A stretch of 64,000 nt of DNA. Source: Saccoglossus kowalevskii. Its lineage: Eukaryota; Hemichordata; Enteropneusta; Harrimaniidae. Location: positions 161,316 to 225,315 of the forward strand of contig NW_003144786.1 in NCBI RefSeq assembly GCF_000003605.2, written 5' to 3'. Shown here piece after piece: positions 1 through 64,000 of this stretch (position 1 is the first letter of the stretch; the number at the start of each line of letters is the position of its first letter). The translations under genes were made by a program, and so were the position numbers. Under the pieces are notes generated by a model that was given only the letters and a program-made list of their open reading frames with translations, was not told the origin of the DNA and ran no database searches.

Positions 1-39
1 AAGTTCAAAAATAATCATAGAACATACAAATATACACAC

Positions 40-276
40 CTGTGCTATGCCTTCAATTTGTATTATAATGGTGTTTGTGTCATCGTTTTGAACATACGTG
101 CCAGACTGGTTGTCAATAATATTTCCACTGGGATCACGGACAACAACTTCAACAGGATCAGAACCGAACTCCCAGAATATAAAGAAAATAGTATGTCTGC
201 CTATAGATTGGTCGATGTATATTTCTTCTTTAAATATACCATCTCTGCCTTCGACATCAGTCTTATAACTTGCTAA
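40..276 (-). CDS. CLCA: CLCA exon 7: beta-rich domain after VWA (gene continues past window)
   Basis: 79 codons between the acceptor ATTTTACAG and the donor AGCACAG|GTGTGT. The text (HTIFFIFWEFGSDPVEVVVR, DPSGN) resembles the vertebrate TLFLITWTMQPPQILLWDPSGQ. All later exons lie outside the window. Confidence 0.88.
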
Positions 277-3200
277 CTGTAAAATATATATGACGAGTCA
301 TTCGACTATATGTAGGAATGAAAACGCATTGGATATGTAATATACATGATAACATGTGATGAAAACGTTGAAATAAAGTTGGATTAATCACGAATACAGT
401 TACAATACCTGTACTGGTGTATCAGTACTGGTACTAGTACGACTAGTAATTGTATCTGTGAATGCATCGTGTAACGCAGTTGATTCATCACTCTCTGAAT
501 ACCAATAAGCTGTACCCCCAGTAGCATCAGACAACTTCGCTAAACCCTCATCAGCTTCGTCACTTAAAGCCAATGTGTCCACAACTACTTCTTCTTGAAC
601 CAATAAGTCTACTACGTCCTTCATGTAAGGCGGTGTGTTTTCTTCTCCGTCAGATATAAGAAATATTATTCCGCCAGCAGCGCCACCCGGTCCTCTTTCT
701 AGCACCTGCTTTTACAAAGTTGTGAGACAGTTAAGTCCTTAGACACTGGACAAAATGTTGCATTGAAATGGGCAGTTGTAATCAAGTACAATTAATGAAA
801 CATAATTAATATGATAATGTCGGCTGGCATTCGAATACATTAGTATCAATACAACAAATTGAATAATTCTAAGCCTAACAACAAGTTATCATTTGGACAC
901 AGGAAGCAAAACTGTTACATGAAAAGAGTGGTTAATAATACTGAGACAATACTGAAATACTAGTACTTGAGGACCTGTGTTAGTATGTTTTTTTTTCCAA
1001 ATATTACCTAATATTCCATATTCACTTGTTAAATTGTGGACAATTACATTAATATAAAATAAAACAACGCATTGACAATGACAATCCTACTGCAGTGTGC
1101 ACAATAAATCGACCTTTTTGTTATTGTGTCGAAATGTTTTCACGTTTCACTATTAAAACAATATACACTTAACTTACAATGTTTTATACATTCCACAAAA
1201 AAATTGTTGTAATTGTTCATAATTTCGCAAATAATAAATTACTATTCAATATTTTGTTTTGTAAAATTACAGAATGAATACGCACGGATAAACCAGCTAA
1301 CAAACCACTCCCGATGCTTGTGGCACCTTTGGCGTCATCTGGTAGTTCCTCGATCAACTCTTTTCTTGTTTCTACTCCAACGATCTGCACCAATTCGGAT
1401 AGTATTGTTGCATCATTGCTGAATTCCACAATTCCAATCCAGGTAGCATTGGGAACTGTATAGCCAATATAACGTGTAGACGCTTGTAACAGGAGGTCAA
1501 GTCGATTGTTCTGGTGATAAATAGTAATTGCATCGCAATGGTAATTGAATGTTTAGTCTAGATACACTAAAGTTAAGTTAAACTTTCGTATTACGTAATC
1601 AGTAAAACAAATAATAATAATAATGACTTCAACTTTAAAATATATAAAAATTACTCGAAAATATTTTAAAATGTTGCCTAGATAAGCAAGGTTCTTACAT
1701 CGTCCATGCTTCCAGATACATCCAGTACCAATACAATTCGTAACTCCACTTCTTGTACAACAAGAATGAATGTATCGGGTAATATATCTCGTGGGGGATT
1801 GGCTTCCTTTGCAAAGTCATCTGAATCAAGCATCACATCCCAAGCACTGTCATAGCAACATTGTTTATTTTGCTTATTTCGAGCAAGTCTGTTGTGCCGT
1901 GCCATTTGATCCAAATCATCGCTGCTATGACAATACGTGAACACCTGGTGTATTTAAAAACAGAACAAAAACTATTAGAAATTGTGTATGGATTTGATAG
2001 ATGAACTCTGGCTTGCTCTTAAAACTTACAAATATTTCTATAATTATTATGTTACCTGCTGTTAATGACTAAATGTATGATATGTCACTTACCGAATCAA
2101 GGTAATTTGCATACATATATGAGCCCGTAGCTTCGTTGTTTTCTAACTTGGGAAAAAATCTACATCCTGAATCTGGTAAGACTCCACTTGATGGATCCTT
2201 GTTGCATTCTTTGTATCCGTCATAAATGTCTAGCGATACACCTGTGACTGCTTCTGAACACCTACTCGGTTGCACGTGACCATTCTCATCATAATAGAAA
2301 TGTTCATATTCTTCTGTGGGATATTCGTCAAAAACACCCCATCTTAGATGGGCCCATTCGTGTCCAATTACTTTACCTGTGGAATAACATTTATAGTGAA
2401 ATTTAACACACTGTAGACCACCATGGGGGTTTGCGTGTTAGTGAATACTCATTTGCATAACGAGTTATGGCCTTTCTACTCAATTTGCATTTTTAATTCC
2501 GCACTTAGTTTGGATTGCTTTCATTTAACTGTAAACTACGTACGAGTAGCAAACAATTATAATCAAAGGAACAATCACATAATAACAGGCAACAGGCAAC
2601 TCACGACGTAGCACTGGACGATGGGGGCGTACGCGCTAACCAACCAACGCCCTAATCGTGGACAACACCAAAAATAGTTTAAGCATGGACGTATTAACGT
2701 TAGTACATCAATGGTTTAACTATACACGTAGAAAGCACGAATCAATACGAGCCACTCAGATTTTCCACGAAGCAGATATTGCCCAACAATAGAGACTCTC
2801 GGCTGAGTAAATAATTACAGGCAAACGACATATGGTATTCCAACTATACACATATAAATGTAATATTCTATGTTAGTATATTTGAGATGTTCATCCAAGC
2901 AGGATAAAAGATAATACAAGTGAATATAATGGTGTATTTATTTACTTATTTATTTACATCTCTGTTTAACTCTCGTAGTAATAACAACCATATTCAGACA
3001 TGAGATCACACCTCTTTGTAACTCACATGGGATTGCAGTAATAATAGTGTTTGTCTTCAATCGTTGTGATGGTATTGTGGTAATTTCTGATACATTTGGT
3101 GTCCTTAAATTTGTTAGTATGTTAACGACTCATTAGTGATATGGTTCCTCCCATAGAATTACGTAACGTAACGTGCGACGACAAATAGTATCGCAAATAA

Positions 3201-6200
3201 AGTCGATAAAAGAACACAATTTCTTTATATCACACAGTGAAACTATCATCAATCAATAGTATGCTTGTTAAACACTCACATGCACAGAAACCTCGTCACA
3301 AACGAGTATTTTGAGAGAAATGTGGAAATAAATGTCTTTCCGTGCATGTAGAATATGGGGAATATATCCAATAACAATACATACCAGAAGAGTGTTTAAT
3401 AAATATGGTGATAGTGGTATGATAAATGGGGAACACTTATCGACTTTTATTTGGGATGTCCTTTGGTAAGTCAGTGGGAGGAACCATAGATCTTCTTTGT
3501 TGATAAAATTTCAATATCCCAAAATAACAACTTTAACGTGTCAGTAATGACTAAAATAATATTACAACGACGAATGACCGGCATAATCACACCTCTTTGA
3601 AACTCACCTGGATTTCCCCAGTAGTACCAACTATAATCCTCGTCCACTAACCAACGTTCTGTCAGGTGGATATAGTCGCCCAGCTCTCCGCATGATTTAG
3701 TTTGTTTTGTATAAGGATTATCCCCATAGTTTGGATTGGGTTGGTCCACTATGACGTTAGCAATATCGAATCGTTCCGTCGTTGCTGGCGCTTCTCTTAG
3801 TTCGTCACTCCATGTATTTGGTAGGAGAATGGTGACATTTCGATAATAAGTGCGATTAAAAGTGCCTTGGAACACGAATCCGGATGCATCAGTAAATATC
3901 TCCTATTAATAAAAGTGTACCACGTTTTATTTCTGAAGTAATGGTAGATGCCTTAGTATAATATGTAAAGAATATCATTTTTCTATCATTGAGTGTTTAC
4001 ACTTCAATTAACAATCACTGCTAGATTTCAATTCAAAAGTTTCAAATTCTTTTATAAACATTGATGAACAATTTGTGCAAAAATATGTATTTCTTCTTTC
4101 GAACGTCCTTTTAGGCCTCGGTTGTCCTGTTGTGTTTAGCTTTCTGTATTCGGTTCTCAGCTCATCATAAATCACAGACACACATACATAAATTAATCAA
4201 GATGAGAATAACTTAAAGGTGAAGAATACAATATAAGTACGATTACCATACATTGTTCTTAACCGATGGGTATACTGTGTCACACATTCTTTGGTAAATG
4301 TTAATACATGGTGTACGAAGATAACAATATCTCATGCAAATATTTCATATCTGATATTTAGATCGTCACGTCTGCATCACTGCAGCTCGTCACCAAATAT
4401 CATTACGTATTTCAGCAAGGCATATAGAGTGATTTACTCGGTATATATTACACAGCACACTCGAAATGCCAGGGCATGTAGTACATATTTTAAAGAGAAA
4501 TTCGTCAAAACTATCATTGTATATCTTTCTCTAATTTGACTAAGTAGTGTAATGTACTTGTCAATTGTTTTTATTTTGCTCTTGTGAATTGTTTTGTCGA
4601 TTGTTGTCTTTCATTTGTGTTGTATGTGTTCTTGGACTTGACAATTTTCAGTTTTTGTCTAACGATCTACAGTTAGGTATGTATTTCCATCTCAGAGATT
4701 GTACTTATATTATGATTGTCGCAGGGTTTGATAGCCATTTGTGAGATCAAAAGCGAATTTCTGTGAATGTAAAAACATACTGTGTTTTGTATAATGCTCG
4801 GTAAGAACTGATTATTATGTTTTCGGGTAAATTTAGAACATAGTTGCGTATACATTTTCTCTCAGTGCGCCAGGCTTTCCTCACAGGCAAAATGCAAAAT
4901 ATCCGACCGCGTTTGACCATGGTGGTCGACCATGAACTATCAAGGCTAGCAACCAAGTGCAATGAATATGACTATAGATGACCATAGTCAATTAAGACAG
5001 TTAAATCTTAAATCTGATTGACACAATATGACATTAGAATATTCCTTGACTACGGTCGATCATGGTCATAAGAGTTGACGATCGATCTTCGTGACGTTCG
5101 CCTGGTTACGGCCGCGTTATTGTCTCTATATCCGATATTGTATGTCCTATGCCTAGTGATATTGGTCAACTCAACCTGTGCGATATCTGTCTTTTATAAA
5201 TGTGTGCAGAGACATTAGATAGGGTAAGATGATAAAAATGTGATAATTTAGTGTACTTGTGTTCGACAATACCTATTGCATACATGTTGTATTGTCGAAC
5301 ACAAGGTTTTGAGATTTCCTGATTTCTGTATTTTCGACTATACATTCTATGGAGATTCTCAGTTTGTTATCCCCCTTCATTATTAATAATGAAAATATGT
5401 ATCAGTAAGTTCACATCAAACTATTGTTGACGTCGTCAATGACTACGATGTTCGAAAACTGAGATGAGGGTGTGGTTCCTATCTACTGCACAGATTAGAT
5501 GGCATTCCATTGTAGGTATTAAATTGTAGAAACTTTTAGTATAAGCACCATTATCATTACGTATCTACTTTTGGCATCTCTACATGTAGATAGATGTTTG
5601 TAAACATGTACTTTTTCATGGTGAACACACATACACAACAACTCGTCAATTTGTGCAACACTTGTTCCATCTAGAAGAAAAAACCTCATGCACAGTTATA
5701 ATGTTGTACTATGTTATAATAAGTTACAGATATATATTGAGTATTGAGTACAATGAACAGACATTTGAAGATGTGAATTTTGAAATATCAGCAACATTTG
5801 GGTTTTCGTTTATTGCGAACTATTGCACGTAGCGTCGACAACACCCAAAGTGCGTGCTAGTGATTCAAAATAATTGAATTCAATCGGCGAGAGTTTCTTA
5901 ATGTATATTTATATTTTATTTTTCCGGCAAGCTGAGATGGCCTGACTTCTCGTAGTGCTTTATATATGTATCTCAACCTTAAAACGACATTATTGTTGTG
6001 ATTTGCCCCCACACACACACACACACATGAAAGTTTAACTGAATACTTTTAATAATTTAATGACACAAAGCATTATTCACCTTGACAGAAATTTGATTTG
6101 CTAATGTGTATGAATAATTAGATAAATAAGAATTAGAAAAAAATAGCGTAACTGACGCGACTATCACTTTATTATACAATACCATCTGAGCACGAATATA

Positions 6201-6392
6201 CTTCGAAATAAAATAACTTACTTTTAGTCTGTCCACAATCCGATGATCCTCTGGCACACTTTCATGAATCGCTATCAATATGGTCTCATAACCATTGTCT
6301 ATTAGATTGATTGGATTTCGACTACTTTGAATATCGTCGATACACAACAGCATTACAACAATTGTGGCAACTAAACACCTATACTTATCCAT
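40..6392 (-). CDS. CLCA: CLCA-family protein (calcium-activated chloride channel regulator), seven 5' coding exons, 3' end outside window
   Basis: Joined exons 6392-6222, 3902-3608, 2376-2093, 1944-1699, 1510-1286, 705-409 and 276-40 give 585 residues in one frame; vertebrate CLCAs have about 900. CLCAs are secreted or surface metalloproteases that process themselves and modulate TMEM16-type chloride channels. Seen here: a signal peptide (about residues 1-24), the CLCA N-terminal domain, the zinc motif HEWAH (161-165) followed by FDEY, and a VWA domain starting near residue 320. The VWA MIDAS is complete: DVSGSM (from residue 325), a Thr in GATSIGSG and an Asp in LISDGEEN. After exon 7 (Ig/beta-type segment) the gene runs off the left edge. 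Phases match at all six internal junctions and no stop interrupts them. It could be any CLCA paralogue; orthology to a particular vertebrate CLCA cannot be claimed. Confidence 0.93.
409..705 (-). CDS. CLCA: CLCA exon 6: VWA domain C-terminal half
   Basis: 99 codons from the acceptor AAAGCAG to the donor GTACAG|GTATTG. IIFLISDGEENT carries the third MIDAS Asp; VVDTLALSDEADEGLAKLSD matches the human IIHTVALGPSAAQELEELSK. Confidence 0.92.
706..1285 (-). other. CLCA intron 5
   Basis: 580 bases of AT-rich intron. I see no exon or repeat in it. Confidence 0.8.
1286..1510 (-). CDS. CLCA: CLCA exon 5: VWA domain middle
   Basis: 75 codons, phase 0 at both ends. ATWIGIVEFSNDATILSEL and KGATSIGSGLLAGLS match the vertebrate WVGMVTFDSAA and GGTSICSGL. 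The Thr is the second MIDAS ligand loop. The donor TCC|GTGCGT is a weaker match than the gene's other donors. Confidence 0.9.
1699..1944 (-). CDS. CLCA: CLCA exon 4: linker and start of VWA domain
   Basis: 82 codons. The acceptor ACACCAG precedes GTG TTC ACG. The exon encodes the basic linker MARHNRLARNKQNKQCCYDS and then the VWA strand with MIDAS motif DVSGSM at 1722-1705. The donor GAC GAT|GTAAGA leaves phase 0. Confidence 0.93.
2093..2376 (-). CDS. CLCA: CLCA exon 3: zinc metalloprotease motif
   Basis: The acceptor CCACAG gives G|GT AAA GTA and continues in frame. HEWAH at 2362-2348, followed by LRWGVFDEY, supplies the two zinc histidines, the catalytic Glu and the downstream Asp of the CLCA protease site. 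A cysteine-rich stretch follows (SRCSEAV, KECNKD, GCRFFP). The donor TCG|GTAAGT leaves phase 0. Confidence 0.94.
2377..3607 (-). other. CLCA intron 2, with a decayed copy of an exon-intron boundary
   Basis: At about 2999-3045 the minus strand reads a tract like the exon 2/intron 2 border: YYYCNP-like codons and then GTGAGTTACAAAGAGGTGTG, versus GTGAGTTTCAAAGAGGTGTG at the real border. The rest of the intron shows no gene. Confidence 0.6.
3608..3902 (-). CDS. CLCA: CLCA exon 2: N-terminal domain
   Basis: The acceptor ATTAATAG precedes GAG ATA TTT. The encoded YYRNVTILLPNTW and DNPYTKQTKSCGELGDYIHL match CLCA signatures (FKNVKILIPETW; PYTKQ..ECGEKGEYIHF). It ends at AATCCAG|GTGAGT in phase 1. 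Length 295 nt. Confidence 0.93.
3903..6221 (-). other. CLCA intron 1
   Basis: 2.3 kb intron. It holds a perfect 16-bp inverted repeat (5256-5305) and a (CA)n run near 6009-6026. No extra exon was recognised. Confidence 0.7.
5256..5305. repeat. Perfect 16-bp inverted repeat with 18-nt loop
   Basis: CTTGTGTTCGACAATA at 5256-5271 is exactly complementary to TATTGTCGAACACAAG at 5290-5305. Pairing stops at both stem ends. Confidence 0.9.
6222..6392 (-). CDS. CLCA: CLCA exon 1: signal peptide and start of N-terminal domain
   Basis: The ATG at 6392-6390 opens 57 codons. A hydrophobic leader (VATIVVMLLCIDD) precedes INLIDNGYETILIAIHESVP, which matches the conserved start of mature CLCAs (NGYE...AI..SVPED). 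The donor AAA|GTAAGT begins at 6221 and leaves phase 0. The AT-rich sequence upstream shows no clear core promoter. Confidence 0.92.
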
Positions 6393-9386
6393 TTCTTGCT
6401 GAGAGTCGAATGAGCACTGTACATGCGGGTTATACTATGTTCTGAAATGTACATATGATAACGTTTGATATCGTCGATTTATGTTTAGTGTTGCTACACT
6501 ACCAAACTAAGTAACAACCAATCAGTCTTGACTTTGATAAAACTTATCAATCAGTCCCCACTGCGCATGTCATAAATACAACTTTTAAATCTGATACGAC
6601 CTGTTACTAAGGTGCAAAGAAGTTCAAACAAGAAGAAACAAATAAGAGACCACCTGTACAACAAATAGAACAGCAACCCAAATTGCGTCTCAGCAAATAT
6701 ATTTGAGGGTGTTCATGAGCCCTGTATTTACCAGCAATGTCAGGTTACTGCGTGCGTATATTGGCTGTGCACTCCTATGTGAAGAATAGAATCACTCTGA
6801 TAGAAACATGTAGTGGGGATATTAAATTCAAATTTTAACTACAGCAGCGGCAAACAGTGGTAGATTGAAATAATCTCACGACGTCTGTGACTTGTTCCAT
6901 CCTAATGACAAGATATTGATGTTTCCATGACTAAACATTTCGAGCTCCAAAAAATTCTAATTTGCCTAATATTTACTAATGTTATTTTTTGCTAGTGGAG
7001 TACAATAGAAGGATAATGCCATTATGATATTTCTGTTGTCTGTTCGTATGTGTGTCTGTGTCAAATCTTTTTCCACTGATATCTCAGGAGCTAATAGGTG
7101 GACTGCAGTATCGTGAATACCAGACCTGGTCAGATTCTTGTACAAAATCATGCATATCAATTAGATAAATGTACGTTTTCTCAGATGGGTTAAAACTTGG
7201 TGAATACATGCTGTTTGTATAGTTGAATGTCTGCTACTTCTACTACTACTGTAATTAATGTTCATATCTTAATTAGCTAATTTGCTTACTAATTACACAC
7301 TTTAAGCATTTTTGCTTGAAATCATAACATCAGTTTGCACAAACGCAATAAATCTTACATGAATACTATTCCTGTAGCTGAATGTTAAAAACTTTGGGTT
7401 TGTTGTTTGTATAGATGAGTATCTTTAGTGCGGAGATATAAATGGCGAAGAATTGCTTCAATGCATGGTATGGTTGTCTTTAGTTTCTATAAATTAACAA
7501 TAACAAATGCAACTTCGAAACTCTGACTGCCTGCCTGCCTGATATAATTACTTCTGTCTTCAATTATTGAAGAACAAATAAATAATCTGTGTTTTCAATT
7601 GAGTCTATGCTGTATTATATAAATTAATATTGTGATAAAAGCAGCTTTGCTCACAGTCGTGTTGATATGGGTTCCATACGACATATACAATGAGTGTACA
7701 AAAAATGTTTTTATAATTAACACAACTCTAATAGATAGTTGTGTTATTAACTAACATAACCGATGACAAACTATTAATAAAAAACAGATATTTTTTTTAA
7801 AAATAAATAAATAATGAGATTATTAAAGTCAATAAGTAAATCTCGTTATTCGTTTTTTTTCGAATTCTGTGAGGTTGATTGCCTCAGAGAACATATTCCT
7901 TTAGTGTGTACTTTCCATTCTTGTGAAATTTATAATATATAGTGATCCTCTTCTCCGATTTGTTCGTGTAACACAAGATTCAAATTCTCGTTGAATATTG
8001 CAATGGCGATCCTTTTCTGAATCAATAGGTTAACATAGATTTCAATTTGTTTTTCACGCCTACAATACCATACTTGACTCATTGCTTGTTTCACTGACAC
8101 ACATACATTTCCTTCAATGTTCTACTGATTTTCTTTTTCCCCTGTTTGGACATAATTTTATCAGTTTCTGGGAGCTTAAATTTATGCAAGTATATCTTTG
8201 AAATGAATAATGTAATGTGATATTTATTTTGCAGTCTCTAGCACTAGTCTCGTACGAAAGAACGTCAGTCAGCGACTATTTCCAGCTGCAAGGAATAGCT
8301 CCCGAGTTGTTTTGACTTCTATGTATTCTGTGTATTTTGTGTAAACATTTCCATATATCAAATAATCATTTAGAATCAATGTCATAAACGACTTTCTTAC
8401 CAAATTTTGAATGCGTTATATAAGTAGCCGTATTTTTGTGTGTGTGTTTGTTTGGGTTTGTCGTATTTATGTGCGTGATTGACATATTGATAATACCGAA
8501 TACAGAATGGTCTGTTCTGTTTGTGTACAGTGATCTGGTAACTGAACAAATGGGAAGTACACATCGTGTGACCATATCTAGAAGCACCGTGATTGAGGTT
8601 AGGTATGTAATTTTCTACACCCGTTGTTCTGCATATACGTACTAGGGAGACAATTGTTGTTAAGGTTAATTCGCAAAAAGACAACTTTATTATTAGTATT
8701 GTTCATTCGATGCATGATGCATTTTAATTTTATCTTCTGAACATTTTCCTAAAAGTGTCATAATTGAGATGGCAAAGCACACCCATTTTTATTGTGTTGA
8801 TTGATTGCGGGCGCTACTGAGATGAATAATTATTATACATAATCAATTGTACTAAGTAAAACTTTTGTATTAGTTATACCATTACTGAATTAATGGTAGA
8901 TGTATCGACATTACTAGTATATTGCACTCTAGAATTGGCGCATTTATTTAATACAACCTGCGATTGCTGAACATCGGGAAACCTCGGCAATAGGTCTCAG
9001 ATACAGCACCGCTAACTTAGTATGAACTGTAGCATTACTAAAGTTAGACTCAGTTGTCACTTTTTTGCCGAACGTATAAGACTTTTCTACCCGTAAGTTT
9101 GGATGCAGGGCAACGAGGAAGAATCTGCAGTAGAGAGTTTATATTCTTGAGCTACTCTTGTGTTGTCAGCAAAACTTAGTTAACGACCTTTCAATTTTAA
9201 GTATTTTGGCCAAAAATCAAACCCGACAGTTACGTTCGCGTTATACTGATCGAAACGTGACGTACTGTACGTTTGTCTTTTGTATCATGGCTGTCTTACT
9301 GTGAACGAAAAAGCAACCCAACCAACAATATTGCAATATAGCTCCCTGTTTTTTCTAACACAATAACAATATTGACATTAGCTTAC
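6393..9386. other. Intergenic DNA between CLCA and a possible small gene
   Basis: CLCA's own promoter should lie just right of 6392, but I see no convincing TATA or CpG-rich element. Around 7040-7200 the sequence has the wording of a dispersed repeat (tandem GTGT/CTGTGT run, then a query-like AT-rich tract). No long reading frame was recognised. Confidence 0.5.
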
Positions 9387-9482
9387 CATACAAACTGTTG
9401 CATTTGAACTATCTATATTGCTATTATGTTTGCAAAACAGTGAGCTATATTGCAATACTGCTGCTTGCGTTGCTTTTCTTTT
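9304..9482. repeat. Inverted duplication, about 58-bp arms, about 62-bp spacer
   Basis: Arm 9304-9361, read as reverse complement, aligns with 9424-9482 at roughly 80% by eye. The core GAGCTATATTGCAATA is identical and the similarity extends through TTGCTTTT. A transcript of either strand would fold into a long imperfect hairpin. Confidence 0.75.
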
Positions 9483-9602
9483 CGCAGTCAAATGACGAAT
9501 GAACTTTCTAGAATTTCCATGGTTATATGCCGTGACCTGATTATGACATATGTGAGATAAAATAGTGACAACTATAACAACAGTACACCACTGTGAGTAC
9601 AC
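9387..9602 (-). CDS. Possible first exon of a small secreted protein, unrecognised
   Basis: 72 codons from ATG at 9602 to a consensus donor (TGTATG|GTAAGC, intron from 9386). The first 25 residues look like a signal peptide (TVVIVVTILSHICH). They are followed by a basic stretch (NSRKFIRHLTAKRKATQ) with dibasic sites and by a possible N-glycosylation site (NAT). Phase 0 at the donor. I cannot identify a second exon between here and CLCA or name a family. Part of the exon (9424-9482) is present as an inverted copy at 9304-9361. It may be a real neuropeptide or secreted-peptide gene, or chance. Confidence 0.3.
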
Positions 9603-10940
9603 ATATTATTTAAAATGTTAAAAGCTTTAGATAGCTTTTGCCGATAATACAACTTGAGGAAGGACGTCTAGGAAATCTGGTTTCTTTCTTATTTGTAGGG
9701 GATGATGCAGTTGAGTAAAGGAGGTGCTGATGAGATCGAATCAAGCACAGCAAGAAGAGTTCCGGATTTTTTTTCACGGAATAGATCGCATCCTTCTTGT
9801 AGATGTAGAATGATATGTGAACCAGTTCTCATGAGTGAAAGGTATCTGGACTGAGTTTATCAATTCTAGTGCCACATTGCCTTTATCATACTTTGCACTA
9901 TTTTTGTCATAACCTCAAGGCATTTACTATTGTTTTCTTTTTCACCAAACTGTCCTTCAGTGAACTCGTCTACTTTTTTTCAGTAAACTGCATCATAGAG
10001 GTCTCTAGATGGGATTATTCAAGTTATCAACACGTACCATCGACTTTTCAAGTCAAGGCAGTCCAGTCAATGGAAATTGTTATAAAATTGTCATTTTTGT
10101 TTCCAATCATGTCAAATATTTCTGGGGAGGTGAGCTAAACCTAGCTTTGGGGACTTTTTTGCTATGGTGTTAACCCAATCTGGGACTATGAACTATGTTA
10201 ATGTATCATGTTTAAACCAAATCCGAGATCTGGTTCCATCCTGATGACAATCATTTTCAATTGATTATGATGTAAATACAGGTATATATGTCGATCTGAT
10301 ATATGTGTGAAGTTTTAACTTGATTGGGCTTGGAGTGTCAGAAACTGTATCCAGAACTGCATCATTAATTCATAATGGCCGCCAGTCAGCCACTTTGAAT
10401 CTGATCTGAAAAATTAAATGACAAGGTCCCATTGTGTTCAATCCATGTACGACATTTAAACCCAGTCCATCCACATGCGACTGAGATTCAATTCCAGAAT
10501 AGTGAAAATAGAGCACATAATCAATGGTCTATTGGTAAGGCTTCAACATATCACATGGCTAACAGCTGATGTTTAGCTTGACATAGCTCATAGTGATCAA
10601 TTATGATAAATGTGCAGAATATTAATAATGGTGGTATGACTGAATTTAAATCTAATATTTTCTCTAAAGAAAACAAATCATTGCAATTTCATTTGCGACA
10701 TCAACATTTATAATGTGACTGAAACAATGTGCCTTATTTGGGATAATTATTAATTATTGAGATCATTTCTAAAAAATTAGATTGACCTTTCTGGTGTTTT
10801 AACATTAGAAACGTAATGGTATGTAGTTAATACATTATTCAATACAAATTGTATTATTATACCGGTAATTATCTCTCGCATTCAATAAAACATATACAAG
10901 TAAGACACATGTAGTTCATAAAAGTATTTTAAGACAATAG
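9603..10940. other. Intergenic DNA, with a family B-like repeat
   Basis: A 50-codon open frame (9702-9854, plus) follows a TTTGTAG acceptor-like site. About 10190-10560 resembles repeat family B (ATGGCCGCCAGTCAGCCA followed by a TGAATCTGATCTGAAAAA-type tract). No recognised gene. Confidence 0.5.
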
Positions 10941-10948
10941 ACTAACAC

Positions 10949-11850
10949 TTTATTCAAATATTTCAGAGTTCACAAAGCAAACAGATTTATTATGTTACAT
11001 AGTAACTAATCGAGGTTCAATGTTATATTAAGACTACACAACAAATTGCACAAATATAGTAAAAAATTACATTAAAAATATACTTGAAAGGCATTGGAGA
11101 TAAAATTAAGAAATAAAAATAGAGACAGTTTAAATAGAAATTTGTATAAATAATGTATGAGCATTTATACTAGGAATGCAGATGGTTACATTCAGTTGTA
11201 GTAATGTATTATGGATTGTTAGGTAAATAGATGCAACATTGTATTCATGTTGCTTTATTAACTACCAGTACTACTAGATTGCAACTATTTGCTAGTACTT
11301 AACTCTACTTCTCTACATATAATTAATATTTGAATTAGTTTTATGCCTTTGAATATCAAAGTCGAGCCTTTAACAACATAAATTTGCATCAAATTATTTC
11401 CATGTTTTTTGAAAATGTTGATCAAAATCTGCAGGTAATTGTGTCAATTTGGTCTAAATCTAGAAAAATATTTAAAAAAATATATAAAATGTTGCACCAA
11501 AAAAATATGATTATCGCATCCAATGGGTTAATGATTGGTCATTTTATCTATAGTTGTTTTACACTGACACATCTCAATATTTATAGCACAATGACAACTG
11601 CTTTAAAAAAGCAACAATTGTCTCAGACTTGAATCTTATTGTACATTGGGCAACAACAAAATTATCAACTAAGTGGAATTCTACTCAGATGGTTAATGCT
11701 AAATAATAAGGAAAGTTGTTGAGGGAGATTAAATTTAAACTGGACAACTGCTGAAAATAAGCAGTTATGTCTGGTGGAATATGTAAATTATTGTTTGATA
11801 TGAGAGCAGATGGTAGGCTTCTCATACTAATACTGACATATGAATTATCG
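10949..11850 (-). other. EOGT: EOGT 3' untranslated region (predicted)
   Basis: AT-rich sequence after the stop. AATAAA on the minus strand at 11259-11254 and 10954-10949 are candidate poly(A) signals. Which is used cannot be seen from DNA. Confidence 0.5.
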
Positions 11851-12009
11851 CTACAATTCATCTTTTATGATTTCATTATTGTGTTCTTTATACTTTGGGT
11901 GTTGTTTAACGTAATCTGCCGCATGACGAACTATCTTCATGAATTCCTTAACATCAAACTCGTAGTCTGTAAATTTGGCATGGGGGTAGCCCAGAGATGG
12001 GTGATTGGT
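11851..12009 (-). CDS. EOGT: EOGT coding exon 15: C-terminus with KDEL
   Basis: 53 codons including the stop TAG at 11853-11851. [20 protein letters not shown] matches human HPTLGEHPKFTNYSFDVEE. It ends in KDEL, the classical ER-retrieval signal (human ends HDEL). Confidence 0.96.
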   Translation of the reverse strand, partial: TNHPSLGYPHAKFTDYEFDVKEFMKIVRHAADYVKQHPKYKEHNNEIIKDEL

Positions 12010-15000
12010 CTGAAACGATGAAAAAATATTCAAAATTATTTAATGATTAAAATCAGATAGCTGGTTTTGATGACTCTGTGCGTGTCAAATTGAACGATAC
12101 AAGTGCTGATGCAACTGACTGTAAGTCTCATTGAGCGAAAAATTGTAATCGTAGCTGATAGTATTAATTCATGTACATACCTCATTGTGTTTTTTTAGTT
12201 TGTTGACCCTGATCCAAGTCACATACTTGATTCCTCTAAGATTGGCCAGATCACGATAGCACCTTGGGTCCTCACAATTGTATCTATGGTATCATGCAAA
12301 CACATATAACTAAATGTTATATTTCTTTCATACAACCATTAACGGCCAATCAGTCTCACTCTTACTTAGCAGGTTGAACTCACATATGTGTAATTGTCTT
12401 CTTTAAATACAAAAGACTTTGGAAATAGTGCCCCCAATCGGACATTTTATAACAGCGCCCTCTATGGCACAAATTACACTATAAAGAGTAGTACCTCACT
12501 GTACAATAAACAATTGCATATTTTTAAAGCATCTGTCATCTCACAGACACTGCAGTAATGGATTCTATGGCATAAACACTGTGTAGACAAATGTGATTAA
12601 ATACACAAAAACAAATGTTATAAAACAAAAGATACTAGAGAACACCAAGGATGTGTATCATCCAAGGAAATGTTAAGCCAAATACATGTGAGTCGTCACT
12701 AACTGGTAAATCATTTCATGATATTTGCAGATTTCTAGTAAAGTCCACACACGAATGAAATGTCAGAAAGCATATAAATTTTAATTTGACGAACTAACAG
12801 CTGGTTATGAACTGATCATTTGAACAATCACTGAATTCAAATTTAGCACTATTGTACATTCTACTCCATACATGTACAAAGCATCATGGGAGAGATTTCC
12901 CATTGTATATAATGGAAAAGATTATCACACTGGAAAAATATTAAATTAAATGTAAATTTTTGAAATGATTTAACATTAGAATTCATATCAATAATAACAT
13001 GTCACCAAGTTCAAAGAAATAAAGAAATATAAAGAAATAATTTCACCATAGAAACTTGTGCAAAAATTCAAATTGTCCTATGACCCCATTTTTAATATTA
13101 ATAATAATAAAAATATGAAGAAGATGAAATATAATTTTAATTTTGGCTCAAACCTCTTTAATGTAACATAATATTCTAAGCTTCTTTTCAGATGTTTAAC
13201 ATTTGTGCATCTTTGAATTCACAAGTGTAATTGACTCACACAAGCCTAATAAATTAATATACTTACAATTCAAAGACCACAGCCCAGTCAGGCAGGAAGA
13301 GGGAATGAGTAAGTCCAGCTCCATGCATTCCAATAAATATATCACTATTATGGGTATACTGCAATACAACAATAAACACTCAATATTGGAATTATGGTAA
13401 AATGTCAACTATGATATTCAAAATAAATTTATCAAAACCGAATTAAAAAGGTCGGTTACCTTAAGCTGCTTTAAGAATGGCATGTTTCTGAAAGATAAAA
13501 TAGTTGGATAATAAATATCGTCTTAATACAGTAAAAATACTCAAACTCACATGAGTTCAAAGTTTAAGATATATAGCATTTAAATCAAAATCTAGACTGT
13601 AATCCGTGCATGTGTATAGCAATTTAACTGTGTGGGGAGAGGAGCATAAGGAAGGAAGAGTAGTCGGGAAAAATCTGTCCCTTGATAAATTCATCCAGGT
13701 TTCAGTGTACCAAAAGAAATTTTTCATTCACAATTTATATCACAAAACCTTATTTCAGTCAGATAAGGGTGAAAGGTCAACTTACCGATTATATTCCACT
13801 ACTTTTACAGTTAAATCCTTCTCTTTCTTCATAGCCTTTACTAACTGTCAATAAATCAAAGAGCATATCAGTGTAGTCATAGCAGACAAATACAAATGTT
13901 GATCACAATAAAAAAATAAACTATCAGTTCAATTCATACCTCATTTTGGTTGATTATATTGCGGTGTTTTGTATTCCGGGCTAGCAAAGTCACACGTACT
14001 TTGTTTTTCTGCAAAGTAAAGTATAATTAGAATGCATAGCTTAGGCTTAATACAAGAAAGCAATTATTATTATAAAGCGCCCTCAAAGGCGTCATAATCT
14101 GATTTGCAGATACAGTCACAGCCGAAATTGTGATATTCTTTATACATTTGTCAAAAATTAAATGTACCGGTAGTTTCCCACATTCCTGATGGTAAAATTG
14201 TTATCATTACATCTTTAACGCTATTGGACATCTATTGGATATATACTCACCAAAGGACCTTCTTGTGGTATTTTTAGTCTATGCATAAGATGCTGTGAAA
14301 AAGCCTTGATAATTCCGCTACCATGGCAACTAGGAACTAATGGCATGTTGTAATAAAATCCTCTTTGCATCCTTGGCAGTAAAGAGAACACAGCTTCTTT
14401 CATGCACACCTATGTAATAAAAACATTAACTAAACGGTCAACAAATGCACATATTAGCAAAAGTTGAAAATTCATGAGAAATAAAACTAAATGATAGCAA
14501 GATAATAATGAAGCATAGAGGTCAGATATATTTTGGGTCTGTGTAGTGGAGGAAAAGAGAACTACTTTACGAAGTCTTGTGTTCATAGATTTACATATGG
14601 TTATCTATAATCCCAATATATTGTTGTTCTACAGTTTGGATTGCGTCATTGTTTCACCTAGGGAGTCTAGTGCCGGAAAAGATAAATTAAAGAAAGTAAT
14701 TTTGAATTCCTCGATAGCCTCAGAGAGTTTTTGATAATTTTGTAATTTGCTGCAATTTAATTTAAATCATTAATCCACTGCCAGAAGGGATTGGTATTTT
14801 GGAAGCATTAACAGTCAGTGTTTCTATTGCTATGGTTACACTAAAATAAATGTCACAGGTCACTTGACAGAATTATTCAGCATGTAACTTTAACCAAGCA
14901 TGTACTGCAAATGAAACATGCGAGTGTCTTCATTAATGACCTTTTTTAATAAAGTTGAATTATTCATGATCAAAATATCATTCAAAGCATGGTGGTCAGT

Positions 15001-18000
15001 GAAAGCACGTCAGTTGCAATAAAGCACATGTCCGTTGAAGTGCTGAAATGTGTCAATTTATATTAACGTTTTAATGCCAATGTGTGAAAGCTCACGCAAT
15101 CCCCGCCATTGATAACAGATATATTGAGATTTTTATTTCAACAGAAGCCAATCAAAGTATACAAGGAGTTTTATTTCAGAATTCTATTCAGAGAGGAATC
15201 TAGATTTTGTGTATAACACAAGGCGATTACAAGTCACACAGTCCCAAAACTGTTCGTCTATCATTTATCAGACAAACATGACACTGACCTCTACTTAACA
15301 AAGAGTATTCAGCAAGGATTCTGACAAGAGTTTCTATGCTAGATGAGTGATACTGAATGTAAATCCTTTACATAATAGAAACCCTCCAATTGAAGAATAA
15401 CTCAATATAATATTAACTCAACAATAATAAATTATGCAAAATTGGATTGTTAATCTTAGCAATATTTTGGCAGCATGTTCAATTTAATATTTAACTTTAA
15501 TTTTTCAACAAATTTAGATAATTGCAGGGATAATTTCAAAATCAGAATTCTTTATTCCATGTTATATGTGTGTCACTTGTATTTTAAATCAAAAAGTTGT
15601 TCGAAGGTGTATTCAGTTTTCAAACACTAATAGACTATGCCAAGATACTTAATTAATATGTACACATTTTTTCTTTATTTTCTGCACAAGGTCTTTTGTG
15701 ATGCATCTAAATAAATTTTATATAACAATAATAAAATATATTTAAATTAGATTTTATTGACCTGTTGAGCCCATGACGCCAATCTTACAGAAGGGTCAAC
15801 AACCTGATTAGAATTACCTAGCTTGAGATATGTGAAAAGTTATAATTATAAATCCTAGTCGAGAAATTAACATTTTTATATGAAATCAATTTAAAAAGAA
15901 ATTGATCAATCTTTTACCATGCCCCTTATATATCTGTGCTTTGAAGCCATTTATGTCATAAATGATATACAATACAGATGAAATAGTTTAAATCAATTTT
16001 CGCAAAATTTGCAATTCCTGGACAATTTTGTAGCATTAAATATTTTACTGGGTTTTGAAGACAAGTCCCTGTGACTTTCACAAATATTTTTTCCATTAAT
16101 TAAATTATCAAATTGTGAATCTTAGATGTGGAAATAAAACAGTTTGCAGAATGTCATAAATGTATCATATGCAAATGAATCTAATCAATATGCAGCTATT
16201 CACTAACAAAACAAAATCTCATATTATACACCATCTGTTGCCAGGGTTACAAGGTCAAAAATCCAGAAATACAACATCATAACATAAGTCTTTGTTTTAC
16301 GGGTAAATCCTTGCTATATACTCTTATTAGAGCTCTCCATACCTTTTTTCCATCCCACCGTTTGATCGGTATGATGGGATAGTCACTAAATGCTTGCCAT
16401 GTTGCACTAAAGAAGTCGCCATAGCTTAAGCCACTCTATGTTGAAGTGGAGAAAAAATGGAAAAATTAGATTTCAAAATGTTTGTACTTTAAAATGTGCA
16501 TTGTACTACATAGCTGGTGTGTAGCCACCATGCACAGTAGGGGGCTTCTACGTGGGAGTAAATGAAATGCTACCTTTTTACCATTCCATGCTTTAAGGTG
16601 AATTACTGGATTATCAGTAAATACCTGCCATACAATTTCAAAAAGATCATAATAGCCGAAGTTAGCCTGTAACACGAACACATTATGAAGATTATAGCAG
16701 CGCAAAAGCAACGAGAGAAGAACTCAAAGTATGAGATGTGGAGTTGGTACCCATGGTGATGCTAGTTGCTATGACATTACGACGAGGAATCACAAGAGAA
16801 CACAGCAATCTCTGCATAATGCGATTGTTTTGTTATATGTATACTTACATGTACAGAAACTCTAAATTAAAACGTATTGACTGATTATTATTATTCTTTC
16901 CAATATATACAACAAGGTTTGCAAGATATTGAATAAGTTTTTTTAATTAAAGCTGCTGATATTGTACATTGAATTTACTTGGTACATTATTATTTTTCCA
17001 GTGCACATAACCTTATACTACCATATTTAACGCTTTGAGCTGCGGATTTTTTCTCAGCAAAATTATTGGTCCGCACAGGGACTATAATTAAGCAGCTTTG
17101 ATTTGTAATGATGGCAAAAAGATTTAAAAAAAACATAATATAACACAGCATGATGAAAAATTAATACATTTACCATGGTGATAAAATAAATCATGAACAA
17201 ATTCAAACGTCATATTGATGTTACATAAGGATGCAATAAACGTACATTTCATTTTAAACAAATTTATATCAAAAAGTTTCTCACTTTAATGATGTAGTAG
17301 ACTTAACACGGATGTTATAATTAAGCTTGATATTTGCATATACAAATTGTTCTGAAATATACTAAACTTGTTTTTCAAAAATTGTGCACCAGGTCTGCCA
17401 TTTCTTTGAATTACATTTCACACAACTTATCAAATAATAAATGAAAACAAGCAGCCTATCGGCTGAGATAGCTCCGCTGTTAGCAATGCACATTTCAATT
17501 AAAGAACTGAAGATATCATTAGAAAATGAACAATATGTATAGTATCAAAGCAATCGGACTCGCTGTTTTCAACAAAAATGTCAAAAATATTCATTAAGAT
17601 TAGATAATTGAAGATATCATCACGAAATGAACAAATCTGAGAGAGGTCTACCTGAGGTACCTATATGTATAGTATCAAAGCAATCAGACGGTTTTTAACA
17701 AGAAGTCGAAAATATCACTTTTTACCAAAAATTTTAAAATATTCACCAAAATTAGAGAATTAAAGATATCATCACGAAATAAACAAATCTGAGAGAGGTC
17801 CAGATTTAGTACCTATATATGTAATATCAAAGCAATTGGACTTGCAGTTTTTAACAAGAAGTCGAAAATATCACTTTTTACCAAAAATGACAAAAATATT
17901 CACCAAAATTAGAGAATTGAAGATATCAACATGAAATGAACAAACCTAAGAGAGGTCTACCCAAGGTACATATACACCAAGTATCAAATCATTCAAGCTT

Positions 18001-21000
18001 GTAGTTTTCAAGAAGAAGTCGAAAAAGTAAAACATTGACATGAATGACGGAAGACGAACAATCACTCATATGATAAGCTCCGCTCGACAAAGTCAACAGT
18101 GTAGCTAATAACATTTGACTGACACATAATAACATAAATTAGTTACAGCAACAAACAAGTCATACATGTCATATTCACACAGTGAAATAATATCAAAAAT
18201 GTTAATTTATTATTTTACACAATACCGATAAATAAATGCAAAATATAATTGTACTGAAACACCATAGTACATTTTTTGGATGTAAAGTACATAAATATGG
18301 ATGAGGTTTTCTGGTTTTAGTAAGTCAGAACAGCTCCATAATTAGGGTAAGCAATTGGAATAAATATGGATTGATTATTTGGCAATACAACCATCATCAC
18401 ACATGTTGCAATATGGTTCAGTCGTTATGTTTCATAATATTAAATACATGTACAACATGCCATGATAAGAGGAACATGAATAATCATATATTTTCAAATT
18501 AAGCATATCAAAGTGTTTTCTCTGACTGCTTGTTTCCATAGAAACTGCATCAAGAGAGAGAATTCTCAATGGGATTATCAACGCTCAGTATGACATTCTT
18601 TTCTTCCAAACCGCGACAAAACCAAAACAAGATTGAAAGTGAGTATACTTACAGTGTCCCACATGACGATATTTACATCGGATGAGAATGAATTATTGAT
18701 ATGCTGTGATATATAAATATTAACAAAATCACAGAAATGGTGATACATATTAATACCTGTCAAGAAAACAAAGAAAGATTGCACATCAAATCATACATAG
18801 TATTATTTAATATTTTTTGATGATACACTGATTTAATTTATAGTCCAAATCCAAGTTAATAGCAAAGTTATAATAAAAAAATGTTATTATTTATGAAACA
18901 AAAGTGGATATTGCATTATTTATTGCAAGGTATCAAATTCTTCAGAATGAATGTTACTTTCTATCATAGAGTAGGATCCATTGAATTTAGATAAACATTT
19001 GATTTAAACAAGCAAGACATGAATACACCTTAAAGTAGAATTATAAGTAGGCAGTACATACATGTATAATGCTTGAAAACATTGATAAAAAGACTGGCAA
19101 TATTCATAATAGTCTGTCTATAAATGTTCACTGAACAACATTCTGTTCAGTGGTTGTAGACAGTAAAACCATTTATTTTTTACTATTTTAATTTTAATAT
19201 TTTGATGTTTTTACTGGGTTTTAATTTAAGTTCAAAAATTTGCCAGGGAAACAATGAGTTATGTTGTCATGCTCACATGGATTTCATTTCACAGATTATA
19301 CCTATCATTGATAATGGTGAAAACCCAGATAAAAATAAATTCCTATATAGTACTATAATTTTTACAAATGTGTAAATTACCTTTTGTGGAAAAAATGCTA
19401 TTTTGAGAAGAGTTACTATATGACACAATAAAAAAGCATTATTTCTGAAAACCTAGAGTTTAAAAAAAAATTCAAAACAAAAGAAGTAGCCAGTCATACC
19501 ATGGTATATAATTGTACCTCGTGCATGTTTTCAACACACTGACAACATGGCTGTCATGATTGATCTACCATATTTGATCTATTAGTGCTTGATCTTACAA
19601 AAATGGCAAAAGTTTGTCAATGATGAAAACAAGTTTCATTCTAATAACCCAGAATCTACTAAAGGTAACTGTTAATTTACAAGCATTTCTATTAAAAAAT
19701 ATTTAAAAAAAATATTTATGAACAACTTTTTCTTTGGTGACCAAATTTCATTCGGTATTTTTCTTTGATGAGTAGGCATCTATCTTATGAAAATAGTCAA
19801 TGCATATACATGTACTATAACAAATTCATGTAGACATACTGAATTGAGGAGTGTCAAAAAATTCTTACCTGCATCAAGTTTCATAAAATAAGTCGGTTTG
19901 TTGATTATAATATCACAGTCTTTTGTGTTTGGTATTTGAAAATCAAATGAAGTAAAGCTATTAAGTTCAGCATACCTACAAGAAATAATTCAAGATTATT
20001 TTTTAGAATAATACCTGGTATACAAGTAAAACAAGACGTTGAACATGACAAAGTCCCTGCTAAACATTGTCTTTATAGATCACAAGTGAAAGTAATGCAA
20101 CTTGAGCGTCAGTAAACTGCCAAGTACAATTTATGTCATTCTTCGGGACTAGAATATCCACCATTTCATAGAAATTATGTACACGTGTATACTGTCAAGT
20201 CTGTATAACCAAAGTTGACAAAATTAGACAAATTTTGTTTTAAAAAAAATCACAAAAACAAAATGGCCGGCCATTTTAAATCAAATCACAAAAGTAAATG
20301 TTAATGTAGATATATCTACTTGGTATTCTATCATTTTGGTACTAAGATTAGTTCAAGAGAAACTGGCATGTTAACTATGAGATACAAAATGGCCACCAAT
20401 CAACCACATTTGGTTGAATGACAAAAAGATGTGTACCATGCAACTCATCTATCTGTCCACTAAATTTAAACAGAAAAGGTATTTTCATTCAAGAGAAACT
20501 GGCATGGAACCAATAAAGACAAAATGGCTACCAGTAGGCCATATTTTTTTGAGTCACAGAAAAAAATGAAATTCACCTGTAACCCAATATGTATAATCAC
20601 CATACCAACTTTGATCCAAATTAGCCCAGTCATCACTAGCATGTACACTACTATTGCGCAACCAAGCCAGCAATTATTATAGCGAATTACACTGACTGGA
20701 AGCCATTCAACCTTAGTTAACTTTTACATTTTCTATACATGTACTCCACACACAAGCGATGTACTCAAAAGTTTCTTTGCTACATGCATGACTACTCACT
20801 TTCCTTTCACCACACTAGCTTATCCTATGTACTGATGGGAATTAATTTAACCAATCAATCATACTAATTCTGAATAGACCATGTGCATTCAACCTTACTG
20901 AAGTATTTACTTCCTAAGCTGTACAACAAACCAACTGAAAAATGACATAGCAGTACAATTTGCTACACTTAAATGAGCATAAACATGATCATGAATTTTG

Positions 21001-24000
21001 GGATCAAAGAAGTGAATGAATGAGTGAATGAATGAAAGAACAAATGAATGAACAAGTAAATAATAAGTAAAGGGAAATAAAGTTCAAATAAATACCTTTT
21101 TAGTCGCATTAGTTATGGCATAGACGTTGATTTCACTAATTAATTGTTGTGTTTATCATCAAAATATTTTGTTTTCAATCTTTCATGAACATTTTTTGTT
21201 ATTGAATATTAGATTCTCAGTAAAATCCAGTTTACTAGTTACAGTGTAGCAACACCTAAATGACACCAACAAGTCAGAGTTAGTCAGATTTATTTATGTT
21301 AGTTCAACATCCATTCATTCATCGTGTCAACAGATATGGTTCTTATAAACTACTGGTAAAGCAACATCCACTGATTTGTTTCATCAATTTTGTAAGTGGC
21401 TAGTAAAAGTATTTGTTCAGCACATTCTATAGAAAACGTTTCTCCTAATTTTCAACACCTCACAGCCACATTGACAAAGCGGTCATTGTGTACCCAAGGT
21501 CAGTGTCTTTCTCACAGAATCCAAGCATTTCAAAGGTAACCTAATTATAGAAGACTGCAACAACATAAAATATCTATCAATGTCAGAGTCATATTGTTTC
21601 TATTATTTGTGTTTTTATGGTCTCTTATAAAAACTTGCCATTATAATGTTTTGTATTTTATTTGTCTCAAAACATGAGTACGATACTTAGTTTTAATTGT
21701 TCAGAAGTGCATATACTGGCGGTTTGTTGCACGGTCATTATCTTTCATTTGAATGTGTATTTCAATAAGCTCTGCAGGGTGAAAAGGTCATAAATAAAAA
21801 TTAAATTGACAAAGCAAGTTTCATTTCAGAAATATAAACACCAAGATACACACAATAATCCACTCCATAATTCACATCGTAATTCACAACATAATCCACA
21901 CAATAATCCACACCATAATCCACACCATAATCCACACAATAATTCACACAATAATCCACACCATAATCCGCACCATAATTCGCACTATAATCCGCACCAT
22001 AATCCACACCATAATCCACACTATAATCCGCACCATAATCCACACCATAATTAATCAGTTCCCACAAGTTACAGGTCTTATGCTGTATCATTTTATTAAA
22101 TTCAAAGGTGATAAAAATGCTCAAACTTGAAATAACTCACCATGATTGTAGCTCACTATTATGGGCAGATTCTGCTTTCAATTCATCCACTTTTAACTGA
22201 CAATGACCTCCAATTTCACCTTCATGGAAGATATCATTTCTGAATCTGTATTCAAAATGTTTTGTCAAAAAATAACCATCAGTAAAACAAACTTTCAGTA
22301 AAGCATATCTTTCAACAATTTTTTGCTTCGGTATTTTATAATTGAACAAATACCATAAAATATTTTTAAAACAATTACAAGTTATTATTATTAGTTGTTA
22401 TATTTTTATAAAAATATTTTTAAATCTTGATATCAATATTTTGTTGCAAACAGACCACTTAATAAATAAAACATGCACTCAAAATAATTCACATACCTTT
22501 GTCTACTGTTACCAGAATTCAGATTGCTAAAATCAAAATAAATATTGTGACCTCTACAATGTCTTAAATATTGAGTACACTCGAGAGATGAGTCACCCTA
22601 TAAAACAAATAAAAAGAAAATACTCTTGTGAGTTAAAATTAACTCCACATTAGACACTGCTTTATCATGCATGTGTGACTGCTATTCTGCTGACTGCTAA
22701 CAACAGATGGTTTAGATGAACCATTGAAACTATTATGAGGGATGTAACTCTTGATGGGGTATGTATTAAACAGTAATTATGAATACCTTTTTATAAACAT
22801 GTTACTATGTAAAGCGATTCAAATGTTATTGTTATGTTTCTCAATATCCATAAAAATATACCTACTGGAATTCTTGGGTTATAAAACCATTTAATTTTCA
22901 CTGCTGAAATTGTTAGCAATTTTATGATTGTATCCCATTTGAGAAGACAAAATTCACTGAAATCCATGTTGAGCTTAGACTAGTTTTTAGTGTTACAAAT
23001 CTTAGTGATATTTATATACATGTATGTATGATGTCAACGCAATTGGACCTGCAGTATTTACCAAAAATGACAAAAATATTCACCGAAATTAGAGAATTAA
23101 AGATATCAAGGTACTTATAGTATCAAAGCAATAAGGCTTATAATTTTTAAGACAAAGATGACAGCGGAGCTAAAAATTTGTATCATTCACTTCACTTTAT
23201 AAACCAGTACTCAATACTCAATTTTTTTTATAATGCACCGTGTACTGGTACATAATGTTTTAATCCACAACTGTGATTTTACATACAGGGGTATATCCTA
23301 ATCCTCATTGCAGGAGCATGAAAGACCCAATTCAATATTATTAATCTACCATACAATGAATTTGAATTCAGCCAATATCTACAGAAACAAATGGGTAATG
23401 TTTTCTACTATATTAGATTATTGTGCTGTATGGCGGAAACTAGAGGATTAAAGTCAGTTTTTAAAGTTCATAGTGATCTCAGGAAAGAATTGCAAACTCA
23501 ATATGAGATCTAGTGAGAATCTATTATTTATTTTTCAAAAAATACTGAGATTTTTTATTTACCAAAACTATATATTATTTTCATTCATAACGATATCATC
23601 TATAATATTACTTTACAGAGTGTGCAACTGTAAATTTTAATTTATGCAATGTGTAAGATTTTACCCAGAATTATTAATAATCTTACTACTAATATTACTA
23701 CTTTGTTATGGTATAGAGATGTAAATATATAATCTAAAATTCTTAGCATATGGTCAAAAAAATATCCAGCTGACTTATTAGATATCACTGTGTTTGTTTT
23801 TATGAGTCTGAATGATAGAGGTCATATGTTAGTTTCAAAGTGATATAGAAAAATAAAAATTTGCCTTGACCTGAGACCACACATAGGCTTAAATTTCTAA
23901 TAATTTTAATATTTCAATTCTGCGGGAAATTGAACACTGTCATTTTCTTTTAGGCACTGGGTGTAAGAATTGTAATATACATTAAATGACAGACTGTGTA

Positions 24001-27000
24001 AATTTTAACATTAATGCAAGCCCAAAAAAAAAGGAAACACCCTATCCTAAGGTTAATCTAATTGTTTCCACTTGAAGAATAAGCCCAAAATGGCTGAGCA
24101 AAACTGGTACATTTTTTTATGAAAATTTCCAGGTTTATTAAGTATGTGCTGGAAAGAATTCATTCGTGTTCATCTCAGATGTTCCTCATTATTCACAAAG
24201 TTTGGAAAATGAATGTGGCAATAATAAGAACATTTCTATAAAACCGCCACTGTGTTCTATCTACGTTATTATTCGTTTGCAANNNNNNNNNNNNNNNNNN
24301 NNNNNNNNNNNNNNNNNNNNNNNNNNNNNNNNTTTTACCAAAAATTACAAAAATATTCACCAAAATTAGAGAATTAAAGATATCATTACAAAATGAACAA
24401 ATCTGAGAGAGGTCGACATGTAGTACCTATATACGTAATATCAAAGCAATTGGACTTGCGGTTTTCAACAAGAAGTCGAAAATATCACTTTTTACTAAAA
24501 ATGACAAAAATATTCACCAAAATTAGAGAATTGAAGATATCATCATGAAATGAACAAATCTGAGAGAGGTCTACCCAAGGTACATATACACCAAGTATCA
24601 AAGCATTCAGGCTTGTAGTTTTCAAGAAGAAGTCGAAAAAGTAAAACATTGACACGGACGACAGACGACGGACGACGACGACGGACGACGACGACGGACA
24701 ATCACTCATATGATAAGCTCCGCTCGACAAAGTCGACAGCGGAGCTAAAAATTAAAATCATGGATAGTTTTACGAGCATCTGATTTTAATTTAAGGTTAG
24801 AAGATAACAACATCCAGAAAATTGAATCAGAAAAGCTTGACAGACTACGTACATCTCAAGAACTAGAAGACACAAATTAATTTGGAACTTAATTTTTAAA
24901 AAATTTAATATTTTTAATCAGCAAAAAGAAAATATATGTATCACCTAAGATATATAATAGCACATTCCATAAGTTTACATATACAAGACATACTGACCTT
25001 GTTCTGTGGTATACAAAATGTCTGCATAGTGTCATGCATTTCTTTGACGTAACCAAAATCTGCAATTCGAAAAAATTCTTTTGCTTGCTCCTCTAAAGTT
25101 GTTGCCCTAAAAATAACAAATCATACATGACAATTAAATATTGTTGTGTTCATGTTACAAGATTTCAGCATGTGCAGAATATTGTTAATCTGTCATGTTT
25201 GTAGAGAGATTACCATAATTATTTTCACGTTTGGGATTCACTTGGGTTCCACTCAGTTTTTGGCAGGCTTACCGGTTAATAACAGTTACGTTCACATTTA
25301 TTAGGACTCAATTAATTGGAACCAAATAGGTTTGTGCTTAAATAACAGTAGCGTTTATATTCATTTAAGCCCCACTCTACTCATTTTTTGATCTATCATG
25401 TTGTCCCGATCTGCACACATGACTGATGCTGTTTACTGTCATGGTATTTACCATTAATCATCATGACAACAAAAATCTGTTTGGATTTGTTTTTATTGAT
25501 TTGTACACCACTATTGGATTCTGGCTCTCTATTTGAGCAGAGATCATGATTTTTTTTGACGTATGCTGATTTGGCTACTATGATAACATAAATATTACAG
25601 CATGGCCAACTTAGACCAAGACCTTCTGTAACATGAATGCAACTTGTCAACGTTTATACCTTGACCGATAGCCGTGTTCTAACTGGTGAACTTGAGCTGG
25701 ACCAAGATTAAGTTAATCTTTGATGTATGTGTAGGGATTAATAATAATAATAACTTTATTACACAACTGCACCATCGGTGGGTGCTGTTTGGTAAGGATA
25801 CAGACGCTGCGTTCATATCAAGAAAGGGACTGATGCAGTCAACATAAGCCGAGATCACATCCTCATTTGTCAAAGTACTGAAGTAACATGCTCCCGAGCT
25901 TGACAAGGTCACATGAGTTGAGCCCTCCGTTGTGCTCCAAAGCCAACACACGCCTGACAGAACAATGTAGTTTTTCACTTCCCCTGATGATTTTTCTCAG
26001 TACCAATTCAAATTGAAGTAACGTCAGATGGTGATAGCCATCAAAGAGTTTATTTGTTTGTTGACATAATGTCTGATAAAATGCTGGCAAATTTTCGCCC
26101 AATGTTTATCAACTTGTTGAAAACAGTCTGTGATTTTTTGCTGAAAACATGGCTTTGATTTGTAGTGTTACCATGGCCCCCAAAATGAATACAAATTGAA
26201 ACTCATTGCAAGAGTTAAGGTGTGAACTTTGCGAATTCAGTGTATTGATCTTACCAGCGATCTTACATTATTCCGTCAGGCGTTAGTGAAGTCTCCTGCC
26301 ATTCGGCAGGCAAAGGTACAACTCACGCCTTTATATGCTATATGCTCCCATAACAATGGAGGTTTCTTGATAGGAAGTATACAGATATTTTTATAAATAT
26401 ATGGCATCGTTTTCGTTGTGAAGTTGACAAATGTGACTGCTAGAAATTTATTAAAAGTCAGAAGATGTTTTATAGAAAATCAACATGAAATCGCCTAATT
26501 GTTACCACACAACATAACTTCAGCATTGAAAGTAGAATTTAGCTAGAATTTATAATTTCATGAATGGCAACATTAGTGGTGACATCACAAAATTTTCTAG
26601 AAAAGCCAGAACTAGATATGAACATATCCAGATATTACCGCAAAACTAAAAACATTTTTATGTTCCATTAATTTTAATTACCATACATTAGATAGGTGTC
26701 GGTTTTGGAGGACTAAATGCAATTCAACATACAAAAGGCGCCACATGCCCGCAGTTGGATCTGGGCTTTCTAAGTGGCCCAAGATATGCAAAACATGTGT
26801 CAACATATCTATTTTGTCCCACACAAGTTTCGGCATATGCCAATATTTAAATCTACCTTGATCCAAATTGAGTTCGCTAGTGAGAACGGGGGTAATGGCC
26901 ATTAGAGTGACATGCGCCAGCTGGCCGTAAACCAATCAAACACAGCTTACTACACATTAACCAATAACTATAATTTAAATTTCAACAGCTGGTAATAAAA

Positions 27001-30000
27001 AACTGAATGTATTTGCTAATATGAATTTCATAGTATAAAAATATATAAAAACAACAAAATTCAAAAGGTATATGTTGATGTCATTTTTTGTTTTTCACAA
27101 CAAAATAATAGTGAATTTATTATGGTTGAAGATATTAAGCCATTTAAATGAAATTTGTTAAAACACATGTGCAATAATCAAATACTAAAAGTTCATGTCA
27201 TTTCAATCACATTGACACCTAGGTGGATTATGTGCTACTATCATAATGTGATAACTACAAGTTCATTGCAATGAAGGGACATTGTAATTGTGGAAATGTT
27301 GAGTTTTTGAACTGGTTGCTATGGATGTTGTCATGGTTGGTATGGACAAAAAACATATTCCAAGAAATCTCAATATGGAAAATATCTAATTGAGCAAATT
27401 AAAATGACACCTTACCCTAATTATTATTATGCAAATTAGCCAAATAATTTTTCTCCCAGTAAATAATTGACCTCCAATTTCAACTTAAGGGCTATACGAA
27501 AACAATTATAAAATCATATACATGCTATCGTTAAAAACATCTGTGTCCTAAATCTATTTTTCTTTTTCACACATTATGACAAGAAGACTTATAACATGTA
27601 TTTATTAAAGCACCAAAGTTATAGTGAAGAGCAAGGTAAATGTATTTACATGTGTTGTTTATGTACTAGCATGGGACCCATATCAAGCCTGATGCAGAGT
27701 GACAACTGTGTTTTATTGATTATATTTTGTGAAAGAGTCACTGAATTTTTTACACAGTTCAATATTGCATATTTTTTTTCACCTGAATTTAATATTCCTA
27801 TTAATATATCCAGGCATCAATTCAAACTTTTTATTAGAGTGGTTACATCAGTATATTTGAAATCAACCTTTATTTCGACACATTGTATTTTAACTTACCA
27901 AGCTTCATGTAATTTATCGCATATAGGATAATTAAGCATTTGATCTTTAGAGCATCCCTCTTCATAACCCCAACATTTACCGCTGTCTAAAGAATCCTTG
28001 AAAACAATTAAAACAAAGACAAATAAAGCAACATACTGGTACAGTACAAATATTAAATATGAGAAGGAAAAACATTTGTAGATTCCATATGGAGTAGTAA
28101 TAATATAAATAAACATTGCAAGAATTAAAATACAATGTCATTTAATTGATAATTTCATTGACAACAGTCTATAACAATTCATACAAGCCATGCATGGCAC
28201 AGTCCCCGTTAATTATCAAATTTAAGATTTATAGTTTTGTTTATAGAAATAAAGCTGGAATATAACCATGTCAGGAATATGATTATGATGATTGTTTAAA
28301 ATTAAAATGATTGACATTTGTATCTGATCATCAAACAAGTACTTGTCCACATTGAGAGATATTGCTCTGGAACAGCATTAATTAAAACAAAATCAGCCAT
28401 CTTGAATACATGTATATATCTACAACATGAAGTATCATGAATATATAAAATTTGAACATAATCAGTCAAAGCATGTCAGAGATATGGCTCTAGAAGCCCA
28501 TTCATTAAAACAAAATGGCCACCAGTCAGCCATTTTTAATCTCATCTGAAAAACAAAATCCATCTGTAAACAGCCGAGAAATTTTGATGATTTCTCAGTA
28601 CAAAAATGTCTGCCATTCGGCCATCTTGAATCAGATCGTGAATAAATTGATGTGTATAAGTATAATAATAATAACTTTATTACACTACTATGCCATCAAA
28701 GGGCGCAGTATGGTAAATAAAATACAAATCATAAAGAATAAAGTAGCTAAACTATAAGATAAAATTAAAATTAAAAAATGTCAAAAGCTTAATAGGAAAA
28801 AAAAATTATAATTATAATGTCATGTATGATGTATGTGTGAAGTTTGATTGTGATTGGTCCAAGCATTTTTAAGATACAGGTCCAGACGCATGCACGGATG
28901 AACGGACACACAGAGGTCAAAACATAAGTCCCTGTTTTCGAACTGTGTTCGAACAGGGACTAAAAATTATAGAAATTTATGCTAATTGTTTTATCAATGT
29001 TTTATCTATTATTGTGCTCTGTGACAGTATCTGTCCTTTTGGGGGTTTTTTGGCCATAAATTTTGTAATTTCTTACATTATTTTGAGTCAAATAAAATAT
29101 TCTATTTAACATGGAAGTAACATTATTGTGTAATTATTTGAAGCACAATTTACATCAGTACCAGTACATATTAATCTAACAATTCAATATTTATTTTTAC
29201 TTGAATTTATTGAACTGAAAACTTCTTAATTTTCACTGCTACGAATTTATTGTAATTTATTTTAGCTGGAATTAAACTTTCCCTGAAGAGACTTTTTGGG
29301 TGTTTTGTAGGAAATTTATTTTCACTGATTGTTGATGAGTTGAATGTAAAATATAGAAAAAAGGGTATATTTGCTGGATTTTATTTTCACTGAATCATTC
29401 CTTCAGTGAAATAGCAAAAATTAATTCCAAACGAAAATAAAATATTTTCACAGTACATTGTAGGAGTGATTGTAGTGGTAGTTTGAGTAGCCCTATTTTT
29501 TTGTCCTGAGAATTTAAAACAATCAAAAGTACATTATTTTAAAAACCCAAATGAAATAACGAGCAGGCAGACTGTGTAGCCGACACAACAGTGTTTAATT
29601 ACTTTGTAAAGGTTGTATAAACCCCCCTAATGACACCCTCTTTCTATGCCCCCCAACTCGCACAATACACGTACCTGCATGCTTAAACTGATGTATTAAC
29701 ACTAACTTTTTAACAGGGCGGTGTCTGAATGGGAGTTTAAAGACCATTTAAAGATTTTAATAAAATATGGCGAAAATGAGCTTTTGAGAATTTAATGAAA
29801 AAAGACAAATGCACAAACAACACTGATAATTACGAAACAGGAAATGTCAAAGACCTAGCTGTATTAAATAGTTTAAACTGGATGGGGGGGTGGGTTGAAC
29901 CGAAACCATTACTGGACTTCATTTATATGGCTAAATACCGTGCGATTAGGACAATTCCTGACCCAAATAACTTCTCTGTTTGCAATCAATTTTAAATAAA

Positions 30001-31911
30001 GTGACAACCTCAACCTTGAAGGTTAGCAAAGGTCATGGATACGCTACAAATTGGAACTGGGCGTCTACATCCAAAAAGTGAGATGCAAACCATGAATGGT
30101 ACCGTATATAGCACAGAAATGCCAACATGGAAGGTCCAAAATTGTATAGGGTGTGAGTACTAATGAACATGGGTGTGGTGAGAAAAGTTGATGAATCAAA
30201 CACAGTTTTGTTGTTCAAATAAAAGACCAATTCACAATCCTGGTATGAAAATAGACATTCATAACTAAATTGATTGATGCTCACTAAAAGAGATGTCATA
30301 AGTCAGTTATAAAGTGACAACAATTAAAATACCATATGAACTCTATTAAAGGTACATACAGTAATTGCTCTATTAGTAGTGCATTACAGGTGTTAAAGTA
30401 ATTTTTAATGATTGAAGTATCCAGCAAAGATTTTTGGTTCATATGCACTCCTGCTAGAGATGTGACTCTGATGGAGCTAACACATGTCAGATAGCGTAGT
30501 TATTGATAGCATTCCTGTAAGCTTTCAATGCACTGAAACTGGTAAAAACTTTGAAATGAATACACAGTGTACAGGTGATTTTCTCAAACAATGCGTGTAC
30601 TTATTGCAATGTTCTTCCCAAGGACATTCACAACTTAGTCACAATGAAAGAAACTTCTTTAGTCCAAGTCTGTATTGTTAGTGTTTTATATTGTATAGTT
30701 CTATGTGGTTGTTACTCAATGTTGGTGGGTGTGTATGAGGTCATATTTAATCACTAAAGGCTACGTACACTGACATTCTCGTTTCAGTCGCCATTTTAAA
30801 AAATGTCATAGTAAATATTTTAATCACTGATTAATTTAATAACCTTAATTTTTACTGCCTGAGAACAATTGAACACTATCGGTATTAGCTGATTACTAGT
30901 ATTACACTAGACATTGCTTTTAAAAAATTGGATAGTATCGATAACAATTGAAAATGTTAAATGCCCAATTTCGCATTATTTTCAACGTTTGCCAGTTTCT
31001 ATCACCTGTGAACTTTATTGACAAGAAATTATTATACTGCATTGAAAAACAATCGTGATATCTGGCAAATACTGCAAAATATAATGAAGAACTGTAACAA
31101 TTACTGTAGACTACTTTATTTTCGCTTGGAATTTATTTTTGCTATTTTCGCTGAAGATAAAATCCAGCAAATATACTTTTTTCCTATATTTCACATTCAA
31201 CTGATCAAAAATCAGTGAAAATAAATTCCATACAAAACGCCCAAAAAGCCTTTTCAGCAAAAATTAATTCCAACGAAAATAAAGTATTTCACAGTATATA
31301 CATGTACCCACTAATATGCAGGCAAAATATGTCAATAATGAAGTTCAAAACAAACAATTTTCTTGAAATCCGAGATCAAAATAATTATTTGCTGATACAC
31401 TCACACTTAAACAGAATTAGGCTTAATATTACACAAGTGGAAAATATATGAAATGAAATGTCTGCAGCCTAAATTCTCATTCCAGACACAGAACAAATTG
31501 GGATTAAAGCGTACATCCATGGCAAAACACATCCGAAGCACAGATGTTTATTAACACATGTACCGATATATGTGGAAAACAGTGTTAGTGATGATATAAA
31601 GCACAAACAAAATATGTGTATTCTAAACTTACCTTATATGGGCATGATGTATTCAATCGACATATTTCAGCAATTTCGGGATTATTTGTAAAATAATACT
31701 GGTAGTGCTCTGGATGTAAATTTGGATCTATGAATTTGATGTCTGGTCTTTTCCTTACTTTATCTTCAATATGTTCTTGAAGGAAATCTTGATGTGACTT
31801 CCCAAGGTGATCAAACTCATCGCCAGTACAACCACTTAGACCACAATCTACTATAAGTACTAGGATCAGATGGAGAATAACAATCTTCCAAAGACACACA
31901 CCTCTCATCAT
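11851..31911 (-). CDS. EOGT: EOGT: EGF domain-specific O-linked N-acetylglucosamine transferase, complete coding region
   Basis: Exons (5' to 3'): 31911-31633, 27996-27899, 25106-24998, 22597-22497, 22245-22141, 19975-19869, 18756-18653, then either 16666-16574 or 16435-16343, then 14409-14251, 14008-13940, 13844-13786, 13487-13460, 13358-13267, 12283-12181, 12009-11851. With one of the twin exons the product is 554 residues (human EOGT 527); with both, 585. EOGT transfers GlcNAc from UDP-GlcNAc to Ser/Thr of EGF repeats (Notch, apical matrix proteins) in the ER lumen. Evidence: signal peptide ([20 protein letters not shown]), near-continuous similarity to human EOGT through the GT61 domain ([54 protein letters not shown]), and C-terminal KDEL for ER retention. 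Every junction is phase-consistent. One codon position is filled by duplicated exons. Confidence 0.96.
12181..12283 (-). CDS. EOGT: EOGT coding exon 14
   Basis: 103 nt. [20 protein letters not shown] matches human [20 protein letters not shown]. Donor AATGAG|GTATGT, phase 0. Confidence 0.94.
12284..13266 (-). other. EOGT intron 14
   Basis: 983 bases, AT-rich. No exon or clear repeat was recognised. Confidence 0.7.
13267..13358 (-). CDS. EOGT: EOGT coding exon 13: HGAGLTH motif
   Basis: 92 nt. [20 protein letters not shown] and [10 protein letters not shown] are nearly identical to human. The HGAG loop is the GT61 family hallmark near the donor sugar site. The donor splits a Leu codon, TT|GTAAGT. 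Confidence 0.95.
13460..13487 (-). CDS. EOGT: EOGT coding exon 12 (28-nt micro-exon)
   Basis: 28 nt between the acceptor TTTCAG and the donor CTTAAG|GTAACC. It encodes NMPFLKQLK (human ELGFLDQLR) and completes the split Arg codon. It is required to keep frame and the family alignment. Confidence 0.88.
13786..13844 (-). CDS. EOGT: EOGT coding exon 11
   Basis: 59 nt. [20 protein letters not shown] matches human [20 protein letters not shown]. The Arg codon is split, CG|GTAAGT. Confidence 0.9.
13940..14008 (-). CDS. EOGT: EOGT coding exon 10
   Basis: 23 codons. [20 protein letters not shown] matches human [20 protein letters not shown]. Donor AATGAG|GTATGA. Confidence 0.93.
14066..14100 (-). 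repeat. Short (TTA)n-tailed repeat fragment
   Basis: On the minus strand a GGGCGCTTTATAATAATAATT-like end resembles the tails at 25738 and 28667. It is short and diverged, so may be coincidental. Confidence 0.35.
14251..14409 (-). CDS. EOGT: EOGT coding exon 9
   Basis: 53 codons. [20 protein letters not shown] and [18 protein letters not shown] match human [20 protein letters not shown] and RAFAQHVLHRLNITQEGP. Either twin exon joins it in phase 0. Confidence 0.95.
14410..16342 (-). other. EOGT intron after exon 8A
   Basis: 1.9 kb, AT-rich. I looked for a third copy of the twin exon and saw none. Confidence 0.65.
16343..16435 (-). CDS. EOGT: EOGT exon 8A (3' member of tandem duplicated exon pair)
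   Basis: 93 nt, phase 0 at both ends, acceptor AACATAG, donor AAAAAG|GTATGG. It encodes [20 protein letters not shown] and then [11 protein letters not shown] (16 of 31 identical to human). It retains the human-like YGD and ATW. The intron separating it from exon 8B is only 138 nt. Confidence 0.9.
16574..16666 (-). CDS. EOGT: EOGT exon 8B (5' member of tandem duplicated exon pair)
   Basis: 93 nt, phase 0 at both ends, acceptor GTTACAG, donor AAAAAG|GTAGCA. It encodes [20 protein letters not shown] and then [11 protein letters not shown]. It aligns without gaps to exon 8A (14 of 31 residues identical) and to human [20 protein letters not shown] followed by IHLK (15 of 31). It keeps the human-like VIHLK that 8A has changed, but has Tyr in place of the Gly of YGD. 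Confidence 0.88.
16667..18652 (-). other. EOGT intron 7
   Basis: 2.0 kb between exon 7 and the twin exons. It holds the family A element at 17463-18100 and a GGGACT-containing fragment near 17086. Nothing coding was recognised. Confidence 0.65.
17463..18100 (-). mobile_element. Repeat family A, HINE/pearl-like non-autonomous element, near full length
   Basis: Minus orientation. The head at the right end has a degenerate hairpin (GTCGAGCGGAGCTTATC at 18081-18065), then tandem units of about 157 bp (CTTTGATAC..., TTTTGGTGAATATTTT). The tail at 17469-17482 repeats the head motif (AGCGGAGCTATC), followed by a small GATAG/CTATC palindrome. It lies in an EOGT intron. No coding capacity. The assignment to Helentron-associated elements is by architecture. 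Confidence 0.7.
18653..18756 (-). CDS. EOGT: EOGT coding exon 7
   Basis: 104 nt. [20 protein letters not shown] and [13 protein letters not shown] are nearly identical to human. The donor ACT|GTAAGT ends in phase 0, directly before the twin exons. Confidence 0.95.
18757..19868 (-). other. EOGT intron 6
   Basis: 1.1 kb, AT-rich. A stretch at about 19168-19250 (CAGTAAAACCATTTATTTT, then ACTGGGTTTTAATTTAAG) resembles half of the TACTGTAAAA MITE family at 44776. Confidence 0.5.
19869..19975 (-). CDS. EOGT: EOGT coding exon 6
   Basis: 107 nt. It completes Trp and reads YAELNSF, then [19 protein letters not shown], close to human [19 protein letters not shown]. Donor GCAG|GTAAGA. Confidence 0.94.
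20220..20660. repeat. Family B-like repeat with internal units
   Basis: TTCAAGAGAAACTGGCATG occurs twice, 138 bp apart (about 20351 and 20489). Each is followed by an AAAATGGC-CCAGT-GCCAT type tract shared with 10380 and 28515. Confidence 0.6.
21848..22054. repeat. 12-bp minisatellite, about 17 units
   Basis: Units of the form CAYAATYCACAC (consensus ATAATCCACACC) run with few substitutions. Because 12 is a multiple of 3, the frames stay open on both strands (HHNP-type and DYGV-type repeats), but these are not genes. Confidence 0.9.
22141..22245 (-). CDS. EOGT: EOGT coding exon 5
   Basis: 105 nt. [20 protein letters not shown] matches human [20 protein letters not shown]. The donor splits the Trp codon, TG|GTGAGT. 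Confidence 0.93.
22497..22597 (-). CDS. EOGT: EOGT coding exon 4
   Basis: 101 nt. [20 protein letters not shown] matches human [20 protein letters not shown]. Donor CAAAG|GTATGT, phase 2. Confidence 0.93.
22995..23175 (-). mobile_element. Repeat family A, short internally deleted copy
   Basis: It shares CAAAAATATTCACC, AGAGAATTAAAGATATCA and the terminal GACAGCGGAGCTAAAAATT with the longer copies. Most tandem units are missing. Confidence 0.65.
24283..24332. other. Assembly gap, 50 N
   Basis: Fifty unknown bases abut a family A repeat. The round number suggests a placeholder and the true size is unknown. Confidence 0.98.
24333..24752 (-). mobile_element. Repeat family A, intact head, tail lost in gap
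   Basis: Minus orientation. A clean terminal hairpin (24716-24746; AGCTCCGCT pairs with AGCGGAGCT) is flanked by CTAAAAATT. A GACGGACGAC microsatellite (about 24655-24699) and then 157-bp tandem units follow. Hairpin, tetranucleotide-like microsatellite and tandem core is the layout of pearl/HINE elements. Confidence 0.75.
24998..25106 (-). CDS. EOGT: EOGT coding exon 3
   Basis: 109 nt. [15 protein letters not shown] matches human KQADFGYARERLEEM. Acceptor TTTTTAG, donor AACAAG|GTCAGT, ending in phase 0. Confidence 0.92.
25107..27898 (-). other. EOGT intron 2
   Basis: 2.8 kb. It holds the repeat at 25738-26102 and an 85-codon minus frame at 26678-26935 that I do not recognise. The rest is AT-rich with no exon seen. 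Confidence 0.6.
25738..26102 (-). repeat. Probable retroposon 3' region with (TTA)n tail
   Basis: The minus strand ends GTGTAATAAAGTTATTATTA at 25761-25738, the same tail as 28690-28667. Upstream, two overlapping frames are open, the longer at 26102-25863 (79 codons, [14 protein letters not shown]...). I cannot assign that frame. A LINE or LINE-derived fragment is the simplest reading. Confidence 0.45.
27899..27996 (-). CDS. EOGT: EOGT coding exon 2
   Basis: 98 nt from the acceptor GTTTTCAAG to [23 protein letters not shown] matches human KYCWGYEKSCKPEF. A second AG 14 bases inside the exon would put a stop in frame, so the upstream acceptor is chosen. Confidence 0.9.
28184..28970 (-). mobile_element. 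Repeat family B, near full-length HINE-like element
   Basis: Minus orientation. The head hairpin at 28927-28961 has stem AGTCCCTGTT/AACAGGGACT plus CGAAC/GTTCG, and is flanked by CTAAAAATT. A GTCCGTTCATCCGTGCATGCG stretch follows. The left tail repeats AACGGGGACT and ends in the palindrome GCCATGCATGGC (28187-28198). A TTA-tailed fragment (28667 onward) sits within it. Confidence 0.7.
28667..28720 (-). repeat. (TTA)n-tailed retroposon end
   Basis: The minus strand reads GATGGCATAGTAGTGTAATA and then AAGTTATTATTATTA, matching the end at 25738. Confidence 0.5.
29212..29460. repeat. MITE-like sequence related to 31102-31296
   Basis: The right end (AAAATAAAATATTTTCACAGTA) and the internal TTTTATTTTCACTGAA and CAGTGAAATAGCAAAAATTAAT are shared with the 31102 element. 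Confidence 0.6.
31102..31296. mobile_element. MITE, 195 bp, TACTGT... termini
   Basis: The left end TACTGTAGACTACTTTATTT is complementary, with small differences, to the right end AAATAAAGTATTTCACAGTA. The interior is near-palindromic (TTGGAATTTATTTTTGCT... versus ...AAAAATTAATTCCAA). A non-coding foldback. Confidence 0.75.
31633..31911 (-). CDS. EOGT: EOGT coding exon 1: signal peptide and N-terminus
   Basis: 93 codons. Tandem ATGs open it; the upstream one at 31911 is used here. The end, [13 protein letters not shown], matches human ATVCRKDSLCPYK. The donor AAG|GTAAGT leaves phase 0. A CTGCAG acceptor just upstream (exon could start at 31914) implies a separate 5' untranslated exon. Confidence 0.93.
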
Positions 31912-33822
31912 AATCTGCAGACAAATTTATAGAATTTCAAAATTATACGCAACAGTATTAAATTTTACGTCTCCATGGGTGAATTCAATATTTCAAAATT
32001 TACAAATTACCCGTATTCACAGACTGATCCTTGGTATGTATTCGCTTGATGAGACAGTATGTCAGAAAACATGCAGTACAGTGGTTTTAAGCTTTCTGAC
32101 TGTCATGTCATTATGTATAAAGCACTTGTATGCAGCTCCTCCCTAACCCAACACTTACACGAAGGCGTCACTATTTACACACACATGTGTCAATGCAGTC
32201 AATACCTTTTTTGTTTAAAACTGAGGTGGGCAAAATGAGGGCATGTGCACAGACTCTATAGACCGATCTGTCAACAGTTCTTGTTTGCCGTGTGAATTAC
32301 TTCATTGTTGTATTCATTGATGCTCTAAACGCTTACCAAAAAATAATTTTTTATAGACATACATGTGAATTACAAAATGCTATTCTTTTTTTCCGAACCA
32401 TCACTAATAAAGAAAAATCCTTAAATCTATGTTTGAAAACCTTGAAGCCAATATAATGTTTACTAATTTAGTTCAAGAAAGATTCTGAATTTTTGCCATT
32501 TAAAGTCTCTGCCATCAAATGTCTCTCTTTACAGTTACAGTTGCTTTTCTATGCAGCTGTGTGTTCTGTTAATGAAATGCATGGCTATTGTCTTTAAAGA
32601 TACGAAAGCTGTTTGCAAGAAATTCAGTCAGTTTTCATGCTCCCAAAGAGGGGTCTGGACAATACCCTCCCTGACAAAACCCATCCAGACATATACTCAA
32701 CTTTGGGCAAAATGATTCTTCAATTAAATTTGTTTTTTTCCAAAGAGACTGTTTGAGTTTGTGCTACAAGTATAAGTTCAAAATATTTCTTTTTTTGTAC
32801 TATACCTGTCAGCATGTTTTGTATTCATTCTTTTTTAAACAATTTGTTAGATATATGACATATTTATTTTTATTTACCAATACTAGTTTTTTTATTTGTA
32901 TTTACTAAGTTGCAAGTACACATAATGTACATCATATGGTATGTTTTTTTATTTACCGGTACTATTAAATAACTCCTGTAATACATAAATAAAAATAAAT
33001 GCACAATACTTGTAACACCTGAATTATTAATGCAAAACAATAAATATCTCAGTCATTATTTTGTAAAACATGTGCATTCCGGAAAAGTTTACCTTATGCA
33101 GGATGTGCTTCCGAAACTCACATAGGTTTTGAAACCAAATATGTACACATCATAGAAGGTGGGTTAAATCTGGTCATAGACCTAAGAAAAGTAAGATAAA
33201 AAACTGAGGCAAACAACAAAGGAAATCAGAATTCTTACTAAAATACTAACTGTAATTCTTAATGAGTTCACCTAAGCTTAACAAAAGAGTGCAATGCAAT
33301 GATGTCACATATCTTGAAACAATCAATTTGTTTGCATCACTTAAAATAGTTTAGACAAGAATCCAAAATAAATTGTCATTTATCTGTCTAAACACTTCAT
33401 AATACCCAGATAAGAATCATAATTTATTTTTTGTAATTTTGTGGCATAGTATTTTTCAGAAATCAATAATTTTGTGTCTCTTTTCTCAAAAAACTTGAAA
33501 ATATTATCCTTCACACTGTATGTCATGTGATAAGCTGAAAAAAGCTGAAAAACGTTACAATTCATAAGAAACCTCTTCTTCTATTACCGGTAATTATTTT
33601 TGTTGAAGTGAGAATTATTTACAATAAACATGAAGTTAGCTGTAATTAAAAGTTGATCATTAACACCAATTACCAGCATGCCCTAATTAGCATAAGTAAT
33701 TCTAACCTAAATTTCTTTTGTATTCTTCTCTAGGATATACGGTCCAGGTAGGGCTTGGCTGTAAATGACTTTTGTCCTATGTGGTTAGGGGGGGGGGTAC
33801 ACTCATAGGTACATTTGTGTAG

Positions 33823-34006
33823 TACCGTAAAATCTGTATTAGAAGCCGCATCCCTAATAGAAGCCGCACCCATTCTTTTTGAACAATCGAGACCCAAAAA
33901 TTCACCAGGTCGCATATGTGTAGATGCTCAAATAGAAGCCGCATCTCCTCTGTTGCATTGTACCATTTTAATAGAAGCCGCAGCTTTTAATACAGATTTT
34001 ACAGTA
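33823..34006. mobile_element. MITE, 184 bp, TACCGTAAAATCTGTATTA termini
   Basis: The left end TACCGTAAAATCTGTATTAG and the right end TTAATACAGATTTTACAGTA are inverted repeats. AATAGAAGCCGCA recurs four times inside. Confidence 0.8.
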
Positions 34007-34580
34007 ACTCATAGACTGATTGGCTGTATAACTGCACACTGAGTGCAGTCATTGAACTAAGAAGAATCAAGTGTCATGGCTGTACTTCACTTGAACTGAT
34101 AGATCTGTGTCATGTTTATTTATCATGTGTCAGCTCAATGTGTACATTAGAAAAGGGAACATGTTTATAAAATAATCCATTTGTAAACATTCAGTCAAGT
34201 TTTATTATTCAAGAGCTGCTGTTCAGGTCTGTGTTCAAGCTAGCGGACGGCATTCCTGTACACAGATGAAAATGTTTCTAAAGTCACTGAAATTAAAAGC
34301 TTATCAGATAATTAAGAACATAAGTGAAATGTGTACTTACGGATAAAAATAATTGTGAATTCCAGGATTTTTTGAAACATGTTCTCTTATGACATTCTGA
34401 TTAGCTCTTATTAGTACAAATAAATCGTATGTATATCACTTTCCCACCTCAAGTCACAGACCCTATTATATATACACAATATAAACACCACCCTACACAT
34501 CACTGTGACTGAACACAAGATTATAGTATTCTGGTATGGGCGTACGCACTGGAGACGTCGATAAAATACGGTGAGAACCA

Positions 34581-34607
34581 CCATGGATGTACTAAGTACA
34601 TCCATGG
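34581..34607. repeat. Near-perfect palindrome, 13-bp arms, 1-base centre
   Basis: CCATGGATGTACT-A-AGTACATCCATGG. It could be a protein-binding site or replication-slippage product. Confidence 0.9.
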
Positions 34608-34771
34608 AACCACCAACGTGTAATTATCCGGTGGGGCGAAGACATGTAACAACAATGTTAAATTATTCGATATGTTGACGAGGTGTGTCCGAATACATTC
34701 ATGGCAGAAGTTATCGAAATTGCCGATCAAGTAATATTGAAGTTTCAAAGGTAACATTTCTCGGGTCTTAC

Positions 34772-34860
34772 CTGGTGTCAGTGATGTTCAAGTTGTCGAT
34801 AGACTGTCAGTTGGTGTCAATGTTACATCGGAAATGAAACGTCAATAAAGATCAATCTGA
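34772..34860 (-). promoter_or_regulatory. EOGT: Possible EOGT 5' untranslated exon and promoter
   Basis: Minus strand ACACCAG|GTAAGA (donor at 34771-34770) is a consensus donor upstream of the CTGCAG acceptor at 31915. The exon's start is not visible and the limits given are approximate. Confidence 0.35.
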
Positions 34861-35889
34861 ACAAGTCACTGCGCTTTTATCTTCTCATGGTCTTTACTCG
34901 TGAAGTATGAACTGGACAAAACAAAAGCCGCAGCCAGTTACAATACGCGTACACATGTCAACTGACTGTTCTACCAACACAATACATTGTATACTAGTAT
35001 GCGTTTGCGCAGTAATGTCGTTCAGTATGCCGGAAGTGTCGATCACAAAAAATTGATAAAAACGAATACTGCTATTCAAACTCAAAACTGTAGGTGGCGT
35101 CGCATGTTATTCCGTTTGGTGATTTTTTTTTCAGATTTACTCCCAAAAAGATAGGCATATTTTTTTTTTAATTTCATTACAAGCCTTACGTGTGAAGTTG
35201 TTTGATGAGATAACAGTCCACTAAGACTTACACTTACTTGCATAATGTTGATGCCCAATTCACTGTTCTCGGATACAATTGCATTGCAGGATATGCCAGT
35301 AATATAATACGGATAAACCAGTGTGTCATCAACCATTCAGCAATATTTTCAGATGAACATAATATGGTTAACGCCCACTGTTGCTCAACGCGGCCTGAAT
35401 AAACATATGTAGGGCTTTAGTGTACTATACTAGTAATTGATATATTGTCTTGTATTAGGGTCTTGTATTGCAAACAACTCGTCGAAGAGAAACAAAATGA
35501 TTTTTGTTATAAGAATGACTACGGTCACGGTCAAGGCATTAACGTACATTTTAGGTTATAAATTATTTAAAAAATAATAAATCTCATAGTTCCACATTGG
35601 ATGGGAAAAAGGGTCTATGGATAGACTCTCTCCGAATCTCCATAAAACAAAATAAACAATAAATAGTTACATGTATTATTATTTTTTGTAATTCTGATAG
35701 TGGTGATTAAAAAATAAATTTGGTAAATTCATCTCAATTGTTAAAATTAATAACATCAGAAAATAACCAACATCCTCAAAATGTGGGCAAATCGGCTATA
35801 TAGTACCATCGAATGTACACATAGTTTTTTCGTATTTTATTCGTCAATATCTTCGCGATAAAGTTATCTTATTTTAAAAATACTAAACG

Positions 35890-36430
35890 GTATTTTATTA
35901 ATGTCGTTGGAGGGATACGATATGAAGATATCAAGATATGCAACGCATTATCTATACCATCATATTTCCATGGCAATGGCACCTCTATTATCGCGTCATT
36001 ATATAATTATCACTTGCTGTTACATGTATCTCCAATCTGATGTAAAATTTGATGTAGCTATGGGCTCTGAGTATTTTTTGTATATGTTTTTACTATTATT
36101 TTTTGTTTATTGATGAATATCTTTTGGCTTTTACTTGCCGTTATCAAGCTTTTTTTTTTATATATCGTATCTCGGTCGCCGTAACTATTAATATATATAT
36201 ATATTATATCGTATTACGGCGACTGGATACGGATATATGAAAAAAACTTAATAACAGCAAGTAAAACCAAAATAGAAAAGAATTGAAGCCTATACCTACA
36301 TCTGATTTTAATCCGATTGACGTATCTCTTACCGCCCCACGGATTATACAGAACGTACTGCCCATGCACGTAGTAAGTAATGACGGAAATGTATTCCGAC
36401 ACCGTCCTCATACGTAAATAATAAAGGGGA
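35890..36430. mobile_element. Large foldback (inverted repeat) element centred near 36200
   Basis: GGTCGCCGTAA (36174-36184) faces TTACGGCGACT (36214-36224) across an AT-rich loop. Pairing continues outward through CTTTTACTTGCCGTTAT / AACAGCAAGTAAAACC, and more weakly through ATCTGATGTAAAATTTGATG / ACATCTGATTTTAATCCGAT. The outer limits are approximate; similarity fades after about 180-270 bases per arm. Confidence 0.65.
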
Positions 36431-36959
36431 CAATTTTAAGAGTCAAAAAGGTCCAAAAAGTAATTACAATAACAATACAATATGCAAAACAATACACCGC
36501 ATGGTAACGTTCATAATACAGTATATATAAAATATATACGTAATCCTATCTCAGCATTTGTTTGCACAGTTGTATGCACAGTATTCCGATTGTTATCCCT
36601 TTATCAATGCGTGTATATTTCCTCTCAATGTGTGAGTCTTATAAGCTAGCTGTAAACTATAGGAACAAGCTTGTGGGAACAGTAATATTAAATAAAATTA
36701 AATGTTGGCCAACTGACCAAATTCCTCTCGCTCCAGACTCTAGATTCTAGATGAAGACATAACATTTTATTATATTTTATATTATACTAAAAAAATGAAA
36801 AGTTTTACTTTAACATTGCTAGCAAGATAAAATATGCTGTTACAGTACTCAACAATAACTCAAAAAAATTTAGATTTTTTTTAAGAAGTAAAACCACGGG
36901 TCCCTCCAAAAGCATATCATCAAACGTTTGTACAACTGGATGCGAATATCGAAAATGAC

Positions 36960-37800
36960 AACTTTCATGATTTCATGAAAGAGACATGAATCAAAGTTGA
37001 TGAAATTAAACATAATGGCAAACGGTAAGGTTGACTGCATCTCGGCAGGTTTTCTTAAAAATGTTTATAAATTTAATTCTATAAAACTTATTTAACAAAA
37101 TTCTTGAAAGCGACAATTGTTCTAAATTGTGGACACAGAGCATGTTCACACCTATTCATAAAACGGGCGTTAAAAATATCCCTAATAACTATAGAGGTAT
37201 TACCGAAGTCCCTGGGAAATATATTTACGCAACTCTTTTATAGTAGGGTGTAATTATGAATGGAAAAGTACAATAACAGAAAAGGGAAAAGAACAATAGA
37301 CAATATTTTCATTCTGAGTACCATAGTCATCAAATATCTCTCCCATACTAAAAGAGGGCGCCCTTAATCATTGATTTCGAGAAAGCTTTCGACCGAGTGG
37401 ATCATTATTCTTTATTATATAAGCTTGCTAAAACCGGTAGTATGCGGGTTAATCCCAATATTTCAATTCAAGTTGTTGCAGTGACGTATCAGCTTGTGTT
37501 TTACATGATGTCATGGTATTACTGAATTATTTGGATGAAATTCCGGCTTACAACAAGGCCCTATTGCATTATTTCTGTCTACTGTTTTGTTTTTACATAA
37601 ACGCTATTGGGAAAACAAATCTACACACGTTTACTCGGGTACTTATATCTTTAAATGTTGCTACTTACTGTATACCAATGATATGTGTAACAGTGTTTTT
37701 AATCTTCAAAGATTACTGTATAAGCTTTCACAGTTTTGTACAACTTGGAAATTAACAGTCAACACTACAAAATAAAAACACAAAAACAGAGTCTTTGGGC
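36960..37800 (+). mobile_element. Decayed non-LTR retrotransposon (LINE) reverse transcriptase
   Basis: Recognisable RT pieces occur in order but in different frames: FTPIHKTGVKN-PNNYRGI, then IDFEKAFDRVDHYSLLYKLA, then LLYTNDMC where YADD is expected, then FCTTWKLTVNTTKTK. This order fits a CR1/Jockey-group LINE. The frame changes and altered YxDD box mean it is dead. No 5' end, endonuclease or tail was identified. Confidence 0.75.
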
Positions 37801-39448
37801 GGGGGAATATTGGGTTTGTGAAGGTAAGGTTAAAATAGGTATATTACAACTGCTTGCATGGAAGTAGTATTTCCCTCTTTTGTAGCATGGTTTCCAACGC
37901 AACAAACAATAGCAAATCAAGTGAGTAAAGCTATTGTTAGACTAAAAATTAGCCTGAATTGTTACAATGTTTTACCTTTTCGTGGATTTTTTTTCAATAT
38001 TTGATGTATGATATTACCAATACGTTTGTATAATTCGGAAATTTTGGCCTTCCAGTATGCTAAAGACAATGGAAGAGTAAATAATAATAGTAAGTGCGAT
38101 AGGGATGGAACTATGACGTCATCGACTTAAAGTTCGTATGCTGACAAGAATAGTCATATACTGCGAATGAATCCAGCAGATATTAGTTCTAAATTCCAGT
38201 ACAGAAAATCTGAAAATATTCAATTGTGTTGGGCCTCACTAGTAAAAAATGTACAAGGATTGGGGGAAACGAAACTGTGGTTTTGAGAATTTCCAAACAA
38301 CGCTATAACTTGAAAGAGATTGATGCACAGAAATGCACTCAACTTTCAAAACCACTTTTGATCTTGAAAGCTACTTAATCTTAAGCTATTTTATCTCGAA
38401 AGTATTGACTTAGGTAAACTATATATATATATATATGCTTCTAAACAATCATGAGATCATCTCCTCACTGTATTAAACAGCTCCAGCCATGCTCCGGTAA
38501 AATGAAAAATGTATTACAACTAATAAATTTATTAGTTGTCTGATGGTGAAATCGTGTTTTTTTCAAAATGTAGACATATTGTGTAGTAGTAGATGTATGT
38601 TGTATTTATGAATAATAATAAATAGTGCACGACTTGAGATTTTGGCGGATAAATGTCGAAAACACGAAACGATAAAAAGACGAGCTGCTTGAAGCTTGAA
38701 TAATACTGTCAATCAATATCACGGGGTGTGGAAATGCTGAAACAAGATGTGCCAAACATTCACACAGTAATGTGTTGCTCGTTATCAAATAACAGATTCA
38801 ATGAAGACAATGGTAACCGTGATCGCAAACTTAACACGTCACTGCGGAAAATATGAGCCAAGAATCTCCCTAGTTGCAATTGTTTGAAGTTAAATTAATG
38901 ATGTGTTTATTGTGTACGTCAGATATAGTCTGTCTCAAAAACTTGAAGCATATATTTAATACTAGTAGACACCTAACAATCGTCTAATCGCAAAAGAACG
39001 ACCTCGGGTCGATATGCAATCCTGGACCATCGAAAAATAAAACAAGGCTTTGGACGTGAATTCGCGAGCATGCGATGAACTCAACTTTATTTTTCAACGT
39101 GTCGCTTTTTAGCCATGTTTTACAATAAAAATGTGTCTCAAATTTATAATTACGATTGTCACGCATTATATCATCTTGGCCAGAGAGTGAAAGCAGGGAT
39201 TTCACTGCATGCAGTGAATAGTTTGTTGTTATTGTTTAGCAACGTGAACACAGCGCCGGCACAGCAAGAAGGCGTGCGTATGCTAGTCAGTGTCATCACG
39301 GTTACTAACATCCTACTACAATGATACGAGGATGGCAAGTGGATATGATACGACAAATCTACGTTTCCAAGGAAAATTATTTTTTAAATAAACTTAATTC
39401 AAAAAATTAACACATTATTAGCCCGCTGTCAGTTTGTCGTTCTATGGA

Positions 39449-39450
<2 letters not shown>

Positions 39451-39504
<54 letters not shown>
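39451..39504. repeat. (GT)27 microsatellite
   Basis: Uninterrupted GT dinucleotides from 39451 to 39504. Confidence 0.98.
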
Positions 39505-39508
<4 letters not shown>

Positions 39509-40840
39509 AGCCAAGGTTGCTATGGTAGTAACCTAGCGTAGCGTAGGTCCACCTAGGTTCAAATCTAGGCTTTATAGATGAAAACCTGACAAGACCGCTA
39601 TACAAATTAATGCTTTCGGGGATTAGTGTTATCAGCTTGTAAATAAACTACATGTATGAGGTAAACATACTAAAACAACACTCATTAGCATAGCCACAAT
39701 AAACAACCGCCCGGGCGACTGAATTGGGCATTTAAGGACACTACTACTATGTAAATTTAGAATATCGTCACATAACTTACTTATTGATACAGGCAGGGCA
39801 CAAAATCTGCAAAAATATACATAAATTAGTGACCGAAGTGTGTTGAAAATGAGTCTCACAATAAAATTTGCTGACATTCGATTTCACACACCCCGGTGGC
39901 ATCAATGACGATGGATGGACAACAAATCGCTACAAAAAAAAAAAAAAAACTACCATTGTTCTTGCGCTGTTTTTTTCAAAAACGTGAAAGTGTTGAAAAT
40001 GCTGTGAATACTATGACGTTTGTAGTTATTGTTCTCTCAATGCTAAAGTTTATGAATAAATTACTAGTACGACTTATTTGTACTCACATAGATATTTAGA
40101 TTTAGCATTTTTTTTCACTAACCACACGAAATGGAATGCTATTGGCTGTGGAAGAAAAGATTTCTGAGAGATTTGAACTACGCACAATTGACGTTCAGCG
40201 TTATTAAAGGTCTGCATATCAAGTGCCATAAATATACGAATTTATAAAACGACCAATTTGAAATTGCTTTCTCTATTTACCCATTATAGTCACTTCAAAA
40301 CCCAATGAACATATTACTTATTTTACAGTAGATAACCGGATCAAGCGAAAATAATATATATATATATATTTTTTTATGTTATAGGAACTTGAGCTTTTCG
40401 TATCAAAAAATCAAAGGAATGCGAAATGGGTGTCTTTGGTGTGGATCATCTTTTTCTATTCTCGTCAAAAATCAAGTTGGCAACCTGAATGAATGGTGAA
40501 GACATTTTGTTTGTGTCCTGGAAAATCCATTGTATTAAAAAATACCATGACCCCTCCCCCTCGTTTTTACCTCGTAAAGCAAGACTGCCCGTAATACACC
40601 CGTCACGGTGAATTATTCGGTTTCTACTTTCATCTTACAACATTTTTTTTTTATAAAGATCCTCTACGTCACCCTCCCCGTTCATATATTATGAGGAGTG
40701 ACATTTTCCTTTCAATTTGAGCTACACATAACAACGTAGGTAGTGATGTATGTATTGATTCATCGTTGATATTTGGAAATGAGGGTATTCCATTTCAGTT
40801 TATGCATAAACAGCACAACTCAAAATGGGCGCTCTGATCT

Positions 40841-40994
40841 TGTCCAATCAGAGAGCTTGACTGTCAATTAGGCTCATGACGTCACTAGTAACCAATCAGA
40901 AAACAGGAATTGGTGCATGTATCCAGGCAGGTCACGAACTATGACCTTTGTCTCCGTTTTGCAGGCACGTTTTCGATGAAAAATTGACAAAAAG
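40841..40994 (+). promoter_or_regulatory. NR2C: NR2C promoter and untranslated first exon
   Basis: Two CCAAT boxes in the same TCCAATCAGA-type context (40844-40848, 40892-40896), a perfect cAMP-response element TGACGTCA (40877-40884), and an inverted pair of nuclear-receptor half-sites, AGGTCA (40929-40934) and TGACCT (40942-40947). A consensus donor AAAAAG|GTAAGT follows at 40994/40995. Together these suggest a TATA-less promoter and short 5' untranslated exon of the receptor gene that starts coding at 48586. The start site itself is not visible. Confidence 0.6.
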
Positions 40995-43900
40995 GTAAGT
41001 TATTTTGTCATATTTATGTATCTGTTAAATTCATTTGTTATTCTAGATCATATTGGTGGTGGAATTTTAGGCAAAGTCGCTAAGATCGCTGAGAAATGGC
41101 CCGTTTCTTTCGGGGGTAGTGTCGTTTCGTTTCCATTACCTACGCAGAAGTGTGTATGTACGGTTTCAACCCAGACGCTTTGAATTTTCGCAGTTTTTAC
41201 ATGAATACTTTGACGCAATATCACCAGCTTCCACCATTAAATTTTACGTTTCCCGGAAATCCAGTCTTCCTTTAGTTAGATTATCACAGAAAGTGCAGCA
41301 AATTCCCAATATTTTTGCTGTGTTATTGACGTTTTTTAACCCATGACCTTTGTGTGGTTGTTGTTGAAGAATGACCCCGTTCGCGCCAAAATGGCCCCGT
41401 GCTTTCCGCTTTGTATTTTAATTCCCATACTTGTGGAAATTACTACCCCGTGGGATGACTTTGAACTCCGTGTTGTCAAGTATTTTTATCTAGAACTGCT
41501 TCAGTGACGATTTGTGTTCATTCTGTTACGCAGTTTCGCCTGTCTCTCGAAAATCTATATTTAGGCGTGTTTTGTCTTGCTGACGTTTCAAATGTTCCAA
41601 TATGGCTACTGTCTCGAAACATACAGGCGTCGGCCATTATTGCGTGGCACCATTTGTACAAAAAAACTGACGTGTGCATTTCTCCGTTACTTCTACAATA
41701 CATGATATCCAAGGAACGACTCCATTTTTTTAAACGAACAGTTCGACGGTGAATTGGATTTTTTTTATTTCCAGACAGCGCTGGATTAAATGGGTAACCA
41801 TGGCAATGACTGTTGAAAAGGTTTTAGGTCATTTGTAGACATCTAATTTGAATATTTATTTGCATGGACATTTGAACAGCTGAAAAGCCACATTTTGAAT
41901 AAACATATAATATTTAAATAGTTTAAATATTGTGAAGAATAAATTTTTCACTAGTTGTACCTCTTATGTAAATTACATTTTACTTCAAATTTAAGTTTTA
42001 CATGAGTTAAAAAAGGCGTGTTTTGCCTGTCATGTATTCTAAAGGTATGGTAAATGAATTTATTATATGGCTGTCATATATCATTGATAATACAGATAAA
42101 AACTTAATAAATGGAATTTTTAACATTACAAAAGAGTTAAGAAATAAAGCAATGTTTTTTTTTCTCAGTACTGTTCCGCATTGGTAACAATATATGCTCA
42201 ATTTGTATAACAGCTTTGAACAAATGACCAATGCTTTGATAAATGGCATGTATTGAGTATGTTGTATTTTTAAGTTAGCACTGTGATATAACAATACTGA
42301 TAAGCAACAGTTGTAATGCTAAGAACATTCCCTATTTATGTCTGCTTTGCTTGCTTCTTGTGCTTTCCTAATATTTCTAATATCCATTGTGTTTGCTCTT
42401 GTTACTTTTTCTTTTATTATTACTATGTATTTTTCCAGATATTTAAAAAAAATAACAACCTTTACTTCATAGTTTGAATGCTATTTTTCACATCAATTAA
42501 ATTATTTTAAACATTGCAATGATGCTACTTTTTTCATAAAAAATTTTAAAAAAATGTTTGTTGTAGGATCGGTGAAGTTTCCTGTGAATCCAGTACCCTG
42601 ATATTTTGGCTAAATATTTTTAAATATCCAGAGGTTCAGTTTTCTCAAATTGACCTAACACATTATTGCCAATAAAACGAAAGGTCATTGCAAACATCAT
42701 AGCTTGTTTATTAATTATGCAATCACAAAAATCAAAGTTCGAAAGCCAAAAAGCCTATTTTTTTTCCATCTTCAAATAGTAATTCCATTTTTGTTGGTTG
42801 AATGGAACACTAGACTCTTGCCCTCAAGGAGGTGTTGGCAGCCGTTTGTGTCTGGGGACTGTTGAAAATGCCCCTTAAAGCATGTTCTGAGTGGATTGTA
42901 TCCTGACAAGAAAATATTAAAATATATATATATATTCGTAGCTGTTCAATAGCTGCTTCGTGGCTATTAATTGCTGCTTTAAGCAATATGGCCCATTGTA
43001 TATTGAGTTATACTGATTCATTTGGGGTGCTTCTGGCATAAACAGTAGAGGAATAAGTTCTCTGCTTAGTAAGATGTAAGAGAGTACCACCACATTGCAG
43101 AGCTTCGTTGCTGTTTGCTTAAGACCTGCATTTGTTTCGGGGTGCAGTTCCTCTATACATGGTCGTATGGCATTCCAGTACAAACTTCCCTAAGTTGATG
43201 TTTGAAGATTCATAAACTTGGTTCTGTAGAATTGTATATTTTGAATGCTAGTATTCAGTTTGTGATTTGTTGCAAACTCCATGGAGGTATACTCTCACAT
43301 CAATACATTTGGTGTTACCCGAATAAAACAGGTCTATATGCTGGGCTCAAAATTAACTATCATTTTTAAAAGCTGCTCATCCTATGGTAATAATAGATAC
43401 ATAGTCCATCAAATTTAGTGCAAATACAAAAAATCAGAACCTAAATAATAAATATTAAATGTTATATTGCTCATTTTTGTAGGACACTTTAAATGTAAAT
43501 AATCTGTTTTATATATTTAAAAAATGGAATTTTAATCTTGAAATTTGGTAGTTTGTGTACCTTAGTCTACTGTTTAATTTGGAGCCATGAGATAGTATGA
43601 ACAAATTCCATGGTTATCTAGATGATAACTCCTCACATTATGTTTTGTTCTGGCAGTAAACTTCAAAACTTTATGTTTAGGCCTATGACCATTGTATTTT
43701 GTACATACAAGAAGCTGGTATGTTGTGACTCTGTGTGGGGAAAGGGGTGATAAGCTAACATGGTATGTCATGATTATTTGTTGGGGGAACACGGACATAG
43801 ATCTGTCTTACAGAATAATACAAGTTTTTTTACGAGTGAATTGCTAATGGTCGATGGAATGTAAGCATTGTTATTAAACAGTGATTGGTTTATAGTCAAC

Positions 43901-44775
43901 ACATTATTTAGCGTTCAATCTAATCAGTGGGTGTATCAGAGGTTACCTTTTGTCTGCTACATGAGTCATAAATTCTATGGTTTATAGAACAATAGACCAT
44001 TTTCAAAAATTCTCGGAATCTCGCATTATGCATGAAATCAAATGTCAAAACTGTTGAACAGACATAAGGTGTAGTAATGTCAGAACATCGCATAGGATAC
44101 GAGAAACAAAAGGGTTTTTTTTGGGGGGGGGGGTGTTTTCACATTTTAGAAGTGTTATACATATTAGATGACGGTCAATCCCAACACCATGTTTCCATCT
44201 GAAAGATCAGTATTTCGACATTATACTAGAGAAATTCAAGCTCAAACTCATTTTATTTTTGTATCAGGCGTTCGGTCTGTCTCTTTCACACACAACTTGA
44301 AATCTCATAGAAGTACTGAAAATTGTTTATTTCAATGTCGTGAAGTGCTTCAAGGCATTAGGATGGCATGCATGAAATGAAATGTGTACACACTGCCGAT
44401 GCGCAATTCAATTCATGGACGTTAATATTATTTGAATAATTTGTCAAAGATATTTTATTGACCTGAAATATCTGGAAAAGATATAAACAGGAAATAAGAG
44501 GTCATATCAGTTTATGATAATGTATTACATTGATCTATTTTAATAAATGAATACATACAAATGTACATTTTGGATTAAAGTGGTTTATATTCTTGAGTCG
44601 TAGTACGATCTTAAGTAAAATGAACAAGCAATTCTTGCAAATTAGTTTTGAGCATGCATGGACAAAGTTTAGTAGATTCATTGTTGTAGGAAAAGAGTGA
44701 TTTTGGTGCCAAAGTGAATTCAGTGAGTAATTGTAGTTTTAAATTGTGCTATTTTGAAGAAATATAATAAAGTAA

Positions 44776-44974
44776 TACTGTAAAATGACTGGGTTTAAAT
44801 TTCACTGATTTGGCATTTCAGGCATATCAGCAGGTTTTAAATTCATGGTTTTATCATTTAGGTAATTGGTTCTTTGCTCAATTTTACATATTCACTGGGT
44901 GTTAATTAAGCGCATTTTTCAGTCAGCGAAATAAGCAAAATTAAACCCAGTGAATAATTAATCCTTTTACAGTA
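44776..44974. mobile_element. MITE, 199 bp, TACTGTAAAA termini
   Basis: The termini TACTGTAAAATGACTGGGTT and CAGTGAATAATTAATCCTTT + TACAGTA are imperfect inverted repeats. ACTGGGTTTAA recurs inverted inside. Confidence 0.75.
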
Positions 44975-47439
44975 GATATCAGCTAGTTGGCAACTTGTCA
45001 AATCTGAAACTGTTTGCTACTCATAACCTTATCCTATTTGTCATGTGACGTTGCCATTCTGGTGCATTTCCTGAATGCATGGTTCAGGATTCACATCACT
45101 GTAAATAACAAATTCTTGAAGGAACTATATGTTGAATGTTAGTTTTGTTTTCTCGTAGCACAGTGCAGCTATGTATCTAACAACACTAAAATTACTTTTT
45201 ACTTGCCTGTGTCATTAAAATCGTACATTTCATTCAATCATGTATGTCGTATGTTTTTTCAGAATATCCTTGCACAGTACAATAACCGTTATTATAATTT
45301 CCCCAGCCCATTACAAAATTAAAATTGATAGAGAAGGTAGAATGTGTCAATAGCAGCCATATATTTTTAGAGGTAAATTATATTGCATACAATATTCAAT
45401 ATTGTGACCAAAGCTTTGTTAAAGTATATCTGAATTAAATATAATTTTAGAATTACATTCTTACTTGTCAATGATTTATGTTATTAATGGTGTATAATTT
45501 TTCATATATTTTATGGTTACTCAACTGATAAAGGTAGACAGTGTTGTATTACCTACCTATTGAACCCTGACCTAATTTTTGCTATCAGGCCTCTCTGAAG
45601 TCCCCATTATTGGGACTTGTGCTGGGAATTATTACACATGTTGAATACCACTGACAATAATTTTTTTATTTTTTGGACAAACAAAATTTTAAAATGGTTG
45701 TCAATGTGTATATTTATTTGTACTAAAAACAAATTTGAATAAATTTACCAAATTGTGATTCTGTTGAAAAGCTGTCAAGTCAGTTAAGAATAGTGATATG
45801 AAATTATAGCTCTCATTTCTGTTTAAAGGTATAGTGTAACCTAATTATCAATACTGTACAATATTACTATGTGTCTGACTCACTTTGGTGAATTTTGTCT
45901 AGCAGCTGCCCACTATGAGAGCTATTGAGTCTACAGGCAGCATACGTCACATACACAATATATGCATTCATTATACAGTGAACTGACGACCTTTACAGTA
46001 AACCCCCTAGTAAAAGACATTATAGTTTAGTGGTACTAAAGGTAGAGAAAGGCTGCACATTTCTGTGTGTAGTCATTGGTTGCCTGCATGCAAATATAAT
46101 GTCTTATGAAAATTTATATTTAAATTGGTACTCCCTGTATTTTTTTTGTACCAGGGTGTTTTAGTGTGTCTGTGTGTGTGCATGCTCGACTGCTGGTTTT
46201 TGTAGAAGTTATACACAACAGGAGATCTGAATTTTAATTTTCAGTTCAATTTTATTTCATATTACACATAAAGTTAAATCTTTTTTCGAGTTACAGAGAA
46301 ACCTTTTGCTCATATATTGTTCCTCTGGTTTAGTAGTCTATGATAATTTTGGTTGTAAAAAAATGTCTTGAATAATACAGAAACTTGTTGCATTTATCTG
46401 GGTTAAAAATTCATCGCAACCGTAATTTTGGTCACTCCAATAGTGACATTGTTGTGAATATAGTCTTGTTATTTTTTTTACCTTGGTCCATCATCATTAG
46501 ATGGAGGGATAAGTATATGATGGGGAAAATGTCTGCCCTCGTTGTCATCTCTAGTCCAAACATTTTTGTCCACTATCCTTATATTCACAATAACTGAAAT
46601 TTTTTGAATCATTTTTGAACCTTTGTCAACCATAATAAAATGACTAGCATATATAATTTTTAAGATATGGGTAAAGTTTGGCTAAAATAAAACGTTTGTT
46701 AGACGTAAAGAGTAAGTGGACAGAATAAGGACTGCCGATAATGAGAACCACAGCTGTTAGTAATATGCTCTTCAAGATTTTTTTTAATTTTCATTACATG
46801 GTATAAATCATTTTCCCGCCAAAAAATTGATGAGTATTTCGCTCATCTTAACTCTGGCCAGATGTACCACTTGGGAATCTGTATGCAACTCGTATTATAT
46901 TATTCTATGAGGAACACCAAGATTAATACAGTGCATGTATTAATTAAGAAGCATGAATATTAATTAATTTGAGTAGCCAATAAATTCTATTGAATAATTA
47001 CTGAGTTGAATTTTTTAGAGAGGGGAGTTTTTACTGTTACAGTAATATTATGATTCTTTTATTATTTTTGACCGAAATTTTTCCTACATAAATTTAGCCA
47101 ATATTTTTCAGCACTCAATTTAATGGATATATTGTATTCTTTCAGAAAAGTTTTTAACTGCTGAACAAATGAACTTTGTGAAGGTTTTTGCACAAAGGTG
47201 CGAGTTTGTATATGAAATGTTATTTGTCTAGTATACAACAATGTATTGTCAATAGTTTAGGTGTGGCCATTTGATGAAAGGAGTGCTCAGATACTCCATA
47301 TTTTGTAGTTTTACATGTCAGTTCCTGTACAGAACTCATAGACTTTAGAATACAAGTTTACGCTCATACATGTATAAATAGTGTACAATTAGTACAAATG
47401 AAACAAAATTAACAACATACTAAGACATTGGAGTGTTAT

Positions 47440-48070
47440 TTTTAGCTCCGCTGTCGACTTTGTCGAGCGGAGCTTATCATATGAGTAATTGTCCGTCGTC
47501 CGTGTCAATGTTTTACTTTTTCGACTTCTTCTTGAAAACTACAAGCCTGAATGCTTTGATACTTGGTGTATATGTACCTTAGGTGGACCTCTCTTAGGTT
47601 TGTTCATTTCATGTTGATATCTTCAATTCTCCAATTTTGGTGAATATTTTTGTCATTTTTGGTAAAAAGTGATATTTTCGACTTCTTGTTAAAAAATGCA
47701 AGTGCAATTGCTTTGATATTACATATATAGGTACTACATGTGGACCTCTCTCAGATTTGTTCATTTCGTGATGATATCTTCAATTCTCTAATTTTGGTGA
47801 ATATTTTTGTAATCTTTGGTAAAAAGTGATATTTTCGACTTCTTGTTAAAAACCAAAAGTTCAATTGCTTTGATATTACACATATAGATACTACATGTAG
47901 ACCTTTCTCAGATTTGTTCATTTTGTGATGATATCTTCAATTCTCTAATTTTGGTGAATATTTTGGTCATTTTTGATAGAAAGTGATATTTTCGACTTCT
48001 TGTTAAAAACTGTATGTCCGATTGCTTTGATACTATACATATTGTTCATTTTCTAATGATGTCTTCAGTT
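47440..48070 (+). mobile_element. Repeat family A, plus orientation, intact head and about 3.5 tandem units
   Basis: Head hairpin 47444-47474 (AGCTCCGCT...AGCGGAGCT), preceded by a T run, then a GTCCGTCGTCCGTGT stretch. Landmarks CGACTTCTT occur at about 47522, 47679, 47836 and 47993: an exact 157-bp period. No recognisable tail, so 3' truncated. Confidence 0.8.
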
Positions 48071-48572
48071 CAGTTCTACTTTTTGGACTCTAGGGGGAGG
48101 GGGTCTGTCATAATAATTCATAGTTTGTATATTTTATTTCCTATACTACTTTTATACTGGGACTTGCTGCCAATTATAAGGTCATTAGATTTTAACCATT
48201 ATAATTATATGATAGGAAGTAAGGCCAAATAAATCAAGAATAAATCCTTTGTACGAGTATTTTGTGGAAATAGTTAATAGTTTATTGTATAAAAATAATA
48301 ACAAATTTATTTATGCCACCAATGTTCAAATTTATTTCATTTACTTCGTCGTAGTAAATGACTAGTATGAAGAAGTCTTTCATGAAAACTAACTAATCAT
48401 TGGTTGCATCATGTTTATGTATTATAGCTTAAAGTGAAATAATAAAAGCATGTTACGCGAATCACCAAATTTGTTTTATTTGACCTAAGAAGAAACATGT
48501 TATGGATACACCATATATCGAGTGCATATCCAGATATATATTGTATTACATGTTTGGTTTTTGGTTTTGCAG

Positions 48573-48855
48573 TTAAATTTAAACAATGGAAGGAACACAA
48601 GTACAGACTATAGAAACACATGTTGTACAACAACAGCAGCAACAACAACAACAGCAGCAGCAACAACAGCATCAGCAGCAGCAGCAAGCAATGGATACAT
48701 CTCAAGTTGTGCATCAGCACCATCAACTACATCCATCTACAGTGACCGTTACCACAGTAGGGTCTAATGTGGAAACTACCACTTCAGAATTGTCCAAAGA
48801 AATGCAGACTGCAGAAGGGCTTGCAAGGTTACGACATGAAGAAGTTATTACAAAG
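48573..48855 (+). CDS. NR2C: NR2C coding exon 1: polyQ N-terminus
   Basis: Acceptor TTTTGCAG at 48571-48572; ATG at 48586; 90 codons to AAG|GTATTG. CAG/CAA-encoded Gln tract at about 48631-48692 with one His. Phase 0. Confidence 0.9.
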
Positions 48856-51800
48856 GTATTGTTGAAATGTTGCTCCAAATTGCATGAGAGGTTAGGGGCA
48901 CAACTTTATAATAATTCTGAAAATTCACACATGAGATTGCTAAAATGAACCATTTTTACCACAATCTCTGGTCATCGGACTGTATGAACTGAAAGCCCCG
49001 GACAACCTTCAGAGAGCACTACAACGAAAAAAAAGTTTGAAAAAAAATGCGACGCTACAAATAATATCAACTACTATCATAATTTTCTTTGAATATATAC
49101 CGTACTTATCCGGGTAAGAGCCCATGCCTGGACAAACGCCCACCCTCCACTTTTGACACAATAAAGAAGTTGAGGTCATATCCGCGCACACGCCCAGGGG
49201 GTCTTTTTCTACACAAAACAAAAAACAAAAAAACTTTTTTCTATTCGTTGACAGTGGTTGTATTAACAGTTGACTTTCTTGAAGTCTGTCGTGATACTTA
49301 TAAAAATTGTTAATTGCGTAAAACAAAGCGTAAACGCAAAATAGCTGTGACAGCTTTCTGCCTTCAGGGCAGCGCGTTCACCGCTGATTTTTTTCAGAAT
49401 CATAGCAGTCAGCAAGTCTATAAAAATAAATATTAAAGCAGAAACGGTAGTTCTCTTTTTGAAATATGTTGTGGCCCTAAAAAGGGCCAGCCGTTTGGGT
49501 TGTGCTTCCTTAGAAACGATTCAAGCAAATGGTATAAGTGTCGCACAATGTTGCAATATTGTAGCAACCCGTACCTGGGAGAAAGGTTGAAATCACGTTA
49601 TTTTGGTTTTATAAATATTTTGTAGCAGCTTGCGAATCCATAACTGGGCCAGCAATTTTGCAATGTCACGCCGAAAACTGCCAACTTTTTTACCATCTTT
49701 TATCACCGCTATTGCATTTCTGTCATGAAAACTATTCTTCTATCGTTGGATAAAAAAAACAACTTCCTATTTCATATCCATATAGTGAGACATTCCAACC
49801 GCTGGAACTTGCTGAATGATAACTTTCACCGTGATTAATAAGCGTTGAGTCTGATAAGAAAGCAATGTCACGATTTGACCTTTATGATGAAATAACAAGT
49901 AGTGATGTCATTCTTAGCCAATCAGTAAAGCAGATGCATAAAGGTCAAAGATGATTGCTAGACTGTAAACAAAATCATCGTGTGCCATGGCAGCAGAGCG
50001 ACCCCATTTTTTTTGTCTCTTTATTATGATTAGACATGAATGAAAAGTGCCAAGCTGACAGACTGCGAAATCCGTGGATTAAAAGTGCTGAGTCCAAATT
50101 GTGTGGGACGATATCGACAATCTTCAGGAATAAGTTGTAAGGATTTTGTTCGACGGCTACAGTGGCACTGACTTGAACATTTGAGGGTTTTGAGTTTGAC
50201 GAAGATGGCAAAGAACGTACAAATAAAGATCTGAGAAGTTTTTTCAAACAGCTATGAATTTTTATAATTTTTACTGTGTATTGTTATAAGCAATACATTA
50301 TTTTTGTTTTACTTCTAGCGTTGCATATTGTTCATTTATTTCCGTTGCATGTTTTCATTTGCCGTTCTATTCCCTGCCGTAGTTCGATCTGCCTGTTGTC
50401 AATTTTCGCGAATTTTCGTTTTTTTTGCCGGGGATCTCCTGGCAAACGCCCACCCCTTCTTTTTGGCAATTTTCCATGTTCAAGACCCTGGGCTTATACC
50501 CGGATAAATACGGTAGGACTTCAATAAAACCAGTAATTACTTTCCCTTTAGTTGCAGGGTTTTTATCTTTCTAATTGTTATTAATATAATCAATGTGTAT
50601 GACTTTCTTGCTACATGTATTTGTGTCATGGCAACAAGCAGCTATGGCGCACAGATATGCAGTGGCATTAAATTGTTCTGTGCATTGTTTCACTTCTTTG
50701 TATCATTTTTGTATCATTTTTTCTCAGATAATCCAAGTCCCACATGTTCAAGTACTTCAAGGTGGTCATGCTGGTCAGATGCAACATGTTACCCTTCAAG
50801 TCCCGCAAATTGCACAAATTCAACAAGTCCATCCTATTCAAATGTCACCAGACAAAGTTGTATCCAAACCTATGGACCCATGTGTTGTATGTGGCGACAA
50901 AGCATCAGGTAAGTTATCGAGTTGCTGCATGGTATTGTGATCACAATTACAGTATCTTGAATATGAACATGTGCAAAAGTGGAACATTTTCACTTTTTTT
51001 TGGTATTACATCATAGAAAGTAACAAACTTATAATCAATTGTTCCTTGTATTTTCACAAAATCTTTTAAGCAAAATATGGTGTATTTCATTTAGTTTTTC
51101 CTATCCAGATTTTTTCACCTGTTCCCAAACAATAAAGTAGACCATATTCTTTTTCTTTTTTAGGCCGACATTACGGTGTAGTTAGTTGTGAAGGTTGTAA
51201 AGGCTTCTTCAAACGAAGCATTCGTAAGCAACTTTGCTACACATGCCGTGGCTCTAAAGATTGCCAAGTTACCAAACACCACAGAAATCGTTGTCAGTTT
51301 TGTCGGCTACAGAAATGTTTGGCGATGGGGATGAAAGCTGAATGTAAGTCACCAGCTATTCTAGGTGATTATTGGCTATTTTAACTGTTTTTTACTAGAA
51401 ATAAGTTTTAATATTAAGCATGCTTTGTTCACATGTTTGCATACACATATAGTATATTAAAACTCTATTAATTCAACTGCTACTTGATATATATTGGAAT
51501 ATCAAAAATATTGAACGATTTGTGTGTGTTCAACTTAAATTTCTTTTATTTAAAGAAAATCTGTATTGGTTTAACATGGAATCATCATGATTCGTTTTGC
51601 ATGTGGTTAGTAAATAATGCGTAGAAAAACATGCACAACAAATTCATGCTTGGTCTGAATTGTATAGTAAGTTTTTTTTAACCTTATATCTTTGGATTTT
51701 CATATAATGCAGTACTGGAATAATTGGTAAAGAAATATTCACCTGTGACTACTTGCATATTTTGGAATACATCATCAACATAAAATATTTAATCTGTCCT

Positions 51801-54800
51801 ACCAAAGCTAGAGCAGCCAAACAAATGCAGCACATGAATTAGTAGAGTTTTGAAATAAGATCTTGTTTTCTGCAAGAGTCTAAATTCTTATATATAAAGA
51901 ATCAAGTAATATAAATACACAGCCAGCATCATACATGCAAAACACTCAACCATGCTAAAACTGTTGAAAATGCAGTGCAGTATAGAGTTACCTATAAAAT
52001 GAAAAATCATGCTGCTTTATATTCTATCCTCTATGAAAACTACTATCAAACCGTTTATTTCAAATATTTATTAATGAAATTACATTGTTAAGCAATGCCT
52101 GTTGGCCTGTTTGTGTTCAGTACATTTCCCGCAATATTATATCACCTGTCTGATTGTTATTTTATTTGTATGAGCCAATCTCACACACTACCAGTTTTTG
52201 CCATCATAATTGGCTTCAACTGTCTATGTGTGAGGTACACACTCTGATCACTTGGGAAATGCACATTACACTTTAACCCCATTCACCAGGCTCCAAACTT
52301 TCGGGGACATCCCGTATTTCAAATACTTCTATAGCTGTACAGTGTGAGCGAACTCCAATCAAGTCAAACCGAGACAGGACATCTGGAAACTGTGCAGCAT
52401 CAACAGATAAGATATATATTCGTAAAGACTTAAGGAGCCCGTTAGCAGCTACACCAACTTTTGTCGGAGGTAAGCAATAAAACATAATACACAGTTAACT
52501 TGGTTTCCTAACCCTCACACTTACCAATCAACTAGTCTATATGGGCTATCACATTTTGCTGGTAATATCAATTCATTTTCATAAATAATCTTTTCATGCG
52601 TCTTCATTGACAGCCTTGCAGCGAATTTTCATTCTCATTTTAAATACTGCAAAATATTTATTTTGGCTGAGAGGATATTTCAGTGAAAATAAAATCGAGC
52701 AAATGTATCATAATTATCATGACATAACATGACATATAAATTTCAGTTAACATATATGTCTCTTACAACAGTTACAATGCCATAAACTCAGACATGCCTT
52801 TAGACAGCTTTTTAAACCAAATTTCTTGTTCATTTCTAACTCGTACATTCTTGATGTTGTTTTCACACAGTAGAAAAAGAAAAACAACACATTGGTCTGT
52901 TTGATCAAGGTATGCTAATAAATATACAGGGTGGCAGCCCATCTGTTGAAGCCTCTACTGCAAATACAGATCTCAGTACCTTGGCTAATGTAGTGACAAC
53001 GTTGGCAAATATGAGCAAAAATAAAGAAGGCACTTCCCAAGACGGTGCTGGTGATAGTAGTCAAGTTGCCAATGGCGAGACTGGTACCACTGAAATCCAG
53101 GCGTCAGCTGAAGCAGTTAATCAGATTTCCAAAGCGTTTGATACCCTTGCGAAAGCACTAAATCCACAAGGAGATGCTACAGAAACTGCAAATACAGTTG
53201 AAGTGACGTGAGTAGTGTATAATATCTCGATACCACATCAACCACTTGAAAATGGTAGTGAAAATGGCTGTTGTGAAAAAAATGTATACATGAAAATAGT
53301 GAATAAGTAAGTTGATATTGAGTTACAAATGATAGGGAATTACTAATAATCTTTTTTTTTGTATTTATAGTACATCAGATTCAGCTAATGGGTCTGGACA
53401 AGGAGATGGATCAGATCAATCTCTTCCTTTAGTTGAGTTAGAAGGGCCTTTATTATCAGAAACACATTTTCAGTTTAAGTTGACTACACCGTCACCAATG
53501 CCACAGTATCTCAATGTCCATTACATATGTGAATCAGCGTCAAGACTTCTGTTTCTGTCCATGCATTGGGCTAGGAGTATCCCAGCATTTCAGGCTCTTG
53601 GGTAAGTGACTCTAATGTGGAAAACAAATTTAAGATCCAAGTGATGATCTTAAAAATTATTGAAAAAATCAAACTAAATAGGAAGTTACTTTTTTTGTTT
53701 TATTGTATATTTTATTTGATTAACGTAGGATAACAAATGATAATTTTTAATCTATTCTAATTTTCCTAAATTGTTTTTGCATGTCTCCACCCTAGTATTA
53801 TGTTTAAAATAATTTGCCTTGTATGATGGCCAAAAATAACTGTACTTCTATATGAGATTCTCTTATTTATACAGAGCTTATATATTGGTTGATTTTATAA
53901 TTGTACCATGCTGTGTCAAGTATTATTTGTAATGCACACACTTGTTTATTTACAGGCAAGAAAGCCACACTACAATTGTTCAAAAATGTTGGAGTGAATT
54001 ATTCACTTTGGGTTTAGCTGAATGTAGTCAAGCCATGGCTTTATCTGCCATCCTTACTGCCATTGTGAATCATCTACAGACCAGTGTACAACAAGGTACA
54101 GTTACAACTAGTCCAGCAACAGGATCCGTTTTGCATTCAAGTCAGTGAACAATAATTATTTGGGCGCTTTGCTAATTAAAAATTATTGTCACATTGCCAT
54201 TCACGCACCAAAATATACAAACGAGGTTTAGACATGTGGATGGCAATGTGTTAAGCAGGATTAAAAAGGGACTGTTATCGTTGCATGTCTGTTTTGGCTT
54301 CCTGGCTATAGATACTGGCTCCTAAGTATGTAAAGGTGCGGCGATGGTGGCTTAGCAGTGATAACAGTTCTTTTGATTCATTGTATGTTGATCTCGCTTT
54401 TATACACAATTCATTATAGACAAACAGGAATGCATAGCAATTATAACAATCATTGTTATTAGTTGATTGCAGTCTGGATCCTGTTGGTGTGATATTTTAT
54501 ACATTTATTCCAATCTTAATCTTGTTGGTGCAGGGCTCGAAATTAAAAAAAATTAATTGGAAACCAGCTGAGTTACCAATTTTAAGAGTTTGTAGTCACT
54601 TAGTAATATTTGGTTGTTAATCAGTTTTGGTGTAGATGCTTAGAGCCATGCAACAAAGTGTGAACATGAATAAATATTTTATTCCTCAATTTGTGTAAGA
54701 CATATGGGTTTATGTAAAATCAATTTGTATTTTTTCCCCTAAATTTCTACAGTATTACAATTTGGCTACTAAGTGGAACAACCAGTAACCTTAGTACAAA

Positions 54801-56110
54801 AGTTCATATTTTCTGCACCTTGGATAACTGTTAATTACAAGCCTTGTGGTGTGGTTCTTATTACTATGTGTAGTTTGGTATATTCATATTGATTTGATTT
54901 GAGCTGGTGTCATTTTGGTGTGAAAATTATTATTAAGAATTAAAAGCTTAAATTGTAGAATGTTAAACCACCACAAAGAATGTAATTTGTTTGGATGAAT
55001 CGCTCATTATTCTAGCTCTGTCTTTTACAGATAAATTATCAGCTGATCGTGTCAAAGTAGTCATGGAGCATATCTGGAAATTACAAGAATTAGTAAACTC
55101 CATTAGCAAGCTACAAGTTGATTCCAGTGAATTTGCTTATCTTAAGGCTATCACCTTATTTAGCACAGGTGAGTACATAACCATACCATGTCTAATGGCT
55201 AAGTTCTTTTGACTGCTTACACCATATTACCTCATACCTGAAGTCACAGCACCACAGATCATAGTGAAATTCAGACTTCACATTTTATGTAGAAGGATGA
55301 AGGTCAGACATCATTCTTGCTTTACTCTTGAATATAATATGATAATACATACTTTCCCAACCATTATATAATTGTGAATGACATTATCTGAGAGTAACCT
55401 TTCATAACAAGCTTTACTTCCTTTTACTATGGTAATGGCTGATAAATTCTTTTCTAAAAAAATATGTTAACTTTCCATCTACCGTAGTTGTGAGAGTATA
55501 AACCTCTGCTTAAGTATAATAAGGCCCCTCCAAATTTACAGCATTTTACAACAAGTCATTTATCCTGTTATAAACCTTGATTTGCTAGAGCGCTTATCAG
55601 GATTTGAACTTCACTATTCTGAAGTCACTCAGTTTTGATGTGTAAACTGATGGAAATGTTTCTGAGTAATTGTGAAAAAAACAGCTGACATCTTTCAAAA
55701 GAAACAAAACAATTAATCAAGTCTTTATGTTTTCTATTGTCTAAAAACCGTTCAAAAAATATCATTTTACCCTGAGTTAAATTTATTTGAGTGAGCAATA
55801 TCAGTGAAATGTGCACTTATCTATTTTAGATCATCCAGGACTGGTGAATCCGAGACAGTTAGAAAAGTTCCAGGAGAAAGCAGTTCAAGAGTTACAAGAA
55901 TACGTCACCAGGGCGTACCCTGCTAGTCCTGACAGATTCGCCAAGTTATTGTTACGACTGCCAGCTTTGCGATTACTGACTCCAAGCATAATGGAAGAGT
56001 TATTCTTTGCTGGGTTAATTGGTAACGTTCAGATTGACAGCATCATACCGTATATTTTGCGAATGGAAACGGCAGATTATAACACACAGATTGCAGTGCA
56101 ACCACAGTAA
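48586..56110 (+). CDS. NR2C: NR2C (TR2/TR4-type) orphan nuclear receptor, complete coding region
   Basis: Exons 48586-48855, 50728-50908, 51164-51343, 52335-52469, 52871-53207, 53371-53601, 53956-54095, 55031-55168 and 55830-56110 give 630 residues plus stop (human TR4 is about 600). TR2/TR4 proteins bind AGGTCA direct repeats as dimers in the nucleus and repress or activate transcription. Seen: a Gln-rich N-terminus with a polyQ run (about residues 16-34); a two-zinc-finger DBD (142-207) with P-box [11 protein letters not shown]; the TR2/4-specific hinge [18 protein letters not shown]; the conserved [15 protein letters not shown] and [15 protein letters not shown] blocks; and an LBD with [20 protein letters not shown], ending near [18 protein letters not shown]. 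All phases agree. One invertebrate NR2C is expected for the two vertebrate paralogues. Confidence 0.96.
48856..50727 (+). other. NR2C intron 2
   Basis: 1.9 kb, mostly filled by the 1.4-kb inverted-terminal-repeat element 49098-50515. Confidence 0.75.
49098..50515. mobile_element. Non-autonomous DNA element, 1.4 kb, TACCGTA...TACGGTA inverted termini
   Basis: The left end TACCGTACTTATCCGGGTAA, then AAACGCCCACCC, is mirrored by AAACGCCCACCCCTTCTTTT and GGCTTATACCCGGATAAATA + CGGTA at the right. The terminal repeats span about 60 bp with small differences. I see no transposase. Confidence 0.75.
50728..50908 (+). CDS. NR2C: NR2C coding exon 2: Q/V-rich segment and first zinc-finger knuckle
   Basis: Acceptor TTTCTCAG. 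It encodes [10 protein letters not shown] and similar repeats, then [10 protein letters not shown]. The donor GCATCAG|GTAAGT leaves phase 1. Confidence 0.94.
51164..51343 (+). CDS. NR2C: NR2C coding exon 3: DNA-binding domain
   Basis: Starts [20 protein letters not shown] and ends [17 protein letters not shown]. All remaining zinc cysteines are present. Acceptor TTTTTTAG, donor GAAT|GTAAGT. Confidence 0.96.
51344..52334 (+). other. NR2C intron 4
   Basis: 991 bases, AT-rich, no repeat recognised. The last 45 bases (52290-52334) are open in the reading frame and may be an alternative exon extension. Confidence 0.6.
52335..52469 (+). CDS. NR2C: NR2C coding exon 4: hinge
   Basis: 135 nt. [12 protein letters not shown] and [20 protein letters not shown] match human SVQSERKPFDVQ and [20 protein letters not shown]. 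The acceptor TTCTATAG at 52333-52334 is chosen for the match; an in-frame acceptor 45 nt upstream also exists. Confidence 0.88.
52470..52870 (+). other. NR2C intron 5
   Basis: 401 bases. At 52645-52710 a fragment (TACTGCAAAATATTTATTTT, then CAGTGAAAATAAAAT) resembles the MITE at 31102. Confidence 0.5.
52871..53207 (+). CDS. NR2C: NR2C coding exon 5
   Basis: 337 nt. [12 protein letters not shown] matches human GLLDPGMLVNIQ; then [16 protein letters not shown] and [15 protein letters not shown]. The donor GTGAC|GTGAGT leaves phase 2. Confidence 0.93.
53371..53601 (+). CDS. NR2C: NR2C coding exon 6: start of ligand-binding domain
   Basis: 231 nt. [17 protein letters not shown] and [19 protein letters not shown] are close to human TR4. 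The donor TTGG|GTAAGT splits Gly. Confidence 0.95.
53602..53955 (+). other. NR2C intron 7
   Basis: 354 bases, AT-rich; nothing recognised. Confidence 0.7.
53956..54095 (+). CDS. NR2C: NR2C coding exon 7
   Basis: 140 nt. [20 protein letters not shown] matches human [20 protein letters not shown]. The donor CAACAAG|GTACAG at 54095 matches the family boundary; an in-frame alternative lies 45 nt on. Confidence 0.92.
54096..55030 (+). other. NR2C intron 8 with mini foldback
   Basis: 935 bases. 54190-54255 is a small foldback with CACATTGCCAT ... ATGGCAATGTG ends, related to the 57502 element. Confidence 0.6.
55031..55168 (+). CDS. NR2C: NR2C coding exon 8
   Basis: 138 nt. [20 protein letters not shown] and [11 protein letters not shown] match human [20 protein letters not shown] and YAYLKAIVLFS. 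Acceptor TTTTACAG, donor ACAG|GTGAGT. Confidence 0.95.
55169..55829 (+). other. NR2C intron 9
   Basis: 661 bases, AT-rich; nothing recognised. Confidence 0.7.
55830..56110 (+). CDS. NR2C: NR2C coding exon 9: C-terminal LBD
   Basis: 281 nt with the stop TAA at 56108-56110. [20 protein letters not shown] and [20 protein letters not shown] match human. It ends after [18 protein letters not shown]. Confidence 0.96.
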
Positions 56111-56560
56111 GAGAAACATAAGGGGTACTTGAAGAGCTGTGTGTCTCTCTCCTGAATTCACACAACCATCTGTATATTTCGTTTGTTAAATTTCAAGAAC
56201 TTTGAAAATGTAAAATGATGATTATCGACAAGGTTGAATTCAGAAGTGAGCTTGCCAATTTGTATGAATGAGTATGAACTGTACAAAATAATTTTTAACA
56301 ATTTAAACAGAGGTTGGATATTTGTAAAGAACTAGTATTAATAGCTCTATCTTCTTGTCACCTCACCATATCTTCATGCTCATGTGAAAAGAAGATATTT
56401 TTTAAAATTACCATTGTTAAATTTCATGTCATTAAATGTATATGAATTCATCATCTATTTGAAATTCTGTTTGTTCCATATGTTTATGACTATTGGTAGA
56501 ACAAATAAGTGCTTTGTTTTGTCGACGCACAAATAAAGTTCTGGATATTTCCTTTATTTT
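56111..56560 (+). other. NR2C: NR2C 3' untranslated region with poly(A) signal
   Basis: AATAAA at 56532-56537, followed by T/GT-rich sequence, is the first good poly(A) signal after the stop. A second AATAAA-type signal lies near 56809. Confidence 0.6.
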
Positions 56561-57501
56561 GATTTTTGACAGTTGTCTTAAAATTTAAATTTTTATTTCA
56601 ATTTTTGCCTTATTCCCACATTTTAGTAGTTTTAATTTAAAATAGTTGCCAAGAATTTATTATATATTGTTAGTCACCCTTTTTTTCCAAAATGTATTCA
56701 GAATACAGGTTTACATTGTATCATGATTCACTATATCCATATGAAAGAAGATTGTTACATATTTGATATGTTTTTGTCTGATGTACTGATAAGTTCTGAG
56801 GCCCAGACAAATAAAAACATTCTGTACTTAACAGAATGGGTATTGTCAAGTTAGCATTTTTGTGCGAACTTTCCAAAAGTTACCATCGAGGAGAAAAGAG
56901 TAGGGTTAAAAAAAAAATTGTTAATTTAGCGAGAACTGTTGAGACCTTTTCTTTCACTTAAATTCATGGCATCCTTGTACTGTCATTTAAAACGTTACAT
57001 CATCTGTTTCTGCATTCTTAGTTCTCTACCATTTGCTATTGTTTCTCATTCTGTGTAAATTTCTTCTTTATATATACACACTACCTGCAATTACTAGTTT
57101 CCTTTGTTGAAGACAAAATTGTACTGCTTATTATCAACAATAATGTATGTCTTCATTTTCAGTCTCACTCTGGCCTCGCTGAGTAATACTATTTTTTGAA
57201 GTTTTCAAGTGGTAAAAGAATTTGTCTAAGTTTGTCACCTCCTGCTGTTTACAAGCTGCATGTGTAACAAAGCAAAGTGTTTTTTAAAGTTTCAGAAATA
57301 TGTTTTTATTTTGTTTTGTTCAGGATCAGGTTCACTCCCAACTCGCCCGCATCACCTCTCTCTACCTGAGGAATGAATACAAATTAAAAAAAAAGTTTGT
57401 TTTATCGCTGTAGTTTGAAATCATGATATATCTTTTATTTTGCCTGTTATCTCCATTTTTATGATCATAAAATCATTTTCTGACCTCTGTGCCTCTTGAC
57501 A

Positions 57502-58607
57502 CTAACACATTGCCGTCGAAAACCTTCCACTGTTTTTGTGTGAGTATTGAGAATGGGTTATGCACATGGAATCAAAATGAGGAGAGTTTGTTCTCAATTA
57601 AACCATCACCTTATCAATACTAGTATGCACGAGTTTGCATAATATAGTGTATTGCTGTTGCATGAACTCAACGAACTATAGCCAGTCACATGAGGACACT
57701 GCTACATCTTACTCTGTTACTCTCGCAACATTGCTCTTGGCCCTGTTTATTGTATATGCAACTGCAAAATACGTATAGAGTATGGTACTGTTCATGTTGT
57801 CGCGTTATGTTACTTCCAACAAACTGCCTTGTTATTGGGATTACAGATGGGCATGTGGCAAGTGACGCACTTTCAGGTTTCCAGTATTTTCTAGTCTGCA
57901 TGCAGCTTCCCCTCAATCTACACTTGCAACATTGGTGACATGCTCCTGCTAGATTTAGACACCGTCTGGAAATGGGGACTTTTGTATAGACCTCTGGTGC
58001 ATATGTGTGTGCATCTCGACCTATATCTTAGACTAGACCGATTACATTCAAACGATCCAATTCAAAATGGCTAAATGGTGGCCATTTTGTTTTAATTATT
58101 GCTGTTTCAGAGCAATATCTCTCAATATGAACAAGTACTCGTTTGATGATCAGATACAAGATGACTGAATGGCAATCATTTTGATGTTTAAAAATCATCA
58201 TAATTAAGCATCAGCTCTGATATGTTCATGTTCAAACTATATTACTATAAACAAAACTATATATCTTAAATTTGGTAACTAACAGGGACCGTGCCATGCA
58301 AGCCTTGTTTCCGATCAACTACTTTCAAATGATGTTTTTGTTTGCTATTTAGTACTTTGTTGACAGATGGCTTTCTTCAGCTGGTCATAATACAGCTCTA
58401 TGCCAACGATTAATGAGGCGATCTACCGGGGTAGTAGTCGACATCATTTGGTCACTCAAATCATCTACTTTGAAATATTTCAAACAACTTTGTGTCCTCC
58501 CATAAATAAACATAAATGAATCTAATCCAATAAAAATTCTTGCCACCTTTCACTTATATGTGGACTTATTTATGTATAAAATGGCGTCAGACGGCAATGT
58601 GTTAGTA
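57502..58607. mobile_element. DNA element with 17-bp inverted termini, hosting a family B copy
   Basis: ACTAACACATTGCCGTC at the left and GACGGCAATGTGTTAGT at the right are exact complements, 1.1 kb apart. A family B repeat (about 57960-58316) lies between them. No transposase frame was seen. Confidence 0.55.
57960..58316 (+). mobile_element. Repeat family B, plus orientation, damaged head, intact tail
   Basis: A GGGGACTTTTG remnant of the head, internal AAAATGGC...GGTGGCCATTTTG, the shared GCAATATCTCTCAATATGAA, and the tail AACAGGGACCGTGCCATGCA at 58284-58303. Confidence 0.65.
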
Positions 58608-61600
58608 GTCTTTGTAGACATTCCAACAGCAAACTCCAGGGCAGGTTTTGGAGTATGGTATCAACTTTGAATTAAACAAAGATCATGCAGCTGATGTCTT
58701 GTTTTTAAACTTGAAATATTAAACTAAATAATCATTACATTAAATCATTAGAGAAAAAATATTTGTCATTTTTAGTTTACACCACTCAAATGATCATTAT
58801 GTAAGAAACACTGGAAGACAAATTTATGAGTATGCTGTATAGAAATACCTGGCTTATATCTAGTATTCAGTGTGTTTTCAGTTTACTTTAATTATACCGA
58901 ACTAATAATGCATTAAAAAGGCTGGAATTTGGTGAAAATGTCAAATATACAAGTTTGTTGAGAATTAGCAAAAATTACATTATTTTCCTAATGGTAACAT
59001 TGTTTTGTCAGCGTTATATTTATGCCTTTGTATTATACCTATATTATGTATCCACTTTAAAGAGAGAAGACGTTGTATCAATTTTTTTTTAACTTATTCA
59101 ATTTTTTCCCCTTTAGTTCTTTTTGTATGTATTATTGCAGCTTCTATTAAGTTAGGATTTTGCTTTTTAATGTGAATGTGTACAGAGTTCGACACAGCTA
59201 TGTTGTTTGTGATTTCATATTGGCAATTAAGCCCACTTATTGTGTGTAATTGTTGCAAATGGACTGGAAATAAGATTTTCAAATCGCATTGTTGTAAATT
59301 CAGAAATTGAAATGTGTGACAGGTATAATGTAGATCCCTGTCCTCTGCTTGAAGTGTAACTGCCTCTAGATTCACATAACTTTTTAAGGGGAAATTTCAA
59401 CTATTGCCATAAAGTACAAAACTGGAAAAAATAATGTTTCAAGGTTCAAATTAAATTGATTACATGTTGAGTAAGGATCATCTTTGAGTTGTACTACCAG
59501 TGAAGCCTACCACTTACACAATTTGATTTGTGAAGCCAGATCAAAAATTGAAGTTTTTTTTTATGTCTATATTTGATCAGATTTCGGGGTTCTTAAGAAA
59601 TTTTATGAATACATTTCTAGTTTGTAGTAAAACTATTATACTATATTGTGTTTTTTTTCTTCTGAAGGATTTTTTTTTCTCACGTGATTTAATGATAGAT
59701 GCATAATGGCGGGTGTAAGGGTCAGAGTGATTCTCTGAATTTGTAAGGTCTTAAATGGTAATGGGCCTGTACCTTTGTATCTGAATTGCAGTGATTTATT
59801 AAATGTCACTTTCAAACCATGATGTATTCAGTTGAGTGTTTTTATTTCATTGTCAATGTCAGAGAAGATTCCATTATAAACCTTAAAATATATAACCCCC
59901 CCCCCCCTCCTCGGTAGAAATAAAGAACATGCATGGTGAATTTCTTTATGTAACCTTAGTTGTAATCCCCCACCCAATTCACACTTTAGAGAGATGGATA
60001 ACAAAGTTATGTCAAACTAATATGTTACATCAGCTAAATATGGTTATGAGCCAACTTTTTGGTTAGAATATAATCAAAATAATTGCATTTTATTACCTTG
60101 CTCGTACCATCAAAGATAGAAGAGAAAGGTATAAAGGGAAAAATTTTGTCCAGCGTTGTCGTTGTTATTGTTGTCGTTGTCTTCGTCGTTGTTGTTAATA
60201 ATTGTTATTGTGTGCATAATAACTTTATTAATTCTATTCCAAACTTCATCAAACTTGATCACCTTAATCATCAGTATAAAGTCTTCCCTGAGTTTGAACA
60301 ACAGATGTCCTGTATGAAATTATCATGCAAAAATTGAGAAAATCTGATAAAATATTTTGACTGTTTCTACTAGACTGATCACTGGTGATACACATCAAAA
60401 GTCACTGATCTCAATGGAAATATGCATTGTTGTATGTGTTCAATGAAGCAAATGATTTATCTTGTGATAATATCCTTGGTAATGTATCTCAGAATCCCAT
60501 ACTGGGTTTCAAAACCAACTCATGGAGAGATTGCACAGTCTGATACACATTTGCAAACCTACCAATAAAATCTTTACAGAAAACAAGATGTCAGAAAATT
60601 AATATAAGCACTCCTATGAACTGGGTGCCAAACTTTGATCAAGATCTGAAGCTAATAGAAAATCTGTTTAGTTCAAAGTTATCAAATCAAAAACAATACA
60701 TAAAAGGCAAAATATTTCATCCACATTTTAAAAAGAAAATTGTTCTAAAATATATGTATTCTGTATTTGACAAACAGTTCATTCGACAAATGAAAACTCA
60801 CAGGAATATGTTTCAGCTATTAGAATAGAATGATAGAGTTTTTATAATACTGGTTTAAAAACGCACTTCAAAGATTGCAGTGTTTGAAGATGTAGATTCT
60901 CAGGAGGCAACAGTACTGTTTTAGTTGATTTGCATACAAAGCAGAGCTTGCAACATGATAGCTATTCATAAGGGTGTTTTTTTTTTACTTTTCATATAAT
61001 ACAGTAGTCACACAATAAGGCAGCTCATATTTGTCTCAGTGAATTATTAATTTTTGACAGACACCTGTACAAAATACTTGGACAAAAGCCAGCTAAGATT
61101 TTCTGTTTTGCATGTTTTATGAATCTATTCACATCTAAATGCAGCACTTTTTTTTTTTTGCGATGAGGCATTTGTTTTTATACTAAAATATCTGAATTAC
61201 TTTGAATAAAGCTGGAAATTATGTCCCTTAAAATAATTAAACAAATAAGGCACCAATGTTTTTGTAAGATATTTACATCTTTTAAGGACATTCGGTAGAC
61301 TGATTCCCCACTGTTGGTTCAACCCCAAAATTTGTTTGTATTCAAAATTAATTATGACAATGCATATTTATATTGAAACAAACTATGATAAAGGGAATTA
61401 TATTATATAACAAAAGGCAATGTCACCATAGTTCAACTATGTTTAAAACTGAGCAGCCCAGTTCATTCTAACAGTTTTTATTCTAATATGAAAACAGTAG
61501 TAAGGGGTAACAAGATTATAAACTACATCGCACACAGAAAGTTGGATTATCTTTTGTCTTAGATAGGACTCATACTGATACATTCCTGTTTTTCTAATAT

Positions 61601-62317
61601 GAAAACAGTAAATGCTAACAAAATAAGCCGGTTTTTGTTTCTTTGTAACCTTTTTAAATTTTGTATATTATAACAATTAAATTGTTCATCTTATTTAGAA
61701 CAGATATAGCCTAGTCCATCTGTTATACTGTGACAAATATAATGTTGACACAGCATAACTTACCAAACATAAAAAAAAATAGCAATAAACTGATTCTATT
61801 TCCAAAATCATCAGTTATATGCATTACCCTCGGTAATGAGTTTTATTCTACTGGAGATTATGAACCACAGGTTAGTATCGGTACAACCCTGTTTTCTAGG
61901 TCTACAGTGGCAGCGACGGTGTGAATTTTTGCATGGGCGGGGGGGGTGAGATTTGCTCACCAACCATGTGCAACCTTACTATTGGTTCCGGGGGCATGCT
62001 CCCCCTTAAAAATTTAGACCCTCTGAAATGCTATTTCCTGCATTTTGAGGGACAAATCTTGCTCACAATCACAAAGGGTTTCATCTTTTGGAGGGAAGAC
62101 ACACCCTAAGCGGACAACCAACACCCCCCCTTGCTGTGTTATCCTGAACTTCCATTTGTATACGTTACATGACCTATATTTTATCAGCCGATTTTATGCT
62201 CGTAATGTGATGTGGTTGTCACCATTTGAGACATTCCTTAAGATGTAATGGAAAAAAAGCTTAAAACAAGATGATGCCTGTGTATGTCTATATGTGCATA
62301 CACAGTTGTGGTTTTTA

Positions 62318-62475
62318 TTAGTCCCCGTTCGGACAAAGTCCGAAAACGGGGACTTATAATTCGGTCTCCGTCCGTGCGTCCCGTGCGTACTGCGTCCGTC
62401 CGGAGTCATATCTCAGAATCCCTTGGACCGATTCCGTTCATTCTTTGCATGTGCCTCACGATTTGAACTGACGAT
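62318..62475 (+). mobile_element. Repeat family B, head only
   Basis: A strong hairpin at 62320-62354 (AGTCCCCGTT/AACGGGGACT plus GGAC/GTCC), then a CCGTCCGTGCGTCC simple-repeat stretch and ATCTCAGAATCCCTTGGACC. The homology ends soon after. Confidence 0.75.
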
Positions 62476-63764
62476 TCACATCTACGTCTCCTACCGCATG
62501 ATCTACTTTTTCATTATATTAACATTTTGAAAAGATTTTATCACTGAATGTAAAAATATTTGACATATTTATTTTAAATAACACACATTTTTTTCAACAG
62601 AAGCTTAGGATATCAGAAACAAATGAATTAAAAAAAAAACGCGGAATACCAACAATTTTGGTGTAAAATGTCGCCTGTGGCAGAGTCTAGTTGCAGCTCT
62701 CTGTGGCCGTGGCTCCCTAAGTCAAGAAGACTCTGCAAGGGAGAGTGGGTCATCTTGTTTTAATTAAGGTAGCAGGATAGTTTATTGGCATGACAAATGT
62801 AAACATCTATAATCTGATTAAAATTCACAAGAAACCATACAATCTGTGTATGTTTGGAAAGCCCCTGACTTGTACTTTTCTAGTACATGTATTAATATTT
62901 TGCGAATATTGTGTTTTAGCGTGATGTGATTCTGAAAATCGGCGGGGCTGATAATTAACTAAAGTGAATACATTTTTAAATGTCAGCTCAGCGGTTATTT
63001 ATGTGGCCAAAAACTTTACGCTGTTTTGAAACAAAGGTCATGAAGTTTAAATCCGTATTTCTATTTTTTGTTTTTCTGAAAATTACAAATTTCTGGCACG
63101 TTTTTTGGTGTTAAATTTGGTGTATACCGGTGGTTTGCGTGAGGTTTGTAAAATAACGCAATGTAAATACGGATATGAAGCCAAGATATAGGAGAGCCAG
63201 AAAAGCCAAACGGCGACATCGTAGCGCTACCCACTGAAACGTCATTTAAAATTGGGTAACAGTATTTGTCAGAAACCGAACACCGAGAAATCGGCACTTT
63301 TATGATTTTAAACGTCATTCAAGGTTAACTCCCGTTTTAGCAGCAAAATTTATATGAGCTGATAGTAAATAAATTACCTTGAAGGTTGTTTTCAAGAAAA
63401 ATCATGAATTGTCATTTATATCGGTAAAAAAACTGTATTTTTTACCGTTTTCTTTCACGCTATGGAGTTTTGAGACGTCTGTGCTGATAACGAACGATGA
63501 CGTCATTCATTCATTACAGCTAGGATTATGCAAAGTAGGCGGTTCTGTTTGCAGGTAGCAAACAACACAAATACTACACCAGGCAGTTGAAGTGTTTGTC
63601 AATATAGTGTAATTATTTGTTTGCCGTTTTATTTGCAAACTTATCTTCTCGAGTATTCCACGAGTTTCAAAGACTTCTAGAGACAGAAGAACACCTTCCG
63701 ACACTAATTATCAGACTCCCGCGAGTAAACTTGCACCGAATATGGTAGATAATGAAATGGCAAT

Positions 63765-63830
63765 ATCTCTCAATATGAACAAGTGCTTGTACTATATTAC
63801 TATAAACAAAACTATATATTTCAGATTTCA
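63765..63830 (+). repeat. Repeat family B, internal fragment
   Basis: CAATATCTCTCAATATGAAC and ACTATAAACAAAACTATATA match two separate parts of the 57960 copy, brought together. Confidence 0.6.
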
Positions 63831-64000
63831 GATTCACCCATTTATAGATACATTATTCCAATGTTTATATCTGTTACAAAGGCAAGACATAATGGGTTTT
63901 ATATAATAGTACATGCCATTTTATTTGTGCTTGTTTGGATAGAATTTCTTTGACATCCATCTCATTTTTATGTCCTCAAATGTCAATTCAACCAAATACA

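Follow-up and report, generated by a model that had tools for sequence, protein, structure and literature searches.

The EOGT gene of the enteropneust worm Saccoglossus kowalevskii carries a pair of adjacent, homologous 93-nt exons, 8A and 8B, which, we propose, are probably mutually exclusive, one being used at a time. The original prediction of such an exchange holds in so far as this is the best explanation of an intact and conserved pair, but no device that would enforce exclusivity is visible. On this proposal, 8A and 8B would have arisen when a single internal EOGT exon of 93 nt was duplicated in tandem long ago, and each mRNA would run from exon 7 through either 8B or 8A to exon 9. The products would be two EOGT enzymes of 554 amino acids, alike except for a unit of 31 residues (S278-K308 in mouse EOGT). 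We infer that both exons are transcribed and that each excludes the other.

The window (the whole stretch of DNA analysed, 64 kb, positions 161316-225315 of contig C3574) takes in the whole of an EOGT gene, lying on the minus strand from 31,911 down to 11,851, which we rebuilt exon by exon. It is composed of 14 common exons and the two homologous 93-nt exons; all its introns are GT-AG, and a single open frame runs from the start in exon 1 to a KDEL-stop in exon 15. The parts of the gene are as follows, with residues named by their mouse equivalents.

31633..31911, minus strand: exon 1, with the start codon and an N-terminal hydrophobic stretch
27899..27996, minus strand: exon 2
24998..25106, minus strand: exon 3
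22497..22597, minus strand: exon 4
22141..22245, minus strand: exon 5
19869..19975, minus strand: exon 6
18653..18756, minus strand: exon 7, with the equivalents of N245 and H248, which contact UDP, and of the glycan site N263; its last residues are MWDT
16574..16666, minus strand: exon 8B, 93 nt, phase 0/0, 31 residues; donor AAG/GTAGCA (slash at the exon border)
16436..16573, minus strand: intron between 8B and 8A, 138 nt, with one TGCATG and a likely branch A
16343..16435, minus strand: exon 8A, 93 nt, phase 0/0, 31 residues
14251..14409, minus strand: exon 9, with the equivalent of E313; starts VCMKEA
13940..14008, minus strand: exon 10, with the equivalents of R372 and R377
13786..13844, minus strand: exon 11
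13460..13487, minus strand: exon 12, with the equivalent of Q412
13267..13358, minus strand: exon 13, with the GMHGAGLTH block and the equivalent of H432
12181..12283, minus strand: exon 14
11851..12009, minus strand: exon 15, with KDEL then stop, a tail of ER-retention type

By homology, domain, UDP-contact residues and tail, the gene looks like EOGT, the EGF-specific O-GlcNAc transferase of family GT61. A draft model of 552 amino acids scored 596.7 bits against mouse EOGT (9wjk_A) versus 47.8 against the best POMGNT2, and the corrected protein scores 605.8 bits (8A isoform) or 602.8 bits (8B isoform) against the mouse chain, with 256 of 476 aligned residues identical. The GT61 domain PF04577 is found at 59.7 bits (8A isoform) and 59.6 bits (8B isoform), above the Pfam cut-off of 27. 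Six UDP-contact residues are invariant (worm N269, H272, R396, R401, Q435 and H455; mouse N245, H248, R372, R377, Q412 and H432, with mouse numbers counted from DYD295-297 in PMC13123520), and all six lie in common exons.

In the assembly (572 Mb, 4,830 contigs) we found no second EOGT: all four places returned by a query of exons 7-8B-9 fall inside the EOGT gene itself. A PF04577 search of the genome returned two other proteins, both single-frame; EOGT, with its domain split over exons, is not among these matches. The first (L006, C1911:297099-300407, at 817-2739 on the minus strand) is a POMGNT2-like GT61 protein of 640 amino acids whose exon-8 unit reads FSDVPVV. The second (L007, C131:205380-208814, at 934-2715 on the plus strand) is a 593-amino-acid protein that matches GT61 weakly, at 31.5 bits against a cut-off of 27. 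Elsewhere in the window, at 2069-2437 on the minus strand, there is an exon-like frame of calcium-activated chloride channel type (TIGR00868), matching at 59.7 bits on one stretch, with the whole-protein cut-off, 900.85, far above. The mitochondrial contig of the assembly (C4830, L008-L010; 17,037 bp) has COX1 on the strand opposite to ND1 and COX2; in COX1, the one gene counted, AAA occurs once, at a Lys (GKKE), and AGA and AGG are absent. The published S. kowalevskii mitochondrion likewise has an inverted COX1, AAA read as Lys and AGG unused (PMC3121625).

The exon pair itself is as originally described: 8B at 16666-16574 and 8A at 16435-16343, each of 93 nt in phase 0/0 with AG...GT borders and free of stops, separated by the 138-nt intron and flanked by an exon ending MWDT and one starting VCMKEA. 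The gapless alignment of the two translations, with 14/31 residues identical, was reproduced. At the DNA level 55/93 nucleotides are identical, with 18, 21 and 16 of 31 at the three codon positions, the second being highest. The local alignment score of 8A with 8B is 89, and the maximum among 5,000 shuffles was 45. In reciprocal tblastn searches of the 64-kb window 8A and 8B find one another at E 1.7e-8; queried with the mouse EOGT segment, the window yields 8A at E 1.4e-9 and 8B at 9.3e-9. An exon-by-exon control in the gene region confirmed that only 8A and 8B match one another (E 5.5e-9); the other 14 EOGT exons have no twins there (best other place E 0.051 or worse), and the window holds no third copy of the 8A/8B exon (best other place E 0.36). 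The likeness is thus real, well above chance and unique in the gene, and 8A and 8B are internal exons of one gene rather than parts of tandem gene copies, the other exons being single in the gene region. The pair region is free of N (the sole N run before position 33,000 is at 24283-24332), and the 324-bp stretch with both exons occurs once in the assembly, so a haplotype artefact is an unlikely source of the pair.

The claim that both exons are under selection was borne out in that both are conserved at the gene-wide level, on the thin base of 31 residues and one vertebrate sequence. Identity to mouse EOGT (9wjk) is 17/31 for 8A and 16/31 for 8B, close to that of the whole protein given above, while the neighbouring exons are nearer to mouse (27/34 for exon 7 and 33/53 for exon 9). 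In a neutral-drift simulation, which placed 38 differences, as observed, regardless of coding, a BLOSUM score of 89 was reached in 0/20,000 runs from 8A and 0/20,000 from 8B; at least 14 identities were reached in 0.8-0.9% of runs, and 18-20% of runs stayed free of stops. At 7 positions 8A but not 8B has the mouse residue, at 6 positions 8B but not 8A has it, and four residues are common to 8A and 8B only, mouse differing. Of the residues said to be ancestral and kept in one copy, VIHLK in 8B and YGD and TW in 8A are present in mouse; in the SDY of 8A the D and Y are shared, but mouse has T at the first place.

As to the age of the pair, the identity between 8A and 8B (14/31) was lower than the mean of the 8A-mouse and 8B-mouse identities in 80% of 10,000 column bootstraps. 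This comparison suggests that the duplication may date back roughly to the divergence from vertebrates; the alternative is that it came later and was followed by faster change. No relative was found in scans with the worm/mouse alignment, one each of viral contigs and of genome contigs; in these, 10 and 54 stretches respectively matched one of two short patterns and none was confirmed.

We scored donors and acceptors on a small, crude matrix from EOGT's own introns (n=15 each), on which the 8B donor is the lowest of 15 (4.6) and that of 8A the ninth (8.0), and the acceptors of 8B and 8A rank third and sixth of 15. The low donor score would fit constitutive use of 8A, the exon with the better donor, 8B being a copy that is seldom spliced in or is decaying; we think this unlikely, as 8B is nearly as close to mouse (16/31) as are 8A and the rest of the protein, and it is stop-free with its frame and both splice sites intact, including an acceptor that outranks that of 8A on the same crude matrix. 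For a mutually exclusive pair, the weaker donor of 8B takes on another meaning when set beside a TGCATG at 16529..16534 (minus strand), 40 nt downstream of that donor. This hexamer, which we take to be an RBFOX-type motif, is the single copy across introns 7-8B, 8B-8A and 8A-9, and 3.9% of 138-nt windows in EOGT's other introns contain it. As a lead, by analogy, RBFOX would favour 8B and disfavour 8A if it acts as in vertebrates. Our guess for the working of the pair, from the weaker donor and the TGCATG, is that 8A may be taken by default and 8B under regulation.

Devices that might enforce exclusivity were sought in the intron between the exons. The best branch-point candidate is an A placed 30 nt before the 3' splice site, with an AG-exclusion zone of 51 nt (candidates were listed beyond the first 60 nt, and any within those would have inner AGs, at 59, 67 and 86, downstream of it). 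Its distance to the 8B donor, 108 nt, exceeds the steric limit for branch point to donor of about 50 nt (PMC7969005), so the best candidate gives no steric device. Nor is there a frame-break device, since 93 + 93 nt leaves joint inclusion in frame. By a crude test of pairing between the 8B-8A intron and its two neighbours, 9/60 and 58/60 mononucleotide shuffles were as strong, with no excess on either side. A frame break, a near branch point and competing intron pairing are common in mutually exclusive exons but do not define them.

Other features of these introns may be recorded here. Similar repeat stretches lie at 17500-18140 and 24390-24750 (minus strand) in two EOGT introns, one of them directly before exon 8B; their translations have a 27-residue reading in common. 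We also considered a fossil of fused exons in the flanks, where read-through past the 8B donor (16573-16547) gives FHLLPR, resembling FSLLPR of exon 9, and read-through past the 8A donor (16342-16289) gives LPVKQR, resembling LPRMQR of exon 9. Both were rejected as after the fact and weak, the DNA-level likeness being no greater than chance gives in introns. Against windows of introns of the same gene, the protein-level chance was 0.5% or 1.2% for the match downstream of 8B, 11% and 29% downstream of 8A, 3.2% upstream of 8A versus exon 7 (a weak place, L005) and 39% upstream of 8B; the DNA-level chances were 37% (8B downstream), 77% (8A downstream), 100% (8A upstream) and 98% (8B upstream).

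The gene model leaves four exon combinations open: 554 residues with 8A or 8B, 585 with both and 523 with neither. A single mRNA with both exons would encode a 585-amino-acid enzyme in which the 31-residue unit is doubled, and the open frame means that nonsense-mediated decay would not remove such an mRNA; its summed match to mouse EOGT (604.8 bits, in two pieces) is level with that of single inclusion. We nevertheless regard constitutive joining as highly doubtful. Mouse EOGT and the POMGNT2-like paralogue each have a single such unit at this place, and serial copies would be unlikely both to hold the constraint of one slot. Such neighbouring exons are also rarely constitutive: on the fly X chromosome such features were found in 90 of 16,180 exons (6 of 1,705 genes) without annotation as mutually exclusive (PMC3228551). 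Cassette use, with either, both or neither exon included, is allowed by all four combinations being in frame, and skipping of both would give a 523-amino-acid form like a known human cDNA, which lacks the DYD segment (PMC3650022) and has an estimated relative abundance below 0.01 in one patient's data set (PMC8212471). The activity of that human form is predicted to be low or nil (PMC3650022), and in the worm loss of both exons costs about 68 bits against mouse (538.2 bits, again in two pieces), so we give cassette use very little credence.

We return to mutually exclusive use as the preferred reading. 8A and 8B have the features typical of mutually exclusive exons, namely like length, same phase, matching splice sites and homology, and their relative BLOSUM score is 0.50-0.51 of self (ungapped BLOSUM62 sum); the WebScipio default threshold is 0.15 (PMC3228551). 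By the WebScipio criteria the pair is a clear candidate at the level of sequence. Such candidacy is to be read with some care: of the internal predictions that WebScipio makes for the fly X chromosome, only 26 of 65 are annotated ones (PMC3228551), and many neighbouring exons of high similarity are spliced non-exclusively (PMC5740500). The exon 8 unit aligns with the same unit of mouse EOGT and of the worm POMGNT2-like protein (FSDVP), and the two copies thus seem to be alternatives for the same structural slot. Equal length and phase, homology and like constraint on two fillings of that slot together favour the inclusion of a single exon in each mRNA.

What the exchanged segment may do can be considered from the mouse enzyme, in which by alignment it spans S278-K308 and includes the DYD295-297 motif. 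In the 2026 crystal structure of mouse EOGT with UDP, the nucleotide is held by N245, H248, R372, R377, Q412 and H432; DYD295-297 is distal to UDP, its role being left open by the authors, and one figure panel has it together with the glycan sites N263 and N354, which are themselves on the side away from the active site (PMC13123520). E313, which touches the N263 glycan (PMC13123520), lies five residues past the exon 8 segment. Fly and human work from 2013 found that changing DYD to AYA at 295-297 lowers EOGT activity (PMC3650022). The last D of DYD is a proline in both worm exons and also in the POMGNT2-like protein, and this common proline suggests that DYD may be a derived, vertebrate state.

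Since the segment is distal to UDP and the UDP-contact residues lie in common exons, a change in donor binding by the 8A/8B swap is unlikely. The original prediction offered, as its weakest part, a possibly different EGF-acceptor preference for the two isoforms; this finds no support in a motif that is distal to UDP and is figured with glycan sites on the side opposite the active site (PMC13123520), and a change of acceptor choice is possible but unsupported. It is at least as likely that the swap would affect stability, glycan packing, ER distribution or rate. Under our proposal the isoforms would not differ in donor binding, and the difference would lie in their stability, ER distribution, partner contact or rate.

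Judging by titles and abstract openings, the EOGT exon pair is unreported among the matches listed, and a term search found the word EOGT absent from the main text of a survey of human mutually exclusive exons (PMC5740500). The worm pair would be a new case of a well-known kind, mutually exclusive exons, that bears on an open question. If true, it would provide natural alternatives for the 31-residue unit in an otherwise identical enzyme, so that the role of DYD would become testable by exon swap, and it would imply control of the glycosylation of EGF repeats, Notch's included, at the level of splicing. We venture, tentatively and with some doubt, that this deuterostome may retain an old regulated EOGT switch, one that vertebrates have perhaps lost, tuning O-GlcNAc on EGF repeats (Notch pathway) through exchange of the DYD segment far from the donor site. 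Should the exons prove to be joined, or one of them unused, the pair would be no more than an ordinary exon duplication.

Among known systems, exons 4a and 4b of OGDH (PMC7969005) resemble 8A and 8B in being adjacent and homologous and in the swap, proposed for the worm, of a segment inside an enzyme, and the intervening introns are of similar size (138 nt in worm EOGT, 118-131 nt in OGDH of birds and mammals; PMC7969005). In human OGDH exclusivity comes about via branch points 25-41 nt from the donor (PMC7969005), whereas the best candidate in worm EOGT is 108 nt away. Human EOGT offers a likeness of another kind, as alternative splicing represented by NM_173654.1 touches the DYD295-297 segment (PMC3650022, PMC8212471). 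The view that vertebrate EOGT is not known to have such a switch must allow for human splicing that drops the DYD part, though this is not a swap: the human cDNA is without an internal segment bearing DYD (PMC3650022), whereas the worm gene has two full fillings of it. Mouse EOGT (9wjk) and the worm enzyme have in common the N263 site and the six residues that contact UDP, all conserved in the common exons, and a tail of ER-retention type (KDEL in worm, HDEL in mouse). In the mouse chain the 31-residue segment exists in a single form, which contains DYD, whereas the worm has two, both with proline for the last D.
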